Assembly (NCBI GenBank): GCA_022826345.1
Contig: JAJDVB010000106.1
Location: 67,410-131,409, forward strand
Origin: Alphaproteobacteria bacterium
GTDB lineage: Bacteria; Pseudomonadota; Alphaproteobacteria; UBA828
Reading direction: 5' to 3'
DNA: 64,000 nucleotides
Part shown: positions 1 through 64,000 of the stretch, piece by piece
Layout: every line of letters starts with the position of its first letter
Position numbering within the stretch: the stretch's first letter is position 1
Made by a program: the position numbers and the translations under genes
The notes under the pieces: generated by a model
Told to the model about the DNA's origin: nothing
Database searches by the model: none
Seen by the model: only the letters and a program-made list of their open reading frames with translations

Positions 1-1
1 T

Positions 2-235
2 GCCTTGCCGGACGGGATGCACCCCATGCAGGCCGCCTTCAAGGAGCATCACGGTCTGCAATGCGGCTTCTGCACCCCCGGCATGGTGATGATGGGGATC
101 GACATCGCGAACCGCCATGAGGCGCCCGACGAGGCGACGATCCGCCGCGAGCTGGAAGGCAACCTTTGCCGCTGCACGGGCTACCACAACATCGTCGCGT
201 CGATCGCGGCCGGCGCGAGTTCGATGCGGGGCTGA
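2..235 (+). CDS. (2Fe-2S)-binding subunit of a xanthine dehydrogenase-family enzyme (5' partial)
   Basis: This is the C-terminal half of the small iron-sulfur subunit of a molybdenum hydroxylase. The reading frame is open to the left edge of the window, so the N-terminal plant-type ferredoxin domain is missing only because the sequence starts here. What is visible is the second [2Fe-2S] domain, with the paired motifs CGFCTPGM and GNLCRCTGY, which supply the four cysteines of the cluster next to the molybdopterin site. It ends 12 bp before an FAD subunit on the same strand. A second, complete small subunit lies at 1919-2401, so this one probably belongs to a separate enzyme whose large subunit, if present, is upstream. 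Family assignment is secure; the substrate cannot be inferred. Confidence 0.9.
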   Translation, partial: ALPDGMHPMQAAFKEHHGLQCGFCTPGMVMMGIDIANRHEAPDEATIRRELEGNLCRCTGYHNIVASIAAGASSMRG

Positions 236-247
236 GGGGAGGGGACG

Positions 248-1051
248 ATGTATCCGTTCACCTACCACCGGCCCGCCTCGCTGGACGACGCCAAGGCCCG
301 CCTCGCCGCGAGCGAGGACGGCCGCCCGCTCGCCGGCGGCATGAGCCTGCTCCCGACCATGCGCTTCCGCCTCGCTTCGTGCGCCGATCTGGTCGACCTC
401 AACGGCATCGAGGCGCTGGCCGGGATCGAGCGGGGTGACGGTCACGTGCGGATCGGTGCCATGACGCGGCACGCGGCGGTGGCGGAGTCGCCCGAGGTTG
501 GGAATGCGATCCCGGCGCTTGCGGCGCTCGCGGGCTCGATCGGCGACGTGCAGGTGCGCAATCGCGGCACCATCGGCGGCTCGATCTGCTTCGCCGACCC
601 GGCGGCGGACTATCCGGCCGGTCTGCTCGGCCTTGGCGCCACGGTCAACACGGACCGGCGCGCCATCGCCGCCGACGACTTCTTCACCGGGCTCTACGAG
701 ACCGCGTTGGAGGAGGGCGAGATCGTGGTTTCGGTCGATTTCCCGGTGCCCGAACGCGCGGGCTGGGCCAAGTTCGGCAACCAGGCCTCGCGCTTCGCGG
801 TCGTCGCGGTGATGGTATCGCGGTCTGCGGGCGGCTCAGTACGCCTCGCGGTGACCGGCGCCAGGTCCCACGTCTTCCGCGTGCCGGAGATGGAGCAGGC
901 GCTCGCTGCCAACTTCACCGAAGAGGCCATCGACGGCGTCGCCGTATCCAGCGAAGGGCTCAACGAGGACCTCCATGCCGATCGAGACTACCGCGCCCAC
1001 CTCGTCGGCGTGATGGCGAAGCGCGCCGTCCGCGACGCCCTCGCACGATGA
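248..1051 (+). CDS. FAD-binding medium subunit, xanthine dehydrogenase family (first copy)
   Basis: 267-residue medium (CoxM/CutM-like) subunit that holds FAD and passes electrons from the Fe-S subunit. The N-terminal PCMH-type FAD domain shows the family's LAGGMSLLPTMRFRL segment near residue 30 and the VRNRGTIGGSICFADP motif near residue 100, where TIGGS contacts the FAD pyrophosphate. The C-terminal CO-dehydrogenase flavoprotein domain fills the rest. Length is normal. It follows the partial Fe-S subunit by 12 bp, with a GGGGA-rich ribosome site before the ATG, and its stop overlaps the start of the next FAD subunit in an ATGA junction, so the two are translated together. Having two FAD subunits in a row is unusual. 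They are clearly divergent, so this is not a recent duplication. Confidence 0.92.
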   Translation: MYPFTYHRPASLDDAKARLAASEDGRPLAGGMSLLPTMRFRLASCADLVDLNGIEALAGIERGDGHVRIGAMTRHAAVAESPEVGNAIPALAALAGSIGDVQVRNRGTIGGSICFADPAADYPAGLLGLGATVNTDRRAIAADDFFTGLYETALEEGEIVVSVDFPVPERAGWAKFGNQASRFAVVAVMVSRSAGGSVRLAVTGARSHVFRVPEMEQALAANFTEEAIDGVAVSSEGLNEDLHADRDYRAHLVGVMAKRAVRDALAR

Positions 1052-1905
1052 AACCCGCTCGCTTCCGCTACCTGCGTGTCACGAGCGTGCACGACGCGCT
1101 GCAGGCGCTCGCCGACAACCCCGATGCACAAATCCTGGCGGGCGGGCAGAGCCTGATCGCCATGATGAATCTCAGGCTGGTGAAGCCCGCCTGTCTGATC
1201 GACATCAACCGGATTTCGAATATCGGCCACATCGATGAAGACGGCGACGGAGTCGCCATCGGCGCGCTGGCGCGGCACAACGACGTGAAGCACGCGCCGC
1301 TAATTCAGGCGCGCTGTCCGCTGCTGACCGAGGCTTACGAGTCGATCGCGCACCACACCGTGCGCAATCGCGGCACCCTCGGCGGCAATCTCTGCCACGC
1401 CGATCCCTCGTCGGAGACACCGGCGGTAATGATCGCGCTGGGCGCCACGCTGGAGCTGCTGAGCGTGCACGGCAAACGCGAGGTGGGGGCGGAGGACTTC
1501 TTCCTCGGCACCTACGAAACGGCGCGGCAGCAAGACGAGATGCTGACCGAAATTCGCCTTCCCGGTCGGGGTGCCGACGGCTGGGCTTTTGCCGAGATCA
1601 GCAACCGGCACGGCGACTTCGCCATCGCCGTGATCGCGACGACGCTGCGGCTCGCGAACGGGCGCTGCGAGGCGGCGCGCGTGGTGGCGAGTGGGGTCGG
1701 CGAGCATGCTGCGCGGCTCAAGCCGGCGGAGGATGCGCTCATCGGCGGGCCGATCGACGATGCGCGCCTCGAAGCTGCTGCGGCAGCGGCCGCGGGCGCG
1801 GTCGATCCGCACAGCGACAGCCACGCCGACGCAGCCTACCGGCGGGATGCCATCGCCGCCCTGACCCGGCGGACGGTGCGCCGCGCCGCCGAGCGCTGCG
1901 GCTGA
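1048..1905 (+). CDS. FAD-binding medium subunit, xanthine dehydrogenase family (second copy)
   Basis: 285-residue FAD subunit of a molybdenum hydroxylase. The N-terminal segment LAGGQSLIAMMNLRL (about residues 31-45) and the HTVRNRGTLGGNLCHADP motif (about 107-124) are the two FAD-binding hallmarks; the C-terminal flavoprotein domain follows. The start overlaps the previous gene by 4 bp (ATGA). The gap to the next Fe-S subunit is 13 bp with a purine-rich GAAGAGG site. Together with the genes at 1919 and 2398 it makes a complete medium-small-large set, so this copy is the likelier partner of the large subunit encoded here. Confidence 0.92.
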   Translation: MKPARFRYLRVTSVHDALQALADNPDAQILAGGQSLIAMMNLRLVKPACLIDINRISNIGHIDEDGDGVAIGALARHNDVKHAPLIQARCPLLTEAYESIAHHTVRNRGTLGGNLCHADPSSETPAVMIALGATLELLSVHGKREVGAEDFFLGTYETARQQDEMLTEIRLPGRGADGWAFAEISNRHGDFAIAVIATTLRLANGRCEAARVVASGVGEHAARLKPAEDALIGGPIDDARLEAAAAAAAGAVDPHSDSHADAAYRRDAIAALTRRTVRRAAERCG

Positions 1906-1918
1906 AGAGGGGCGCACC

Positions 1919-2401
1919 ATGGAGCGTGAGACGATCAGCGTCACCGTCAACGGCAGGGCCTACGAGCGCGCGGTCGAGCCGCGCCGGCTGCTCAGTGACT
2001 TCCTGCGCGAAGACCTGCGCCTCACCGGCACCCATGTCGGCTGCGAACACGGCGTCTGCGGCTCCTGCACGGTGATGATGGATGGCGTGACGGCCCGTTC
2101 CTGCCTCACCTTCGCGGTGATGGCGGACGGTGCCGAGATCGAGACCATAGAGGGGCTCGGCACGGTGGACGCGATGCACCCGGTGCAGCAGGCGTTCTGG
2201 GAGAAGCATGGCCTGCAATGCGGCTTCTGCACGCCGGGGATGCTGATGACCGCCGCCGAGCTCCTGAAGGCGAACCCCAATCCTTCGGTCGATGACATCC
2301 GGGATGCGATCTCCGGCAACCTCTGCCGCTGCACCGGGTATCAGACAATCGTGGAGTCGATCCAGCACGCGGCGCGGCTGATGCGGGAGGACGGCGCATG
2401 A
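1919..2401 (+). CDS. (2Fe-2S)-binding small subunit, xanthine dehydrogenase family
   Basis: Complete 160-residue iron-sulfur subunit with two domains. The N-terminal ferredoxin-like domain carries the motif CEHGVCGSC with a further Cys in RSCL (about residues 42-62). The C-terminal helical domain carries CGFCTPGM and GNLCRCTGY (about 101-142). These eight cysteines bind two [2Fe-2S] clusters that relay electrons from the molybdopterin centre to FAD. Its length is typical of CoxS/CutS-type subunits. It overlaps the large subunit by 4 bp (ATGA), which indicates translational coupling and a shared complex. No signal peptide is seen, so the enzyme should be cytoplasmic. Confidence 0.94.
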   Translation: MERETISVTVNGRAYERAVEPRRLLSDFLREDLRLTGTHVGCEHGVCGSCTVMMDGVTARSCLTFAVMADGAEIETIEGLGTVDAMHPVQQAFWEKHGLQCGFCTPGMLMTAAELLKANPNPSVDDIRDAISGNLCRCTGYQTIVESIQHAARLMREDGA

Positions 2402-4860
2402 GCGATCGCGGCCACATCCCCGAGAGCCGGCAGCGCGAGAAGCCCCGCGCCGACCTGCAATGGATCGGCAAGAGCATGAAGCGGGTGGAGGACCCGCGCC
2501 TCCTCGTCGGCAAGGGAATCTATGCCGACGACATCAACGTGCCGGAGATGGCGCACGCCGCCGTGCTGCGCAGCCCCCATGCCCACGCCAGGATCGTCTC
2601 CGTCGACGTGAGCAAGGCTCAGGCGCTCCCCGGCGTGCTCTGCGTGATGACCGGCGCTGACGCGGCCGAAGTCTGCGACCCGCTGCCGACGTGGGCGAGC
2701 CCGCCGGTGCTCCAGTCTGTCATCGCCGACGACCGGGTGCGCCACGTCGGCGAGGCGGTGGCGGCGGTGGCGGCGGAGGACCGCTACATTGCCGAGGACG
2801 CGTGCGACCTGATCGAGGTCGAGTACGAGCCGCTGCCCCCTGTCGTGGATCCCGAGGAAGCGCTGACATCGACGGGCGATGCCGTGCTGCACCCGGAGCG
2901 CGGAGACACCAACATCGCGCTCGAGCGCACGCTCACATTCGGGCCGGTGGAGGAGGATTTTGCCGCCGCCGACCTGGTGATCGAGCGCCGCTTCCGCTGG
3001 CCGCGCTCGGGCGGTCAGCCGCTGGAGACCGTGGGCGCGGTCGCCAGCTTCGACGAGGGCGCGGGGCGCTTCACCATCCAGTGCAACACGTCGATGTACA
3101 ACTACTGCGGCTGGATGATCGCGAGTACGCTCCGCGTCGCGCCGCACAAGCTGAACATCGTGCCGACGCTCGCGGGCGGCAGCTTCGGCAGCAAGATGTT
3201 CGTGCATAAGGTCCCGGTGCTGGCGGCGGTGCTGGCGCGCGCGACTGCCCGGCCGGTCAAGTTCATGGAAGACCGGATCGACAACACCACGAGCTGCGAC
3301 AATCACGCCTCCGACCGGGTCTATTACGCCAAGCTCGCGCTCAAGCGGGACGGCACGTTGCTCAGCCTCAAGACCCGGATCATCGACGATTACGGCGCCT
3401 ATCTGCAGTTCGGTGTCGGCCAGCACGGCAACGCGCTCTCGCAGTGCGTCGGCCCCTACCGCATCAACAGCGTCGAGGTCGATCTCGCCGCGGTGCTCAC
3501 CAACAAGTGCCAGCAGGGCGCCTATCGCGGCTTCGGCTCCGAGGTCGCGAACTTCGTCATCGAGCGGCTGGTGGACGCGGCGGCCGACGAGCTCGGCGTC
3601 GACCGGATCGCGCTCAGGCGCCAGAACTTCATCCAGCCCGACCAGTTCCCCTACTTGATTCCCACCGGGAACATGTACGACAGCGGCAACTACCAGGCGG
3701 TCCTCGACGAGACCCTGAAGCTCGCCGATGTGGAGGGCTGGCGGGCGAAGCAGGCCGAGGCGCGGGCGCAGGGGCGCTATATCGGCATCGGCGTCGCCAC
3801 CTGCCAGGAGCGGAGCGTCTTCAGCGCGACCGAGTTCTGGATGTGGAACCTGGAGCCCGGCGTCGAGTGGACCAGCTCGCCGGACGGGGTCTCGGTCAAG
3901 ATCGACCCCACCGGCAAGGCCTTCGTCACCCTGCACTCGCCCTTCTGGGGCAACAGCCCCGAGACGGTGGCAGCGCAAGTGCTGGCCGAGCAGCTCACCA
4001 TCGACCCGGCGGACATCGAGATCACCTATTCGGACACCGACCAGGGTCTCAACTCCACCGGGCCGGGCGGCAGCCGCTTCACGGTCATGGTGACCGGCGC
4101 CATCGTCGGCGCTGCGGGCAAGATCCGCGAGAAGCTGCTCCGCATCGCCGCCCACTTGATGGAGGCCGATGTCCGCGATCTCGCGCTCGAGGACGGCGCC
4201 GTGCACGTCAAGGGCGTGCCCGACATGAAGATGAGCATCGCCGAGCTCGCCGACAAGGCGCACTACTATCGGCTCAGCATGCCCGACGACCTCGACCTCA
4301 CCAGCGGGCTCGACGCGACCTACGTCTACGACCACCCGGTGACGACGCTGCCGGACCCCGACGAGCGCCACATGGGCATCTTCTATCCGATCATGGGTCA
4401 TAGCTGTCACATCCCGGTGGTCGAGGTGGATATCGAGACCGGCCAGGTGCACTTCCTCCACTACGCCGCCGTGCACGACTGCGGCACGATGGTGAACCCG
4501 ATGACGCTCGAGGGGCACATCAGGGGCGGCACGGTGAACGGCATCGGTACGGCTCTCTTCGAGGAGTTCAGCTACGACGAGGCCGGCCAGCTGACCACCG
4601 CGCTCTGGACAGACTATCTGATCCCGACGATCAAGGAGTCACCGCCGGATATCGTCGTGGGCCATGTCGAGACGCCGTCCCCCTTCACCGAATACGGCGT
4701 GAAGGGGGGCGGCGAGGGCGGGCGCATGGGCGGCCCGCCGGCGATCGCGGCCGCTATCGAGGACGCGCTCAAGCCCCTGGGCGTCACCATCGACAGCCTG
4801 CCGCTGCCGCCGAGCAAGCTCCGCGCCCTCATCCGCGAGGCTCAGGCGAGAGCAACCTGA
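2398..4860 (+). CDS. Molybdopterin-binding large subunit, xanthine dehydrogenase/aldehyde oxidase family
   Basis: 820-residue catalytic subunit that binds the molybdopterin cofactor and hydroxylates its substrate with water-derived oxygen. The N-terminal aldehyde oxidase 'hammerhead' domain covers roughly residues 30-150, followed by the two molybdopterin domains. The active-site loop QGAYRGFGSE lies near residue 373. It lacks the cysteine-bearing loop of form I CO dehydrogenase (AYRCSFR), so this is not CoxL. The catalytic glutamate is present in the GGGEGGRMGGPPA segment near residue 773. The start overlaps the small subunit (ATGA). The gene ends in an 18-bp overlap with the convergent ada-like gene. 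Substrate is unknown; aromatic, aldehyde and N-heterocyclic compounds are all possible. Confidence 0.93.
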   Translation: MSDRGHIPESRQREKPRADLQWIGKSMKRVEDPRLLVGKGIYADDINVPEMAHAAVLRSPHAHARIVSVDVSKAQALPGVLCVMTGADAAEVCDPLPTWASPPVLQSVIADDRVRHVGEAVAAVAAEDRYIAEDACDLIEVEYEPLPPVVDPEEALTSTGDAVLHPERGDTNIALERTLTFGPVEEDFAAADLVIERRFRWPRSGGQPLETVGAVASFDEGAGRFTIQCNTSMYNYCGWMIASTLRVAPHKLNIVPTLAGGSFGSKMFVHKVPVLAAVLARATARPVKFMEDRIDNTTSCDNHASDRVYYAKLALKRDGTLLSLKTRIIDDYGAYLQFGVGQHGNALSQCVGPYRINSVEVDLAAVLTNKCQQGAYRGFGSEVANFVIERLVDAAADELGVDRIALRRQNFIQPDQFPYLIPTGNMYDSGNYQAVLDETLKLADVEGWRAKQAEARAQGRYIGIGVATCQERSVFSATEFWMWNLEPGVEWTSSPDGVSVKIDPTGKAFVTLHSPFWGNSPETVAAQVLAEQLTIDPADIEITYSDTDQGLNSTGPGGSRFTVMVTGAIVGAAGKIREKLLRIAAHLMEADVRDLALEDGAVHVKGVPDMKMSIAELADKAHYYRLSMPDDLDLTSGLDATYVYDHPVTTLPDPDERHMGIFYPIMGHSCHIPVVEVDIETGQVHFLHYAAVHDCGTMVNPMTLEGHIRGGTVNGIGTALFEEFSYDEAGQLTTALWTDYLIPTIKESPPDIVVGHVETPSPFTEYGVKGGGEGGRMGGPPAIAAAIEDALKPLGVTIDSLPLPPSKLRALIREAQARAT

Positions 4861-5759
4861 TCCTGCGTGGCGTCCGGGTCTTCCGATCCGAAGTGCGCCG
4901 CCTCCCAGCCCAGCATGACGCGCTTGCGGGAGCGCCCCCACTCGTAGTTCGAGATGACGCCCGAGCGCCGGATCACCCGGTGGCAGGGGATCAGGTACGA
5001 GATCGGGTTGGCAGCGACGGCACCGCCCACTGCGCGGGCCGAGCGGGGTAGGCCCAGCGCACGCCCGAGCGCGTCGTACGAGGTAATCCGGCCGGGCGGG
5101 ATCCGCAGCAGCGCCTCCCACACCTTGAGCTGGAAGTTGGTGCCGCAAACTGCGAGCCGGAGCGGCTCGGCGGCCCCCGCCCGACGGTCATTGAAGATGC
5201 GCGCGACGATGGCTTCGGTTGCGGCCTGATCTTCGCGGAAGCGCGCGGCGGGCCAGCGGCGCTCGAACTCGGTACGGACGGCGTGGGCTTCACTCCTGTG
5301 GTCGTCGGCGAAGCCGAGAGCGCAAATGCCGCGTTCGGTCTGCCCGACGAAGCAGGGACCGAATGGGCTCGGGTGCACGCCATATGAGATATCCACGCCG
5401 TCGCCGCCTTGCTTGAAGGCGCCGGGGCTCATCGCCTCGTAGGTGACGAAGAGGTCGTGCAGCCGGGAGGGACCGGAGAGGCCAGCGTCATAGGTGGCGT
5501 CTAGGATCGAGGCGGAGGTTTCGAGCTGCGCCTTGGCGTAGTCCAGCGTCAGGAACTGGCCGAAGCGCTTGGGCGAGATGCCCGCCCAGCGGCGGAACAG
5601 GCGCTGGAAGTGATGGGGGCTGAGACCAGCCGCCTCTGCTGTTTCACCCAGCCCCGGCTGATCGCGGAAGTGCTCCTCCAGGTAGAGGATCGCGGCTTCG
5701 ATGCGGGCGTAGTCGCGCGCGTTCTGCGCGACGTCTATTGCAGTCCGTGTTGCTGTCAT
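4842..5759 (-). CDS. AraC-type regulator fused to methylated-DNA-protein cysteine methyltransferase (Ada-like)
   Basis: 305-residue fusion of a DNA-binding and a DNA-repair domain. Residues about 15-115 form an AraC-family helix-turn-helix pair (ETAEAAGLSPHHFQRLFRRW). The C-terminal half is an O6-alkylguanine-DNA alkyltransferase with the active-site motif IPCHRV, the acceptor being Cys259, preceded by the ARAVGGAVAANP DNA-binding segment. The N-terminal zinc/phosphotriester domain of E. coli Ada, which senses methylphosphotriesters, is absent, so this protein can repair O6-alkylguanine but probably switches on transcription differently. This architecture is common in alphaproteobacteria. It overlaps convergently with the large-subunit gene and lies upstream of no obvious partner. 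Confidence 0.9.
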   Translation of the reverse strand: MTATRTAIDVAQNARDYARIEAAILYLEEHFRDQPGLGETAEAAGLSPHHFQRLFRRWAGISPKRFGQFLTLDYAKAQLETSASILDATYDAGLSGPSRLHDLFVTYEAMSPGAFKQGGDGVDISYGVHPSPFGPCFVGQTERGICALGFADDHRSEAHAVRTEFERRWPAARFREDQAATEAIVARIFNDRRAGAAEPLRLAVCGTNFQLKVWEALLRIPPGRITSYDALGRALGLPRSARAVGGAVAANPISYLIPCHRVIRRSGVISNYEWGRSRKRVMLGWEAAHFGSEDPDATQDQVALA

Positions 5760-5835
5760 GGCGGCCCTCCTGAGCCGCCAATCTAGGAAGCGCGAGGACG
5801 CCCCGCCACCCGATACTTGCGCCCGCTTGCGCCGT

Positions 5836-6636
5836 CTATGTCGTGGGCGTCATCGTTACCCCATGATTGACCGGGCCGTGGCCGGTGCCGAGGCCGGGCG
5901 CCGACTCGATCGCCGCTCTGAGATAGCGGCGCGCCCGCGCGACGGCATCGACGAGGCCCATGCCCTGCGCAATCCCCGTGGCGATGGCCGAGGCCAAGGT
6001 GCAGCCCGTGCCGTGGGTGTGTCGGCTCTCGATCCTGTGCCCGTGGAAGCGCTCGATTCCGCCGGCGTGCCTCAGCAGGTCCGTGATCTCGTCAGACTCT
6101 AGGTGGCCACCCTTCACCAAGACCGCCTCGGGTCCGAGATCGTGGATTCGTTCGGCGGCGCGGGCCATGTCGTCCACCGTTGCAATGGTGAGCCCGGTCA
6201 GCCGCTCCGCCTCCGGGATATTGGGGGTGACGAGATCGGCCCGGCCGATGAGCGTGGTCTCCAACGCGCGCATGGCGGAGTCCTCGAGCAGCGAGGCCCC
6301 GCCCTTGGCCACCAGCACGGGATCGACCACCAGGGGAATGCCCTCACCGTAACGCGCGGCGGCGTCGGCGACCGCCTCGATGATGGGCGCGCTGTGGATC
6401 ATTCCGGTCTTGATACAGTCGGCGCCGATGTCGGCCAGCACGACGCGCATCTGCTCGGCTGCGAATTTCGGCGGCACGGCGTGGACGGCGTGGACCGTCT
6501 GCGTGTCCTGGGCGGTGAGTGCGGTGATGGCCGTCGCTGCGTAGCCGCCGAGCGCGGTCACGGTCTTGATGTCGGCCTGGATGCCGGCGCCGCCGCCCGA
6601 GTCCGAGCCGGCGACAATGAGCACCCGGCCCTTCAT
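5836..6636 (-). CDS. thiD: Hydroxymethylpyrimidine/phosphomethylpyrimidine kinase
   Basis: 266-residue ribokinase-fold enzyme that phosphorylates HMP and HMP-phosphate to HMP-pyrophosphate in thiamine biosynthesis. The N-terminus [18 protein letters not shown] binds substrate; [14 protein letters not shown] and the ATP-site/anion-hole motif GTGCTLASA (Gly209 to about residue 217, Cys212 near the catalytic Asp position of the family) are intact. The start overlaps the glmM stop by 4 bp (ATGA), making it the last gene of the ftsH-folP-glmM-thiD run. Within the window it links functionally to the TPP-riboswitch transporter at 31-34 kb, which should import the pyrimidine precursor. Confidence 0.95.
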
Positions 6637-8021
6637 TGCGCGGCCGCGCCGGTGTGCTCTGCCTCGGCGGCCGCGACCACCGCTTGGGCGACGTCCTCGA
6701 CCACCGCCGATACCAGTGCCTCATCGTCGCCCTCGGCCATCACGCGGATGACGGGCTCGGTGCCGGACGCGCGAATCACCAGGCGGCCATGCTCGCCGAG
6801 CCGCGCGTTGCCTTCTGCAATCGCCGCTCTGGCCCCGGCGCTCTCAAGCGCGCCGGTGTCGGCGACGCGGACGTTGCGGAGCAATTGAGGAACGGGCTCG
6901 AAGAGGCCGGTCACGTCGCTGGCGCGCCGCCCCGTCGCCGCGAGCGCCGCCAACGTCTGGAGCGCGGCCATCAAGCCGTCTCCGGTGGTCGCGTGGTCGC
7001 TCATGACGATATGGCCCGACTGCTCGCCGCCCAGGTTGAACCCGTGCTCCCGCATGTGCTCGACGACGTAGCGATCGCCGACCTGGGTGCGCTCCAGGGT
7101 GAGCCCAATGCCTCCGAGGTAGCGCTCCAGCCCCAGGTTGGACATGACGGTCGCGACCACGCCGCCGCCGCGAAGACGCCCCGTTTCGGCCCAGCTCGAC
7201 GCGATTAGCGCGAGGATGTAGTCGCCATCGATTACCGCGCCGGTCTCGTCGCAAATCACGACGCGGTCGGCGTCGCCGTCCAGCGCGATCCCGATATCAG
7301 CGCCGCGTTCCAAGACCGTGTGGGCGAGCGCGGCTGTGTCGGTCGAGCCGTAGCCCTGGTTGATGTTGAACCCATCGGGCTCAGCGCCAATCGTGATGAC
7401 TTCGGCTCCAAGTTCCCAAAGAACAGTCGGGGCCACCTTGTAGGCAGCGCCGTGGGCGCAGTCGATCACGATGCGCCTGCCTTCGAGCCCGAGCGGCTGC
7501 GGGAAGCTGTTCTTGACGAACTCGATGTAGCGGCCCTCGGCGTCGTCCAGGCGGCGCGCCCGCCCCAGCGCCGGCGGCGGCGCCAACCCGTGCGCGCCGG
7601 CTTCGACTGTTGCCTCGATGCGCGCCTCCATCTCGTCGGAAAGCTTGTGGCCGTCCGGCCCGAACAGCTTGATGCCGTTGTCGGCGAAGAGGTTGTGAGA
7701 GGCGGAGATCATCACGCCGAGATCGGCCCGGAGCGCGCGAGTCAGCATCGCCACGGCGGGCGTCGGCATGGGGCCCACCAGGATCACGTCCATGCCGACC
7801 GAAATGAAGCCGGCCGTCAGCGCCGGCTCAAACAGGTAGCCTGAAAGCCGCGTGTCCTTGCCGATAACCACGCGGTGCCGGTGGTTGCCACGCACGAAGA
7901 GGCCGCCGGCGGCAGCGCCGACCTTCATCGCGGTCTCGGCGGTCATCGGCTCCTGGTTCGCGATGCCGCGAATGCCGTCGGTCCCAAACAGCAAGCGTGG
8001 CGTCCCGCCGGCGCGACTCAC
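6633..8021 (-). CDS. glmM: Phosphoglucosamine mutase
   Basis: 462-residue alpha-D-phosphohexomutase that turns glucosamine-6-phosphate into glucosamine-1-phosphate for peptidoglycan and lipopolysaccharide precursors. The N-terminal FGTDGIRG, the phosphoserine loop ISASHN (Ser108), the metal loop DGDADR and the phosphate-binding RASGTEP near the C-terminus are all present. The longest ORF begins at 8069, but a GTG at 8019-8021 forms a GTGA overlap with the folP stop and gives the usual N-terminus a few residues before FGTDGIRG, so I prefer it. The order folP-glmM downstream of ftsH is widely conserved in proteobacteria. Confidence 0.95.
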
Positions 8022-9133
8022 CGGCGTATCTCCTGTACTGCTGCCTCGGGGTCGCGAATGCCCTGCCACATCGCGAGCGCCTGGCGGGTTTCGACGACAT
8101 CGTGCACCCGCAGGATGTGGGCGCCCTCGCCGAGCGCGTGCAGTCCCGCGGCGAGCGAGCCGGGGAGCCGCTCCTTGGGTGCCTCGCCGGTGCTGAGCCG
8201 GCCGATGAAGCTCTTGCGCGATGCGCCGACGAGCAGCGGGCAGCCGAGGCCGTGGAACAGCGCAATGTCACGCAGGATTTCGAGATTGTGGCGCGCTGTC
8301 TTGCCGAAGCCGATGCCGGGGTCGACGATGATCCGCGCGCGGGGGATGCCGGAGGCCTCCGCGGCGCTCACGTATGTCGCGAGTGCATCGAACACGTCGA
8401 GGCTCGCGTCGTCGTAGCGGGGCTCGCGCTGCATCGTCTCGGGCGTGCCCTGCATGTGGGCGAGCACAACCCACGCGTCGTGTCGGGCGATGACTGCGCA
8501 GGCCTCTGGGTCGTGGCGGAGGGCGCTCATGTCGTTCACGATTCGGGCGCCTGCGGCGAGCGCGGCTTCCATCACCGTGGCGCGGCGGGTATCGACCGAG
8601 ACCAGGAGCCCGTCGCCGGCGAGTGCGCGCACCACGGGAAGCACCCGGCGCATCTCCTCTTCCTCACTGGGCGCTTGCGAGCCCGGCCGGGTCGATTCAC
8701 CACCTACGTCGATGATGTCGGCGCCGGCTGCGGCCATGGCGCGCCCGTGCGCGATCGCGTCTTCCTCGGCCGCGAAGTCGCCGCCGTCGGAGAAGCTGTC
8801 GGGCGTCACGTTGAGGACGCCCATGAGGCGCGGGCGGTCGAGCGTGAGCCCGCAGACCGGACGACGAGGCGCGCTCAGTCGGGCGCTGAGTGCGGCGATC
8901 TCGTCGACCGCGCCCGGCGCGTTCCTCTCGGCCCAGCGCGAGAGCACGGCCTGTTGCAGCCTGACCCGACGACGCGCGGGCGTGCCCCGAAAGAGCACGT
9001 CCACCAGGTCGAAGGTAAGTGCGGCGCCGGGGACCGGGTTGCAAGGCCGCAAGTAGACGTCGCCGACGCGCGGCTCCGGCAACGCGCCTTCGGCGTCTTC
9101 TCGTTCAGATTGTCTCAGAGGCACCGCCGGCAT
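8018..9133 (-). CDS. folP: Dihydropteroate synthase
   Basis: 371-residue enzyme that joins p-aminobenzoate to 6-hydroxymethyl-dihydropterin pyrophosphate in folate synthesis. The TIM-barrel core starts near residue 103 with [15 protein letters not shown], followed by GGESTRPGS and, toward the end, the GASRKSF pterin/sulfonamide-site motif. About 100 residues precede the core; this extension is seen in other alphaproteobacterial FolP proteins, and its function is not known to me. It starts 16 bp after the ftsH stop and overlaps glmM (GTGA). A folB gene and a pteridine reductase-like gene sit elsewhere in this window (47.5-48.7 kb). Confidence 0.94.
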
Positions 9134-9149
9134 GGCGGACCAGCTGCGG

Positions 9150-11078
9150 TCACGAGCCCGGTTGTGGATGGGGCTCGAGGTCGGGCGGGGGCTTGCCCTT
9201 GCGCCGGCTGGAGGAAGGTACCGTGCCGCGCCGTCCTTGCGTGACCACCGGCTCGTCGTCGTCCTTCCGCACGATCGATTCGCCCTTGAGGACCGCCTCG
9301 ATCTCCTCGCCGTTCAGGGACTCGTATTCGAGCAGTGCGTTCGCGATCCGGTGCAGGGATTCCAGGTTGTCGGAGAGGATGCCGCGCGCCTGCCCGTAAG
9401 CCTCGTCGATGATCTTGCGGACCTCCAGGTCGATCTTGTGCGCGGTCTGCTCGGAGACGTTCTTCTGCTGCGTGATCGAGTGGCCGAGGAAGACCTCCTG
9501 CTCGTTCTCGCTGTAGCTGAGCGGGCCGAGATCGTCGGACATGCCGAACTGCGTCACCATGCTGCGCGCGATCTGGGTCGCCATCTTGATGTCGGACGAG
9601 GCTCCGCTGGTCACCTTCTCGTAGCCGAAGATCATCTCCTCGGCGATGCGGCCGCCCATGGCGACGGTGATGTCCGCCTCCAGTTTCTCGCGGCTGACCG
9701 AGATCCGGTCGCCTTCCGGCAGCCGGACCACCATGCCGAGCGCGCGCCCGCGCGGGATGATCGTTGCCTTGTGGATTGGGTCGGAGGCTTCCAGGTGAGC
9801 CGCCACCACCGCATGGCCGCCTTCGTGGTACGCGGTAAGCCTCTTCTCCTCGTCGGTCATCACCATGGAGCGCCGCTCCGCGCCCATCATGACCTTGTCC
9901 TTGGCGTCTTCGAACTCGATCATGGTGACGACGCGCTTGCCGCGCCGCGCGGCCAGCAGCGCCGCCTCGTTCACCAGGTTGGCGATGTCCGCGCCCGAGA
10001 AACCTGGCGTGCCCCGCGCGATGGTGCGGGGCTTCACATCCGGCGCGAGCGGCACCTTGCGCATGTGCACCTTGAGGATCTTCTCGCGCCCGAGCACGTC
10101 CGGGTTCGGCACCACGACTTGGCGGTCGAAGCGGCCAGGCCTGAGCAGGGCAGGGTCCAGGACGTCCGGCCGGTTGGTCGCGGAGATCAGGATCACGCCC
10201 TCGTTGGCCTCGAAGCCGTCCATCTCAACGAGGAGCTGGTTGAGGGTCTGCTCGCGCTCGTCGTTGCCGCCGCCGAGCCCGGCGCCCCGGTGCCGGCCGA
10301 CCGCGTCGATCTCGTCGATGAAGATCAGGCAGGGCGCGTTCTTCTTGCCCTGCTCGAACATGTCGCGCACGCGACTGGCGCCGACGCCCACGAACATCTC
10401 GACGAAATCGGAGCCCGAGATCGTGAAGAAGGGCACGTTGGCCTCGCCCGCGATGGCGCGCGCCAGCAGCGTCTTGCCGGTGCCGGGCGGCCCGACCAGC
10501 AGCACGCCCTTCGGGATCTTGCCGCCGAGCCGCTGGAATTTCTGGGGATCGCGCAGGTACTCGACGATCTCTTCAAGCTCCTGCTTGGCTTCGTCGATGC
10601 CGGCGACGTCGTCGAAGGTCACCCGGCCTTGGCGCTCAGTCAGCAGTCGCGCGCGCGACTTGCCGAAGCCCATCGCCTTGCCGCCGCCCGACTGCATCTG
10701 GCGCATCATGAATATCCAGACGCCGATGAAGAGCAGCAGCGGGAACCACGAAATCAGGATGCCGACGATGCTGAGCCCGCCTTCCTCCACAGGGATGGCG
10801 GCGATTTGCACGTCGTGGGAGCGGAGCGTCTTGACCAGCTCGGGGTCGTAGGGAGCGTAGGTGTTGAAGGCGGAGCCGTTGGTGTAGTGGCCGGTAATCG
10901 TGTTGCCCTGGATCGTCACATCCTGGACCTGCCCGGCCTCGACCTCGGCCAGGAACTGCGAGAACGCGAGGTCGGTGGAGGTCTGCCGGGACGACGACCC
11001 CTGAAACACCTGGAACAGCGCCACCAGGACCAAGCCGATGATGATCCAGAGCGCCAGATTCTTGCCGAAGCTACCCAC
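9150..11078 (-). CDS. ftsH: ATP-dependent zinc metalloprotease FtsH
   Basis: 642-residue membrane-anchored AAA+ protease that degrades misfolded membrane proteins and short-lived regulators. Two transmembrane helices (about residues 7-27 and 103-123) flank a periplasmic domain. The AAA module has Walker A GPPGTGKT (residues 195-202), Walker [10 protein letters not shown] and the second region of homology. The zinc site HEGGH lies near 418-422. The C-terminus is hydrophilic ([18 protein letters not shown]). The start is GTG, preceded by GGGAG at good spacing. It heads ftsH-folP-glmM-thiD and follows tilS by about 145 bp, the standard arrangement. Confidence 0.97.
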
Positions 11079-11222
11079 CGTTCGGCTCCCGATTATCCTC
11101 GTATTTGTCTACGGCCGACGCCGTCAGCGGCGAAGCAACTCGCGCGCAATCCGCACGCGCAGCCGCTGCAGTGTACACGACATACACTGCGCGGGCGATC
11201 AATAGTCTCTTCAACGGTTTCG

Positions 11223-12665
11223 TCAACTGTCTTCATCCTGCAACGGCAACACGCGAAGCGTCGCCGGAAACCCCGGTGCCAACGGACGCGCCGGCCGAAA
11301 CGACACTAAAAACTCTGCAGTCCCGACTTCGTATTGGCGCGATGCTCGCCTGAATCCCAAGTGGGGAGCGGCGAGCGGACCGTCAAGGTCGAACAGCGCA
11401 GGCAGCGCGGGCCGCGCCGGTGCCGGGATGCCATCGGTCGTGAGCGTCATGCCTGCCCTGCGCGCCGTTGCGCGGGCCCGAGCCAAGCCGTCGGCCCCGA
11501 GTCGGCGGACGGTGTAGGGTCCTGCGCCGGCAGAACGTCCTAGGGAGACAACGAATCGACGGTCCCAGAGCGCACTCTCGCCCGGCGCGAGCGGGCGGAC
11601 GTCCGAAGCAGCAGACGGTTCCCGGCATACGACGACTCGCCCATCTCGCTGCGGCACCACGCGGCATCCGCCGAGCGTGCTTGCCTTCGCGTCGTCGCCG
11701 AGCAGCCGCACGGCGAGCCGCTCCAGCCGGTCCGTGCGCGGCGGGTAGGCGCTCCCGGAAACCGTGGTAACGACGCAGCCCAATGCACGCACCGCCAGAG
11801 CAGACGGCGCCCGCCGCAAGACGCTCAGGTCCAGGATCACGAAGCCCGCAGGCGAGGGGCGCGCGCAGGTCGCCAGGAGGTCGGTGCAAAGTTCATCCAA
11901 CGCCGAGCGGTCGCCCGCGGCCCGCGCGGCAGCCTTGGCGAGGCGTTCTGCACTCAGCCCCTCCGCTCCGAGTCGCGCCAGTGCCGCCGCCAGGCGTGGG
12001 CGGGCATGACGGGTATCCCGGTTGGTCGGATCGTCAATCCAGGGCTGATCCCAACGAGCCAGGGTCGCGATCAGGGCATCGCGTGACGCGGGAAGCAGGG
12101 GGCGGAGCAAACGGACGCCGCCGCCCGCCGGCTCCAACGCCAGGCGAACCGGCGCCATGGCGGCGAGCCCGTCGATACCGCTGCCGCGGACGAACCGTTG
12201 CAGCGCGGTCTCCGCCTGATCCTCCCGCTGATGGCCGAGCAGCAGATGGAGCACGCCGGCGCGCCGGCACCAGCCGGTGAGCAGTGCGAGGCGCGCGGCC
12301 CGAGCCTGTTCCTGAAGCCCTGTGACAGGGCGGGCGCCAGGCCAGCACAGGGTTCGGTGAGCTATTCCGCGTGCCGTGAGCCAGCGCCGCACCTGCGCGG
12401 CTTCAGCTGCCGATTCGGGGCGCAAGCGGTGGTCGACGGTGAGCCCACATACCGTGCCGTGCCGCGCCCGTGCCCAGCGATCGGCCAGCAAGCAAAGTGC
12501 GAGGCTGTCCGGGCCGCCGGAGACTGCGACTGCGATCCGTGGCGAGGGTTCGAAGGGGCCGAGCGGCGCCACGAGCGCCTCGAAGGCCGCTGCATCAATG
12601 GCTGAAGCGCCAGGATCCGCGCTTTCGGGTTTGACAATGCGGGGTGCGGCCACGGGCGGAGTCAC
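11223..12665 (-). CDS. tilS: tRNA(Ile)-lysidine synthetase
   Basis: About 480 residues. It adds lysine to C34 of the CAU-anticodon tRNA(Ile) so that it reads AUA. The N-terminal PP-loop ATPase has the diagnostic SGGPDSLAL (about residues 48-56). The frame is open far upstream to 12932, but that part lies inside cpoB and is very rich in Pro, Arg and Gly, like an antisense shadow. The first start after the cpoB stop is a GTG at 12663-12665, 11 bp downstream, with another GTG at 12651-12653. The C-terminal half is less conserved, as is normal for TilS. The gene lies between cpoB and ftsH. Confidence 0.9.
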   Translation of the reverse strand: MTPPVAAPRIVKPESADPGASAIDAAAFEALVAPLGPFEPSPRIAVAVSGGPDSLALCLLADRWARARHGTVCGLTVDHRLRPESAAEAAQVRRWLTARGIAHRTLCWPGARPVTGLQEQARAARLALLTGWCRRAGVLHLLLGHQREDQAETALQRFVRGSGIDGLAAMAPVRLALEPAGGGVRLLRPLLPASRDALIATLARWDQPWIDDPTNRDTRHARPRLAAALARLGAEGLSAERLAKAAARAAGDRSALDELCTDLLATCARPSPAGFVILDLSVLRRAPSALAVRALGCVVTTVSGSAYPPRTDRLERLAVRLLGDDAKASTLGGCRVVPQRDGRVVVCREPSAASDVRPLAPGESALWDRRFVVSLGRSAGAGPYTVRRLGADGLARARATARRAGMTLTTDGIPAPARPALPALFDLDGPLAAPHLGFRRASRQYEVGTAEFLVSFRPARPLAPGFPATLRVLPLQDEDS

Positions 12666-12676
12666 CCCGGCTGAAG

Positions 12677-13714
12677 TCAGGGACAGTTCGCTTGGCGCCG
12701 TCCCTGCTGTGCCGCCCGGCGGATATTGAGCGGCGGGTCGGAAAACGCTTGGTCGAGCTGCTCGAAGGCCCGGCACGCCTCTTCGCTGCGGCCGAGCTTG
12801 AGCAGTGCGATGCCGAGCTTGACCATGTTGTCCGGTGCTTTGCGGCCCTCCGGGTACTGGCGAAGGTTGAGTGCGTAGGATTTCGCCGCCTCCGGATACA
12901 TCTGCCTGGCGTACAGGCTCTCGGCACGCCAATAGGCCGCGTTCTGCGCGAGGTCATCCGTGGGGTTCGCGTCGATGAAGCGCGAGAACGCCTCGTGTGC
13001 CTCTTCGTAGCGCGCCTCCTCCAGCAGGCCGAATGCCGCCTGGTACTGCTCTTCCGGTGTTCCGATGAGCGACAGCGCGGCATCGCCAGACTGTTCCGCG
13101 GGCACCGTGCCGAGAGTGCGGGGCGCCGCGGAGGGCTCATAGCCCGCCTCCTGCCCTGGCGCGATGCTGGCCTGGACTTGGCCCGTAGGCGCTGCAGCGG
13201 GCGCCCCGGTGCCGGACGATGCGACTGAAGCCGCCGGCACTCCGCCTTGCTGCTGTTCGAGGGCCGACAGCCTGAAGTCCACATCGGCGATCAGGCGCTC
13301 AATCCGGCCGTCGAGCCTGCGGAGCACGTTGTCGAACTCTTCGAAGCGGCCGGTGACACGGCGCCGCCATTCTCGGGCCTCGTCGATGTCGCTCTCAAGC
13401 TCCGCGAGACGTCGGCTGTTTCGCGCCGCCTGCCCGTTGTCCGACTCCGCGTCAGATGCCGCGCCGCGTCGCGTGCCGCCGGTGTGGACCGTCTTCTCGA
13501 GGTCAGAAAGCTGGGCGCGGAGGCTGGAGATCTGGTTGCTAAGATTGATGATTTGCCGCCTGAGCTCGGCATTGGATTGGGCATCGGCCGTCGTCGTGGC
13601 AAGCAGCAACGCCGCGACCACCAGTGCCCCCAATGCTGCCGCAGGCCCAGCCGCCAGCCGCCACCGCCTGCGGCGACCGGCGCCCTTCGCCGGGACGAAT
13701 GCTTCGCCGTGCAT
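12677..13714 (-). CDS. cpoB: Tol-Pal system protein CpoB/YbgF
   Basis: About 345-residue periplasmic protein that couples Tol-Pal energy to peptidoglycan synthesis during constriction. After a basic stretch (RRRRWR) comes a signal-like hydrophobic segment ending in ATTTADAQS. Residues about 60-150 form a heptad-type coiled coil (NQISSLRAQLSDLEKTV) that mediates trimerisation in this family. The C-terminal third holds TPR repeats (EEQYQAAFGLLEEARYEEAHEAF and following). The ATG at 13714 lies 23 bp after the pal stop and starts just before the signal peptide, so I prefer it to 13777, which lies inside pal. Last gene of the tol-pal cluster. Confidence 0.92.
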   Translation of the reverse strand: MHGEAFVPAKGAGRRRRWRLAAGPAAALGALVVAALLLATTTADAQSNAELRRQIINLSNQISSLRAQLSDLEKTVHTGGTRRGAASDAESDNGQAARNSRRLAELESDIDEAREWRRRVTGRFEEFDNVLRRLDGRIERLIADVDFRLSALEQQQGGVPAASVASSGTGAPAAAPTGQVQASIAPGQEAGYEPSAAPRTLGTVPAEQSGDAALSLIGTPEEQYQAAFGLLEEARYEEAHEAFSRFIDANPTDDLAQNAAYWRAESLYARQMYPEAAKSYALNLRQYPEGRKAPDNMVKLGIALLKLGRSEEACRAFEQLDQAFSDPPLNIRRAAQQGRRQANCP

Positions 13715-13737
13715 TGTCGTCTCGGCTTGCCGGATGC

Positions 13738-14289
13738 CTAGTCGATGACGGAGACGGAGCGCCGATTGAGCGCCCACGCCTCTTCATTATGACCGAGCGC
13801 GTAGGGCCGCTCCTTGCCGTACGAGACCGTTCTGAGCCGCGACGGCGCGATGCCCTGATCGGTCAGGTACTCACGAACGGCGTTGGCTCGGCGTTCGCCA
13901 AGGGCAAGGTTGTATTCTCGGGTGCCGCGTTCGTCGGCATGGCCCTCGATCACCAACGAGACCTCGGGGAACAGCCTGAGCCACTCGGACTGACGATCCA
14001 GCGTGCGCCGCGCATCCGCGCCGAGAACCGCGCTATCGAAATCGAAGAACACGCGGTCGCCGACGTTCTGAACAAGCTCCTCCTGCGATCCGGGAAGCGG
14101 CTGGCTCGGGTCAAGGGCCGCCACCGTCGTCTCTTCCTCGATCATGACATCGCTGGAAGTGGTATCCGTGCCCGAATCCAGCGTTTGGTCGGCCCCGGTA
14201 CCGGTGGTCGAAGCGGTTTCCTCTGGCGTGCTCTCGCATGCCGCCACGCCGAGCGCCAACAGAAGCGGCAAGATCAGTCTCAGTCGCAT
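13738..14289 (-). CDS. pal: Peptidoglycan-associated lipoprotein Pal
   Basis: 183-residue outer-membrane lipoprotein that tethers the outer membrane to peptidoglycan and binds TolB/TolA. The signal peptide ends in the lipobox GVAAC, giving lipidated Cys18. A Thr/Glu-rich linker follows, then the OmpA-type peptidoglycan-binding domain from about residue 75 (FFDFDSAVL, then IEGHADERGTREYNLALGERRA with the Asp and Arg that hold diaminopimelate). Start choice: AAGGAG sits 8 nt before the ATG at 14287-14289; this favours it over the upstream ATG at 14310, whose product would contain this same site. Confidence 0.95.
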   Translation of the reverse strand: MRLRLILPLLLALGVAACESTPEETASTTGTGADQTLDSGTDTTSSDVMIEEETTVAALDPSQPLPGSQEELVQNVGDRVFFDFDSAVLGADARRTLDRQSEWLRLFPEVSLVIEGHADERGTREYNLALGERRANAVREYLTDQGIAPSRLRTVSYGKERPYALGHNEEAWALNRRSVSVID

Positions 14290-14359
14290 TCGCACGCTCT
14301 CCTTCATCATTCGGTGGCGGCGGGACCGTCGCTATCCCGTCCACACCTATCTGGACTCC

Positions 14360-14440
14360 TGCCGATCCTCAAACGACAAAGCACGGCGCAACGCATGATT
14401 GCGTGCCGTGGGGCTGAGCCGCTGCCAAGGCGGCAGTCTC
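14360..14440 (-). other. tolB-pal intergenic spacer with imperfect hairpins
   Basis: The 184-bp gap between tolB and pal has no ORF worth calling. It contains an imperfect inverted repeat around 14383-14412 (CACGGCGCAA facing TTGCGTGCCGTG, with a two-base bulge) and a weaker CTGCC/GGCAG pair near 14420-14435. On the minus strand these lie between tolB and pal, so they could be an RNA processing site, an attenuating hairpin or only a spacer. There is no T-run that would mark a strong intrinsic terminator. Confidence 0.3.
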
Positions 14441-14473
14441 TTCGGATGGCAGAGCGACTATATCTTTGGGTCA

Positions 14474-15838
14474 TTACTGGATCAACGGCGACCAGGCCGG
14501 ATCGGAGGCCGCCGTGCTCGTGAAGAGGATGCGCTCGTTGCGCCCCGTCAAGTCGATGGTGACCAGTTCGGCGCTGTCGGGATCACGCGAGCTCGAACGG
14601 AAAAACATGAGCACACGCCCGTTCGGCGCCCAGGTCGGGCCCTCGACCAGATAGTCTCGCGCCAGAATTCGCTCGCCACTCCCGTCAATCTTCATGACGC
14701 CGATCGAGAACTGGCCGCGATGGCTCTTGGTGAAGGCGATCAGGTCGCCGCGCGGCGACCACACCGGGGTCCCGTAGCGGCCTTCGCCGAATGTGATGCG
14801 GCGCACGTCGCTCCCGTCGCGCCGCATCACGTAGATCTGCTGGCTGCCGCCCCGGTCAGACTCGAAGGCGATGAACTGGCCGTCCGGCGAGTAGCAGGGC
14901 GCGGTCTCGATCGCCGGGTTGTTGGTGAGCCGCGTGACCCCGCGCGAACGCAGGTCCATCTCGTAAATCTCCGAATTTCCATCGCGCGCCAGCGTCATGA
15001 CCACATGATTGCCGTCAGGCGAGAAGCGTGGCGCGAAGGTCATACCGGGAAAATCGCCGAGTATCTCCTGCTGGCCGGTGTCGATGTGGCGCAGGTAGAC
15101 CTTCGGCACACCGCGCTCGTAGGAGAGGTAAGTGATCTCCTGCGCGGTCGGCGAAAAGCGAGGGGTCAGCACCAGATGGCGGCCGTCGGACAGGTAGCGC
15201 AGGTTGTGGCCGTCCTGATCCATGATCGCGAGGCGTTTGATCCGCTTGTCGGGCGGTCCGGTCTCCGCGATGTAGACGACCCGGGTGTGAAAATAGCCGC
15301 TTTCGCCGGTTAGCCGTTCATAGATTTTGTCGGACATGGTGTGAGCAATCGGCCGCCACGCCTCAGCCGAGCCGCTCAGCTTCAGTCCCACCAGGTCTTG
15401 CTCGGCGAACACGTCCCACAGGCGGAATTCGACCGTGAGTCGACCGGTGTCGCTGGGTACCACGCGACCCGTCACCAGCGCCTGCGCATTGATGATGCGC
15501 CAATCCTGGAAGCGCGGCCGCACGCTCATTCCGCCCGCATCACTGATGAAGGCGGCAGGATCGATGGCGCGGAACAGGCCGGAGCGCTCCAGGTTGCGGG
15601 TGATCACCTGTGTGATTTGCTGGCCAATTTTGGCATCCGCCTCATTCGCGCCGGCGAGATCGACCAGCGCGATGGGAAGCGGCTCCACGTGGCCGCGCGT
15701 GATGTCTACGCGGAGCTCCGCCTTGGCGGTCGCGGCGGCGCCGAGGATCGCCAGGCTGAGAGCGAAGGCGGCGGGGAGGGGCAGGGCGCGGCACAACGCG
15801 CACCCAACGTGTCCACTCAGTGTCAGCAATCGTCTCAT
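14474..15838 (-). CDS. tolB: Tol-Pal system beta-propeller protein TolB
   Basis: 454-residue periplasmic protein with a secretion signal (hydrophobic [23 protein letters not shown]) followed by the N-terminal TolB domain (residues about 40-165) and a six-bladed WD40-like propeller. Propeller repeats are visible as [46 protein letters not shown] and [13 protein letters not shown]. TolB binds Pal and, via its N-terminus, TolA. It lies 52 bp downstream of tolA. Length is normal and no defects are seen. Confidence 0.96.
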
Positions 15839-15890
15839 CGTCGCACCGTCGGTTCCTCTGTTTCGATTCTATTCAATCCCGGCGAACGTC

Positions 15891-16832
15891 TCACACCGGT
15901 GGACTGAAGGTCATGGTGATGTCGCGCCAACCTTCATACTTGTCCACGTGACGCGTTAGCGCATCGAAGGGGCTGGCTTTCAGCACGGCACGGCGGCCGC
16001 TCTCCGCCATCGTCCTGTAGTTGGCGCCCCCTCCGTCGTCGACGATCTCCACCCGGCGAACGGACCCGTCCGGTCCCAACTGGATCCGCAACGTCACCAC
16101 CAGCTCGCCGGCATCGAGGACACCGGCCGGAACGCTCCAGTTCCGCTCGACCTTCTGCTTGATGGCATCGGTGATCGTCCGCCGCAAGGGCCCGGTGAGG
16201 GGAGCCGGTGCATTGGCCTCCGGGGGCGGTTCCTCGTCCGCACCGGCGATGCTCGCGAGCATGTCATCGAAGGACGGCTCTTCCGTCTTTTTCTCGGGCG
16301 GCGGGGTTGCGTCGGGCTCTTCGTCCGTGAGGCTTTGCAGCAGGGTGTCGAAACTCGGCTTCTTCTTCACCGGTGGTTTGGCTATGGGAAGCGGCGGCGG
16401 TCCAGGGTCGGGCGGAGGCTCCGGCTTTGCCTCGGGTGCCTTCGGTGCCGGCTCAGGTTCGGGCTCCACGACGGGCTCGGGCGGCGGCGCCGGTTCCGGC
16501 TCCACAATCGGCTCCGGCTCGATGACCGGCTCCGGATCCAAAGCGGCGAAGACCTCGGGCTCCGGTTCCGGCACAGGCTCCGGCTCGGGCTCTGCGACGA
16601 TCTCGGGCTCCGGCGCAGCTTCGGGGATCGGCTCCGGCTCCGGCTCTGGCTCGGGCTTGGCCTCCTCGGCGGGAGCGGTCGACTCCTCGGCGAACTCCAC
16701 CACGCTGACCACGATCGGCTGGTCGCTGGGGGCGAGCGCGTCGCTCTCGAACACCTGCGGCAGACCCAGCACCGCGGCGACGATCACGCCGACATGGAGC
16801 AGTCCGGAGAAGACCCAGCCGCGCTTACTCAT
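15891..16832 (-). CDS. tolA: Cell-envelope integrity protein TolA (TonB-like, Glu-Pro-rich spacer)
   Basis: 313-residue inner-membrane protein spanning the periplasm. One N-terminal helix ([24 protein letters not shown]) anchors it to TolQR. Residues about 57-150 are a striking run of Glu-Pro dipeptides ([17 protein letters not shown] and similar), a stiff extended spacer. The C-terminal globular domain from about 215 ([19 protein letters not shown]) is the TolA/TonB C domain. E. coli TolA has an Ala/Lys helical spacer instead; the Glu-Pro type is familiar in alphaproteobacteria and TonB proteins. The start overlaps the tolR stop by 8 bp. Position between tolR and tolB makes the assignment firm. 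Confidence 0.92.
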
Positions 16833-17279
16833 CGCTCCCCGCCGTGCGCGGCTCCGTCACCAGCGCCAGGTTGTTGAAGCCCGCGCGGTTGAGCGCGCCC
16901 ATGACCTCCATCACGCGGCCGTAGGCGATCTCCTGGTCGCCCCGGATGAAAATTCGAACGTCGGGGCGGCGCTCGGTGATTGCCTTGAGCTTGGGAATCA
17001 GCTCATCCACCGTGACCTCGGTTTCCTGAAGATAGGTGGTGCCGTCGCGGGCCACCGTGACCGAGAGCGGCTCGTCGTCTCCAGGCAATGGCGGCGAATC
17101 GGCCTTGGGAAGATCAACCTCTACACCCACCGTCAGCAACGGCGCGGTAATCATGAAGATCACCAGAAGCACGAGCATGACGTCGACGAAGGGCGTCACG
17201 TTGATCTGGCTCATGGGCGGACGCCGGCGGCGCCCGCCTCTGCTGCGGCCGTTGAGCGCCCCGTCAAATTCGGCCGCCA

Positions 17280-17280
<1 letters not shown>
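16825..17280 (-). CDS. tolR: Tol-Pal system protein TolR
   Basis: 151-residue ExbD/TolR-family protein. After a polar, Arg-rich N-terminus ([27 protein letters not shown]) a single transmembrane helix carries the essential aspartate of the PFVDVML motif, which takes part in proton flow with TolQ. The periplasmic domain follows ([19 protein letters not shown]). It overlaps tolQ by 1 nt (TGATG) and tolA by 8 nt, so the three are translationally linked. Confidence 0.95.
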
Positions 17281-18014
<734 letters not shown>

Positions 18015-18024
18015 GGCTCCCCCG

Positions 18025-18495
18025 TTATCCCCGACTTGCAGGCGCCAGTTCCGAAAGCGCCTCTCGCAGCGGCGCCGGCAGCCGCACCGCACGGCCGTTG
18101 CGCCCGATGCAGCCGAGCTTGAGGCCGATGCTGGCCAGCAACGCGCCTTCGCGAACGACGCGTTGCTCGGCCTCGATATGGGCGCCGGCCACTCTGTCGA
18201 TGGTCGTGCGCACCTCGATCTCGTCGTCGAGCAGCGCCGGCTGACGGTAATCCACGACGCAGCGGCTCACGACGAAGGCTGCGTCGTGGTCTCCCAGCAG
18301 CGTGACGTGGGTGATGCCGGCGCCCCGCATCATCTCGGTTCGCGCCCGCTCGGCGAACTTGAGGTAGTTGGCGTAGTAGACGATGCCGCCAGCGTCGGTG
18401 TCCTCGTGGTAGACGCGGAGCGGATAGACGTGCTCCGTGCCTTCAAAGCGGCCGCCGAGCGGCGCCATCGGTGTGCCCGCTTCAACCGCTGCCAT
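18025..18495 (-). CDS. ybgC: Tol-Pal-associated acyl-CoA thioesterase YbgC
   Basis: 156-residue hot-dog-fold thioesterase. The catalytic segment [20 protein letters not shown], with the active-site Asp, is the YbgC/4-hydroxybenzoyl-CoA thioesterase signature. In E. coli YbgC works on short acyl-CoA and acyl carrier protein thioesters and is cotranscribed with tol-pal, though not required for Tol function. The start at 18495 overlaps ruvB by 14 bp; an ATG at 18468 is an alternative that would remove the overlap. Confidence 0.93.
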
Positions 18496-19528
18496 GGCCC
18501 TCGTCCAATAGGGCGAGCTGGCGCGGCGCCTCCTCCGGCGGCGTCAGACCCAGATGGCCGAAGCCGTGCCGGGTGAGCATCCGGCCGCGCGGCGTCCGTT
18601 GCACGAAGCCCTGTTGGATCAGGAAGGGCTCAATGACTTCCTCCAGCGCGTCGCGCTGTTCGGAGAGCGCTGCGGCGATGGTCTCGATTCCCACCGGGCC
18701 GCCGCCGTAATTCTCCGCAATGCAGGCGAGATAGCGGCGGTCCATGGAATCGAGGCCGCGCTGGTCGACTTCCAGCCGGTTGAGCGCGCGATCCGCGATC
18801 GCGGCGTCGATGGTTTCCACGCCCGCGACCGCCGCGAAGTCGCGCACGCGGCGCAGCAGGCGGCCGGCGATGCGGGGCGTGCCGCGGGAGCGGGCGGCGA
18901 CCTCCGCCGCCCCGTCGGCGTCCAACGCGACGTCGAGAAGCCCCGCATTGCGGGTCACGATCTCGACCAGCTCGTCGACCTCGTAGAAGTCGAGCCTGAG
19001 CGGGATGCCGAAGCGCTCGCGCAGCGGCGTCGTGATGAGGCCGGTGCGTGTGGTCGCGCCGACCAGGGTGAAGGGCGGCAGATCGATCCGCACCGAGCGG
19101 GCGCCCGGCCCCTCGCCGATGATCAGGTCGAGCTGCGAATCCTCCATCGCCGGATAGAGGATCTCCTCCACCGCCGGGTTGAGGCGGTGGATCTCGTCGA
19201 TGAACAGTACATCGCGTTCGTTGAGGTTGGTCAGGATCGCTGCGAGGTCGCCGGCGCGCGCGATCACCGGACCGGAGGTCGCGCGGATGCCGACCCCGAG
19301 CTCGCGGGCGACGATCTGCGCTAGCGTGGTCTTGCCAAGGCCAGGCGGCCCGTAGAACAGCACGTGATCGAGGGCCTCGCCGCGCTCGGACGCGGCGGCG
19401 ATGAAGACCCGCAGGTTTTCGCGCACCGCGCGTTGGCCGACGAAGTCGTCGAGCTTGCGCGGCCTGAGCCCGCTGTCGAGCCGGTCTTCGGCCTCCGCTG
19501 CGCCGGCGACGATGCGCGCCTCGCTCAC
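18482..19528 (-). CDS. ruvB: Holliday junction branch migration helicase RuvB
   Basis: 348-residue AAA+ motor that, with RuvA, drives branch migration of Holliday junctions. Walker A is [13 protein letters not shown] (about residues 59-71), Walker [11 protein letters not shown], sensor motif VGATTR; the C-terminal winged-helix domain reads [17 protein letters not shown]. Overlaps the ruvA stop by 4 bp (ATGA) and ybgC by 14 bp. The gene order ruvC-ruvA-ruvB is the canonical operon. Confidence 0.97.
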
Positions 19529-20118
19529 TGCGCAAGCTCCTTAAGGCCGGCACGGATGAGCGCTTCCACCGGTGCCTCGGCGCCGAGCGACCGGGCTGCA
19601 CCGGAGACTGCGCCGTGGGCCTCGGTCGGGCGGTAGCCCAGGTTTACGAGAGCGGCGATGGCATCGGCGTTCGCTGTTCCGTCGACGGTCGTGGCCGTGT
19701 GTGCTGCACCCGGCAAGGACGGCACCTTGTCCTTGAGTTCGCTCAGGATGCGCGCCGCAAGCTTGGGCCCCACCCCCGGCGCGCGGGTGAGCCCCGCCCT
19801 GTCCTGCGCGGCGATACACGCGGCGAGCTCCGTTGCCGGCAAAGCTCCCAGTATTGCGAGCGCGAGGCGGGCGCCGACGCTCTGCACGGTTTGCAGCAGC
19901 CGGAACCAATCACGCTCCTGTTCGCTGGCGAAGCCGTAAAGATGGATGTGGTCTTCGCGGACCACGGTCTCGATGGTGAGGCTCACCTCTTGGCCTCGCT
20001 GCGGCAGGGAGGCCAACGTGCCGGCGGAGCAATAGGTGAGGTAGCCCACGCCGCCGACATCGACGACCGCCCAGCCGTCGCCCAGGCTGTCGAGGACACC
20101 GCGCAGCTTGGCGATCAT
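19525..20118 (-). CDS. ruvA: Holliday junction DNA helicase subunit RuvA
   Basis: 197-residue protein that binds four-way junctions and loads RuvB. It has an OB-fold domain ([26 protein letters not shown]), two helix-hairpin-helix motifs (about residues 70-125; [22 protein letters not shown]) and a flexible linker to the C-terminal RuvB-binding domain ([20 protein letters not shown]). The frame is open up to 20916, but the ATG at 20116-20118 forms an ATGA junction with the ruvC stop and gives the textbook N-terminus. Confidence 0.96.
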
Positions 20119-20639
20119 CGTGCCGCCTTCGACGCAGCCGCTTCCGGAGCCGGCTGCCAGCGGGCCTGGGTGCCCGCGGCGTGGGCGTGGCAAATCGCTG
20201 CCGCAAGCGCGTCCGTGGCGTCCGCCGTGGCATCGCCGACATTGGGCAGCAGGTGGTGGACCATCAGCGCGACCTGCTCCTTGTCGGCGTGCCCGGCGCC
20301 GACCAGCGCTTTCTTGATCCGGTTCGCGGCGTATTCGTGGACGGGAAGGCCGGCGAGCGCCGGCGCAAGCAGCACGACACCCCGCGCAAGGCCGAGCTTG
20401 AGGGTCGACTCGGGGTTGCGATTGACGAAGGTCTCCTCGACCGACGCCTCGTCCGGCTCGTAACGCGCCACGATTTCCACGAGGCCTTCGTATAGGGAGC
20501 AGAGACGCTCGGGCACGCTCGCCCCGGAGTCGGTGGCGACCACGCCGTGGCCGACATGGCGCAGCCGGTTGCCGGCGGTTTCGATCACGCCCCAGCCGGT
20601 GCGCCTGAGACCGGGATCGAGGCCGAGAACGCGCGCCAC
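20115..20639 (-). CDS. ruvC: Crossover junction endodeoxyribonuclease RuvC
   Basis: 174-residue RNase H-fold resolvase that cuts Holliday junctions. The N-terminal [14 protein letters not shown] bears the first catalytic Asp; the second acidic residue is in the [10 protein letters not shown] segment, and the C-terminal [14 protein letters not shown] carries the last two Asp residues. It lies 15 bp after the yebC stop and overlaps ruvA (ATGA). Confidence 0.96.
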
Positions 20640-20654
20640 GCCGCCCGCCCCCGC

Positions 20655-21407
20655 TCAGGCCGAGAGCTTGCGCAGGACATCGTCGGTGACATCGTAGTTC
20701 GCCGACACATGCTGCACGTCGTCGCTGTCGTCGAGCGCTTCCAACAGCTTGAAGACAGCCTCCGCCTTGTTCTCGTCGATGGGCACCGTAGTCTGCGGGC
20801 GCCAGGCGATCTCGACCCGCTCCGGCGCTCCGAACTGCGCGGTGAGCGCCTCGCTGGCTTCGCTCAGGGATTCGGGCGCGCAGATCACCTCGTGGCCGTC
20901 CTCCTCGCTCTCGCATTCGTCGGCACCCACTTCGAGCGCCGCTTCGAACATGTCGTCGCCGCTCGCCGCGTCCGCGGGGAAGCGAATGATTCCAACACGT
21001 TGAAACAGATAGTTCACGGAGCCTGTCTCGCCCAGCGTGCCGCCGTGCCGGCTGAAGATGGAGCGGATCGTGGCTGCGGTCCGGTTGCGGTTGTCGGTGA
21101 TGGCATCGACGATCACGGCGACGCCGCCGGGTCCGAAGCCCTCGTAGCTCAGCGTGTCGAAACGCTCCTGTCCGCCGTCCCCGCCCGCTGCCTTCTTGAT
21201 GGCGCGTTCGATGTTGTCCTTGGGCACGCTCTGCGACTTGGCTGCCGCGACGGCGGTGCGCAGCCTGGGATTATGATCGGGGTCGGGAGCGCCTTCTCTG
21301 GCCGCGACATAGACCTCGCGGATCAGCTTGGTGAAACGCTTGGCCCGCCGGGCGTCTTGCGCGCCCTTGCGGTACATGATGTTGGCCCATTTGGAGTGGC
21401 CGGCCAT
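20655..21407 (-). CDS. YebC/PmpR family transcriptional regulator
   Basis: 250-residue protein of the TACO1/YebC family. The N-terminus MAGHSKWANIMYRKGAQDARR is diagnostic, with the GVAVIVDAITDNRNRT segment near residue 100 and the acidic domain following. Family members have been described as DNA-binding regulators and, more recently, as factors that help ribosomes through difficult stretches. Directly upstream of ruvCAB, its usual place. The start is the first ATG; 269 bp of noncoding DNA upstream should hold the promoter of the whole yebC-ruvCAB run. Confidence 0.95.
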   Translation of the reverse strand: MAGHSKWANIMYRKGAQDARRAKRFTKLIREVYVAAREGAPDPDHNPRLRTAVAAAKSQSVPKDNIERAIKKAAGGDGGQERFDTLSYEGFGPGGVAVIVDAITDNRNRTAATIRSIFSRHGGTLGETGSVNYLFQRVGIIRFPADAASGDDMFEAALEVGADECESEEDGHEVICAPESLSEASEALTAQFGAPERVEIAWRPQTTVPIDENKAEAVFKLLEALDDSDDVQHVSANYDVTDDVLRKLSA

Positions 21408-21676
21408 GGGCTCTACTCAATCGCGTGGGGAGACACGGGTCGGCGACGCGAGTTGGCGGCGTCTCTCATTACCCTGCCTAAATGCTCATTGTGGCCAGAT
21501 TGGGGCAGCTTCTCTTGGGGTTGGTACTACATATTGTGTTACACGTCACCCCCGAAAGCCACGTTATTCAAACGAGAGGGGCGATTTGGGGGAGGGGCGA
21601 ATCGCAGATACAGCCGGTCATCCAATATTTGCTTGGTACACGCGCAACTCGAGTGCGGCGTTTAGCTTCCGGCTGC

Positions 21677-22105
21677 TTAAATCAGGCAATAGTGCCGATC
21701 TTCGGCGCCAGGAATGGCACTCGAGTCGATTCGGGCGTCGAATGTGACAAACCGGCCATCGTGCGCAACGGCGAGGGCTAGAAGATATACATCGGTGATC
21801 TGTCTCGGACCGATCAGCTTCCTCCAATCGACCACGTCTCGACTGAGCAGGCTCACTGTATCGGGCCAGAATCGGTGGTGAGCAGTTGCGGTTGCCCGCT
21901 GGAGGCGGTCTGCAATGAGGGGTGCCGATTGGCGGTTGGGGTAGGTGGGTTGGGCCATGATTCTCACGCACCCGTTTTCGGTGAGCGGGCAGGTGGCCCA
22001 ACCCGGATCGATGTTGTTCCGCAGCCAGCGCTTAGCGGGCTGGTGGTGAATGTGGTCGGAATCCAGCAGCGCGATCAGGACGTTCACGTCCAGTAGCGCG
22101 CGCAT
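21677..22105 (-). CDS. PIN-domain ribonuclease toxin (VapC-type)
   Basis: 142-residue PIN-domain protein. The acidic residues expected for magnesium-dependent RNA cleavage are visible: Asp in the N-terminal ALLDVNVLIALLD, Glu in LTENGCVRI and Asp in QITDVYLLALAVAHDGRFVTFD. It overlaps the antitoxin gene by one base (TGATG), so the pair is translationally coupled in the usual antitoxin-first order. The target RNA cannot be read from sequence. The gene appears intact. Confidence 0.88.
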   Translation of the reverse strand: MRALLDVNVLIALLDSDHIHHQPAKRWLRNNIDPGWATCPLTENGCVRIMAQPTYPNRQSAPLIADRLQRATATAHHRFWPDTVSLLSRDVVDWRKLIGPRQITDVYLLALAVAHDGRFVTFDARIDSSAIPGAEDRHYCLI

Positions 22106-22350
22106 CAGTCGCCGGCTTCCTCGCGCAACCGGTCAATCAACTCGTTGGTGACGATGCCACCCCGCTTGGGAAACGGATGAAATCCGAATTCAGATTCTTG
22201 ACCAGTATCAGCCGTGCCGTCTGCGTCCCTTTGCGTCAGAGACTGGCGCAGCAGGCTCGATGTCACGTCCCCCAACGATTTGGACTCGCGTCTTGCGAGT
22301 TCCTTCATGGCGATGAGCACGTCGTCGTCAATGTTTAGGGTTGTTCGCAT
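22105..22350 (-). CDS. Antitoxin of the VapBC pair (ribbon-helix-helix type)
   Basis: 81-residue protein. The N-terminal MRTTLNIDDDVLIAMKELARRESKSLGDVTSSLLRQSL is a typical ribbon-helix-helix DNA-binding fold. The C-terminal part (GFHPFPKRGGIVTNELIDRL) should wrap around and block the toxin. As in other VapB-type proteins it probably autorepresses the operon. An inverted repeat lies about 26 bp upstream of the start codon. Confidence 0.85.
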   Translation of the reverse strand: MRTTLNIDDDVLIAMKELARRESKSLGDVTSSLLRQSLTQRDADGTADTGQESEFGFHPFPKRGGIVTNELIDRLREEAGD

Positions 22351-22375
22351 AACCGGTCCCTATCGAAGCAGCATG

Positions 22376-22391
22376 TGATGATAACGCATCA
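22376..22391 (-). promoter_or_regulatory. Candidate operator upstream of the VapBC operon
   Basis: The inverted repeat TGATG-6 nt-CATCA lies just upstream of the antitoxin start, next to three direct copies of CATCAA(A). The position fits autoregulation by the ribbon-helix-helix antitoxin. This is only a sequence pattern; no binding evidence exists here. Confidence 0.35.
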
Positions 22392-22443
22392 AACATCAAA
22401 CATCAACGCCGACATGAATCTGCGGCGTGTCAGCGCCAATCCT

Positions 22444-23271
22444 TCAACCGTCGACGACCTTAACGGCGACGAAGCGTAGGCGCGTGTAGTCGGTCACCCA
22501 GCGACCGTCGGGGCAGAGCCGGTCGCGGGTGAGCGCGATCGTGCGTTCGACGACTGCTTCTGCGCGCCCGGGCGGCGCGGCGTCGGTGAAGTTACCGCCG
22601 AACATGGCGATCCAGTCGGCGAGGCCGTTGGGACAGTCGTCGAGCGGCGTCGGGCGGGCGAAGTAGCGAAGCTGCGACACCTCGAAGCCGCCATCCTCCA
22701 GCAGGCCGACGTAGTGGCTCGTGCGCGGGAAGTACCAGGGGAAGTCCACCGACTCGGCCGGGACCCCTTCCTCGGCGAGTGCCCGGTAGAGCGCATCGGT
22801 GATGATTCGAATGTTGCGGTGCGCGCCCATCTCGGCAACGAACCGGCCGCCGGGCCTGAGCGCGCGGGCGACGCAGGCGATGACCCGCGCGGGCTCCTCC
22901 TTCATCCAGTGCAGGGCGGCGTTGGAGAAGACCGCGTCGGCGTGGCCCTCGATGGCGAAATCCCGCCCGTCAGCGTGCAGGAACGTGAGGTCCGGGTGAA
23001 GCGCGCGGGCGCGCTCCACCATCGCCGCATCGCCGTCGATGCCGACGACCTCGGCACCACGCGCGGCGATATCCGCGGTCAGCGTGCCCGTGCCGCAGCC
23101 GAGATCGACGATCCGCTCGCCCGGCTGGGGCGCGAGCAGATCGACCATGTCGGTGGCGAAGGCCGAGACGAAGCCGAAGGAGCGGTCGTAGAGCCCGGCG
23201 TCCCAGGTCGCCTCTCCGCCTGAACCCGTGTCCACGACCGCGGCGTTCCCCTCCACCGATTGCCGACTCAT
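22444..23271 (-). CDS. Class I SAM-dependent methyltransferase
   Basis: 275-residue Rossmann-fold methyltransferase. Motif I IVDLGCGTGTLTADIA (about residues 53-68) and the acidic VVGIDGD that follows bind S-adenosylmethionine; DAVFSNAALHWM matches motif IV of the trans-aconitate/biotin-type methyltransferases. The substrate is not predictable. It ends 93 bp beyond the antitoxin start and lies 18 bp downstream of the racemase-like gene, so the two may be cotranscribed. Confidence 0.88.
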   Translation of the reverse strand: MSRQSVEGNAAVVDTGSGGEATWDAGLYDRSFGFVSAFATDMVDLLAPQPGERIVDLGCGTGTLTADIAARGAEVVGIDGDAAMVERARALHPDLTFLHADGRDFAIEGHADAVFSNAALHWMKEEPARVIACVARALRPGGRFVAEMGAHRNIRIITDALYRALAEEGVPAESVDFPWYFPRTSHYVGLLEDGGFEVSQLRYFARPTPLDDCPNGLADWIAMFGGNFTDAAPPGRAEAVVERTIALTRDRLCPDGRWVTDYTRLRFVAVKVVDG

Positions 23272-23289
23272 GCGCGCGTGCCGCGCCGG

Positions 23290-24084
23290 CTAGTCGTCCG
23301 CAGTCTGATGGTCGCGCGCGGCGTCCATCATGGCGTGGATCATCTTCGGGCGCGGCACGGCAGGCTTGGGATGCGCCACCGGGCTGTGGCTGTGGCCGAG
23401 GCCCAGCACCGTCTCCACCATCTTGAGCGCGAGCGGGCCCGGATTGACCACGGGGACCGGCAGGTTCTCCGAGAGATAGGGCCCGGCCTGCGAGAGCGTC
23501 GTGGAGCCCAGGACTATCACGTCGGCGCCCTTGGCAAGACCCCTTTCGCAGGTCTCCTTCATGATGGGGAATACCTCCGCCTCGCGGCCGGTGAACAGCG
23601 CCCTCAGGTCCGACTTCGCCTCGAACAGCTCGACCGAGGAGCAAAACTGGGAAACCTCGAACTTCTTGAACAGGTTCTTGTAAAAGTTGAGCCAGGCGTC
23701 GGTGTACTGCGGATATGAGGGGTCGGTCTGCGCGATCACGCAGAAGCGGGTGCCGAGGGTGAGCGCGTAGAGGAGCGATGACTTGCCGTTCGAGACCACG
23801 GGGATGTCCAGCACCGCGCGCAGCTCGGCGACGCCGGAATCGCTCAACGTGTTGACCGTGATGGCGTCATAGCCCTCCTCGGCCAGCGCCATGCCGGCTT
23901 CGAGGATGGCGAACTCCACCAGCATCTCGTCGTGGCGGCCGAGGAAGTGCATCGGCCCCGCCTTCAGCGGCTTGTAATCGAAGGTGACGTTGCCGGAGAG
24001 CTCGACCTGCTCCAATTCGGCACGCCTGTAGTCGAGGCCCTCCTCATCGTACGGAAACGGCACAATCACTGCGGCGCGTGGCAT
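23290..24084 (-). CDS. Asp/Glu/hydantoin racemase-family protein lacking both catalytic cysteines
   Basis: 264-residue protein with the fold features of the Asp/Glu racemase superfamily. It resembles hydantoin and arylmalonate-type members: EGYDAITVNTLSDSG (residues 70-84) and GADVIVLGSTTLS (about 186-198). In cofactor-independent racemases each of these segments carries a catalytic Cys; here they are Thr79 and Ser194. Either the protein uses another chemistry (decarboxylase, lyase, isomerase or binding) or my alignment misplaces the cysteines. The upstream neighbour is an NAD-dependent epimerase/dehydratase and the downstream one a methyltransferase, which suggests small-molecule modification without naming a substrate. 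Confidence 0.75.
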   Translation of the reverse strand: MPRAAVIVPFPYDEEGLDYRRAELEQVELSGNVTFDYKPLKAGPMHFLGRHDEMLVEFAILEAGMALAEEGYDAITVNTLSDSGVAELRAVLDIPVVSNGKSSLLYALTLGTRFCVIAQTDPSYPQYTDAWLNFYKNLFKKFEVSQFCSSVELFEAKSDLRALFTGREAEVFPIMKETCERGLAKGADVIVLGSTTLSQAGPYLSENLPVPVVNPGPLALKMVETVLGLGHSHSPVAHPKPAVPRPKMIHAMMDAARDHQTADD

Positions 24085-24131
24085 GGCTTATCCTCCCTTT
24101 GATCCTTGTCGCTCGTGTGCAGGAACGGGCC

Positions 24132-25052
24132 CTACACCGGGTTCTCGGCGAGCCAGCCGGCGTACTCGCGCACGCCATCGGTGAATGCGACCTGCGGTCG
24201 CCAGTCCAGGACACGCGCAGCCGCCGAGATGTCGAAGCGTCCGTGGCTCTGGTCCTCGGGGTCGGCGCCCTCGCCGAGCGTGATTTGCGCCGCCGGCACT
24301 GCGGCCCGCACTGAGTCCGCGATCTCGCCGAACTCCAGGCGCTGGCCGCCGGTGATGTTGAACGCGCGCTGCGGCCCAATCTCCTCGGCATCGAGGGCCG
24401 CGATCACGGCGCTTACCACGTCGTCGATGTACACGTATTGGCGTGTGAAGCCGCGGCCGTAGGGGAGCGTAGTGGCGCGACCCGCCTGCGCGTCCTTGAT
24501 CATCTCGCGCACCACGCAGGTGGTGCGCCGGCGTGGCCCGTAGATCCACGAGAAGCGCAGCACGACGGCGTCGAGGCCGGTCTGTACCACGTAGGCGCGG
24601 GTCAGGATGTCGCCGGATGCCTTGGTGGCGCCGTAGATATCGTCTGCTGCGAGTGGTGCGTCCTCGGGCACCGGTTCAAGACCGACGGCGGTGTGGCCAT
24701 AGGCAGACGTGGAGGAGCAGAACACCAGGCGCACGCCTCGTTGACGCGCAATCTCCAGCAGATTGGCGGTGCCGGCGACATTGGTCTCGATCACCGCACG
24801 CGGATTGTCGCGCCCCAGCATGGGGCCCGAGACGGCGCCGCAATGCACGATCGCTTTGATGTCGCCGCTGCAGATGGCGTGCAGCTTGTGAACGTCGGTG
24901 AGCTCCGCATCGGTGGAGGGGAAGCCCCCGTCCTCCCTGGGCTGGATGCGATCGGTGCCGATCACATCGCGTCCCTCACGCGCGAGCCGTGAGGCGACGG
25001 CAAATCCGATCAGCCCCGCCGATCCGGTTACCACGATTGCTCCCGACGCCAT
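24132..25052 (-). CDS. NAD(P)-dependent epimerase/dehydratase family protein
   Basis: 306-residue extended short-chain dehydrogenase. The N-terminal VVTGSAGLIG binds the cofactor, CSSTSAYG supplies the Ser/Thr and YGATKAS the YxxxK catalytic pair. C-terminal features (YVYIDDVVSAVIAAL; FNITGG) match the nucleoside-diphosphate-sugar epimerase branch, though many such proteins act on non-nucleotide substrates. The frame extends upstream to 25706, but the ATG at 25050-25052 gives the classical N-terminus and lies outside the divergent dksA-like gene. It is 47 bp upstream of the racemase-like gene, possibly one operon. Confidence 0.9.
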   Translation of the reverse strand: MASGAIVVTGSAGLIGFAVASRLAREGRDVIGTDRIQPREDGGFPSTDAELTDVHKLHAICSGDIKAIVHCGAVSGPMLGRDNPRAVIETNVAGTANLLEIARQRGVRLVFCSSTSAYGHTAVGLEPVPEDAPLAADDIYGATKASGDILTRAYVVQTGLDAVVLRFSWIYGPRRRTTCVVREMIKDAQAGRATTLPYGRGFTRQYVYIDDVVSAVIAALDAEEIGPQRAFNITGGQRLEFGEIADSVRAAVPAAQITLGEGADPEDQSHGRFDISAAARVLDWRPQVAFTDGVREYAGWLAENPV

Positions 25053-25214
25053 GGGTTTCTCCCTGTTTCGCAACGCCGCGCAGGGTGCGGCGGAGCGGGC
25101 GAGCGCGTCAAGCGCGCCGCTCATGCAGGCTTTGGATTGCCTGGCCGAACACATCGCTCTCGCGTGGCGCGGTCGATCGTCTACAATCGCTCTTCTGATG
25201 TGCCGATACCGCCC

Positions 25215-25559
25215 ATGACCGCCCGTCCCACACGCGATCCGAAGAAGATTCGGCAAATCCTCGAGCAGGAGCGCGCCGAGTTGCTTGCGCTGAGCGAGGC
25301 GGCGGCGGACGAGCGCCGCCCGGTTGCGCTCGATCAGCAGAGCGTCGGCCGCGTTTCGCGCATGGACGCCATGCAAGTGCAGGCGATGGCGCAGTCTGTG
25401 GAGGCGCGCCGCCGCGCGCGGCTGCCCCTCATCGAGGCGGCGCTGCGCCGGCTCGATACCGGAGACTACGGCTACTGCACCGACTGTGGGGAGCGAATTC
25501 CCGCCAAGCGGCTCGCCATCGACCCGACCATCGCCCGCTGCGTCGACTGCGCCGGTTAG
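25215..25559 (+). CDS. DksA/TraR-family zinc-finger protein
   Basis: 114-residue relative of DksA, which enters the secondary channel of RNA polymerase. It has an N-terminal coiled coil (DPKKIRQILEQERAELLALSEAA) and a C-terminal zinc finger YCTDCGERIPAKRLAIDPTIARCVDC with four cysteines in the DksA pattern. It is shorter than E. coli DksA and resembles small TraR/YbiI-like proteins. The ATG at 25215 lies in a 162-bp divergent spacer shared with the epimerase gene. Its stop overlaps the convergent PhzF-like gene (TTAG). Confidence 0.85.
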   Translation: MTARPTRDPKKIRQILEQERAELLALSEAAADERRPVALDQQSVGRVSRMDAMQVQAMAQSVEARRRARLPLIEAALRRLDTGDYGYCTDCGERIPAKRLAIDPTIARCVDCAG

Positions 25560-26347
25560 CGACCGACCGAAATCGTCGCGTCCATGTAGAGCACCGCGTG
25601 GCCGGCGATCGACACGCGCTCGCCCCGGTCCTCGCACACCATCCGCCCGCCCTGCGCTGAAAGCTGACGCGCAGAGAGCCTCTGTTTGCCGAGCCGGCCC
25701 GCCCAATAGGGTACCAGTGCGGTCTGTACATTGCCGGTGACCGGGTCCTCGGGCACGGCGTTCTTTGGCGCGAAGAAGCGCAGCACATAGTCCGCGTCGC
25801 CCTCGTCTCCCGGCGCGGTCGCCACGACCCCGCGGCGGTCAAGCGTGGTCAGCAGCGCGTGATCGGGGCTGAGTGCCGCGACCTGGGCCGCGTTCTCGAA
25901 CACCGCGATCCAGTCCGCACCGGCCAGCACTTCGGCCGGCGCCGCGCCGAGCGCCTTCGCCAGCAGCGGTGGGGGAGTCGCCGGGCTCGCGGGCTGGGCC
26001 GGGAAGTCCATGACCAGCTCTGCGCCCTCGCGGGTGACCGTGAGCCGTCCGCTCAGCGTTTCGAAAGAGACGCTGTCCATCCCCGGCTTAAGTTCCTCGA
26101 ACACGACGAAGGCGGCCGCGAGGGTGGCGTGGCCGCAGAGATCGACCTCGACGTTGGGGGTGAACCAGCGCAGGCGATAACCCTCGCCCTCCGGCACCAG
26201 GAATGCGGTCTCCGAGAGATTGTTCTCGGCCGCGATCGCTTGCATCGTCGTCTCGTCTAGCCAGGCGTCGAGGGGACAGACCGCGGCCGGGTTTCCGCCC
26301 AGCACCCGGTCGGTGAAGGTATCGACCTGAAGCAGTCTGATCGTCAT
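25556..26347 (-). CDS. PhzF-family protein
   Basis: 263-residue member of the PhzF/diaminopimelate epimerase-like isomerase family. The N-terminus QVDTFTDRVLGGNPAAVC, catalytic Glu in NLSETAFL (about residue 46), VDLCGHATLAAAF and the second-domain EDPVTGNVQTALVPYW are all family hallmarks. The start at 26345-26347 replaces a longer frame reaching 26956 that lies inside the EamA gene. It follows that gene by 20 bp, so they may be cotranscribed. Substrate unknown. Confidence 0.92.
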   Translation of the reverse strand: MTIRLLQVDTFTDRVLGGNPAAVCPLDAWLDETTMQAIAAENNLSETAFLVPEGEGYRLRWFTPNVEVDLCGHATLAAAFVVFEELKPGMDSVSFETLSGRLTVTREGAELVMDFPAQPASPATPPPLLAKALGAAPAEVLAGADWIAVFENAAQVAALSPDHALLTTLDRRGVVATAPGDEGDADYVLRFFAPKNAVPEDPVTGNVQTALVPYWAGRLGKQRLSARQLSAQGGRMVCEDRGERVSIAGHAVLYMDATISVGR

Positions 26348-26367
26348 TCGCTTTCCCTCCACGCGCC

Positions 26368-27309
26368 CTACGCGCGGGCGCGGCGCTTCGACCAGGTGAG
26401 CACGGCGAGGCCCGCCATGAGCAGTGCGGCCGCGATCCATGCGGAGCTGCTCAGACGCTCGCCGAAGATCAGCGCCCCCCAGCCCGGCCCCGTCAGCACG
26501 ATGATATAGCCGAACTGGGAGAGGAAGAGCGGGCCGCCCATCCTGAGAACCTCGAATATCAGGTACCAGACCAGAGCCGTGATTCCCGTCGCGCCTAGGA
26601 TCGCAAGGTCGCCGGCGAGCAGCGGGCCGGGGAAGAGGTAAGTCTCGCCCGTGCCGAGCATCACGGGGATCAGCACGATGGCGCCACCCATCTGGATGCC
26701 GCATGCCAGCCCCAGCGAATGCGCCTTGGGCGGCCACAGGATGGCGCCCGCGATGTTGAAGGCGGCAAAGCACACCGGGGCTACCAGAGCCAGCAGCAGC
26801 CAGCTCACCTCCGCGAAAGTCGGCAGCGTGATGCCCGGCACCACCAGGATCAGAATTCCGGCAAGCCCGAGCGCCACGCCGCCGGTGCTGAGCCACCGGA
26901 AGCGCTCCATGCGGAGCGTCATCGCCATCAGGTAGGTGCAGGTGGGCGAGAGGCACGTGACCATGACCACGAGGCTCGCCGGCAGCTCGGGCGCCACATG
27001 GGCGAGCACTGACACGGGGATCGAGATGCCCAGTGCGCCGGCGACGAAATAGAGCCGCAGATGAGCCCGGTCGAGGCCCACTGGCGTGCGGGTCGCAAGG
27101 CAGGCGAGCCAGAGGATCAATCCGGCGCCGAAGGTGTGCCAGAACACGTAGGCGAGCCCCGGCACGCCATTGGTCGTCGCGACCTTGTTGATCGAGAACA
27201 GCAGGCCATACAGCGAGCCCGCAACCAACAGGTAGACGACCGCGAGCACGCCCACCCTGGGCGCCTTGGGCTCGGCGGCGCCGGCCCGCGCGTCACCCGC
27301 GTCGGTCAT
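26368..27309 (-). CDS. EamA/DMT-superfamily transporter
   Basis: 313-residue inner-membrane protein with about ten transmembrane helices arranged as two EamA repeats (first ending near residue 150, second from about 175). Segments such as VYLLVAGSLYGLLFSINKVA and LILWLACLATR are typical. Drug/metabolite transporters export amino acids, metabolites or drugs, or import metabolites; which applies is not visible. It lies between a PPOX-family gene and the PhzF-like gene on the same strand, so it could move a substrate or product of the latter. The C-terminus ends in a basic KRRARA tail. Confidence 0.88.
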   Translation of the reverse strand: MTDAGDARAGAAEPKAPRVGVLAVVYLLVAGSLYGLLFSINKVATTNGVPGLAYVFWHTFGAGLILWLACLATRTPVGLDRAHLRLYFVAGALGISIPVSVLAHVAPELPASLVVMVTCLSPTCTYLMAMTLRMERFRWLSTGGVALGLAGILILVVPGITLPTFAEVSWLLLALVAPVCFAAFNIAGAILWPPKAHSLGLACGIQMGGAIVLIPVMLGTGETYLFPGPLLAGDLAILGATGITALVWYLIFEVLRMGGPLFLSQFGYIIVLTGPGWGALIFGERLSSSAWIAAALLMAGLAVLTWSKRRARA

Positions 27310-27385
27310 GGAATGGGGACTGAGGAGCCGGTGCCTTACGCCCCAGCCGCTGGCTCCGGCCGGTGCGTTCCGTCGGTGACGGCTG

Positions 27386-27868
27386 CTACCACTTCGCGTG
27401 CTTGTAGCGTTCGGCCCAGTCCACGCCCTGCCAGGTCATCTGCGAATCGGGCTTCAGGAAGATAAGCCAGCGGGGCTCGACCAGCGTCGGCTCCAGGTAC
27501 TTCGGCCCGTTCTCGCCGAGATAGCGCAGCGACATCTCGGTCGCGACCTCGACCCACTTGCCGCCGGTGTTGGGCTCCTCGACGATCTCGGCCTTCCCCT
27601 TGGCCATCACCTTCTGCATCGTCTCCCAGATGTCGACGCAGATGTGGACCCGCGGGTCCCGCTGGATGTGTTTGGCCCAGACCGAGCGCGCGCGGGGGAC
27701 GACGTAGTAGCCACTGTCGCGGTACTGGTACCAGAGCGGCACGATATAGGGCCAGCCTTCCTCGTCCAGGCAGGCGAGCCGGCAGAGGTGCGGCCCCTTC
27801 AAGAATTCATCGACCTCTTCCTCGGTCATACCGCCGACTTTGCCGCGCCACGAGTCGTCATCCGCCAT
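27386..27868 (-). CDS. Pyridoxamine 5'-phosphate oxidase-family (PPOX) protein
   Basis: 160-residue split-barrel protein. PHLCRLACLDEEGWPYIVPLWYQY opens the barrel, and ARSVWAKHIQRDPRVHICVD holds the residues that in this fold grip the phosphate of FMN or F420. The family contains FMN-, F420- and heme-binding proteins. It is divergently placed, 133 bp from a four-gene operon that makes coenzyme F420, which makes F420 use plausible but unproven. It differs from the PPOX protein at 28887-29333. Confidence 0.82.
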   Translation of the reverse strand: MADDDSWRGKVGGMTEEEVDEFLKGPHLCRLACLDEEGWPYIVPLWYQYRDSGYYVVPRARSVWAKHIQRDPRVHICVDIWETMQKVMAKGKAEIVEEPNTGGKWVEVATEMSLRYLGENGPKYLEPTLVEPRWLIFLKPDSQMTWQGVDWAERYKHAKW

Positions 27869-28001
27869 CTTGTCTCTCCCTTATCCGGCTGGTACGCGGC
27901 CACTCCGCCGAGGCCCGACGATGCCGCACTGACAGGGCATGATAGCATGGTACGTCGCGGCCGTGCCGGCCGCGCGCAACCGTGAGCGAGGGAGGCCCCG
28001 A

Positions 28002-28868
28002 ATGCAGCTTGGTGTCGTTTTTCCACAGACCGAGATCGGCAACGATCCCGCAGTCGTGCGCGACTACGGGCAGGCCGCCGAGGCATTGGGGTACGAGCAC
28101 GTCCTCGCCTTCGACCACGTGCTCGGCGGCAACGCCGCCACGCACGACCTCAGGGGCCCCTACAAGCACACCGACGCATTCCACGAGCCCTTCGTGCTGT
28201 TCGGCTTTCTCGCCGCAGTTACGCAGCGGCTCGAATTCGTCACCGGCATCATCATCCTGCCGCAGCGCCAGGCCGCGCTGGTGGCGAAGCAGGCGGCTGC
28301 GCTCGACGTGCTCTGCGAAGGCAGGCTCCGGCTCGGCGTGGCCATCGGCTGGAACCACGTGGAATACGAAGCCCTCGGCATGGATTTCGGCGACCGCGCG
28401 CGGCGCATCGAGGAGCAGATCGAGGTCATGCGCCTGCTCTGGACCAAGGAGCTGATTACCTTCGAGGGTCGGGACCACCGCATCACCGATGCCGGACTGA
28501 ACCCGCTGCCGGTTCAGCGTCCCATCCCCATCTGGTTCGGCGGCCATGCCGATGCCGTGCTCAGGCGCACCGCCCGGATCGGCGACGGCTGGTTCCCGCT
28601 CTTCGCGCCGGACGACGAAGGCGCGGCCGAGGTCGAGAAGTTCCGGGGCTACATCCGCGAGGCGGGCCGCGACCCGGCAGAGGTGGGGATCGAGACCTGG
28701 CTCGATGTGCTGGACAAGACGCCCGAGCAGTGGCGGGCGCACGCCGCGGGCTGGAAGGAGCTCGGCGCCACGCACTATTCGGTCAACACGATGGGCTCGG
28801 GTCTCGCCACGCCGCAAGCTCATATCGAGAGCATCGAGCGGATCAAGGACGCGCTCGCGGATATCTGA
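28002..28868 (+). CDS. LLM-class F420-dependent oxidoreductase
   Basis: 288-residue luciferase-like monooxygenase-fold protein. QLGVVFPQTEIGNDPAVVRDYGQAAEALGYEHV at the N-terminus and RLRLGVAIGWNHVEYEALGMDF (about residues 108-128) fit the TIGR03619-type F420-dependent branch; RPIPIWFGGHADAVLRR follows the barrel. The longer frame to 27939 is not needed because GGGAGG lies 6 nt before the ATG at 28002. It begins an operon with a PPOX-class oxidoreductase and the F420 genes cofE and cofD, which makes F420 rather than FMN the likely cofactor. Confidence 0.9.
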   Translation: MQLGVVFPQTEIGNDPAVVRDYGQAAEALGYEHVLAFDHVLGGNAATHDLRGPYKHTDAFHEPFVLFGFLAAVTQRLEFVTGIIILPQRQAALVAKQAAALDVLCEGRLRLGVAIGWNHVEYEALGMDFGDRARRIEEQIEVMRLLWTKELITFEGRDHRITDAGLNPLPVQRPIPIWFGGHADAVLRRTARIGDGWFPLFAPDDEGAAEVEKFRGYIREAGRDPAEVGIETWLDVLDKTPEQWRAHAAGWKELGATHYSVNTMGSGLATPQAHIESIERIKDALADI

Positions 28869-28886
28869 GCCCGGCGGAATCGCGCC

Positions 28887-29333
28887 ATGGACGAGGGCAG
28901 GGGGGCCGTCCTCGCAGAGGACGAGCGTGCCTTTCTGGCAGGCCGGCGCGTCGCGCACCTGGCGACGGCGGACGGGGCGGGTATCCCCAATGTCGGGCCG
29001 GTGTGCTTTACCCTTGCGGGCGACACCGTCTACATGTCGATCGATCGCAAACCCAAGAGCGGGCGGCCGCTCAAGCGCCTCCGCAACATCGCCGAGAACC
29101 CACACGTCACCCTGACCGCCGATCACTACGACGATGACGACTGGACGAAGCTCCGCTGGGTCATGGTGCGCGGCCGCGCGGAGATACTGGAAAGCGGCGC
29201 CGAGCACGACGAGGCGCAGGCGCTTCTCCGCGCCAAGTATCGGCAATATCGCGCGATGGATCTGGCGCCGCTCCCGGTGATCGCCATACGCATCGAGCGC
29301 GCGACGAGTTGGAGCGGGGCCGGCACGCGATGA
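28887..29333 (+). CDS. PPOX-class probable F420-dependent oxidoreductase
   Basis: 148-residue split-barrel protein that resembles the TIGR03668 group of PPOX-class F420-dependent enzymes: GRRVAHLATADGAGIPNVGPVCF, YMSIDRKPKSGRPLKRLRNIAENP and WTKLRWVMVRGRAEIL. The Lys/Arg-rich loop is where the F420 phosphate tail would bind. It starts 18 bp after the LLM gene with a usable ribosome site and its stop overlaps cofE (ATGA). Coupling to cofE is strong contextual support for F420 dependence. Confidence 0.88.
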   Translation: MDEGRGAVLAEDERAFLAGRRVAHLATADGAGIPNVGPVCFTLAGDTVYMSIDRKPKSGRPLKRLRNIAENPHVTLTADHYDDDDWTKLRWVMVRGRAEILESGAEHDEAQALLRAKYRQYRAMDLAPLPVIAIRIERATSWSGAGTR

Positions 29334-30115
29334 CCCTGCGCCCGGCGCGCCCCCGCGCTCTCTCCCTCTTCGCGCTGCCGGGCATCCCCATGGTCCAGCC
29401 CGGCGACGATCTCGCGGCCCTGATCGCAGACGGTTTGGAGCGTGCCGGCGAGGCTGCGGCCGACGGCGATGTCCTGGTGGTCGCCCAGAAGATCGTGTCC
29501 AAGAGCGAGGGGCGCTACGCCAACCTGGCCACGGTCGATCCCGGCGGGGAGGCGCGAGAGCTTGCCGCGCTGACGGACAAGGACCCGCGCATGGTCGAGC
29601 TCATCCTGAGCGAGTCGCGGCGGGTGGTGCGTCACCGCCCCGGCGTGATCATCGTGGAGCACCGGCTGGGTTTCGTCATGGCGAACGCGGGCATCGACAA
29701 CTCCAACGTGGAGCCGGCGGGCATGGACGAGCGGGTGCTGCTGCTGCCCCGCGATCCCGACGGCAGCGCACGGCGCCTGCGCGAGGGGCTGCGGGCGAGG
29801 CTCGGGGTCGATTGCGCCGTGATCGTGAACGACAGCGTCGGCCGCGCCTGGCGAGTGGGCACCGTGGGCCTCGCGCTGGGTGCTGCCGGCCTGCCGTCCC
29901 TGCTCGACCTGCGGGGGCGCGACGATCTCTTCGGCCGCCCGCTCGAAGTGACTCAGGTGGGGCTGGCGGACGAGCTCGCCGCCGCCGCCTCGCTGCTTCA
30001 GGGCGAGGCCGACGAAGGCATGCCCGTGGTGGTGGTGCGCGGGCTCGCCGCCGCCGGTCCGGGCAACGACGGCGCCGCCCTCATCCGCGCCGAGGCCGAT
30101 GACCTCTTCCGCTAG
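29330..30115 (+). CDS. cofE: Coenzyme F420-0:L-glutamate ligase
   Basis: 261-residue GTP-dependent ligase that adds gamma-linked glutamates to F420-0. Seen motifs: FALPGIPMVQPGDDLAALI, VVAQKIVSKSEGR (about residues 52-64), LGFVMANAGIDNSN with its metal-binding residues, and VIVNDSVGRAWRVGTVGLALG. The single-domain length matches CofE; the extra nitroreductase domain of mycobacterial FbiB is absent. ATG at 29330 overlaps the preceding stop (ATGA), and the gene overlaps cofD by 17 bp. Confidence 0.93.
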   Translation: MTLRPARPRALSLFALPGIPMVQPGDDLAALIADGLERAGEAAADGDVLVVAQKIVSKSEGRYANLATVDPGGEARELAALTDKDPRMVELILSESRRVVRHRPGVIIVEHRLGFVMANAGIDNSNVEPAGMDERVLLLPRDPDGSARRLREGLRARLGVDCAVIVNDSVGRAWRVGTVGLALGAAGLPSLLDLRGRDDLFGRPLEVTQVGLADELAAAASLLQGEADEGMPVVVVRGLAAAGPGNDGAALIRAEADDLFR

Positions 30116-31070
30116 CGTCAGCTACGTGGCGCTCTCGGGCGGCGTCGGCGGCGCCAAGCTCGCGCTCGGGTTTTGCGACGTGCTGGAGGACCCCGGCCGG
30201 CTCACGGTCGTCGCCAACACCGGCGACGACTTCGAGCATCTCGGGCTTAGGGTCTGCCCCGATCTCGACACGCTCACCTATACGCTTGCCGGGCTCGCGA
30301 ACCCGGAGACCGGCTGGGGGCGGGCGGGGGAGAGCGGCGCCTTCATGGAGGCTCTCGCGGCGCTCGGCGGCGAGACCTGGTTCTTCCTCGGCGACAAGGA
30401 CCTCGCCATCCACGTGGAGCGCACGCGGCGGCTGCGGGCCGGCGAGAGCCTGAGCGCGGTCACGACTGACCTGTGCGCGAGGCTCGACATCCGGGCACGC
30501 ATCGTGCCGATGAGCGACGATCCCGTGCCGACCGTCGTCGAGACGGAAGAAGGCCCGCTTGCCTTCCAGCACTATTTCGTGCGCGAGCGCTGCCGCCCCC
30601 GCGTGCTGGGCTTCCGCCACGAAGGGGCGGAGCAGGCGCGGGCCTCCTCAGGCTTTCTCGACGCGCTGGCGGCGCCCGATCTCGGCGCCGTCATCGTCTG
30701 CCCGTCGAACCCCTACATCAGCATCGATCCGATCCTGGCGGTCCCCGGTGTGCGCGCCGCACTCGAGACCTGCCAAGCGCCGGTGATCGCGGTCTCCCCG
30801 ATCGTCGGAGGTGAGGCGGTCAAGGGACCCACGGCCAAGATGATGGCGGAGCGCGGCATCGCGCCGAGCGCCGCCGCCATCGCCGGGCACTATGCCGGTC
30901 TAGTCGACGGCTTCGTGCTCGACGAGGCCGACCGGACCGAGGCGGCGGGGATCGCCGCCGCCGGCGTCGCGGTCGAGGTCACGGCCACGATGATGACCGC
31001 GCGCGAGGAGAAGCAGGACCTCGCCCGCGCGGTGCTCGACTTCGCCGCGCGGCTCGGCGTATCCGCGTAG
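30099..31070 (+). CDS. cofD: 2-phospho-L-lactate (or related) transferase of F420 synthesis
   Basis: 323-residue CofD/FbiA protein. It joins the deazaflavin FO to an activated lactyl, enolpyruvyl or glyceryl phosphate. YVALSGGVGGAKLALGF forms the phosphate-binding N-terminus; VVANTGDDFEHLGLRVCPDLDTLTYTLAG is a strong family signature; CPSNPYISIDPILAVPG and SPIVGGEAVKGPTAKMM complete the site. It overlaps cofE by 17 bp; a GTG at 30126 is an alternative start with no overlap. The partners cofC/fbiD and cofG-cofH/fbiC are not in the window. Which substrate is joined to FO cannot be told from this gene alone. Confidence 0.94.
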   Translation: MTSSASVSYVALSGGVGGAKLALGFCDVLEDPGRLTVVANTGDDFEHLGLRVCPDLDTLTYTLAGLANPETGWGRAGESGAFMEALAALGGETWFFLGDKDLAIHVERTRRLRAGESLSAVTTDLCARLDIRARIVPMSDDPVPTVVETEEGPLAFQHYFVRERCRPRVLGFRHEGAEQARASSGFLDALAAPDLGAVIVCPSNPYISIDPILAVPGVRAALETCQAPVIAVSPIVGGEAVKGPTAKMMAERGIAPSAAAIAGHYAGLVDGFVLDEADRTEAAGIAAAGVAVEVTATMMTAREEKQDLARAVLDFAARLGVSA

Positions 31071-31220
31071 ACCGGACCATGGTGCGGTGCACGGCGCCTC
31101 CCGCGCGTGCCAGCATCGCGCCATGAAGAGCACGCGCGAAGCGGCCGCGGCAGGCGGAGGCATGAGCGGCCGGTGCACTCCGACCGGGCGGCCGGCGCCC
31201 GACCCACTCCGTGCCGCATC

Positions 31221-31393
31221 GTCCCGCCGAATCCCACTTTGTCCCGGCGAATCCCACCTTGTCCCGGCGAATCTCACCTTGTCCCAGCGAATCTCACTTT
31301 GTCCCGGCAAATCCCGCTTATCCCGGCGAATCCCGCTTATCCCGGCAGATCCCACTTATCCCGGCGAATCCCGCTTATCCCGGCGAATCCCAC
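31221..31393. repeat. Tandem repeat, 20-bp units shifting to 19-bp units
   Basis: Nine head-to-tail units. Five 20-bp copies of consensus GTCCCGGCGAATCCCACTTT (31221-31320) are followed by three 19-bp copies of TCCCGGCGAATCCCGCTTA (31321-31377) and a 16-bp partial copy (31378-31393). Units differ by 0-4 bases. The array fills most of a 405-bp intergenic gap (31071-31475) between the cofD stop and the convergent end of the ABC substrate-binding gene. Long frames exist on both strands through it, but they arise from the repeat and I do not call them genes. The rest of the gap shows nothing recognisable. Confidence 0.93.
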
Positions 31394-31475
31394 ATGAATT
31401 GCTCGGGGCGCCACTTGCGTCGTGCGCCTGCGCACGCGGCCGTGCTCGCGCTCGCGGACGCTTCGATGCAGCGCG

Positions 31476-32435
31476 CTAGTCCAGCTCCACCGCGTAGGCC
31501 GAGGCGGGCAGTGCCTCGGGGATCAGCCCCTGGGCCTGGAGGAAGGCGGCGAAGCGCTCGTAGCGCGCGGTGTCGAGCGCCGCCGGCCTGAGTGCGAAGC
31601 GCGGCAGCGTGTCGCGCCAGGCGCGCTTGTTGAGCTCGTCGTCCAGCTCCTCCCGGCCACGCAGGAAGAGCTGCCAGGACTCGTCCGGGTGGTTGATGAG
31701 GAACTGGACGCCGCGTTCCAGGGCATCGACGAAGTTACGGAACGCCGGGTCGCCTTGCCGCTCGGTGTGTGCGACGACGATGAGCTCGTCGTAGGGGGGC
31801 ACGCCCTCTTCCTCGATGTAGAAGGCGCGGCCGGGGTGGCCCTCGATATCCATCTGGTTGAGCTCGAAGTTGCGGTAGGCGCCGATGACGGCATCGACCT
31901 GGCCGGAGAGGATCGACGGCGACAGCGAGAAGTTGACGTTGACCAGCGTCACGTCCTCGATGCTCAGGCCGTGGCGTTCGAGCATCGCGCCCAGCAGCGC
32001 GTCCTCGAAGCCGCCCACCGAGTAGCCGACCGTGCGCCCCTTGAGATCGGCGATCGACTGAATCGGGCCGTCGGCAAGCACCAGCATCGTGTTGAGGGGA
32101 GTCGCCACCAGCGTCGCGATCCTGACGAGCGGCAGCCCCTCGGCCACCTGGAGGTGAAGCTGCGGCTGGTAGGAGACCGCGAGGTCGGCCTTTTCGGCAG
32201 CGACCAGCTTGGGCGGGTCGTTGGGATCGGCCGGCGCGATCAGCTCGACCTCAAGGCCGGCTTCCGCAAAGTAGCCCTTCTCCAGCGCCACGAAGAGGGG
32301 CGCGTGGTCGGGATTGACGAACCAGTCGAGCAGAACGGTCAGCTTCTCCACCGCATCCGCCGGCTTCGGCGCGATCAGGGCCGCCGCCAGGCACAGGGCG
32401 AGCGCCGCCATAAACGTCTTTGCCATGGTCCGCAT
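31476..32435 (-). CDS. thiY: Thiamine-precursor ABC transporter, substrate-binding protein (NMT1/THI5-like)
   Basis: 319-residue periplasmic protein. The signal peptide is MRTMAKTFMAALALCLAAAL followed by a PADA cleavage site. The mature part begins LTVLLDWFVNPDHAPLFVALEKG, the NMT1/THI5-like binding-protein motif; TVGYSVGGFEDALLGAML and PPYDELIVVAHT continue it. Members bind N-formyl-aminopyrimidine or hydroxymethylpyrimidine thiamine precursors. GGGAGG lies 8 nt before the ATG. It is the last gene of a three-gene transporter preceded by a TPP riboswitch, which is the main support for the thiamine role. Confidence 0.9.
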   Translation of the reverse strand: MRTMAKTFMAALALCLAAALIAPKPADAVEKLTVLLDWFVNPDHAPLFVALEKGYFAEAGLEVELIAPADPNDPPKLVAAEKADLAVSYQPQLHLQVAEGLPLVRIATLVATPLNTMLVLADGPIQSIADLKGRTVGYSVGGFEDALLGAMLERHGLSIEDVTLVNVNFSLSPSILSGQVDAVIGAYRNFELNQMDIEGHPGRAFYIEEEGVPPYDELIVVAHTERQGDPAFRNFVDALERGVQFLINHPDESWQLFLRGREELDDELNKRAWRDTLPRFALRPAALDTARYERFAAFLQAQGLIPEALPASAYAVELD

Positions 32436-32458
32436 GTGTCATCCTCCCTGTTGATGGA

Positions 32459-33199
32459 TCACGTGTCCGGTTGCCAATGAAGGGCACGGCGCAGCACGTG
32501 GTCGATGATGAAGTAGATCGACACCGCGAAGACCGCGAGGGTGAGCAGCGCGGCGAACATCAGGTCGATCTGCATGCGTGCGTTGGCGTGCAGCATGAGG
32601 AAGCCGAGGCCTGCGCTCGATCCCACCCACTCGCCCACGACGGCGCCGATGGGCGCCACCGCCGCCGCGACGCGGACGCCCGAGGCCAACGCGGGCAGCC
32701 CCGCCGGCACACGGATGCGCCACATGGTCCGCCACGGGCTCGCGCCCATGGCGCGGGCGAGGTCGAGCCAGCCCGGCTCGGTGCGCCGGAGGCCGTCGAA
32801 GAAGTTCGCGGCCACGGGGAAGTAGATGATGAGCGTCGCCATCGCGACCTTGGACGCGATGCCGTAGCCGAGCCAGAGCACGAGAATCGGCGCCAGCGCG
32901 AAGACCGGCACCGCCTGGGATGCGACCAGCACCGGCAGCAGCCAGAGCCGCGCCGGCCGGACGTACGTGAGCACCAGGGCGCTGATCACGCCGAGCAGGG
33001 TGCCGAGCACGAGGCCGAGGGCGATCTCCAGCAGCGTGGTCTGGGCGTGGCCCAGGATCAGGCCGGCGTGCTCCCACCAGGTCACCCCGACCCGCGCCGG
33101 CCCCGGCAGGATGAAGTGGGGCGTGTCGGCCAGCCAGACCACCGCCTGCCAGACCAGGACCAGGAGGCCGCAGATCGTCGTCAGCCTGAGGACGCGCAT
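32459..33199 (-). CDS. thiX: Thiamine-precursor ABC transporter, permease
   Basis: 246-residue inner-membrane permease of the nitrate/sulfonate/thiamine-precursor class. About six transmembrane helices are visible (for example TTICGLLVLVWQAVVWLA at the N-terminus). The cytoplasmic EAA loop, LDLARAMGASPWRTMWRIRVPAGLPAL, docks onto the ATPase. It is 15 bp downstream of the ATP-binding gene and 23 bp upstream of the binding-protein gene. The substrate is inferred from the TPP riboswitch and the NMT1-type binding protein. Confidence 0.9.
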   Translation of the reverse strand: MRVLRLTTICGLLVLVWQAVVWLADTPHFILPGPARVGVTWWEHAGLILGHAQTTLLEIALGLVLGTLLGVISALVLTYVRPARLWLLPVLVASQAVPVFALAPILVLWLGYGIASKVAMATLIIYFPVAANFFDGLRRTEPGWLDLARAMGASPWRTMWRIRVPAGLPALASGVRVAAAVAPIGAVVGEWVGSSAGLGFLMLHANARMQIDLMFAALLTLAVFAVSIYFIIDHVLRRALHWQPDT

Positions 33200-33214
33200 T
33201 CCAAGCCCTGGCCA

Positions 33215-33982
33215 TCAGTGGGGCCGCGGGCCGACGCCGGTATCGTCGGCCGCCGTGAGCCGCTCCAGCAACTCGGCGTGCAGGGCCTGGAGGGAGCGGT
33301 CGCCGAGCCTGCGGGGCGGGGGGCCGTCCGGTGCGGCTGCAAGCGCCAGCGAGGCCGGGCGGCCGGCCATGACGTAGATGCGCTCCCCCAGCCGGAGCGC
33401 CTCCAGCGGATCGTGGGTGACCAGCAGCACCGTGCGCCCGGCGAGGAGGCCCGAGGCAAGCTCCTGCAGCCTGGCACGCGTGATCGCGTCGAGCGCGGAG
33501 AAAGGCTCGTCCATGAGCACGATGGGGCGGTCTTCCATCAACGTGCGGGCGAGCGCGACGCGCTGGCGCATGCCGCCGGAGAGGGTGCGGGGCAGAGCGT
33601 CGGCCTCGCCGCCCAGGCCCACGCGCTCCAGCATCGCGAGAGCGCGCTCACGGTCGGGCTTCTCGCCCCTGAGGCGTGCGCCGAGAGAGACGTTGCCGAG
33701 GGCGCTCAGCCACGGCATGAGCAGATCCTGCTGCGCCATGTAGGCGACCGACGCACCGCCCAGGACGTTCAGGCTGCCGGACTCGAGCCGCTCCAGGCCC
33801 GCGATGACCCGGAGCAGGCTGGACTTTCCCACACCGCTCGGCCCCAGCAGGCAAGTCCAGCGGCCCCGCTCCAGGGCGAGCTCCAGGCCGTCGAAGAGCA
33901 GCGCGTCTTCGAAGCCGAAGCGCGCGCCTTCGACACGGACGGCGAGGTCCGACTCGGATTGCAGGTTTTCTGGCGGGGTCAC
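33215..33982 (-). CDS. thiZ: Thiamine-precursor ABC transporter, ATP-binding protein
   Basis: 255-residue ABC ATPase. Walker A LLGPSGVGKSSLLRVIAG (about residues 41-58), Q-loop VAYMAQQDLLMPWLSA, signature LSGGMRQRVALARTL, Walker B PIVLMDEPFSALDA and H-loop LLVTHDPLEALRLGERI are intact. The start is GTG at 33980-33982, directly behind the TPP riboswitch with AGGA as ribosome site. It is the first gene of the transporter operon. The order here is ATPase-permease-binding protein. Confidence 0.92.
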   Translation of the reverse strand: MTPPENLQSESDLAVRVEGARFGFEDALLFDGLELALERGRWTCLLGPSGVGKSSLLRVIAGLERLESGSLNVLGGASVAYMAQQDLLMPWLSALGNVSLGARLRGEKPDRERALAMLERVGLGGEADALPRTLSGGMRQRVALARTLMEDRPIVLMDEPFSALDAITRARLQELASGLLAGRTVLLVTHDPLEALRLGERIYVMAGRPASLALAAAPDGPPPRRLGDRSLQALHAELLERLTAADDTGVGPRPH

Positions 33983-33987
33983 GTCTC

Positions 33988-34078
33988 GTTTCCTACGCCG
34001 GTCCTAACCGGATCAGGTTCAAGGGGTCGTCGGAGTGGGTCCGACCTCTCAGCCGCGCACGGCTCCCCCAGAGCGGAT
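33988..34078 (-). promoter_or_regulatory. TPP (thiamine pyrophosphate) riboswitch
   Basis: Read on the minus strand this contains the conserved THI-box blocks in order: GGGGGAGCC, then CTGAGA inside the AGCCGTGCGCGGCTGAGAGG hairpin region, then GACCCCTTGAACCTGATC, then CCGGTTAGGACCGG, then GCGTAGGAA. The spacing is normal for a TPP aptamer. It ends only about 6 nt before the GTG of the ATPase gene, so it most likely blocks the ribosome site on TPP binding; no separate terminator hairpin fits in the gap. Confidence 0.95.
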
Positions 34079-34318
34079 TCGATTGTGGCGAAGCGGCCGC
34101 CGCGTTGCAAGGACGCCGGACTTTCTTCATTTCCCTCAATCGCCGGGCGCTCGCATCGCGCGCCCGCGCGCGTATCCGCGCGACGCTCGCTTGGCTCCGC
34201 GCTTCGCGCGCGGCGCATTCGCGCCGTCCGGGCCTGGCGGCCCGGTCCCTCTCATGTGCTACATCTCGACTGTCGCCGGTTTAGGTGCGGCGGTGGAGCC
34301 GATTTTTTGGGGCAGGCG

Positions 34319-35086
34319 ATGGAATGGAGCGATACGGGGATCGTCCTCTCCGCCCGCCGCCACGGCGAAAACGCCGCCGTCGTCTCGCTGCTCACCGAGC
34401 ATCACGGCCGCCACGCCGGGCTGGTGCACGGCGCGCGCGGACGCCGGGCGCGCGGGCTCTATCAGCCGGGGAATACGCTCACGGCCCGCTGGCAGGCGCG
34501 ACTCGCCGAGCACCTGGGCCGCTTCACCTGCGAGCTCGTGCGGGCGCGCGCGAGCCTCCTGTTGGACGACCCACCCCGCCTCGCGGCGCTTGCCGCCATC
34601 TGTGCGCTGATTGAGGCAAGCCTGCCGGAGCGGCTTCCCTATCCGCAGGTCCACGGCGCCACCGGGCGCCTGCTCGACACGCTCGAAGCGAGCGAGCGCT
34701 GGGCCGAAGCGGTGGTCCATTGGGAGCTTGCGCTGCTCGCAGAGCTTGGCTTCGGTCTCGATCTTTCGGCCTGCGCGGCGACCGGCGCGGTCGATGACCT
34801 GGCCTACGTCTCGCCCCGCAGCGGGCGGGCGGTGTCGCGTGAGGCTGCCACGCCCTATGCGGACAAGCTGCTCTCGCTGCCGTCCTTCCTCGCGCGGCCG
34901 GAGGATAACGCCGCCGCCTCTGCCGCCGACATTGTCGCCGGGCTCCGGCTGACCGGCTGGTTCTTCGAAAAGCACGTGTTCGCGGAGCAGGGCGGCCGCA
35001 TGCCCGCGGCCCGCGAGCGCTTCATCGACCGCTTGCAGGCTGAGGCTGCGCCACGCTCCACCACACCGATGGAGCAAGACCCTTAA
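34319..35086 (+). CDS. recO: DNA repair protein RecO
   Basis: 255-residue RecF-pathway mediator that anneals strands and helps RecA load. The OB-fold N-terminus [39 protein letters not shown] is characteristic; the middle helical domain contains [36 protein letters not shown]. The ATG at 34319 agrees with the family N-terminus; the open frame continues far upstream to 32420 only because it runs antisense to the transporter genes. About 240 bp of noncoding DNA separate it from the riboswitch and probably hold divergent promoters. Confidence 0.93.
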
Positions 35087-35117
35087 TCCACCCGCCGCCT
35101 GTGCTATAGCGGCTGTC

Positions 35118-37352
35118 ATGGCGCGAATCGCAAGCGAGGCTGCAACGGAGGGCACGGTCCAGCCCGTGCCGCTCGGCGATGCGCTGAGCGAGCGTTACCT
35201 GGCCTACGCGCTCTCCACCATCACCGCGCGGTCGCTGCCCGACGTGCGCGACGGGCTCAAGCCGGTCCAGCGCCGTCTCCTCTACGCGATGCGCGCCCTC
35301 AAGCTCGACCCCGACGCGGGCTTCAAGAAGTGCGCGCGCGTCGTGGGCGACGTGATCGGCAAATACCACCCCCACGGCGATACTGCGGTGTACGACGCCC
35401 TGGTGCGGTTGGCGCAGACCTTCGCCGCGCGCTACGCGCTGGTCGAAGGACAGGGCAACTTCGGCAATGTCGACGGCGATAACGCTGCCGCGATGCGCTA
35501 CACCGAGGCCCGGCTTACCGAGGTCGCACAAGCCCTGCTCGACGGCCTCGACGAGGACGCCGTCGACTTTCGCGAGACCTACGACGGCGGCGACAGCGAG
35601 CCCGTGGTGCTGCCGGCGGCGTTTCCCAACCTGCTCGCCAACGGGGCGACGGGAATCGCCGTGGGCCTCGCCACCAGTATCCCGCCCCACAACGCCGGCG
35701 AGCTCTGCGACGCGCTCACCGCGCTCCTGAAAGATCCCAAGCTCTCGGACGACGCCCTAGTGGCGCTCGTGCCCGGACCGGACTTTCCGACAGGCGGCGT
35801 CCTGGTCGAGGACCGGGACCAGATCGCAGAGGCCTATGCGACGGGGCGGGGCGGCTTCCGGGTCCGCGCGCGGTGGGAGAAGGAGAGCATCGGCCGCGGC
35901 CAATACCAGATCGTGGTTACCGAGATTCCCTATCAAGTGCAGAAGGCGCGGCTGATCGAGCGCATCGCCGAGCTGCTCCAGGCCCGCAAGCTCGCCCTGC
36001 TCGCCGATGTACGGGACGAATCGGCCGAGGACGTGCGCATCGTGCTGGAGCCCAGGAGCCGCACGGTTGAGGCCGAGCTCTTGATGGAGATGCTGTTCCG
36101 CCAGACCGAGCTGGAGACCCGCATCGGGCTCAACATGAACGTGCTGGATGCGGCGGGCGTGCCCCGCGTGATGACGCTCAAGCAGGTGCTGCAGGCCTTT
36201 CTCGATCATCGGCGCGAGGTCCTGCTGCGGCGCACCGCCCATCGGCTGGCGGCGATCGCTCACCGGCTCGACGTGCTCGGCGGCTATCTCGTCGCCTACC
36301 TCAATCTCGACGAGGTGATCCGCATCGTGCGCGAGGAGGACGAGCCCAAGCCCGCGCTCGTGGCCGCGTTCGGGATCAACGACGTGCAGGCTGACGCGAT
36401 CCTCAACATGCGCCTGCGCGCGCTGCGGCGGCTGGAGGAAGAGGCGATCCGGCGTGAGCACGAGGCGCTGGAGGCGGAGCGCGGCCGGCTCCAAAAACTC
36501 GCGAACAGCAGGCGCCGGCAGAAGACCGCGCTCGCGGCCGAGATCGCGGAGATCAAGACGCGCTTCGGGCAGGAGGTGGAGCTTGGCGCGCGCCGCACCG
36601 CCATCGGCGAGGCGCCCCTGCCGCAAGAGGTGCCCGTGGAGGCGCTGGTGGAGCGCGAGCCGATCACGGTGATCTGTTCGGCCAAGGGGTGGATCCGCGC
36701 GGTCAAGGGGCACGCCGAGGCGGAGACGGCGGTGCGCTACAAGGATGGCGACCGCGAGCGCTTCCGCTTCCATGCCGAGACCACGGACAAGCTGCTGCTC
36801 TTCGCCACCAACGGGCGCTTCTACACGCTCGCGGCGGATCGCCTCCCCGGCGGGCGCGGTTTCGGCGAGCCTGTGCGCCTGATGGTCGACCTCGGCAACG
36901 ATCACGAGGCGGTCGCACTCTTCGCTCACCGGCCCGGCCGGCGGTTATTGGTGGCGGCGAGCGACGGGCGCGGCTTCTTCGTGCCCGAGGATGACGTCGT
37001 CGCGCAGACCCGCACGGGGCGCCAGGTGCTCAACCCGGCGGAAGGGGCGGAGGCTGCGGTCTGTGTCGAGGCGGCCGGCGATACGGTCGCGGTCGTCGGC
37101 ACCAACCGGCGCTTACTTGTGTTCCCCGCCGGCGAGATGCCCACCATGACGCGGGGCCGGGGTGTCATCTTGCAGCGCTACCGCGACGCGGCGCTCTCGG
37201 ACGCGCAGGTGTTCGACGGCGCGAAGGGCCTGCGCTGGCGTTCGGGCACCGGCGTGCGCACCGAGACGGCGCTCGACCAGTGGCGCGGCAAGCGTGGCCA
37301 GGCCGGCCGCGCCGCGCCGCGCGGCTTCCCGGCAGCCAACCGCTTCCTGTGA
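35118..37352 (+). CDS. parC: DNA topoisomerase IV subunit A
   Basis: 744-residue type II topoisomerase subunit that decatenates daughter chromosomes. The N-terminal breakage-reunion domain has [19 protein letters not shown] and the catalytic tyrosine in [10 protein letters not shown] (Tyr128). The C-terminal beta-pinwheel domain (about residue 490 onward) is present and has no GyrA box (QRRGGKG), so ParC rather than GyrA. It starts 31 bp after recO. Length is typical. Confidence 0.95.
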
Positions 37353-37359
37353 AGTCGGA

Positions 37360-37379
37360 GCCGGGGCTTCAATCCCGGC
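37360..37379. terminator. Weak hairpin between convergent parC and porin genes
   Basis: GCCGGG and CCCGGC form a 6-bp inverted repeat around an 8-nt loop in the 30-bp gap between two convergent genes. The position suits a bidirectional terminator, but there is no clear T-run on either side. Confidence 0.3.
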
Positions 37380-37382
37380 ACG

Positions 37383-38984
37383 TCAGAACGCCGCGTTGAC
37401 GCCCACCATGAAGACGTCGGAGTGGGCGGAAGCATCGCTGATGGTGCGGTCCGGCATCACGTCGCCGTTCTCGTTCCTGATGCTGCCGCCGCTCATGAAG
37501 TTGAGAGGCGCGAATCCGTCGACGCGGATGTATTCGGCGAAGAGCTTCACGCTGGGGAGGGCGAACCATGCGGTGCCCAGCACGAGCTGCTCCTGCTTTT
37601 CCCACGGCGCGCCGTTGGGTCCGGCCTCGAAGCGGCTGAACTCGGCGGAGAGATCGAGCGGCCCTTCGGAGAGGTCGAACCGGTACTTGGTGCCGATGTC
37701 GAAGCTCTTCACGTCACTGGCCGCGAACTCCGGCATGCCGGGGTTGAAGGTTCCAGGCCACACGTCGAGGGTACGGGCAAACTCCCCCTTGAGCGTAAAG
37801 TTGCCTGCGACGAGCCTGCCGTAGATGTCGAAGGCCGGGTTGTTGTCCCGACAGGGCAGGAAGTGCGCGATCGGGAAGTCCTGGCAGTAGGCGGAGCCCC
37901 GCAGATAGGAGCCGCCCAGAAGCAGCGTCTCCGTCGATCCCAGATCGAACGTGTAGTTCGCGTCCAGGGCGATGTTGTTCAGCCTGCTCGGGACGGCGGT
38001 TTCCTCCACGGGCATGTTGGCTGCGCGGAACTGCGCGCCGCCCTGGACGCCCATGACGGAGAGGTTGAGGTCATCGCCTGCGTAGCCCAGCGTCACCCCG
38101 TTGGCCAGCGCGCCAAAGGCATGCCAGACGGTGGATGCCGTGAACGGGTTGACCGTGTCGGTTAGCCCGAAGGGCACATCCATCTTGCCCAGGCTGGCAT
38201 AGACGGGCGAGCGGTCGAGGTTGCCGAACAGCGCGTAGGCACGGCGCATCTGCAGCTGGTTGCGTTCCAGGTCGGTATTGGTGCCGGCGCCGAAGCTTTG
38301 CTCCGGATCGAAGAGCATCTCCGCATAGCCGGTTATCCAGTCGCCGAGCGAAGCCGTGAAGCCGAGTTGCGCCGAATGGATCGTCGCCTCGGAGACCTCG
38401 TCCCCCATTTGGTTGGTCGAGGTGGGATGGCGCATCAGGTAGCCGAATTTCTCGGCCCTGTTGCTGATTTGGTAGTTTGCGATCGCCGTCACCGCTCCAT
38501 GCACATGCACGCTGTCCGGGGCGAGGGTGCCGTCCCTCTTGCGTTCGAGGATCAGACGCTGCTTGCGGTTGATGTTGGAGGTCGGATCGAGGATTTCGTA
38601 GCCATAGCCGGGATCGACACGGACGAAACCTGCTGTGCCTTCCCGCTGCTGAGCGGCTGACCGGGGAGCCGACTCCTCCGGTTCAGCCGGTTTCACTCCT
38701 TGGGCCTGGAGCGCTTCGATTTCGCGCCGGAGCTGCCGGTTTTCCTCCTCCAGTCTGTCGAGGCGTGCGGTCAAGTCATCGAGCGAATCGGCGCGCGCTG
38801 TCCCAGAATCCCAACACAAAGACATCACAAGGGTGACGCTCAATACAACAAGAAAACATTTCAGAGGAAACGAAATACTACCAGAGTAACTGTCGATTCT
38901 ATCAATCCTCTTCGCAAAGAAGAGCGCGTGTATGAATCTGCGACTGCATCTGTATGGTACGCGCCAAGCAAAGCCGATATCCAT
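37383..38984 (-). CDS. Outer-membrane porin-like beta-barrel with N-terminal coiled coil (LbtU-like)
   Basis: Up to 533 residues. A hydrophobic stretch ending in SGTARA is followed by a heptad coiled coil (DSLDDLTARLDRLEEENRQLRREIEALQAQ) and then a long barrel-like region ending with VGVNAAF, the terminal Phe typical of outer-membrane proteins. LGKMDVPFGLTDTVNPFTASTVWHAF resembles the LbtU siderophore-porin group, but I am not certain of this. The N-terminus is a problem: the ATG at 38984 gives 40 polar, basic residues before the signal-like segment, and the only nearer in-frame starts are ATT, CTG or TTG codons (about 38845-38880). Substrate unknown. Confidence 0.75.
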   Translation of the reverse strand: MDIGFAWRVPYRCSRRFIHALFFAKRIDRIDSYSGSISFPLKCFLVVLSVTLVMSLCWDSGTARADSLDDLTARLDRLEEENRQLRREIEALQAQGVKPAEPEESAPRSAAQQREGTAGFVRVDPGYGYEILDPTSNINRKQRLILERKRDGTLAPDSVHVHGAVTAIANYQISNRAEKFGYLMRHPTSTNQMGDEVSEATIHSAQLGFTASLGDWITGYAEMLFDPEQSFGAGTNTDLERNQLQMRRAYALFGNLDRSPVYASLGKMDVPFGLTDTVNPFTASTVWHAFGALANGVTLGYAGDDLNLSVMGVQGGAQFRAANMPVEETAVPSRLNNIALDANYTFDLGSTETLLLGGSYLRGSAYCQDFPIAHFLPCRDNNPAFDIYGRLVAGNFTLKGEFARTLDVWPGTFNPGMPEFAASDVKSFDIGTKYRFDLSEGPLDLSAEFSRFEAGPNGAPWEKQEQLVLGTAWFALPSVKLFAEYIRVDGFAPLNFMSGGSIRNENGDVMPDRTISDASAHSDVFMVGVNAAF

Positions 38985-39225
38985 ACTTTCTGCTTTCTCC
39001 TGCGGGCGATGGGCAGCGTTGGCGCAATTCCGCTATATGATTCCTTGCCCGGCGTTGGATAGCGGACAGAGCCATCCCCGTATGGAACTGCTGCAAGGCG
39101 GTGAGGCAGACATAACTAATGCGATGTGAAGATAACATATTCATATATTGAGACGGTCGTCAATCGAAAGCGATATGGCGCCTTGACAGATTTGACTGAC
39201 ACTGATTGCGCGCACTTTGGGCTAC

Positions 39226-39237
39226 ATCAATATTGAT
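39226..39237. promoter_or_regulatory. Perfect 12-bp palindrome, candidate operator
   Basis: ATCAATATTGAT reads the same on both strands and lies in an AT-rich segment about 240 bp upstream of the porin's first possible start. It could be an operator of a dimeric regulator. The pattern alone is weak, since short AT palindromes arise by chance. Confidence 0.3.
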
Positions 39238-39337
39238 ATCACTATTCGTAATATGTTAATCGAAATATCTAGTGCTGGGTAGCCAGTGATTCCCGCCGGC
39301 TTAGCCTTGGGCTCGTCCCCTGGCGACCGTCCGGTCA

Positions 39338-39652
39338 TCATGGAGGCCACTGTGAAGGGGAGAGCGGTGTTGCCGGGTACCGAGGGGCAGGCCCAGCAGA
39401 TTTCGTGCCTACCATGATGACGTCATGGTTGGAGCATTCCGCCTCGAGCGCACCGTCCGCGTTCGCCGTCCCAATCGTCAGGAACAAGGCCGCCGCGAGA
39501 CCGACGCTCAACGCGAATAGCAAAATTCCAAGACCAAAAGCGACTCTGTGTCTATTTCTTCGGTCATCGCTTGAGCTGGACTCCACCAAGGCATCGTTGG
39601 CGAAACTGTTGCTGCGCCGGCCGTGCAGGGACTCTGCGTGCTTACGTTCCAT
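39338..39652 (-). CDS. Hypothetical small membrane-anchored or secreted protein
   Basis: Possible 104-residue protein that I do not recognise. A polar N-terminus (about 34 residues, Ser/Asp/Arg-rich) is followed by one convincing hydrophobic segment, VAFGLGILLFALSVGLAAALFLTIGTANA, then a short polar tail with one Cys. The topology suggests a single-pass protein with a small outer part, or a long signal peptide with a TANA cleavage site. The ribosome site is weak (GGGAACC). The hydrophobic segment is the only evidence that it is coding, so it may be a chance frame in the AT-richer spacer. Confidence 0.35.
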   Translation of the reverse strand: MERKHAESLHGRRSNSFANDALVESSSSDDRRNRHRVAFGLGILLFALSVGLAAALFLTIGTANADGALEAECSNHDVIMVGTKSAGPAPRYPATPLSPSQWPP

Positions 39653-39842
39653 AGAGTCTGGTTCCCGAGGCGGACCTCGGCGAGAAGTGCCGCGACTGCT
39701 TCATTTGCTCCCGTGCAATCACCGGTCGGCAGCCAGTCAGGGCAACGAGCTGGCCACCGTCAGCCCACAAACGCGTGGTTCACATCGTGCAACCGTGTCG
39801 AAGTACGAGGGTTCCATAAGTCATGCCGATATTCAATCGACT

Positions 39843-39862
39843 ATGATATGTCGTCATATCAT
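39843..39862. repeat. Inverted repeat ATGATATG-4-CATATCAT
   Basis: Perfect 8-bp arms around TCGT, in an AT-rich patch about 145 bp downstream of the bioD stop. On RNA it would form a weak AT hairpin, so an operator or protein-binding site seems likelier than a terminator. Evidence is the symmetry only. Confidence 0.4.
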
Positions 39863-40006
39863 ATATCGCAGCGATCAAGTTCATATGCGCCGCAGGGCAT
39901 GGCGTGGGTTTTTGAGCGTCGCTCCACGCACCAACCCGCTATACGCGTCGTTATGAAAGCTGAGGTGCCCGCTGAACGGTGGGAGGGTGTGTCCTCTAGC
40001 GGTGGC

Positions 40007-40690
40007 TCAGCCGTCCAAGAGGCCCAGCGCGCGGGCGAGGAGAGGGGCCTCGCGCCAGGGGGCAGAGGAGGCAGAGAGACGCGGTACGTGCGCGATGGAT
40101 AGCGGCCCGGCATGTCGGGCGATGGTCTCCGCCGTCTCCGCTGGTGGCACCGGACTCTCCGGCGATTCACTGATGACGAGACCGGCGACCTTGATGCCGC
40201 GCCCGCGAATGGCCGCGAGCGTGGTCAGCGTGTGGCTTATGGTGCCGAGATAGCTGCCCGTCACCACCAGCGCCGGCGCGCCGAGCGCCGCGATCCAGTC
40301 CAGCACGGTGTGGTCGTCGTTCAACGGCACCATGGCCCCGCCGATGCCCTCGATCAGCAACGGATCGCCCTCGGCGGTCCGGCAGTAGGCGACGATCTCT
40401 GCCAGGTCGAGGCGGCGTCCCTCGCGGGCTGCGGCCATGTCCGGCGAGAGTGGGGCCCCGAAACGCCAGGGCGTGATCTCGGCGACTGTGGACTCTGTCA
40501 CCGCCTCGCCCAGGCTCGCGAGGAGGACGCCGGGGTCGCTCTCTGCAAGCGTCGCCGGGTCGTAGCCGCTGAGCACCGGCTTGAGCGCGCGCACCGGCCG
40601 CCCCGCCGCGCGAAGCTCGTGGCAAAGCGCGGCCGCGACGAGGGTCTTGCCGATCTCGGTGCCCGTGGCGGTGACGAAAAGCGTGCTCAT
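40007..40690 (-). CDS. bioD: Dethiobiotin synthetase
   Basis: 227-residue ATP-dependent carboxylase that closes the ureido ring of dethiobiotin from diaminopelargonate. P-loop TATGTEIGKTLVAAAL (about residues 7-22), the KPVLSGYDP segment and the acidic EGIGGAMVPL motif are in place. The ATG overlaps the bioF stop (ATGA), so the pair is coupled. bioB and a clear bioA are not beside it; they must be elsewhere if biotin is made. Confidence 0.93.
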   Translation of the reverse strand: MSTLFVTATGTEIGKTLVAAALCHELRAAGRPVRALKPVLSGYDPATLAESDPGVLLASLGEAVTESTVAEITPWRFGAPLSPDMAAAREGRRLDLAEIVAYCRTAEGDPLLIEGIGGAMVPLNDDHTVLDWIAALGAPALVVTGSYLGTISHTLTTLAAIRGRGIKVAGLVISESPESPVPPAETAETIARHAGPLSIAHVPRLSASSAPWREAPLLARALGLLDG

Positions 40691-41850
40691 GGCTCGTCCC
40701 GATCGAGGATGCGTTCTCGCACGATGTCCGCCAGCCGCTCAATGTCGGTGTCGTCGTGGCCGGCGCTGAAGGTGAGGCGGAGCCGCGCCGTGCCCTCCGG
40801 CACGGTCGGCGGCCGGATCGCCGTGACCAGAAAGCCCTCGTCTTCCAGCAGTCGCGAAGCCGCGAGCGCGCGCTCCGGCGCTCCCAGCAGAATCGGCACG
40901 ATGCAGCTCTCCGGTGCCGGCAGATTGAGGCGCGCGCAGAAGAGCGACGCCTTGCGCAGCGGCGCCGCGACCAGGTCGGGATCGTTCGCAATCAGGTCGA
41001 GGGCGGCGATGCTGGCCGCGACCACGCCCGGCGGCAGGCCGGTGGAGTAGATGAAGGGCCGCGCGCGGGTGCGGATCAGATCGATCACCGGCTGCGCGGC
41101 GCAGAGATAGCCGCCGTAGCTGCCCACCGCCTTCGACAGCGTGCCCATCTGCAGCGGCACCTCGGTCTTCGCGCCGCCCATGAAGCCCGAGCCGCGCCCG
41201 CCGCCCACCACGCCGATGCCGTGGGCGTCGTCGGTCATCAGCCATGTGTCGTGGGCCGCCGCGATCTCGGCCAGCGCCGCGACCGGGGCGAGGTCGCCAT
41301 CCATGCTGAACACGCCGTCGGTGAGCAGCAACGCGCGCTCGTGACCGGCGCGGTGCTCCGCCAGCAAGCCCTCCACATGGTCGAGATCGTTATGCCGGAA
41401 GATCTCGACGCGCGAACGCGAGAGCGCCGCGCCCGCGCGCAGGCAGGCGTGGCTCAGCTCGTCAGCCACGATCAGATCGCCGGCACCGACGAGGCTCGGA
41501 ATGATGCCGAGATTGGCGAGGTAGCCCGAGCCGAAGACGCAGGCATCGTCGGTGCCCTTGAGGCGCGCCAGCCGGCCTTCCAGCGCCGCAAAGAGGGGAT
41601 GGTTGCCGGTGACGAGCCGCGACGCGCCGGCCCCGGCGCCCCAGCGCTCGGTGGCCTCGACAGCCGCCCGCTTGACCGCCGGGTGCTGCGAGAGGTTGAG
41701 GTAGTCGTTGCTGCAGAAAGAGATCAGCCGGCGGCCGTTGCGCTTCACCTCGACAGGACCGCACGGCGCGGTTACGTGGACGGTGCGGCGCAGCTGCCGC
41801 TCCGCGAGCGCGGCGAGCTTGGCCTCGGCGAAGCGTTCGAGCGTGTTCAT
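40687..41850 (-). CDS. bioF: 8-amino-7-oxononanoate synthase
   Basis: 387-residue pyridoxal-phosphate enzyme that condenses pimeloyl-CoA or -ACP with alanine. It has SNDYLNLSQHPAVKRAA near the N-terminus, GSGYLANLGII, MTDDAHGIGVVG and the Schiff-base lysine in MGTLSKAVGSYGGYL (about residue 240). GGGAG stands 5 nt before the ATG at 41850; the upstream GTG at 41856 is less likely. The downstream gene is bioD. The next upstream gene is a glutamate-semialdehyde aminomutase-like transaminase that is not a typical BioA. Confidence 0.93.
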   Translation of the reverse strand: MNTLERFAEAKLAALAERQLRRTVHVTAPCGPVEVKRNGRRLISFCSNDYLNLSQHPAVKRAAVEATERWGAGAGASRLVTGNHPLFAALEGRLARLKGTDDACVFGSGYLANLGIIPSLVGAGDLIVADELSHACLRAGAALSRSRVEIFRHNDLDHVEGLLAEHRAGHERALLLTDGVFSMDGDLAPVAALAEIAAAHDTWLMTDDAHGIGVVGGGRGSGFMGGAKTEVPLQMGTLSKAVGSYGGYLCAAQPVIDLIRTRARPFIYSTGLPPGVVAASIAALDLIANDPDLVAAPLRKASLFCARLNLPAPESCIVPILLGAPERALAASRLLEDEGFLVTAIRPPTVPEGTARLRLTFSAGHDDTDIERLADIVRERILDRDEP

Positions 41851-41892
41851 GCGCACTCCCGCGCCGAGGCGGCGGTGCCGCGCGGGTGCGGT

Positions 41893-43305
41893 CTAAAGCT
41901 CGCCCTCGCGGCGCAGCATGCGGATGGTCTCGCGGAAGGCGTCGACGGTGACGGGGAGATCGTCGGCCGTGTTGGCGGCCGAGGTCATGCCGCCGGGCCA
42001 GCCCTGAATGTCCACGCCGTTCACCAGCAGGCCGAGGCGGATCTTGTTGACGAGCTCCGGCGGGCGCTCCTTGAGCTCCGCGTAGTCGATCTCCAGGGGA
42101 TCGAAAGTTGACGGCGTGATCGCGCGCCCGCGCGGATTCATGAAGAGATGGAACGAGGAGAAGGTGCCGTAGACCGACCAGGGCACGCCTTCATCCTCCA
42201 GCACCCCGTTGAGCCCGGCCTGAAGCTCGGCGCCGAAGGCCGACGCTTTCTCGCAAGCATCCGAATCCCGCACGATCTCGAGCGCGGCCGTGCCGGCGGC
42301 GGCGGAGACGGGGTTCGCGTTGAAGGTGCCGGGGTGAAAGATTTTCTCGCGGCCGCTTGCCTTGGTCTCGTAGAAGTCCAGGTCGTCGAGAATCTCCTTG
42401 CGCCCGGCCACGGCCCCGCCGGGCAGGCCGCCGGCGATGATCTTGGCGTGGGTGCTCATGTCGGGCGTCACGCCGAAATGCCCCTGCGCGCCGCCGGGGG
42501 AGACACGGAAGCCGGTAATCACCTCGTCGAAGATCAGCACAACGCCGTGCTTCGCCGTCAGCTCCCGCAGGAAGCCCAGAAATTCGAACGCATGGGGCAC
42601 GAGCCCGAAGGAGCCGCCGGTCGGCTCCAGGATCGCGGCGGCGATGTCGTCGTCGGCCTCGAACGCGGCGCGCGCGGCCTCCTCGTCGCCGGGTGGCAGC
42701 AGGATCACCTGGGACGCGAGGTCGGGCAAAACGCCGGTCGTTGGCGAACCGTCGAAGTGCGAGATGTAGCCGGAGGTCATGTGGTCGTGCCAGCCGTGGA
42801 AGTGGCCCTTGAAGCGCACGATCTTGTGCTTGCCGGTGTGGGCACGGGCGAGACGGAGCGCCATGTGTGTCGCCTCGGTGCCGGAGGAGGTGAAGCGCAC
42901 CCGTTCCGCGCACGGCACCATTTCGCGCACGATCTGCGCCCAGCGCACCTCGCGTTCGTGGTTGGCGCCGGGATGCGTGCCGTCCGGTAGCGCCTCCTGG
43001 ATCGCCGCGAGCACTTCGGGCCGGCCGTGGCCGAGCAGCAGGGCGCCGTGGCCGCCGGCATAGTCGACATACTCGTTGCCGTCCCGATCCCACTTGCGCG
43101 AGCCCTCGGCCCGCGTGACGTAGATGCCGTAGGGCTGCATGTGGCGTGCGTCGTGGACGATGCCCGAGGGCAGGATGTCCCTGGCCTCGGCCGCGAGCGC
43201 TGCCGAGCCCGGCGTCTTCGTCAGATAGGCCTGAACGATGCCGGAGTTGGAGGCGAGCAGGTCGGCGCTCGACGGCGCTGCCGCCTGTGATGTTGCCGTG
43301 TTCAT
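41893..43305 (-). CDS. Class III aminotransferase (glutamate-1-semialdehyde aminomutase-like)
   Basis: 470-residue PLP-dependent enzyme. FTSSGTEATHMALRLARAHTGKHKIVRFKGHFHGWHD is strongly like glutamate-1-semialdehyde 2,1-aminomutase; LIFDEVITGFRVSPGG holds the Asp that pairs with PLP nitrogen; the lysine is in THAKIIAGGLPGG. Several GSAM-like proteins are transaminases of unrelated substrates, so the reaction is open. It lies 42 bp upstream of bioF and 8 bp downstream of the PxpA/YcsF-like gene on the same strand. It might supply an amino donor to the biotin pathway, but it could equally serve amino-acid catabolism with PxpA. Confidence 0.85.
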   Translation of the reverse strand: MNTATSQAAAPSSADLLASNSGIVQAYLTKTPGSAALAAEARDILPSGIVHDARHMQPYGIYVTRAEGSRKWDRDGNEYVDYAGGHGALLLGHGRPEVLAAIQEALPDGTHPGANHEREVRWAQIVREMVPCAERVRFTSSGTEATHMALRLARAHTGKHKIVRFKGHFHGWHDHMTSGYISHFDGSPTTGVLPDLASQVILLPPGDEEAARAAFEADDDIAAAILEPTGGSFGLVPHAFEFLGFLRELTAKHGVVLIFDEVITGFRVSPGGAQGHFGVTPDMSTHAKIIAGGLPGGAVAGRKEILDDLDFYETKASGREKIFHPGTFNANPVSAAAGTAALEIVRDSDACEKASAFGAELQAGLNGVLEDEGVPWSVYGTFSSFHLFMNPRGRAITPSTFDPLEIDYAELKERPPELVNKIRLGLLVNGVDIQGWPGGMTSAANTADDLPVTVDAFRETIRMLRREGEL

Positions 43306-43313
43306 GTCCTGTC

Positions 43314-44036
43314 CTATTCGATGTAGGGATCGACCGCGTCGCGCACGGCCTTGGCGACCGCGACGGCGCCCGGCGTGTCCGAGTGGACGCAGATCGTCTC
43401 AGCCTTCGTCGGAACGTCCTTGCCGTTGACCGAGCGGATAACGCCGTCCTTCACCACGCGCATGATCTGCGCCACCGCCTGTTCCGGCGCCACGGACTTG
43501 TGCTCGCGGGTGATGATGCAGCGGCCCTCGTCGTCATAGTCGAGGTCGGCGAAGATCTCCCACACGACTTCGGCGTACTTGGGCCAGATGCTCTCGTGCA
43601 TGGTGCCGGTGGTGCCGTACATCGGCACGCCGAAGACTTGGGCCGCCTCGGCGCAGGCGGTTGCCACGTCCTCGTCGATCCAGGCGGCGCCGTAGAGCGC
43701 ACCGTGCGGCTTCAGGTGGTTGAGTGTCATCCCCTCCATCTCGAGGAAGCCCTTCAGCGCGCCGCATTGATAGATGATGGCGTCGCGCAGCTCCTTGCGG
43801 TCCATCTTCATGTAACGCCGGCCGAAGCCGTCCCGATCGGGGAACGAGGGGTGAGCGCCCACCTTCACGCCGTGCTTCTTGGCGAGCACGACGGTCTCGT
43901 GCATCACGCCGGGGTCCGAGGCGTGAAAGCCGCAGGCGACGTTGGCCGAGGTGATGTAGGGCATGATCGCCTCGTCGTCGCCGCAGGTGTAGATGCTGTA
44001 GGCCTCGCCCATGTCGCAGTTGATGTCGATCCCCAT
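43314..44036 (-). CDS. LamB/YcsF family protein (5-oxoprolinase subunit A-like)
   Basis: 240-residue protein. The N-terminus [41 protein letters not shown] is the YcsF signature, with [16 protein letters not shown] following. In many bacteria YcsF (PxpA) is part of an ATP-dependent 5-oxoprolinase with PxpB and PxpC; neither partner is next to it here, so the activity is uncertain. The ATG at 44034-44036 follows AGGGGGAAACC. Frame upstream to 44234 is ignored. It may be cotranscribed with the aminotransferase 8 bp downstream. Confidence 0.85.
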
Positions 44037-44233
44037 GGTTTCCCCCTGCCGTTCCGCCGCCTCTCCACCCGCAGTCACAGGTGAGTAACGAGAACTGTCG
44101 CTCAAACGTAGCAGGATTGTTCCCCAATCTCGATTCCGTAGCCCGCGATCTTGCTCAGACCCGAGAAGGTCCGGTGGCTTTGCGCTCCGTGGCCGTGTGT
44201 TTATATGGCGAAGCCATCGGAACCCGAGTCGCA

Positions 44234-45046
44234 ATGAGTGCGCCCGTCGATGCCGTGACCAGAATTGGTCGTCGAGTGACGCGTGAACTCGACCGGTTGA
44301 AGAAGTATCGACTGGCGGCCGGGCTCCTTTCCTTCGCCGGCCTCGTGCTCGGCACTCTTCGCGATCTGGCGCCGATCATCGTGGTGGTCGCGGTGTTCCA
44401 GGTCGCGATTCTGCGTCAACCCTTCCCCGATCTCGGCGGCATCATCGGCGGCCTCGTGCTCGTGATGCTTGGGCTCGCGCTCTTCATCAAGGGCCTGGAG
44501 ATGGGCCTGTTCCCGCTTGGCGAGGGTCTGGCCCAGGGGTTCGCGCAGAAGGGCAGCCTGTTCTGGCTGCTCGTTTTCGCCTTCGCGCTCGGTTTCGGGA
44601 CCACGGTCGCGGAGCCCGCGTTGATCGCCGTCACGGGTGAGGCCGCCCGGGTCGCCGCAGACGCGGGCGTCGTTGCCGCTGACGTGGACGCCATGGATTC
44701 CTACGCGCTCGGGTTGCGCTACACGGTCGCCGTCTCGGTCGGCGTCGGCATCACGCTCGGCGTGCTCCGCATTCTCAAGGGCTGGCCGCTCCACTACTGG
44801 ATCATCGGCGGTTACATCATCGCCGTCGGTCTGACCTTCCTCGCGCCGGACGAGATCGTGGGGATTGCCTACGATTCCGGCGGGGTTACGACGTCCACCA
44901 TCACTGTGCCCATGGTGACGGCCCTCGGCGTCGGTCTCGCCACGGCGATTCGCGGGCGCAACCCTCTGATCGACGGCTTCGGCCTCATCGCCTACGCGAG
45001 CCTCACGCCGATCATTTTCGTGCTCGTTTTCGGCATGGTGTTCTGA
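44234..45046 (+). CDS. DUF1538 family membrane protein (first, divergent copy)
   Basis: 270-residue integral membrane protein with about seven hydrophobic segments. Family motifs: [23 protein letters not shown] and [26 protein letters not shown] near the C-terminus. The ATG at 44234 replaces a longer frame to 44081. It differs much more from the next two genes than they do from each other and has an extra insert around residue 140 ([18 protein letters not shown]). It is 12 bp upstream of the second copy. Role unknown; conserved polar motifs inside membrane segments (TTVAEP, DSGGVT) suggest transport. Confidence 0.85.
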
Positions 45047-45058
45047 GGGGACGGCGCC

Positions 45059-45844
45059 GTGGAACTGCTCGCCCGCATTCCTGCCGTCAGTTTGGACACG
45101 GTGCGCGACGAGGCCCCGCTGATCGGCCTCGTGCTGTTTTTCTGCGTCGTCGTCCTGCGCCGGCGCCCGCCAAATCTTGGCCGCCTCATCGTGGGCTTCG
45201 TCTACGTCACCATCGGGCTCGCACTCTTTCTCATCGGGCTGGAACAGGCTCTCTTCCCCCTCGGCAAGACCATGGCGGCTCAACTGACCGACCCGGCATT
45301 CCTCGGCATCGGGGAGGGCGCGACGGCGCACTGGCTGGACTATGGATGGATCTATGCCTTCGCGGCAGCCATCGGCTTTGGCACCACCATCGCGGAGCCG
45401 TCGCTGCTCGCCGTCGCCGAGAAAGCCGGCGCCGTCTCCGGCGGCACGATCAAACCTTGGGGCCTGCGCATCGCGGTTGCCATCGGCGTCGCGGTCGGAG
45501 TCGGCTTGGGCGCAGTCCGCATCGTCATTGGGCTGCCGCTGCACTATCTGATCATGGCCGGCTACGCGATCGTGATCGTCCAGACGATCTTCGCTGCGCG
45601 CAACACCATCCCGCTCGCCTACGATTCCGGCGGCGTCACGACCTCGACCGTCACGGTGCCGCTGGTCGCCGCCTTGGGTCTCGGGCTCGCCGCCAACATG
45701 CCGGGCCGCAGCCCGCTGATCGACGGCTTCGGACTTATCGCGTTCGCCAGTGTTTTCCCCATCATTGCCGTGCTGGGCTACGCACAACTCTCGTCGGCGC
45801 TTGAGGCTGCAGAAAAGCGCCGCCGCAGGCGCGGTCACGCCTGA
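45059..45844 (+). CDS. DUF1538 family membrane protein (second copy)
   Basis: 261-residue membrane protein that starts with GTG after GAGGGG. Seven or so hydrophobic segments. It carries the same two motifs as the first copy: FGTTIAEPSLLAVAEKAGAVSGG and [45 protein letters not shown]. By eye about three quarters of residues match the third copy, so these arose by tandem duplication. In many DUF1538 proteins two such halves are joined in one polypeptide; here they are separate chains that could assemble as a heteromer. No substrate can be named. Confidence 0.87.
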   Translation: MELLARIPAVSLDTVRDEAPLIGLVLFFCVVVLRRRPPNLGRLIVGFVYVTIGLALFLIGLEQALFPLGKTMAAQLTDPAFLGIGEGATAHWLDYGWIYAFAAAIGFGTTIAEPSLLAVAEKAGAVSGGTIKPWGLRIAVAIGVAVGVGLGAVRIVIGLPLHYLIMAGYAIVIVQTIFAARNTIPLAYDSGGVTTSTVTVPLVAALGLGLAANMPGRSPLIDGFGLIAFASVFPIIAVLGYAQLSSALEAAEKRRRRRGHA

Positions 45845-45878
45845 TGCGGATGCCTGTCACGGCCTTCGGGGGTGCTGC

Positions 45879-46667
45879 ATGGTAGACATTCTTGTCGTCT
45901 TACCGTCGGTGGGCCTGGATACGGTGCGCGACATCGTGCCGCTGCTCGCCATCGTGCTGTTCTTCCAGATCATCGTCCTGCGCCAGCGCCCGGCGAATCT
46001 CGGCCGGATCGTGATCGGCTTCGTCTATGTCGTCGTCGGGCTCGTGCTCTTCCTCATCGGGTTGGAGGAGGCGCTCTTCCCCCTCGGCAAGACGATGGCC
46101 GCCCAACTGACCGACCCGGCCTTCCTCGGCCTTGCGGCGGGCGCGACCGCTCATTGGCTCGACTACGGCTGGATCTACGCCTTTGCGGCAGCCATCGGCT
46201 TCGGCACCACCATCGCGGAGCCCTCGCTCATGGCCGTTGCGCGCAAGGCCGGAGCCGTCTCGGGCGGGACGATCAGCCCCTGGGGCCTTCGAATTGCCGT
46301 TGCCGCGGGCGTTGCCGTCGGCGTCGGGGTGGGAACCGTCCGCATCGTCACCGGGGTGCCGCTCCACTATCTGTTCATGGGCGCCTACGCGCTCGTGATC
46401 CTGCTGACCATCTTCGCCTCGCGCAGCATCATCGCGCTCGCCTACGATTCGGGCGGCGTCACATCGTCGACCGTGACCGTGCCGCTGGTGGCCGCTTTGG
46501 GCCTCGGCCTCGCCGCCAACGTGCCGGGGCGCAGCCCGATGCTCGATGGCTTCGGCCTTATCGCGTTCGCCTGCGTCTTTGCCGTCATCGCCGTGCTGGG
46601 GTTTACCCAGCTTTCGTCGGCGCTCGCCGCCCTGCGCAGGCGCCGGTCATCCGGGAAAGGAACCTGA
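45879..46667 (+). CDS. DUF1538 family membrane protein (third copy)
   Basis: 262-residue near-twin of the preceding gene, with matching ALFPLGKTMAAQLTDPAFLG, GATAHWLDYGWIYAFAAAIGFGTTIAEPSL and [22 protein letters not shown] blocks. It begins at ATG 45879, 34 bp after the second copy, and lies 3 bp upstream of the PII-like gene. DNA identity is high within the conserved blocks and lower at the ends. Tandem position and close similarity mean a recent duplication with divergence mainly at the termini (SALAALRRRRSSGKGT versus SALEAAEKRRRRRGHA). Confidence 0.87.
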   Translation: MVDILVVLPSVGLDTVRDIVPLLAIVLFFQIIVLRQRPANLGRIVIGFVYVVVGLVLFLIGLEEALFPLGKTMAAQLTDPAFLGLAAGATAHWLDYGWIYAFAAAIGFGTTIAEPSLMAVARKAGAVSGGTISPWGLRIAVAAGVAVGVGVGTVRIVTGVPLHYLFMGAYALVILLTIFASRSIIALAYDSGGVTSSTVTVPLVAALGLGLAANVPGRSPMLDGFGLIAFACVFAVIAVLGFTQLSSALAALRRRRSSGKGT

Positions 46668-46670
46668 ACG

Positions 46671-47021
46671 ATGCGTTTCAAGCTCATCATGGCGCTTGTG
46701 GATTCCGGCGAAACTGAAGCCGTCCTCCACACCGGCCGCCGCGCTGGTGCGACCGGCGCGACCATCATTACGGGCTGCCGCGGCGAGGGTCTTGAACCGG
46801 AGAAGACCTTTCTCGGCTTGAGACTGACCGGCCAACGCGACATCCTGCTGTTCCTGGTCGAGGAACACATGAGCCGCGCCGTGCTGGAGGAGATCGCGAC
46901 GGACGCGGCTTTCGAGGAAAAGTCGGGGACGGGGATCGCGTTCCAGATCGCCATCGAAGACGCGGTCGGTCTTTCTCATCAGATCGCCGAGATCAAGCAC
47001 GAGATCGAGGACCAGATATGA
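46671..47021 (+). CDS. PII-like signalling protein of the DUF1538 operon
   Basis: 116-residue ferredoxin-like protein of the PII/GlnB superfamily. RFKLIMALVDSGETEAVLHTGRRAGATGATIITGCRG is the PII-type beta-alpha-beta start; KSGTGIAFQIAIEDAVGL corresponds to the B-loop that in PII binds nucleotide phosphates. The T-loop region between them (about residues 37-50) is short and lacks the Tyr51 uridylylation site, so this is a stand-alone variant. AAAGGAACCTGAACG precedes the ATG. It overlaps the CBS gene by 4 bp (ATGA). PII-family proteins often plug transporters, which fits the DUF1538 neighbours. Confidence 0.85.
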   Translation: MRFKLIMALVDSGETEAVLHTGRRAGATGATIITGCRGEGLEPEKTFLGLRLTGQRDILLFLVEEHMSRAVLEEIATDAAFEEKSGTGIAFQIAIEDAVGLSHQIAEIKHEIEDQI

Positions 47022-47476
47022 GCACAAAGGCGAGCACGGCCACGGCAGCGTCGCAGGGGGCTCAATTCAACACGGTGCGCGCGGTGATGTCGCCGATGCC
47101 GGCCCCGATCGACGGCATGGCCACGGTTCACGAGGCCCTGGAGCTGATGCGCGAGAACAACGTGTACTCGCTCGTGGTCGAGCGCCGCCGGCCCGGTGAC
47201 GAATACGGTATGGTCGTGGTTTCCGACATTGCCAACAAGGTGATAGCGGACAACCGCTCACCCGACCGGGTGAATGTCTACGAGATCATGTCGAAGCCGG
47301 TGCTCACCATCAGCGCCGACATGGAAATCAAGTACGCGATCCGCCTGCTCGGCCGCTTCGGCCTGTCGCGTAGTGTGGTGGTGGATGGCAACGAGGCGGT
47401 CGGCTTCGTAACGCTGACCGACATGGTGTTTCGCTTCTATGAGCAGGAAGCGATGCGGCGCGAGGCGAGCGGGTAG
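47018..47476 (+). CDS. CBS-pair protein of the DUF1538 operon
   Basis: 152-residue protein made almost wholly of two CBS domains: residues about 20-85 (VRAVMSPMPAPIDGMATVHEALELMRENNVYSLVVE) and about 87-145 (VYEIMSKPVLTISADMEIKYAIRLLGRFGLSRSVVVDG). CBS pairs bind adenosine nucleotides and control transporters and enzymes. It overlaps the PII-like gene (ATGA), which implies joint translation and probably a shared function. No enzyme domain is attached. It is the last gene of the five-gene set. Confidence 0.88.
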   Translation: MSTKASTATAASQGAQFNTVRAVMSPMPAPIDGMATVHEALELMRENNVYSLVVERRRPGDEYGMVVVSDIANKVIADNRSPDRVNVYEIMSKPVLTISADMEIKYAIRLLGRFGLSRSVVVDGNEAVGFVTLTDMVFRFYEQEAMRREASG

Positions 47477-47490
47477 GTCGAACGCAAGCG

Positions 47491-48264
47491 ATGACCGCGT
47501 CTGACGCAATGCCGCGGGCGGCGCTGGTCACCGGCGCCGCAACGCGCATCGGCCGAACCATCGCCGAGGCGCTGGCAGAGGACGGCTGGGCGGTCGCGGT
47601 GCACCATCACGAATCCGGCGACGCCGCCAAGAATGTCGTCGCGGACATCGAGGGCGCCGGCGGCCGCGCCGTGGCGCTCAGGGCCGATCTCGCCGAGGAG
47701 GCCGAGGTCGAGACCCTGGTGGCGCGGGCGACGGAGGCGCTCGGGCCGCTTGGTTGCCTCGTCAACAATGCGTCCCCGTTCGAGCACGACGACCTGCAAA
47801 GCGCGACCCGCGCGAGCTGGGAGCTCCACATGGCGGTCAATCTGCGCGCGCCCTTCGTGCTGATGCAGAAGTTCGCGGCAGCGCTGCCGGACGAGGCGGA
47901 GGGCTGCATCGTCAATATGCTCGACCAGCGCGTCTGGAGCCTCACGCCGCACTTCATGTCCTACACGCTCAGCAAGGCGGGCCTCTGGACGCTCACGCAG
48001 ACGGCGGCGCTCGCGCTTGCGCCCCGCATCCGGGTGAACGGGATCGGCCCCGGACCGACCCTGCCGAGCGCGCGCCAGAGCCCCGAGCACTTCGCTGCGC
48101 AATACGAAGCCACGCCGTTGAAGCGGGCGGTGGCGCCCGGCGACATCGCGGACGGCGTGCGGTTTATCCTCGCCGCCCGCGCGCTGACCGGGCAGATGGT
48201 CGCCCTGGACAGCGGTCAGCATCTCGGCTGGGCGATGCCGCAGGGGAAAGAAATCCTGGAATGA
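47491..48264 (+). CDS. Short-chain dehydrogenase, pteridine reductase/FolM-like
   Basis: 257-residue SDR. The cofactor motif TGAATRIG (Thr14-Gly21) matches the TGxxxRxG pattern that separates pteridine reductases (PTR1, FolM) from ordinary SDRs (TGxxxGxG). The catalytic pair YTLSK (YxxxK) is near residue 163. Such enzymes use NADPH to reduce dihydropterins, dihydrofolate or dihydromonapterin. It overlaps folB by 4 bp (ATGA), which backs a pterin role. It lies 14 bp after the CBS gene but is probably a separate functional unit. Confidence 0.85.
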   Translation: MTASDAMPRAALVTGAATRIGRTIAEALAEDGWAVAVHHHESGDAAKNVVADIEGAGGRAVALRADLAEEAEVETLVARATEALGPLGCLVNNASPFEHDDLQSATRASWELHMAVNLRAPFVLMQKFAAALPDEAEGCIVNMLDQRVWSLTPHFMSYTLSKAGLWTLTQTAALALAPRIRVNGIGPGPTLPSARQSPEHFAAQYEATPLKRAVAPGDIADGVRFILAARALTGQMVALDSGQHLGWAMPQGKEILE

Positions 48265-48649
48265 GCGGGGAGACCCCAGCACCGGGCTCGGCCGTGGCCA
48301 CGCGGCGCCACCTGCTGATTCGCGACCTCGTCGTGCCCTGCTCGATCGGGGTCCACGAGCACGAGCGCCACGGCACGCAACGGGTGCGGATCAACGTCCG
48401 CGTGCAGGTCACGGGCGACGAGCGGCCGATCGAGGACAGCATCGCCAACGTCGTCTCTTACGAGACCATCGTGGACGGCATTCGCGCCATCATCGCCGGC
48501 GGCCATATCAACCTGGTCGAGACACTGGCCGACCGCATCGTCGAGCTTTGCCTCGCCAACCGCCGCGTGCGCGGCGTGTGGGTACGGGTCGAGAAGCTCG
48601 ACCTCTACCCGGATGCAGGCGGCGTGGGAGTCGAAGTGGAGCGCTCCCG

Positions 48650-48653
<4 letters not shown>
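48261..48653 (+). CDS. folB: Dihydroneopterin aldolase
   Basis: 130-residue tunnel-fold enzyme that splits 7,8-dihydroneopterin to 6-hydroxymethyl-dihydropterin and glycolaldehyde, in the folate route. IRDLVVPCSIGVHEHERHGTQRVRINVRV, VSYETIVDGIRAII and HINLVETLADRIVELCL are characteristic. It starts in an ATGA overlap with the SDR gene and its stop overlaps the convergent mtnP gene. folP and the SDR in this window make a folate/pterin link. Confidence 0.93.
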
Positions 48654-49534
<881 letters not shown>

Positions 49535-49543
49535 GGCCGCGCG

Positions 49544-50212
49544 CTAGCCGATGTGGCGCGCGAGATGGGCGAGGGATCGGTCGCGGGCGAGCGCGGCGGC
49601 CTCCGGATGGTAGTCGGCCCGCTGGTCACAGTTGAAGCCGTGGCCGGCACCCTGATAGACGTGGACCGTGACGTCGGGGTGGGTCGTCGTGATCTCATCC
49701 ACGTCGGTCATCGGAATGCCCGCATCTTCCGTGCCGAAGTGGAGCATTGTCGGGCAGGCGGGCGTCTCTCCCACGAACTCAATGATCTGGCCGCCGTAGT
49801 AGCCGACCGCTGCGTCGATCTCCAGCCGGCAGGCGGCAAGCCATGCGAGCGAGCCGCCCCAGCAATAGCCCACCACGACCACCTTCGGCGCGCCTTCGAG
49901 GGCATCGACGCCGGCCTTGATGTCCATGACCGGGCCTTCCCAGCCGATATCGGCCTTGTACCCGCGCCCTTCGTCGACCGTCTCGGCGCTGTAGCCGAGC
50001 TCGATTCCCGGCTCCTTCCGGTCGAACAGGCACGGCGCCAGGACGAGATAACCCTGGGCGGCGTAGTCGTCGCAGACCCCTCTGATGTGGTCGTTGACCC
50101 CAAAAATCTCCTGTACGAGCACGAGGCCCGCGCGGGGCTCGCCATCGGGCGCAGCGCGGTAAGCGTTGAGAACGTGACCATCGTCCGCGGTCAACTGGAC
50201 AACTGCGCCCAT
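49544..50212 (-). CDS. Dienelactone hydrolase family protein
   Basis: 222-residue alpha/beta hydrolase. The nucleophile is the Cys of VVGYCWGGSLAW, typical for dienelactone hydrolases rather than Ser; acidic and His members of the triad sit in FGTEDAGIP and YQGAGHGFNCD. Native substrate may be a lactone from aromatic ring cleavage, or unrelated; the annotation is at family level. The ATG at 50210-50212 follows GGGAGG and fits better than 50251. Only 9 bp separate it from the upstream end of mtnP, so the two may be cotranscribed. Confidence 0.88.
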   Translation of the reverse strand: MGAVVQLTADDGHVLNAYRAAPDGEPRAGLVLVQEIFGVNDHIRGVCDDYAAQGYLVLAPCLFDRKEPGIELGYSAETVDEGRGYKADIGWEGPVMDIKAGVDALEGAPKVVVVGYCWGGSLAWLAACRLEIDAAVGYYGGQIIEFVGETPACPTMLHFGTEDAGIPMTDVDEITTTHPDVTVHVYQGAGHGFNCDQRADYHPEAAALARDRSLAHLARHIG

Positions 50213-50311
50213 CGTGGGTGCCTCCCTGATCCCCCATTGTGTTGCGCCCATTCGAGCGCTGGCTCTTCACATAGCAGAAGGGACATGGGCACGCCACTCG
50301 CAGGCAGGGCG

Positions 50312-51415
50312 CTACACGTTGAATCGGAACAGCATCACGTCGCCGTCCCGCACCACGTAGGAGCGCCCCTCCTGGCGCATGCGCCCGGCGCTGCGGGCGG
50401 CCTGCTCGCCGCCGAGCGCGATCAGCTCGTCCGCTGCGATGGTCTCGGCGCAGATGAAGCCGCGCGCGAAATCGGTGTGGATGCGGCCGGCCGCCTCGAC
50501 CGCCGTGCTGCCCTCCGGGATGGGCCAGGCGCGCGCCTCGGTCTCGGTCGCCGTGAGGAAGCGGATCAGGCCGAGCAAGCGGTGCCCGGCGTGGATCACA
50601 CGGTCGAGGCTGGGCGCTTCGAGTTCGAGGGCTTCGAGGAACTCGCGCTTCTCCGCTGGGTCTTCGAGCAGGGCGATTTCCGCCTCGATCGCCGCCGAGA
50701 TCACGACCTGCTCCGCGCCGGTGGCGGTGGCATGGTCCGCGACGGCCTGGCTCATCGTGTTGCCCGTCGCGGCACTCGCCTCGTCGACGTTGCCGACGTA
50801 GAGCACCGGCTTCGCGCTCAGCAGGTTGAGCGCCGAGAATTCACGCTTGGCCGTCTCGTCGGGCAGGTCGAGCGCGCGCGCCGGACGGCCGCTCTCAAGC
50901 AAGGCGAGCGCCGGCTCGATGGCCGCGAGTCGATCCTTCGCCTCCTTGTCGCCGCCACGTGCGCGCTTGATCGCTGCCTCGCGCTGCCGCTCCAGGCTTT
51001 CAAGGTCGGCCAACATGAGCTCGGTCTCGATCAGCCCGATGTCGTGCAGGGGATCCACCGCACCGGAGGCGTGGGCCACCTGGTCGTCCTCGAAGCAGCG
51101 GACCAGGTGGAGCAGCGCATCGACCTCGCGCACGTGGCCCAGGAAGCGATTGCCGAGTCCCTCGCCCTTGCTCGCGCCGGCGACGAGGCCGGCGATATCC
51201 ACCACCTCCAGCACGCTCGGCACGACCTTGCGCGAGCCGGCGAGGCGCGCGACCTCGTGGAGCGCCGGGTCGGGCACCGGCGCGCGCCCCACGTTGGGCT
51301 CGACGGTGCAGAAGGGATAGTTGCCGACCTCGGCCGCGCCGCTCGCGACCAGCGCGTTGAAGAGCGTGGACTTGCCCACGTTGGGCAGGCCCACGATGCC
51401 GCACCTAAACCCCAC
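50312..51415 (-). CDS. ychF: Ribosome-binding ATPase YchF
   Basis: 367-residue P-loop protein of the Obg-related family. GIVGLPNVGKSTLFNAL (about residues 7-23) is the P-loop, DIAGLVAGASKGEGLGNRFL the switch region, LYVGNVDE the base-recognition site and ALGGEQAARSAGRMRQEGRSYVV the C-terminal TGS domain. It binds ATP better than GTP and associates with ribosomes. The start overlaps the pth stop by 11 bp. Position next to pth, rplY and prs is common in proteobacteria. Confidence 0.95.
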   Translation of the reverse strand: MGFRCGIVGLPNVGKSTLFNALVASGAAEVGNYPFCTVEPNVGRAPVPDPALHEVARLAGSRKVVPSVLEVVDIAGLVAGASKGEGLGNRFLGHVREVDALLHLVRCFEDDQVAHASGAVDPLHDIGLIETELMLADLESLERQREAAIKRARGGDKEAKDRLAAIEPALALLESGRPARALDLPDETAKREFSALNLLSAKPVLYVGNVDEASAATGNTMSQAVADHATATGAEQVVISAAIEAEIALLEDPAEKREFLEALELEAPSLDRVIHAGHRLLGLIRFLTATETEARAWPIPEGSTAVEAAGRIHTDFARGFICAETIAADELIALGGEQAARSAGRMRQEGRSYVVRDGDVMLFRFNV

Positions 51416-52118
51416 CCGATGATCCAGGCGGGGATTTGCCGCCGGCCCGCGCAGGGCTCGATCCGGGCGGCGGGGCGAGGAGCGCGACCCGGCTCATGAA
51501 GGCGCTGGCGTCGCCCGCCATGAGCAGCGGGAAAGCATCGACGATGGCGTCGAGAGTCGGGTCGAGCCAGGTCCGGTCCGACGCGCCAAAGTTGGAGAGC
51601 ACGTGGAGGGTCATGTGGTCCCGGTCGCCGGGGTGGCCGATTCCGATTCGCACTCGCCAGTAGTCGGCACCGATATGAGCCCGGATGCTCCTGAGCCCTT
51701 TGTGGCCGGCAATGCCCCCGCCGCACTTGGCCCGAACCTTGCCGGCGGCGAGGTCGACCTCGTCGTGCAGCACGATGACGGCCTCGGGCGCAAGGCGGTG
51801 GAAGCGCATGGCAGCGCCCACCGCGCGGCCCGAATCGTTCATGTACGTCTGCGGCTTGAGCGCGAGCACCGACTCGCCGCCGACGCGGCCCTCCGCGATC
51901 TCGCCGTGAAAGCGCGTGCGCCGCCCGAACGCGCCAAAGTCATGGGCCGTTGCCAGCGCATCGAGCGCCAAAAAGCCGACGTTGTGACGATGCCGGGCGG
52001 CATCGGCGCCGGGATTGCCGAGGCCGACCAGCAGGCGGGAAGGGGCGCCGCCCTGGGCGGCGCGAGAGCGGCGGAAGAAGGCCGTGCTACGACTCCTCGC
52101 CTTCCTCGGCCGGCGCAC
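51405..52118 (-). CDS. pth: Peptidyl-tRNA hydrolase (start uncertain)
   Basis: Enzyme that frees tRNA from stalled peptidyl-tRNA. LLVGLGNPGADAARHRHNVGFLALDAL contains the catalytic His; KPQTYMNDSGRAV and VLHDEVDLAAGKVRAKCGGGIAGHKGLRSI carry the substrate Asn and the Asp. C-terminal Pro/Ser/Gly-rich tail is extra. The start is a problem: between the rplY stop and the conserved LLVGLG there is no ATG, GTG or TTG in frame. The nearest are a GTG at 52116-52118 inside rplY (given here) or CTG codons at 52034/52031. A sequencing indel is also possible. Gene identity is firm. Confidence 0.85.
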   Translation of the reverse strand: MRRPRKARSRSTAFFRRSRAAQGGAPSRLLVGLGNPGADAARHRHNVGFLALDALATAHDFGAFGRRTRFHGEIAEGRVGGESVLALKPQTYMNDSGRAVGAAMRFHRLAPEAVIVLHDEVDLAAGKVRAKCGGGIAGHKGLRSIRAHIGADYWRVRIGIGHPGDRDHMTLHVLSNFGASDRTWLDPTLDAIVDAFPLLMAGDASAFMSRVALLAPPPGSSPARAGGKSPPGSSGGV

Positions 52119-52767
52119 CCTCGGCGTCTTCGGCCCCTTCCTCGGCGCCTTCCTCCTCCTCGCCCTCTTCGCCTTCCTCCTCATCGACCGGCTCGACGAT
52201 GACCGTGGGCGCGGCGATGGTGGCGACGGTGAAGTCGCGGTCGGTGATGGTGGGCGTCACCCCCTCCGGAAGCTCGATGTGGCTGATGTGGATGCTGTCG
52301 CCGATCTCGCATCCCGACACGTCGGCCACGATAAACTCGGGGATGGCTTCGAGCGGGCACATGAGCTCGACCTCGTGGCGGACGATGTTGAGCACGCCGC
52401 CGCGCTTCAGGCCTTCGCACTCCTCCTGGCCGTCGAAGCGGACCTCCACGGAGACCGCGAGCGCCGCGCCGGCGACGTAGCGGATGAAGTCGACGTGAAG
52501 CGGCGCATCGCTGACCGGATCGACTTGAACGTCGCGGGCCAGAACGCGAATCACGTCGCCATTGACCTTGAGGTCGTAGAGGCGGGCGAAGAAGCCCCGC
52601 CGGCCGATCTCGCGCTCCAGCACGTTGTAGTCGAGCGAGACGGAAAGCGGATCCGCACCGCCGCCGTAAACGATGGCTGGCGTGCGGCCCTCGCGCCTGA
52701 GCGCTCGCGCGCCTCCCTTGCCGCGCGGCTCGCGCGGCAGTGCCTCGATCATTGCTTCGTCACTCAT
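52087..52767 (-). CDS. rplY: 50S ribosomal protein L25 (Ctc type)
   Basis: 226-residue 5S rRNA-binding protein of the long Ctc/TL5 form. The N-terminal L25 domain includes GGARALRREGRTPAIVYGG; the second beta domain has ECEGLKRGGVLNIVRHEVEL. The last 30 residues form a strongly acidic tail (EEEGEEGEEEEGAEEGAEDAEG), seen in several alphaproteobacterial L25 proteins. It begins 33 bp after the prs stop and overlaps the proposed pth start. Confidence 0.93.
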   Translation of the reverse strand: MSDEAMIEALPREPRGKGGARALRREGRTPAIVYGGGADPLSVSLDYNVLEREIGRRGFFARLYDLKVNGDVIRVLARDVQVDPVSDAPLHVDFIRYVAGAALAVSVEVRFDGQEECEGLKRGGVLNIVRHEVELMCPLEAIPEFIVADVSGCEIGDSIHISHIELPEGVTPTITDRDFTVATIAAPTVIVEPVDEEEGEEGEEEEGAEEGAEDAEGAPAEEGEES

Positions 52768-52800
52768 GGTTCTGTTGTCTCCGGAGTTCTGTCGCGCGCG

Positions 52801-53733
52801 TCAATCGAAGAGGCTCGAAACCGAGGTCTCCGAGCTGATACGGAGAATCGATTCGGCCATCAACGGCGCGATCGGGAGCACGCGGATGTTGTCCGCGCCC
52901 TCCACGGCTTCGGTGGTCTGAATGGTGTCCGTCACGACCAGAGACTCGAGCTCAGATGACGAGACCCGCGCCACCGCCTCGCCCGATAGCACCGCGTGAG
53001 AGACATAGCCGTGAACCGCCTTCGCGCCCTCTTCCTTGAGCGCCGCTGCCGCGTTGCAGAGGGTCCCGGCCGAATCGACGATATCGTCCACGATGATGCA
53101 GCGCCGGCCCTCGACATCGCCGATGATGTTCATGACTTCCGACTGACCGGCCTGCTCGCGCCTCTTGTCCACGATCGAAAGGTCCGCATTGAAGCGCTTG
53201 GCCATGGCCCGCGCCCGCAGCACGCCGCCGACATCGGGCGAGACGAACATCAGAGGCTCGTTGTTGTAGTTCATCCTGATGTCATCGACCATCACCGGCG
53301 CCGCGTAGAGATTGTCCACCGGAATGTCGAAGAAGCCCTGAATTTGGCCTGCGTGCAGGTCGAGCGTGAGGACCCGGTTGGCGCCGCTTGCCTCGATCAG
53401 GTTGGCGACCAGCTTGGCGGAGATCGGCGTGCGCGGCGACGATTTTCGGTCCTGCCGGGCGTAGCCGAAGTAGGGCACCACCGCGGTCACCCGCTGCGCC
53501 GAGGCGCGCTTCAGGGCGTCGAGGCAGATCAGCAGCTCCATCAGGTTGTCGTTGGCCGGCGTCGACGTCGATTGAATCAGGAACACGTCTTCGCCGCGCA
53601 CGTTCTCCTGGATCTCCACGAAGATCTCGGAATCGGAGAAGCGGCGGATCGAGGCTCGAGTCAAACCGATGCCGAGCGCCGACGAGATCGCCTCAGCCAG
53701 CGGCCGGTTGCTGTTCCCGGCAACGAGCTTCAT
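52801..53733 (-). CDS. prs: Ribose-phosphate pyrophosphokinase
   Basis: 310-residue PRPP synthase that supplies phosphoribosyl pyrophosphate for nucleotides, His, Trp and [28 protein letters not shown] near the N-terminus, [18 protein letters not shown] and the PRPP-binding [13 protein letters not shown] loop are all canonical. Length normal. It precedes rplY-pth-ychF on the same strand, a conserved order. Confidence 0.96.
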
Positions 53734-53769
53734 CGATGACGGTTCCCTGGAGCGTGGATCGGGGCAAGA

Positions 53770-53790
53770 CCTGCAGGGCCACCCTGCAGG
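53770..53790 (-). terminator. Perfect 9-bp hairpin between the lipoprotein gene and prs
   Basis: CCTGCAGGG-CCA-CCCTGCAGG is a perfect stem with a 3-nt loop. It stands in the 107-bp gap downstream of the lipoprotein gene and upstream of prs, both on the minus strand. It could terminate the upstream operon or shape the prs leader. No T-run follows on the minus strand, so an intrinsic terminator is not certain. Confidence 0.4.
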
Positions 53791-53840
53791 CCCCGAAGGC
53801 GCGCGGACTGTATCAATCTGACCCTGCCCTGTAAACGCCG

Positions 53841-54962
53841 TTACCGGACCGTGACGGAGACGGCGATCGGCGCCTCGACCAGCACCGAAGGCGCATCCGG
53901 CGTCTCCGGCTCAGGCGTGAGGTGTGGCCTGGGTTGTGTCCTGGCGAGCAGTGAGAGCGGCGGCTCGACCAGCGCCGCAGGCAGCTTGGCAGACGCTTGA
54001 ATCGCCAGCGAAAGCGGCGCTTCGATCGGAGTCCGGCGGGGCGGTCTCGTGGACGCCTTCCGCCGGGGCAACTGAGCGACTCGGCGTACGTCCGGTTGAT
54101 CGAGCAATTGCGCGATGCCTGGCGCACCGGCGCGGGCGACGAGTCGTGGCAAAACGCCCCACGTGCCGGTCAACTGGTCCTCGCCGACTCGGTTGCTCTG
54201 AGTAACGGTGCCGAGTCTTGAGCCATCGGGATGCAGCACGTCCCAGGCAATCGTGACGGTGGCGCTATCCGTGGTGGCGTCGTCTCGTGCGACCCGGACC
54301 CAGCCCTGGATCGTCAGACTCCCGGCCTCGGGGGCATCGGCAACAGTGACGCCGATTTGGGCGAGCGAATGCCGCATGGCGCGTGCCAACGCCACGCCTC
54401 CGCCGCTGGGGGCACCGCGAACGGTTTCGATCGCAACAGGCAATCGGGGCGGACGGTTTGGATCTACGGCTTCCGGCGGTTTCAGCACGGCTGCGACCCG
54501 CGCGGCGGCCCGCTCGGCGACGGCGGCCAGATCGGGCGCCGCTGCATCGTCGGTCGGCACGCCGGGACTTGGCTCCTCGAACCGGAGCGCGGTCTCGCCA
54601 TCGGGCGCGATCAGCGACCACCTCAGCTTGCCTGCGGCGACAGAGACGCGCCCGGCCAGCACGATGCTGCCTCGGCCGCCGGCGAGGGCGCTGGCCGGCA
54701 CGTCGCGCAGGCGCAGCGCATTCACCACTTCGTCCACCAGCACTGCCGACTGGTTTGCCGGCAGCCCACCGATGGGCGGTACCAGGATGCTGCCCCAGGC
54801 TGTGTCTCCGGGAACGGTCCACGCCTGCGTGCTTTTGTCTGACGGCTGGAACGGGCGGGGCAGGTCGCCACAGGCCGCGAGCGCCACGCACGCGATGAGG
54901 ACCAGCGCGAGCGGCATCGCCCTCCGCCAGGCGCAACGGGCCGCGCTGCCAGGGCGCATCAT
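53841..54962 (-). CDS. Predicted lipoprotein of unknown function
   Basis: 373 residues. The N-terminus has a signal of lipoprotein type with lipobox ALAAC (Cys31). The following 220 residues look like a folded periplasmic domain ([79 protein letters not shown]). The last 80 are Pro/Arg-rich and probably disordered. I do not recognise the family with confidence. It starts in an ATGA overlap with a 26-residue membrane peptide and belongs to the lgt-midA-pgeF run. The window gives no other clue to function. Confidence 0.8.
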
Positions 54963-55039
54963 GGGCTCGACACCGCCAAAGCGCAGCTCGCCACCATGCC
55001 GACGAAGAGGAGGACACCGAAGATGATGACATACGGCAT
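54959..55039 (-). CDS. Small membrane peptide (26 residues), coupled to pgeF and lipoprotein genes
   Basis: The frame from ATG 55037-55039 encodes a 26-residue peptide, mostly one hydrophobic helix (MPYVIIFGVLLFVGMVASC) with a polar end. Its ATG begins 1 bp after the pgeF stop (TGACATG) and its stop overlaps the lipoprotein ATG (ATGA). That exact fit between two genes is strong evidence that it is translated. No good Shine-Dalgarno sequence is present, so it probably depends on ribosomes finishing pgeF. No known family; likely a single-pass inner-membrane peptide. Confidence 0.6.
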   Translation of the reverse strand: MPYVIIFGVLLFVGMVASCALAVSSP

Positions 55040-55040
55040 G

Positions 55041-55820
55041 TCAGGGGCCGAGAGCGACGATTGAGATATTGCGACCGTAGTCGGACTCGCCCCGGTGGAC
55101 GCTCCGGCGGTAGCTGAAGTAGTGGTCGGCCTCAGCGCAGGTGTCGCCGCCCGTCGCTGCAACCGCCGCGAGTCCCAGGGTACGCAGGCGTCGCGCGACG
55201 TAACCCGTGAGATCAAAGAGGAAATGGCCGTCGCGCCCCGCTGGCCTGAACAGGTCTTCGTCCTGCGCTCTGCGAGCCAGGAACGGCGCCGGGAACTCGG
55301 GCCCGACCTCGTAAGAGGCCGCGCCGATCGCGGGGCCGATCACGGCCCGCATCCCGCCCGCTCGCGCGCCGAGGCCCAGCATGGCTTCGACTGCGGCTTC
55401 AAGAATCCCGTTGAGCGCGCCGCGCCAGCCGGCATGGGCCGCGCCGATCACGCCGGCCTCGCGATCCACCAGCAGCACCGGCACGCAATCGGCGGTGAGG
55501 ATCGCCAGTGCGAGTCCGGGCGTGGTCGTCACCATCGCATCGATGCGCGGCGCGTCCTCCCGCGCCCAGGTTGCGGTCACGATAAGCGCTTCAGCGCTGT
55601 GCACCTGATACGCGGTGCAAAGAGTTGCAGGTGAGAGCCCGCAGGCAGCGGTGGCACGCGCGCGGTTCTCGCGCACGGCCTCGGGGTCATCGCCCGAGCC
55701 GTAACCACAGTTGAGGGAGCGGTACAGCCCCTCGCTAACACCGCCGGCGCGGCCGAAGAAGCCGTGGCGGATACGGCCCTCGGGATCGTCCAACAGCGCG
55801 TGAGAGATGGGCTCCATCAC
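55041..55820 (-). CDS. pgeF: Peptidoglycan editing factor / laccase-domain protein
   Basis: 259-residue member of the PgeF (YfiH, DUF152) family, which helps remove wrongly incorporated amino acids from peptidoglycan precursors in E. coli and is often called polyphenol oxidase. HGFFGRAGGVSEGLYRSLNCG at the N-terminus and the metal-site residues in VHSAEA, LTADCVPVLLVD and AHAGWRGALNGI are intact. ATGATG at the start overlaps the methyltransferase stop (ATGA). Confidence 0.92.
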   Translation of the reverse strand: MMEPISHALLDDPEGRIRHGFFGRAGGVSEGLYRSLNCGYGSGDDPEAVRENRARATAACGLSPATLCTAYQVHSAEALIVTATWAREDAPRIDAMVTTTPGLALAILTADCVPVLLVDREAGVIGAAHAGWRGALNGILEAAVEAMLGLGARAGGMRAVIGPAIGAASYEVGPEFPAPFLARRAQDEDLFRPAGRDGHFLFDLTGYVARRLRTLGLAAVAATGGDTCAEADHYFSYRRSVHRGESDYGRNISIVALGP

Positions 55821-56905
55821 CGCGCCGCCCTCGCTTCGGTCTCGAAGCCCGGTGGCGTATCCAGCGCCGGGTGTGCAAGCGCCAGTGCCTTGAACAGTTC
55901 GCCCATGCCGTGTGCGCCCGTGAGGCGGCGAAGCGCGGCGTCGATGTCGGCGGCCTGATCGGCGCTCGCGTTCTGCCGCAGCCGGGCTGCGCGCGCCTCG
56001 ATCCCCAGCGCCTTGAGAAAGCGACCTTGGGGCACCGGGCCGAAGACGTTGGCGCCCTCGCGCCGCGCTGCCGACGCCAGAGTGGAGAAATCGACGTGCG
56101 CTGTCAGGTCGGCGCTACCGGGCTCGTCCAGCGCATCGTGACGGCTGTGCCGCTTCATCGCTTGCAGGGTATCGCCGAAGCCTGGCCGCTCGTGTCCGTA
56201 ATCGATGATCAGCGATGCGCCGCCATCAGCCGCAATTCGCTCGGCGAGGGCGCCAGCCAGCGCTTCCCGCGCCGGCGCACGTTCGACGATGGCGCCGGAC
56301 GGCGCGCAGCCGAGGCCGGCCTCGACGGGAACCGAATCGGCGGCGGCGAAGCGAAGTGCTTGGGATGAGGGCGCGAGAGTGACGACGCGCTCCTGCCATG
56401 CGTTGCCGACCCGCTCGAATTGCCGGATCGGCAACGCGTCGAAGAACTCGTTGGCGATGACCAGCACCGGGCCGGGGGGCACGGTCTCGAACCCCTCGTG
56501 CCACGTCGGGTGTGCGTCGGCGAGCAGGGTAGCCTGCTCCGCGCGCAAGCTCTGGCTCGACTCGACGAGGTGCAGGTCGATGGCGTCGCGAAAGGCCGGC
56601 ACGGTTCGCACCGCGCGCAGCGCATCGACGAGGAGGGTGCCGCGGCCCGGCCCGAGCTCAACGAGCCGCACGTGCTGCAGCTGGCCCATGCTCTGCCATA
56701 CCGCCGCGCACCAGAGCCCGATCAGTTCGCCGAACATCTGGCTTACCTCGGGCGCGGTGACGAAGTCGCCGGCCGCGCCGATCGGCCGGCCCCAGCGGTA
56801 ATAGCCGTGAGCGGGATGATGGAGGCAAAGCTCCATGTAGGCGTCGACGCCGATGGGACCGTCGCGCCTGATCCGCTCCCTTATCTCTTCCGCAAGCGCG
56901 GTCAT
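55817..56905 (-). CDS. MidA/NDUFAF7-type SAM-dependent methyltransferase
   Basis: 362-residue class I methyltransferase of the MidA (PF02636) family; the mitochondrial relative NDUFAF7 methylates an arginine of complex I. ELCLHHPAHGYYRWG at the N-terminus, VRLVELGPGRGTLLVDALRA (SAM-binding) and VIANEFFDALPIRQF are typical. The bacterial substrate is not established. The ATG at 56903-56905 shares bases with the lgt stop (TGATG), so translation is coupled; the longer frame to 57256 lies in lgt. Confidence 0.9.
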   Translation of the reverse strand: MTALAEEIRERIRRDGPIGVDAYMELCLHHPAHGYYRWGRPIGAAGDFVTAPEVSQMFGELIGLWCAAVWQSMGQLQHVRLVELGPGRGTLLVDALRAVRTVPAFRDAIDLHLVESSQSLRAEQATLLADAHPTWHEGFETVPPGPVLVIANEFFDALPIRQFERVGNAWQERVVTLAPSSQALRFAAADSVPVEAGLGCAPSGAIVERAPAREALAGALAERIAADGGASLIIDYGHERPGFGDTLQAMKRHSRHDALDEPGSADLTAHVDFSTLASAARREGANVFGPVPQGRFLKALGIEARAARLRQNASADQAADIDAALRRLTGAHGMGELFKALALAHPALDTPPGFETEARAAR

Positions 56906-57732
56906 CACCCGGCCTGCCCGTCCGCTCGCCCGTCGATCCGAGGCACCGGCGGGATGCGGAGGATGAGGAAGAGCCCGAGCACGATCATCGGGAGCGAGAG
57001 CACCTGCCCCATGCTGATGCCGGGCAGGATGAAGCCGAGGAACGCATCCGGCTCGCGGAACAGCTCGGCGATGATCCGGGCGACGCCGTAACCGGCGAAA
57101 AACATGCCGGCGACGGTGCCCGGTCGCCGAACCACCCACCGCATGTGCACGGCGACCGCGAGGATCGTGAACAGGACCAGGCCTTCCAGGATTGCCTCGT
57201 AAATCTGGCTCGGGTGGCGGGGCTCGGGCCCGCCGCCTGGAAACACCATCGCCCATGAGACATCGCTTACCCGGCCGTACAGCTCGCCGTTAACGAAATT
57301 CGCCATGCGGCCCAGGAAGAGGCCGATCGGCACCTGTGCACAAACCGCATCGGCGACGGAGAGCAGGCTGATTTTCATGATGCGGGTGTAGAGGACCACG
57401 ACGACGATCACGCCTAGGGCGCCGCCGTGAAAGGACATCCCGCCTTGCCAGACCACGAAAATCTCACCGGGATTGGCGAAGTAATACCCCGGTTGATAGA
57501 ACAGCACGTAGCCCAGCCTGCCGCCCACCACGACGCCGAGGGTGCCGAACACCAGCAGGTCGTCGGCGTGGCGCTTGGTCATTCTCTCGATGCAATTCCC
57601 GGCGAGATAGCGAACGTACTGCCAGCCGAGCAGCAGGCCGACGACGTAGGACAAGGCATACCAGCGGATGGCGACGGGGCCGATTTCCACGGCCACCGGG
57701 TCGATGGTGGGGAAGGCGAGGGCGAAGGTCAT
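56905..57732 (-). CDS. lgt: Prolipoprotein diacylglyceryl transferase
   Basis: 275-residue inner-membrane enzyme that adds diacylglycerol to the lipobox Cys of lipoproteins such as Pal and the lipoprotein at 53.8 kb. About seven transmembrane helices. Signature GRMANFVNGELYGR (about residues 141-154), PRHPSQIYEA and the SFHGGALG loop are intact. It starts in an ATGA overlap with hldD and ends in TGATG overlap with the methyltransferase. The longer frame to 58215 is antisense-like sequence in hldD. Confidence 0.95.
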   Translation of the reverse strand: MTFALAFPTIDPVAVEIGPVAIRWYALSYVVGLLLGWQYVRYLAGNCIERMTKRHADDLLVFGTLGVVVGGRLGYVLFYQPGYYFANPGEIFVVWQGGMSFHGGALGVIVVVVLYTRIMKISLLSVADAVCAQVPIGLFLGRMANFVNGELYGRVSDVSWAMVFPGGGPEPRHPSQIYEAILEGLVLFTILAVAVHMRWVVRRPGTVAGMFFAGYGVARIIAELFREPDAFLGFILPGISMGQVLSLPMIVLGLFLILRIPPVPRIDGRADGQAG

Positions 57733-58733
57733 CGATAGGGGTCGTCCTGGCTCAGGTAATCGCGCACATAGCGGCCGACACCTTCTTCGATGGGCGTGAA
57801 GGGCGCGGCATAGCCCGCGCGGCGGAGGCGTTCCATCCGCGCCTCTGTAAAGTACTGGTAATGCGCGCGTATGGCTTCCGGCATCTCGATATAGTCGATC
57901 GACGGTGCGCGGCCTAGCGCCGCGAAGAGCGTATTCGCAAGTGAAGTGAAGCTGCGCGCCGTGCCGGTCCCGACGTTGAACAAGCCGCTTATCTGCGGAT
58001 TGTCCAGCAGCCACAGCATCACGGCGGCACAGTCGCCGACCCACACGAAGTCGCGGCACTGGCCCCCGTCCGGGTATCGCGAGTCGCAGGACTTGAAGAG
58101 GCGGATCGGCCGGCCTTCGGCCGCGCCGGGGTAGGCGGTCGCCACGACGCTGCGCTGACCGTTCTTGTGATACTCGTTGGGGCCATAGACGTTGAAGAAC
58201 TTGAGGCCGGCCCACTGCGGCGGTCTCGGTGCGCCCGCTGCCACCTCGTGAGCGACGCGGCGATCGAAGAGATGCTTGCTGCGGCCGTAGCCGCTGAGTG
58301 GTTGCAGCCGCGCCAGCGCCTGGATCGAATCGTCATCGTCGAATCCGCGCGAACCGTCTCCGTAGGTGGCGGCCGACGAGGCGTAGATCAGCGGCACGCC
58401 CTCGGCTGCGCACCAGTGCCAGAGGTTCAGGCTGAAACGATAGTTGTCGCGCGCGAGCAGGCTCGCATCGGATTCGGTCGTGGACGAGACGGCGCCCAGA
58501 TGAAAGACAGCGCGCAGCTCACCCGCATGGGCTGCGAGATAGGCGGGGAGGGCGGCCGGTTCGACGAAGGCGCCGAGCTTTCGCTTGGCAACGGTCCGGC
58601 CGTTGCCGCCCGCGCCCGGCGTGTCGCAGACCACCAGGGGGCCCTCGCCTCGCTCTTCCAGGGCAGCGACCAGGTTCGAGCCGATGAAGCCCGCGCCGCC
58701 CGTGACGATGATCATGCCGTTATCTGCCGCCAT
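57729..58733 (-). CDS. hldD: ADP-L-glycero-D-manno-heptose 6-epimerase
   Basis: 334-residue extended SDR that makes the heptose of the lipopolysaccharide inner core. IIVTGGAGFIGSNLVAAL binds NADP; SSAATYGDG and YGRSKHLFD carry the catalytic residues; KFFNVYGPNEYHKNGQRSVV is highly specific for this enzyme. The ATG at 58731-58733 follows noncoding DNA and gives the normal N-terminus. It starts the hldD-lgt-midA-pgeF-peptide-lipoprotein run, with 97 bp between it and hpnD. Confidence 0.93.
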   Translation of the reverse strand: MAADNGMIIVTGGAGFIGSNLVAALEERGEGPLVVCDTPGAGGNGRTVAKRKLGAFVEPAALPAYLAAHAGELRAVFHLGAVSSTTESDASLLARDNYRFSLNLWHWCAAEGVPLIYASSAATYGDGSRGFDDDDSIQALARLQPLSGYGRSKHLFDRRVAHEVAAGAPRPPQWAGLKFFNVYGPNEYHKNGQRSVVATAYPGAAEGRPIRLFKSCDSRYPDGGQCRDFVWVGDCAAVMLWLLDNPQISGLFNVGTGTARSFTSLANTLFAALGRAPSIDYIEMPEAIRAHYQYFTEARMERLRRAGYAAPFTPIEEGVGRYVRDYLSQDDPYR

Positions 58734-58829
58734 GCCGTTCGACTCGGCGCGGCAGGTTATAGGGTCGCCCCATTGGGGCCGGCAAGCGCCAAGCGGCAAC
58801 CCAGCCTGCAGCCAGGGCGGGCGAGTCGG

Positions 58830-59708
58830 TCAGATCGTTCGCAGCAATCCGCCCATGACCAGGCGCAGCTTCTGGGTCGCGGTGAACCTAATGCGCCGGC
58901 CTGCCACCGGGAAATCCGCTCGTTCGATGCGGTCGAGATAGGCCTCGTAGACGCTGCGCATGAGGATGGCCGGCCGCATGGAGCGGCGTTCCGAGCGCGG
59001 CAGCGCGTCGCTCGCGGCACCGAAGTGCCGCCGTGCCATCCCGCCGAGCGAACGGCAGACCTTCTCCACTCCGGGTGTGCGCCCGATCGCCTCCGGCTTG
59101 ATGTCCGCGAGACCCTGCTTTTCCAGCAGCTCTCGCGGCAGGTAGATGCGGCCGCGCCTGGCGTCCTCCGCCACGTCGCGGAGAATGTTGGTGAGTTGGA
59201 AGGCCTGGCCGAGATGGCGCGCGAAGGTGGGGATGGTGCGCGCCCGATACTCGAAAATTTCGACAGAGAGCAGGCCGACACAGCCGGCGACACAGTGGCA
59301 GTAACGTTCGAGCTCGGCCAGGGTGGGCCGCAGCATGGCACCGCCGCCGTCCATCTCGAACCCTTCTAGAATTTCCATGAAGTGCTTCTCAGCGAGCCCA
59401 AAGCGCTCGACTGGAACGGCGAGCGCGCGCGTTACCGGATGGCTTGGCGTGCCCTGGTAAAGTGCCCGGACCTCGCCCCGCCAGGCGTCGATCAGCGCGC
59501 GCGACTCCGCCGGGTCCTCGATCTCGTCGGCGACGTCGTCGGTTTCCCGGCAGAAGGCGTAGAGCGCCAGCATCGCTTCGCGTTTCTCGCGCGGCAGCAG
59601 CATCATCGGCAGGAAGAACGAGCTTCCCGAGGCCCGAGTCACCTCGGCAACGTAGCGCTTCGGGTCGGGCGCCTCCGGGATCGGCAGGCTGACCGCCGCG
59701 CTTACCAT
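58830..59708 (-). CDS. hpnD: Presqualene diphosphate synthase
   Basis: 292-residue all-helical isoprenoid synthase that condenses two farnesyl diphosphates as the first step of the HpnD-HpnC-HpnE squalene route. The two Asp-rich magnesium motifs are RETDDVADE (about residues 53-61) and NILRDVAEDARRGRIYLP. The ATG at 59706-59708 gives a normal start; the frame above it lies in hpnC. It overlaps hpnC by 7 bp. hpnE and the squalene-hopene cyclase are not in the window. Confidence 0.92.
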   Translation of the reverse strand: MVSAAVSLPIPEAPDPKRYVAEVTRASGSSFFLPMMLLPREKREAMLALYAFCRETDDVADEIEDPAESRALIDAWRGEVRALYQGTPSHPVTRALAVPVERFGLAEKHFMEILEGFEMDGGGAMLRPTLAELERYCHCVAGCVGLLSVEIFEYRARTIPTFARHLGQAFQLTNILRDVAEDARRGRIYLPRELLEKQGLADIKPEAIGRTPGVEKVCRSLGGMARRHFGAASDALPRSERRSMRPAILMRSVYEAYLDRIERADFPVAGRRIRFTATQKLRLVMGGLLRTI

Positions 59709-60586
59709 GCTTGGGCGATACCGCGCAGCGCGAGGCCGACGCGGCTCGGTTTGGACACCCTGATACGGCCGGCGAGGGGGTCGCCCTTCGCCAGCCTGCG
59801 CTGGAGGGCCCAGGCCAGCCTGACGATCACCGCACACTCCCAGCGGAAGCGCCGGCGGCGCACCGAACGCGGCATCGCCTCGGCACGGCGGAGCAGGACG
59901 GCGGTCCCCTCGAGACACCGGTCGATGGCGTGCCGTACCGGTGCCGCAGCCCGCCGCTCGGCGAGCATCTCGACGCCACCGCCGGCCTCCTGGAGCCAGG
60001 GTTCCGGCACATACACGCGGTCCAGCGCGAGGTAGTCCTCGCCGCAGTCTTGCAAATGATTGAGCACCTGGAGGGCGTTGCAGAGCGCGTCCGATCCCTC
60101 GATGTCGGCGTGCCCACTCTCGCCGTGGATGTCCATCATCACCCGGCCGACCGAGGCCGCCGAGCGCTGGCAGTAGTCCATCAGATCGTCCCAATCCGCG
60201 TAGCGCAGCTTGGTCGCATCCTGGATGAAGGCGGAGAGCAGGTCGCGCCCGTTCTGCGCCGGACATCCGGTCTCGATCAGGCTCCGGTGATAGGGGACGG
60301 CCCAGTCGGGGAGCGCCGCCTCGTCCTTGCCGAGGGCGTCGCTCGCCTCCTGCAGCCGGGCCACCTTCTCGGCCGCCGGGACGGTCGGCGAATCGGCGAT
60401 GTCGTCGGCCTTGCGGGCGAACAGGTAGAACGCATGGACGTGAGGCCGGCAGTCGGGCGGGATCAGGAAGGAGCCGACCGGAAAGTTCTCGGTGTTCGCG
60501 CGGATCAGCGCGCGGATGTTCTCCTCGCGCGCGGCCGGCGTCTGGCCGCCCGCCGTTTCCACCGCCGCGGATGCAGAAACCGACAT
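59702..60586 (-). CDS. hpnC: Hydroxysqualene synthase
   Basis: 294-residue homologue of squalene/phytoene synthases that turns presqualene diphosphate to hydroxysqualene in hopanoid synthesis. LFARKADDIAD (about residues 54-64) is the first Asp motif and NHLQDCGEDYLALDRVYVP the altered second motif that distinguishes HpnC. It lies 6 bp downstream of dxr and overlaps hpnD by 7 bp, so the isoprenoid precursor and squalene genes are cotranscribed. Confidence 0.92.
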   Translation of the reverse strand: MSVSASAAVETAGGQTPAAREENIRALIRANTENFPVGSFLIPPDCRPHVHAFYLFARKADDIADSPTVPAAEKVARLQEASDALGKDEAALPDWAVPYHRSLIETGCPAQNGRDLLSAFIQDATKLRYADWDDLMDYCQRSAASVGRVMMDIHGESGHADIEGSDALCNALQVLNHLQDCGEDYLALDRVYVPEPWLQEAGGGVEMLAERRAAAPVRHAIDRCLEGTAVLLRRAEAMPRSVRRRRFRWECAVIVRLAWALQRRLAKGDPLAGRIRVSKPSRVGLALRGIAQAW

Positions 60587-60592
60587 GGGTCG

Positions 60593-61819
60593 TCAGGTGT
60601 CGTTGGCGAGCAGCCGCTCGGCGTGCTCCCTGGCGGCGCTGTCGATCGCGTACACATCGTCGAGCCCGGTGACGGCGCGATGGTTGGTCTGCTCCAGGCA
60701 GCGCTCGACCGTCTGTGCGATCTCCAGGAAGCCGATGCGGCGCTCCAGAAAGCCGCCGACCGCGACCTCGTTGGCGGCGTTGAGCACGATCGGCGCACTG
60801 CCGCCTTGCGTCAGGGCCTCTCGCGCGAGCCGGAGCGCGGGGAAGCGCACCGGGTCCGGGGGCTCGAAGGTGAGACGGCCGAGCGCCGCGAGGTCGAGCC
60901 GGGGCGAGGGCGCCGCCATGCGGGCCGGCCACGCGAGGGCGTAGGCGATCGGCGTGCGCATGTCGGGCGTGCCGAGCTGCGCGAGCACGGAGCCGTCCTC
61001 ATAGGCCACCATGCTGTGAATCACCGATTGCGGATGCACCAGCACCTCGATCTGCTCCGCATCGACCGGGAACAAGTGAAAGGCCTCGATCATCTCGAGG
61101 CCCTTGTTCATCATCGTCGCCGAATCCACCGATATCTTGGCGCCCATGTCCCAGTTGGGGTGGGCCACCGCCTGTTCGGGCGTGGCCTGCGCCATGGTCT
61201 CCACCGGCGCCTCGCGGAACGGCCCGCCCGAGGCGGTCAGCACGATCTTCTCCACACTGTCCGCGCGCTCGAAGTCGAACACCTGGTATATGGCGTTGTG
61301 CTCCGAATCGACCGGAAGCAGCGTCGCGCCGCCGCGCTCGACCTCGGCCAGCATGAGCGAGCCGGCGCAGACCAGGCATTCCTTGTTGGCGAGGCCGATG
61401 ACGGCGCCTTGCGCGGCGGCCGCGAGCGTCGGCCTGAGCCCTGCGGCGCCGACGATCCCGGCCATGACGAAATCGGTGGGCGCCGCCGCGGCCTCGACCA
61501 GGGCTTCGCGTCCAGCGGCGGCAACGGTCTCCGTGCCCGCGAGCGCCTCCTTGAGCGCGCCGTGGAGCGCGGGATCGCCGATGACGGCCTGCTTCGCGCC
61601 CACCGCACGAGCCTGCTCGGCGAGCTGCTCCACGCTGCGCTGGGCGGTCAGCGCCTCGACCTCGAAGGCCGTCGGGTGGCGGGAAATCAGGTCGATGGTG
61701 TTGCAGCCGATCGAACCCGTGGAGCCCAGGATGGTGACACGCCTGGGCGCCGCTCCCTCGCCGGCGGCGGGGATATACGGTTCGGGCGAGACGTCGACGG
61801 CCGCGTCCATCGGCGCCAT
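60593..61819 (-). CDS. dxr: 1-deoxy-D-xylulose 5-phosphate reductoisomerase
   Basis: 408-residue NADPH-dependent enzyme of the MEP route to isoprenoids. VTILGSTGSIGCNTIDLI binds NADPH; GIVGAAGLRPTLAA, LANKECLVCAGSLM and VDSATMMNKGLEMIEAF contain the acidic metal ligands and the substrate Lys/Asn. ATG at 61819 faces the divergent phhB gene with 126 bp between. It heads dxr-hpnC-hpnD, linking isoprenoid supply to hopanoids. Confidence 0.95.
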   Translation of the reverse strand: MAPMDAAVDVSPEPYIPAAGEGAAPRRVTILGSTGSIGCNTIDLISRHPTAFEVEALTAQRSVEQLAEQARAVGAKQAVIGDPALHGALKEALAGTETVAAAGREALVEAAAAPTDFVMAGIVGAAGLRPTLAAAAQGAVIGLANKECLVCAGSLMLAEVERGGATLLPVDSEHNAIYQVFDFERADSVEKIVLTASGGPFREAPVETMAQATPEQAVAHPNWDMGAKISVDSATMMNKGLEMIEAFHLFPVDAEQIEVLVHPQSVIHSMVAYEDGSVLAQLGTPDMRTPIAYALAWPARMAAPSPRLDLAALGRLTFEPPDPVRFPALRLAREALTQGGSAPIVLNAANEVAVGGFLERRIGFLEIAQTVERCLEQTNHRAVTGLDDVYAIDSAAREHAERLLANDT

Positions 61820-61945
61820 TCACGAAGTCCCTTCGTCAGCCGGAGTCTTGGCGTAGTATGGCGATTATCTTTCCAGCCCTCTCTCGCTATCGCAACAGCA
61901 AAGGCCGAGAGGCCGAGCAAGAGACCCGCGCCGCCGGAGGACGAC

Positions 61946-62278
61946 ATGAGCCTGACCAGCAAGACCTGCGTACCCTGCCGGGGCGGCATTCCGCCGCTCG
62001 AAGAAGCCGAAGCACGGGCGTTTCTGGATCAAACGCCGGGTTGGGAGCTGATCGACGACGCCACCAAGATCCGCCGCACCTTCTCGCTCGGCAACTTCGC
62101 CGAGTCCATGACGCTGGTGAACAAGGTGGGCGATCTGGCTGAGGACGAGGGCCATCACCCCGACATCACCTTCGGCTGGGGTTACTGCACGGTCCTCTTC
62201 TACACGCACAAGATCAAGGGCCTGCACGAGAACGATTTCATCATGGCAGCCAAGGTCAACGAGCTGGCCGGTGGGTAG
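61946..62278 (+). CDS. phhB: 4a-hydroxytetrahydrobiopterin dehydratase (PCD/DCoH)
   Basis: 110-residue pterin-4a-carbinolamine dehydratase. EDEGHHPDITFGWGYCTVLFYTHKIKGLHENDF holds the [E/D]xHHP catalytic histidines. It recycles the pterin cofactor of aromatic amino acid hydroxylases, although the protein is common in bacteria that lack them. A GGAGG site lies 5 nt before ATG 61946. Divergent from dxr. No hydroxylase gene is in the window. Confidence 0.9.
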   Translation: MSLTSKTCVPCRGGIPPLEEAEARAFLDQTPGWELIDDATKIRRTFSLGNFAESMTLVNKVGDLAEDEGHHPDITFGWGYCTVLFYTHKIKGLHENDFIMAAKVNELAGG

Positions 62279-62290
62279 AAATTTGACCGG

Positions 62291-62566
62291 TCATCGGCGA
62301 TCTCGGGCGCCGTGGAAGACACCGATAATGCTGATGTCGGTGTCGTCGGCGATGTAAACGACGATGTAGGGAAGGCCGGAAACGACGAGTTCGCGCGTAC
62401 CAGAGATTCGGCCCACCCGCCCGGGTTTCGGAAAGGACTCCAACCGCTCCACGGAGCGGAGTACGCGATCCACGACCGCCCCGGCGGCCTCGGGGTCGCT
62501 CTCGCTGATGAAGTCTCGGATCTAGGCGAGGTCGCTGACGGCTGAAAGCCGCCACCTAAGCCTCAT
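62291..62566 (-). pseudogene. RelE/ParE-type toxin gene interrupted by a stop codon
   Basis: From ATG 62564-62566 the frame reads MRLRWRLSAVSDLA, then TAG (62522-62524, codon 15), then continues in the same frame as IRDFISESDPEAAGAVVDRVLRSVERLESFPKPGRVGRIS and on to the end, 91 codons in all. Read through, this is a complete RelE/ParE-like protein with the usual PGR and YIVVYIADD segments. The stop replaces the residue before the conserved Ile. Its ATG overlaps the antitoxin stop (ATGA). A GTG at codon 32 could start a 60-residue remnant lacking the first helices. Confidence 0.8.
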
Positions 62567-62787
62567 GTATCGGCCTTCTGTTGAAAGAAGGCACGAACCT
62601 CATCGTGTGGGACGTATTGAGGCGGTTGAGCAATCCGACGCGCGACCTCGGTGGCCTGCTGCGGCGTGAGCCGGAGCGCGTTGGAGTCTTGGTCAACCAT
62701 GCTCAAGAGTAGCGCAGCCGCCTCATCCTGACGATCGGGCGGGAGCTTCCGAACTTTGGCAATCGCCTCTTCGAGTCGCTCAGTCAT
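62563..62787 (-). CDS. Antitoxin-like protein paired with the disrupted ParE-type toxin
   Basis: 74-residue protein: helical N-terminus TERLEEAIAKVRKLPPDRQDEAAALLLSMV, then LTPQQATEVARRIAQPPQYVPHDEVRAFFQQ, the short C-terminal element that would clamp a ParE toxin. It resembles small antitoxin proteins found upstream of RelE/ParE genes. Coupled to the toxin frame by ATGA. About 30 bp from the IS630 end. It is intact although the toxin is not. Confidence 0.7.
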   Translation of the reverse strand: MTERLEEAIAKVRKLPPDRQDEAAALLLSMVDQDSNALRLTPQQATEVARRIAQPPQYVPHDEVRAFFQQKADT

Positions 62788-62821
62788 CGCGGCTCGACGT
62801 TAGCACGCGGCCGAATCCCTA

Positions 62822-62849
62822 GTGTCCCGATTCCAAAGTTCGCATAGTT
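62822..62849 (+). repeat. Left terminal inverted repeat of the IS630 element
   Basis: GTGTCCCGATTCCAAAGTTC begins here directly after TA and pairs imperfectly with the right end at 63967-63994. Confidence 0.8.
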
Positions 62850-63939
62850 ATGATTGAGCCGGCGCGAGTTCGAGGGTTCTCAGGCAGAAGCGCTTGATGC
62901 ATGCGAGGATTTCGTCGGCCGACTTGTGCCATCGGAACGGCTTTGGGTCCTCGTTGACCGCCTCGATATACGCGGTGATCGCCGTCTCAAGCTCGACGGT
63001 CGAGCGATGAACCCCGCGCCTGATCTGCTTCTCGGTCAGATCGGCGAAGAACCTCTCCACCTGGTTGAGCCATGAGGCGGACGTCGGGGTGAAGTGCACG
63101 TGCCAGCGCGGCCTCTTGGCGAACCAGTCGCGGATTTCCTTGGTCTTGTGGGTCGCGTCGTTGTCCATGACGATGTGGATGTCGAGACCCTCGGGCACGT
63201 TGGCCTCGACGTGGTCCAGGAACCTGCGGAATTCCCGGCTGCGGTGGCGGCGGAAGCACTTGCCGATGACCTCTCCGGTGGCGACGTCGAGGGCTGCGAA
63301 CAGCGAGGTCGTGCCGTTGCGCTTGTAGTCATGGGTGCGCCGCTCGACCTGGCCCGGGCGCAGCGGTAGCAGCGGCTGGGTGCGATCGAGGGCCTGAACC
63401 TGCGATTTCTCGTCCACACACAGCACCATGGCATGCTGCGGCGGGTCCACGTACAGCCCGACGATGTCGCGCACCTTGTCCACGAAGTAGGGGTCCGCAG
63501 AGAGCTTGAAGGTCTCGCTCCGGTGCGGCTGCAGCGAGAAGGCCTGCCAGATGCGGTGGATCGTCGACGGCGCGTAGCCTGTCTCGCGGGCCATCGAGCG
63601 CGTGCTCCAGTGCGTCGCATCCCGAGGCTTCTCTTCCAGCGTCTTGCGCACCACCTCGGCCACGGCGTCGTCATCGATGCACCGGGGACGGCCGGGCCGC
63701 GGCTCGTCCTGGAGCCCGTCCATGCCCCGCTCGGCGAACCGGTTGCGCCACTTCCTGGCGGTGAGATTGTTGATGCCGAGCGTGTTGGCGATCTGCACGT
63801 TGTTCAGCCCGTCCGCTGCCAGTAGCACGATGTGTGCCCGGTCCGACAGGGCTCGCCAGACCTTTCGCCCCCGTGCAAGCCGTTGCAACTCACGACGCTC
63901 TGCCCCACTCAGCTTGATCTCCACCGATCGCCGCATCAC
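62848..63939 (-). CDS. IS630-family transposase
   Basis: 363-residue DDE transposase. The N-terminal helix-turn-helix ([29 protein letters not shown], about residues 48-76) binds the ends. The catalytic triad is visible: Asp in [12 protein letters not shown], Asp in [12 protein letters not shown] and Glu in [14 protein letters not shown]. The usual winged segment with GRP is present. The ORF fills the element and shows no frameshift, so the element may be active. No other transposase or passenger gene is present. Confidence 0.94.
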
Positions 63940-63966
63940 AGTGCCCCCGAATCGGAAATCCTGTCA

Positions 63967-63994
63967 AATTGTACGAATTATTCGAACGAGACAC
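63967..63994 (-). repeat. Right terminal inverted repeat of the IS630 element
   Basis: Reading inward from 63994 on the minus strand gives GTGTCTCGTTCGAATAATTC, the partner of the left end, with TA immediately outside at 63995-63996. Confidence 0.8.
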
Positions 63995-64000
63995 TAGCGA

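What the first reader, a model, noticed from the sequence alone, without database searches (positions are those of the whole stretch)
44234..47476. Five-gene unit of three DUF1538 membrane proteins with a PII-like and a CBS protein
Three tandem DUF1538 membrane genes are followed within 3-4 bp or overlaps by a PII-superfamily protein with a short T-loop and a two-CBS protein. PII and CBS proteins are classic nucleotide-sensing controllers of transporters. The gene set therefore looks like a transporter, possibly assembled from several half-size subunits, that is gated by adenine nucleotides or another small effector. No function is known to me for DUF1538, so this may be a new regulated transport system. 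Seen: gene order, overlaps, motifs. Inference: transport and regulation.
Basis: partly seen in the sequence, partly recalled or inferred. Interest (0 to 1): 0.8.

Follow-up and report, generated by a model that had tools for sequence, protein, structure and literature searches.

The report
PII- and CBS-partnered sodium/proton antiporter operon
Five adjacent genes encode three membrane proteins of the DUF1538 family, a PII-like protein and a CBS protein; the membrane part is likely a sodium/proton antiporter, and because a PII-like gene follows the DUF1538 genes in nearly every cluster examined, the antiporter is predicted to be switched on and off by it.

Summary
The five genes are there as described, with small corrections to spacing. 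That DUF1538 has no known function is out of date: the DUF1538 pair UmpA/UmpB of Halomonas zhaodongensis is an experimentally shown Na+(Li+,K+)/H+ antiporter (PMC5484666). Gene 1 is UmpA-like; genes 2 and 3 are UmpB-like tandem copies (77% identical, dN/dS well below 1). The usual unit elsewhere is A+B; A-B-B is a lineage variant.

The new part is the partner genes. Of 206 distinct DUF1538 clusters with at least 1.3 kb of downstream sequence, 200 have a PII-like gene downstream and 145 also a two-CBS gene. The PII link spans several phyla and holds for fused A-B forms. None of my literature searches found it in print.

Best explanation: an UmpAB-type antiporter whose activity is likely set by docking of a PII-like trimer, with the CBS protein as a probable adenine-nucleotide sensor. 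Antiport by this copy, physical contact, ligand and direction of control are inferred. The published Halomonas clone had umpAB without PII or CBS and was active, which points to regulators rather than required subunits.

The parts
44234..45046 (+). umpA-like gene, DUF1538 membrane protein (270 aa; an in-frame GTG at 44081 is an alternative start)
   Evidence: PF07556 E 1.7e-65; best NCBIfam model UmpA, 354 bits, below its 490 cut-off
45059..45844 (+). first umpB-like gene, DUF1538 membrane protein (261 aa)
   Evidence: PF07556 E 1.5e-64; best NCBIfam model UmpB, 312 bits, below its 500 cut-off
45879..46667 (+). second umpB-like gene, tandem copy of the first (262 aa, 77% identical)
   Evidence: PF07556 E 2.2e-62; UmpB 302 bits; dN 0.168, dS 0.597 against the first copy
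46671..47021 (+). PII-like protein (116 aa), predicted docking regulator of the antiporter
46779..46835 (+). T-loop region of the PII-like protein (residues 37-55), predicted to dock on the membrane subunits
   Evidence: loop of lower confidence between strands 29-36 and 56-64 of the model; five residues shorter than GlnB-1 in the alignment
47018..47476 (+). two-CBS-domain protein (152 aa), probable adenine-nucleotide sensor
   Evidence: PF00571 E 1e-16, two stretches; nearest PDB sequence CBS-CP12 5nmu, E 5.2e-20
44612..44614 (+). codon of Glu127 of the umpA-like protein, in the GF-TT-AEP motif (predicted ion-site residue)
   Evidence: invariant in the three window copies; the residue in the same motif, E100 of P0121, is invariant in the 111 aligned proteins
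44873..44875 (+). codon of Asp214 of the umpA-like protein, in the [10 protein letters not shown] motif (predicted ion-site residue)
   Evidence: invariant in the three window copies; the residue in the same motif, D176 of P0121, is invariant in the 111 aligned proteins

Best explanation
The five genes encode an UmpAB-family membrane complex, likely a Na+(Li+,K+)/H+ antiporter with one A-type and two B-type subunits, which a co-encoded PII-like protein is predicted to lock from the cytoplasmic side as a trimer, probably under the influence of a two-CBS protein that would sense adenine nucleotides. Shown here: the genes, their families, the A-B-B make-up, the PII fold of the predicted model, and the near-constant downstream PII-like gene across phyla. 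Shown in print for the Halomonas relative: antiport activity and an A/B hetero-dimer. Inferred: antiport by this copy; that the PII-like protein forms a trimer and that its shortened T-loop (conserved KTF-GL) docks on A/B; that docking inhibits antiport and so stops proton inflow when energy is low; that the CBS protein tunes docking according to ATP/AMP. CBS looks like an add-on: it was not found in 55 of the 200 clusters that have the PII-like gene.
For: Linkage: 200 of 206 distinct clusters have a PII-like domain within 1.5 kb downstream, 145 also CBS within 2.5 kb (criteria); 74 of 74 and 68 of 71 evaluable loci of the 80-locus set; 107 of 125 DUF1538-bearing genomes among 398 Pseudomonadota at strict cut-offs, 114 of 125 with weaker matches and a later region. 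Specificity: of the 118 genomes with this PII type, 5 lack DUF1538. It also holds for the best UmpA-model matches in one order: 28 of 29 evaluable of 30 loci have PII, 27 CBS. PII-CBS stop-start overlap of 4 nt in 58 of 70 counted pairs. Independent annotation on a Methylocystis rosea plasmid: DUF1538, DUF1538, P-II family nitrogen regulator. One DUF1538-DUF1538-PII fusion protein (L305). Against the halves of one fused protein (P0121), 88 of 88 single A proteins fit the N half better and 88 of 88 single B proteins the C half (88 diverse pairs of 160), in line with the published hetero-dimer. Antiport of a family member, and activity of clones holding umpAB but no PII or CBS ORF: PMC5484666. 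Precedents: SbtB-SbtA and GlnK-AmtB (passages).
Against: UmpA/UmpB equivalog cut-offs are not met (354 of 490; 312 and 302 of 500), so the substrate may differ. PII-regulated transporters seem restricted to those that can work as trimers according to one review, while UmpAB is reported as a hetero-dimer. Basic residues recalled as phosphate contacts of classical PII are not conserved, so a nucleotide may bind differently or not at all. Coevolution gave no interpretable interface. Four genomes carry umpAB without PII beside it (G085, G094, G117, and G246 with only 1.2 kb to read), G122 has one such extra copy (L325), and L413 is another.
Confidence: 0.55

Rival explanations
1. The PII-like protein regulates a DUF1538 transporter, but the transported substrate in this clade is not Na+/H+ (for example another ion or a carboxylate); only the Halomonas pair is an antiporter.
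For: NCBIfam equivalog cut-offs are missed by the window proteins and by the five relative pairs scanned; 0 of 293 genomes reached the UmpA cut-off. The fused P0121 passes it (507 of 490) only as the sum of two stretches. In the papers found, one pair of the family has been assayed.
Against: Acidic and polar motif residues are invariant in the window's copies and in 111 aligned relatives; two cable-bacteria papers use UmpAB homologues (56% identity in one of them) as markers of salt adaptation, without an assay in the passages seen.
Confidence: 0.25
2. PII-like and CBS proteins are structural or assembly subunits rather than regulators: they are always bound and needed for stability.
For: Almost obligate linkage, one covalent DUF1538-PII fusion, three PII-like stretches in one chain beside a fused DUF1538 protein (L291, L292).
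Against: The Halomonas umpAB clones worked in E. coli; the original insert had four ORFs, none of them PII or CBS. CBS was not found in 55 of the 200 PII-linked clusters.
Confidence: 0.1
3. The PII-like and CBS genes are merely co-transcribed; they act on another target such as gene expression or metabolism and sense the ion or pH state that UmpAB controls.
For: In G085 and G117 the PII-CBS pair lies on another contig than umpAB; some PII-like genes of this type stand alone beside other genes, in G130 beside a dihydrouridine synthase, a sensor kinase and an NtrC-type regulator.
Against: Linkage kept in four sampled phyla and through gene fusion of A and B, one fusion protein, and 113 of 118 genomes with this PII type carry DUF1538.
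Confidence: 0.1

Closest known systems
UmpAB Na+(Li+,K+)/H+ antiporter of Halomonas zhaodongensis (PMC5484666; NCBIfam NF041627, NF041628)
   Same: Both membrane types of DUF1538 in the same order, A then B; conserved acidic residues; the best UmpA-model matches in one order carry the same PII and CBS neighbours.
   Different: Window has a second B copy; model scores are under the equivalog cut-offs; the paper's text has no mention of PII, P-II or CBS and the cloned fragment held neither. I did not see the Halomonas genome itself, so whether PII follows umpB there is open.
SbtA-SbtB bicarbonate transporter with PII-like regulator (PMC8352866)
   Same: Transporter gene followed by its own PII-like gene; PII fold; the T-loop is the contact.
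   Different: No C-terminal CGPxGC motif; CBS partner in addition; UmpAB is reported as a hetero-dimer, SbtA is a trimer; nothing in my searches relates DUF1538 to SbtA.
GlnK-AmtB
   Same: A PII-superfamily protein that controls a membrane transporter.
   Different: T-loop five residues shorter; classical phosphate-contact residues (recalled) not conserved; different transporter.
CPII of Thiomonas intermedia (PDB 5d4n)
   Different: 21% identity; I did not test for a carboxysome context, which is what I recall for CPII.
PII-NG proteins beside CzcABC metal pumps (passages of PMC7726332)
   Same: Divergent PII proteins encoded beside proton/cation antiporters.
   Different: Partner is a CzcABC metal pump, not DUF1538. 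The founding paper (Sant'Anna 2009) was not read, so the phylogenetic relation is open.
CBS-domain control of ion transport (MgtE, CorB, OpuA; passages of PMC10710835, the name OpuA recalled)
   Same: Paired CBS domains as nucleotide-dependent switches.
   Different: Here the CBS pair is a separate small protein, not part of the transporter chain.

Membership tests
DUF1538 (PF07556) | Domain score above the curated cut-off of 22.6 bits | tested here: met
   220.7, 217.6 and 210.5 bits over nearly the whole profile
UmpA/UmpB equivalogs (NF041627, NF041628) | Score above the curated cut-offs of 490 and 500 bits | tested here: not met
   354.4, 312.3 and 301.8 bits; five relative pairs also below
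UmpAB-type antiporter | One A-type and one B-type subunit adjacent, A first | tested here: met
   Best models A, B, B; in 88 diverse pairs the first gene fits the A half and the second the B half of P0121
UmpAB-type antiporter | Na+(Li+,K+)/H+ exchange in membrane vesicles | not testable with these tools
   Needs a vesicle assay
PII superfamily (PF00543) | Domain score above the cut-off of 25 bits and the PII fold | tested here: met
Classical PII (GlnB/GlnK) | Full-length T-loop and basic residues K90, R101, R103 contacting ATP phosphates (recalled) | tested here: not met
   T-loop five residues shorter; the aligned regions read GTGIAF and DAVGL, hydrophobic or glycine at the equivalent columns
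SbtB | C-terminal CGPxGC motif (conserved in some homologues) and an sbtA neighbour | tested here: not met
   The protein ends ...IKHEIEDQI; the gene next to it on the 5' side is DUF1538
PII-NG | Place in a separate proteobacterial PII clade, usually beside metal efflux genes | not tested
   No PII-NG reference sequences were aligned; the neighbours here are DUF1538 genes
CBS-domain sensor | Two CBS domains in tandem | tested here: met
   PF00571, 61.4 bits, two stretches
CBS-domain sensor | Ribose/phosphate motif G-h-h-(S/T)-x-x-D (recalled) in at least one domain | tested here: inconclusive
   Window CBS2 reads GFVTLTD; across 153 sequences S/T 112 and D 89, with 25-29 gaps; binding not tested

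The most novel reading that the evidence does not exclude
DUF1538 and a dedicated PII-like protein form one ancient two-part machine, a monovalent cation/proton antiporter with its own PII switch, spread over many phyla. Pseudomonadota often add a two-CBS energy sensor, giving dual PII plus CBS input. The window's A-B-B version, mirrored by one single-chain A-B-B protein (P0122), and chains with three PII-like stretches in a row hint at a three-fold assembly in which a trimeric PII plugs a transporter known so far only as a hetero-dimer.
Probability: 0.35. Interest if true: 0.8.

Novelty: new variant of a known kind. Interest (0 to 1): 0.62.

Why it matters
How bacteria throttle Na+/H+ antiporters is a basic question of salt and pH tolerance. 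DUF1538 was present in 125 of 398 sampled Pseudomonadota genomes, yet in the papers found only one pair has been assayed, and no partner was named in what I read of it. An almost constant PII-like neighbour gives a direct, cheap test: add the PII gene (and CBS) to the published vesicle assay. If it holds, PII control extends to a monovalent cation/proton antiporter and possibly beyond transporters that work as trimers, the limit suggested in a 2023 review (PMC10710835, passages).

Tried and rejected
Rejected: DUF1538 as a family of unknown function (led to PMC5484666). Rejected: three DUF1538 genes as the standard unit. Rejected: the third gene as debris; conserved acidic residues are intact, dN/dS is about 0.28 against the first B copy, and a partial third copy exists in the separate MAG contig L002, where dN/dS against the window's third gene is about 0.21 over 100 codons; L003 has only two.

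Selection: the 80 loci are the best of at least 576. At least two of the clusters counted (L224, L225) were fetched because of a PII match; most others were fetched by DUF1538 alone. The region list covered a part of the genomes.

Literature: searches gave no paper joining DUF1538 or UmpAB with PII or CBS; only open-licence PMC papers are held. Of the papers with DUF1538 or UmpAB in the text I looked for PII and CBS in three (PMC5484666, PMC12093952, PMC10030654); PMC5996927, PMC6055358, PMC7221264 and PMC6440370 were seen in listings only. Read: PMC5484666 (abstract, sections 5, 6, 10, 13, and term passages), and passages of PMC7726332, PMC10710835, PMC8352866, PMC12093952, PMC10030654 and PMC13255231.
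Full report
What is there. Five genes lie on the + strand from 44234 to 47476. Three encode DUF1538 membrane proteins, one a PII-superfamily protein, one a protein with two CBS domains. Gaps are 12, 34 and 3 nt, then a 4-nt overlap. NCBIfam places gene 1 nearest to UmpA and genes 2 and 3 nearest to UmpB, all under the equivalog cut-offs. Genes 2 and 3 are 77% identical, with dN 0.168 and dS 0.597. A MAG relative (L002) has the start of the same third gene before its contig ends; the more distant L003 has only two. So the triplet is a lineage variant, A-B-B. An A-B-B order also occurs in one 759-aa protein from a metagenome contig with three DUF1538 stretches.

DUF1538 is not uncharacterised. 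UmpA and UmpB of Halomonas zhaodongensis let E. coli KNabc grow at 0.2 M NaCl or 5 mM LiCl only when co-expressed (UmpB alone helps somewhat at lower salt), co-precipitate as a hetero-dimer and show Na+(Li+,K+)/H+ antiport with an optimum at pH 9.0 (PMC5484666). The original 4.2-kb insert carried four ORFs: a truncated citrate transporter, an MFS permease, umpA and umpB. No PII or CBS gene was among them, and the text mentions neither. Hence UmpAB can work without them, and they are more likely regulators than required parts. Caveats: E. coli has its own PII proteins (recalled), and I did not see the Halomonas genome downstream of umpB.

The partner genes. An alignment of the window's three DUF1538 proteins fetched the best 80 loci from genome contigs without reference to neighbours. 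Of 74 loci with at least 700 nt beyond the last DUF1538 domain, 74 have a PII-like domain there; of 71 with at least 1,300 nt, 68 have CBS. Among 398 Pseudomonadota genomes 125 carry DUF1538 (124 over the family's cut-off) and 118 carry this PII type at E 1e-12. In 107 of the 125 a PII-like match lies within 1.7 kb downstream of a listed DUF1538 match on the same strand. Of the other 18, six have a weaker PII match adjacent (L116-L119, L122, L130), G037 has it in the fetched region (L215), and G173 has a partial match (L213). Four end at a contig edge (G121, G219, G237, G249), G157 is a fragment and G273 a sub-cut-off match. That leaves G085, G094, G117 and G246 as exceptions (G246 with 1.2 kb to read); in G085 and G117 PII and CBS sit together on another contig. 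Conversely, 5 of the 118 PII-bearing genomes have no DUF1538. Of these five I scanned the neighbours in one, G130: a dihydrouridine synthase, a sensor kinase and an NtrC-type regulator.

Other groups. DUF1538 was found in 6 of 118, 13 of 151 and 8 of 149 genomes of the phyla around L071 (Desulfopila), L034 (titled Chloroflexi) and L062 (titled Acidobacteriota). Of the 19 evaluable clusters there, 18 have PII downstream and the last (L299) has it upstream. Six records labelled as phage match DUF1538; the five that I opened, from gut and wastewater samples, carry DUF1538 followed by PII, four of them with two PII-like stretches in one frame, and no CBS match. They are probably bacterial DNA. On a Methylocystis rosea plasmid the public annotation reads DUF1538, DUF1538, P-II family nitrogen regulator (one of two matching plasmid records opened).

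Counting clusters once by the first 300 nt (250 in all), 13 fragments and 31 with short downstream sequence were set aside; 200 of the 206 left have PII within 1.5 kb downstream and 145 also CBS within 2.5 kb. In two of the six misses (L206 second cluster, L299) PII lies upstream instead. In the order of Motiliproteus (L045), 40 of 293 genomes have a UmpA-model match at E 1e-100, none over the curated cut-off; of the 30 best loci, 29 reach far enough past umpB, 28 of those have PII and 27 CBS; L413 has neither.

Fusions. Against the halves of one A-B fused protein (P0121), 88 of 88 single A proteins fit the N half better and 88 of 88 single B proteins the C half (88 diverse pairs of 160). One 741-aa ORF (L305, Chloroflexi draw) carries two DUF1538 domains and a C-terminal PII-like domain (domain E 1.8e-14 by my iterated profile, not found by Pfam), followed by a separate PII gene. 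Two loci of the Desulfopila draw have one chain with three PII-like stretches beside a fused DUF1538 protein (L291, L292; the weakest stretches are marginal at E 0.0052 and 0.0095).

Mechanism. Precedent: the SbtB trimer inserts its T-loops into SbtA, and GlnK does so in AmtB (passages of PMC8352866 and PMC10710835). By analogy the PII-like protein likely docks as a trimer on UmpAB from the cytoplasm and locks it, with the CBS protein adding an adenine-nucleotide input. Stopping antiport at low energy would prevent proton leak. None of these regulatory steps has been tested. The same review says PII use appears restricted to transporters that can work as trimers; UmpAB is reported as a hetero-dimer, so either the rule has an exception or UmpAB assembles further. 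The A-B-B sets and triple-PII chains fit a three-fold arrangement but do not show it.

Verdict. The partnership was not described in the papers that my searches reached. New variant of a known kind (PII-partnered transporter).

Noticed in passing
P0122 (759 aa): Single metagenomic protein with three DUF1538 domains in A-B-B order, mirroring the window's three genes.
   Followed up: partly
L291 4324-5433 and L292 3388-4533: Proteins with three PII-like stretches in one chain, next to fused DUF1538 proteins: possibly natural single-chain PII trimers. The weakest stretches are marginal.
   Followed up: partly
L305 2375-4600: 741-aa ORF: two DUF1538 domains fused to a C-terminal PII-like domain, followed by a separate PII gene.
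   Followed up: partly
L319 943-3968 and similar orders in L193, L195, L315, L316, L318: Fused DUF1538 clade: two tandem PII-like genes followed by a protein of about 550 aa and one of about 460-475 aa; in L319 these are a SpoIIE-type phosphatase and a fumarase/lyase. Only L319 was scanned for these two.
   Followed up: partly
L173, L174, L175, L176, L189: PII-like genes of this type without DUF1538 beside them, next to an ORF of about 530 aa (electron-transfer flavoprotein ubiquinone oxidoreductase in L173, the only one scanned); the PII match of L173, L174, L176 and L189 runs over one stop codon.
   Followed up: partly
L178 103-4026: PII-like gene followed by a dihydrouridine synthase, a PAS sensor kinase and an NtrC-type regulator: a nitrogen-regulation-like setting for the same PII type, in a genome without DUF1538. 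L179 and L187 have ORFs of similar sizes in the same order, not scanned.
   Followed up: no
L206 3496-7687: Two DUF1538 systems back to back (fused A-B, PII, CBS, then PII and two single DUF1538 genes) in one genome.
   Followed up: no
MT835548.1, MT837261.1, MT835770.1, MT839021.1, OR847559.1: Records labelled as phage that carry DUF1538-PII operons; probably bacterial DNA filed as phage.
   Followed up: partly
window 47491-48264: Short-chain-dehydrogenase-like ORF (by eye) starts 14 nt after the CBS gene on the same strand; it may be in the same transcript, but I did not check whether it is conserved there.
   Followed up: no
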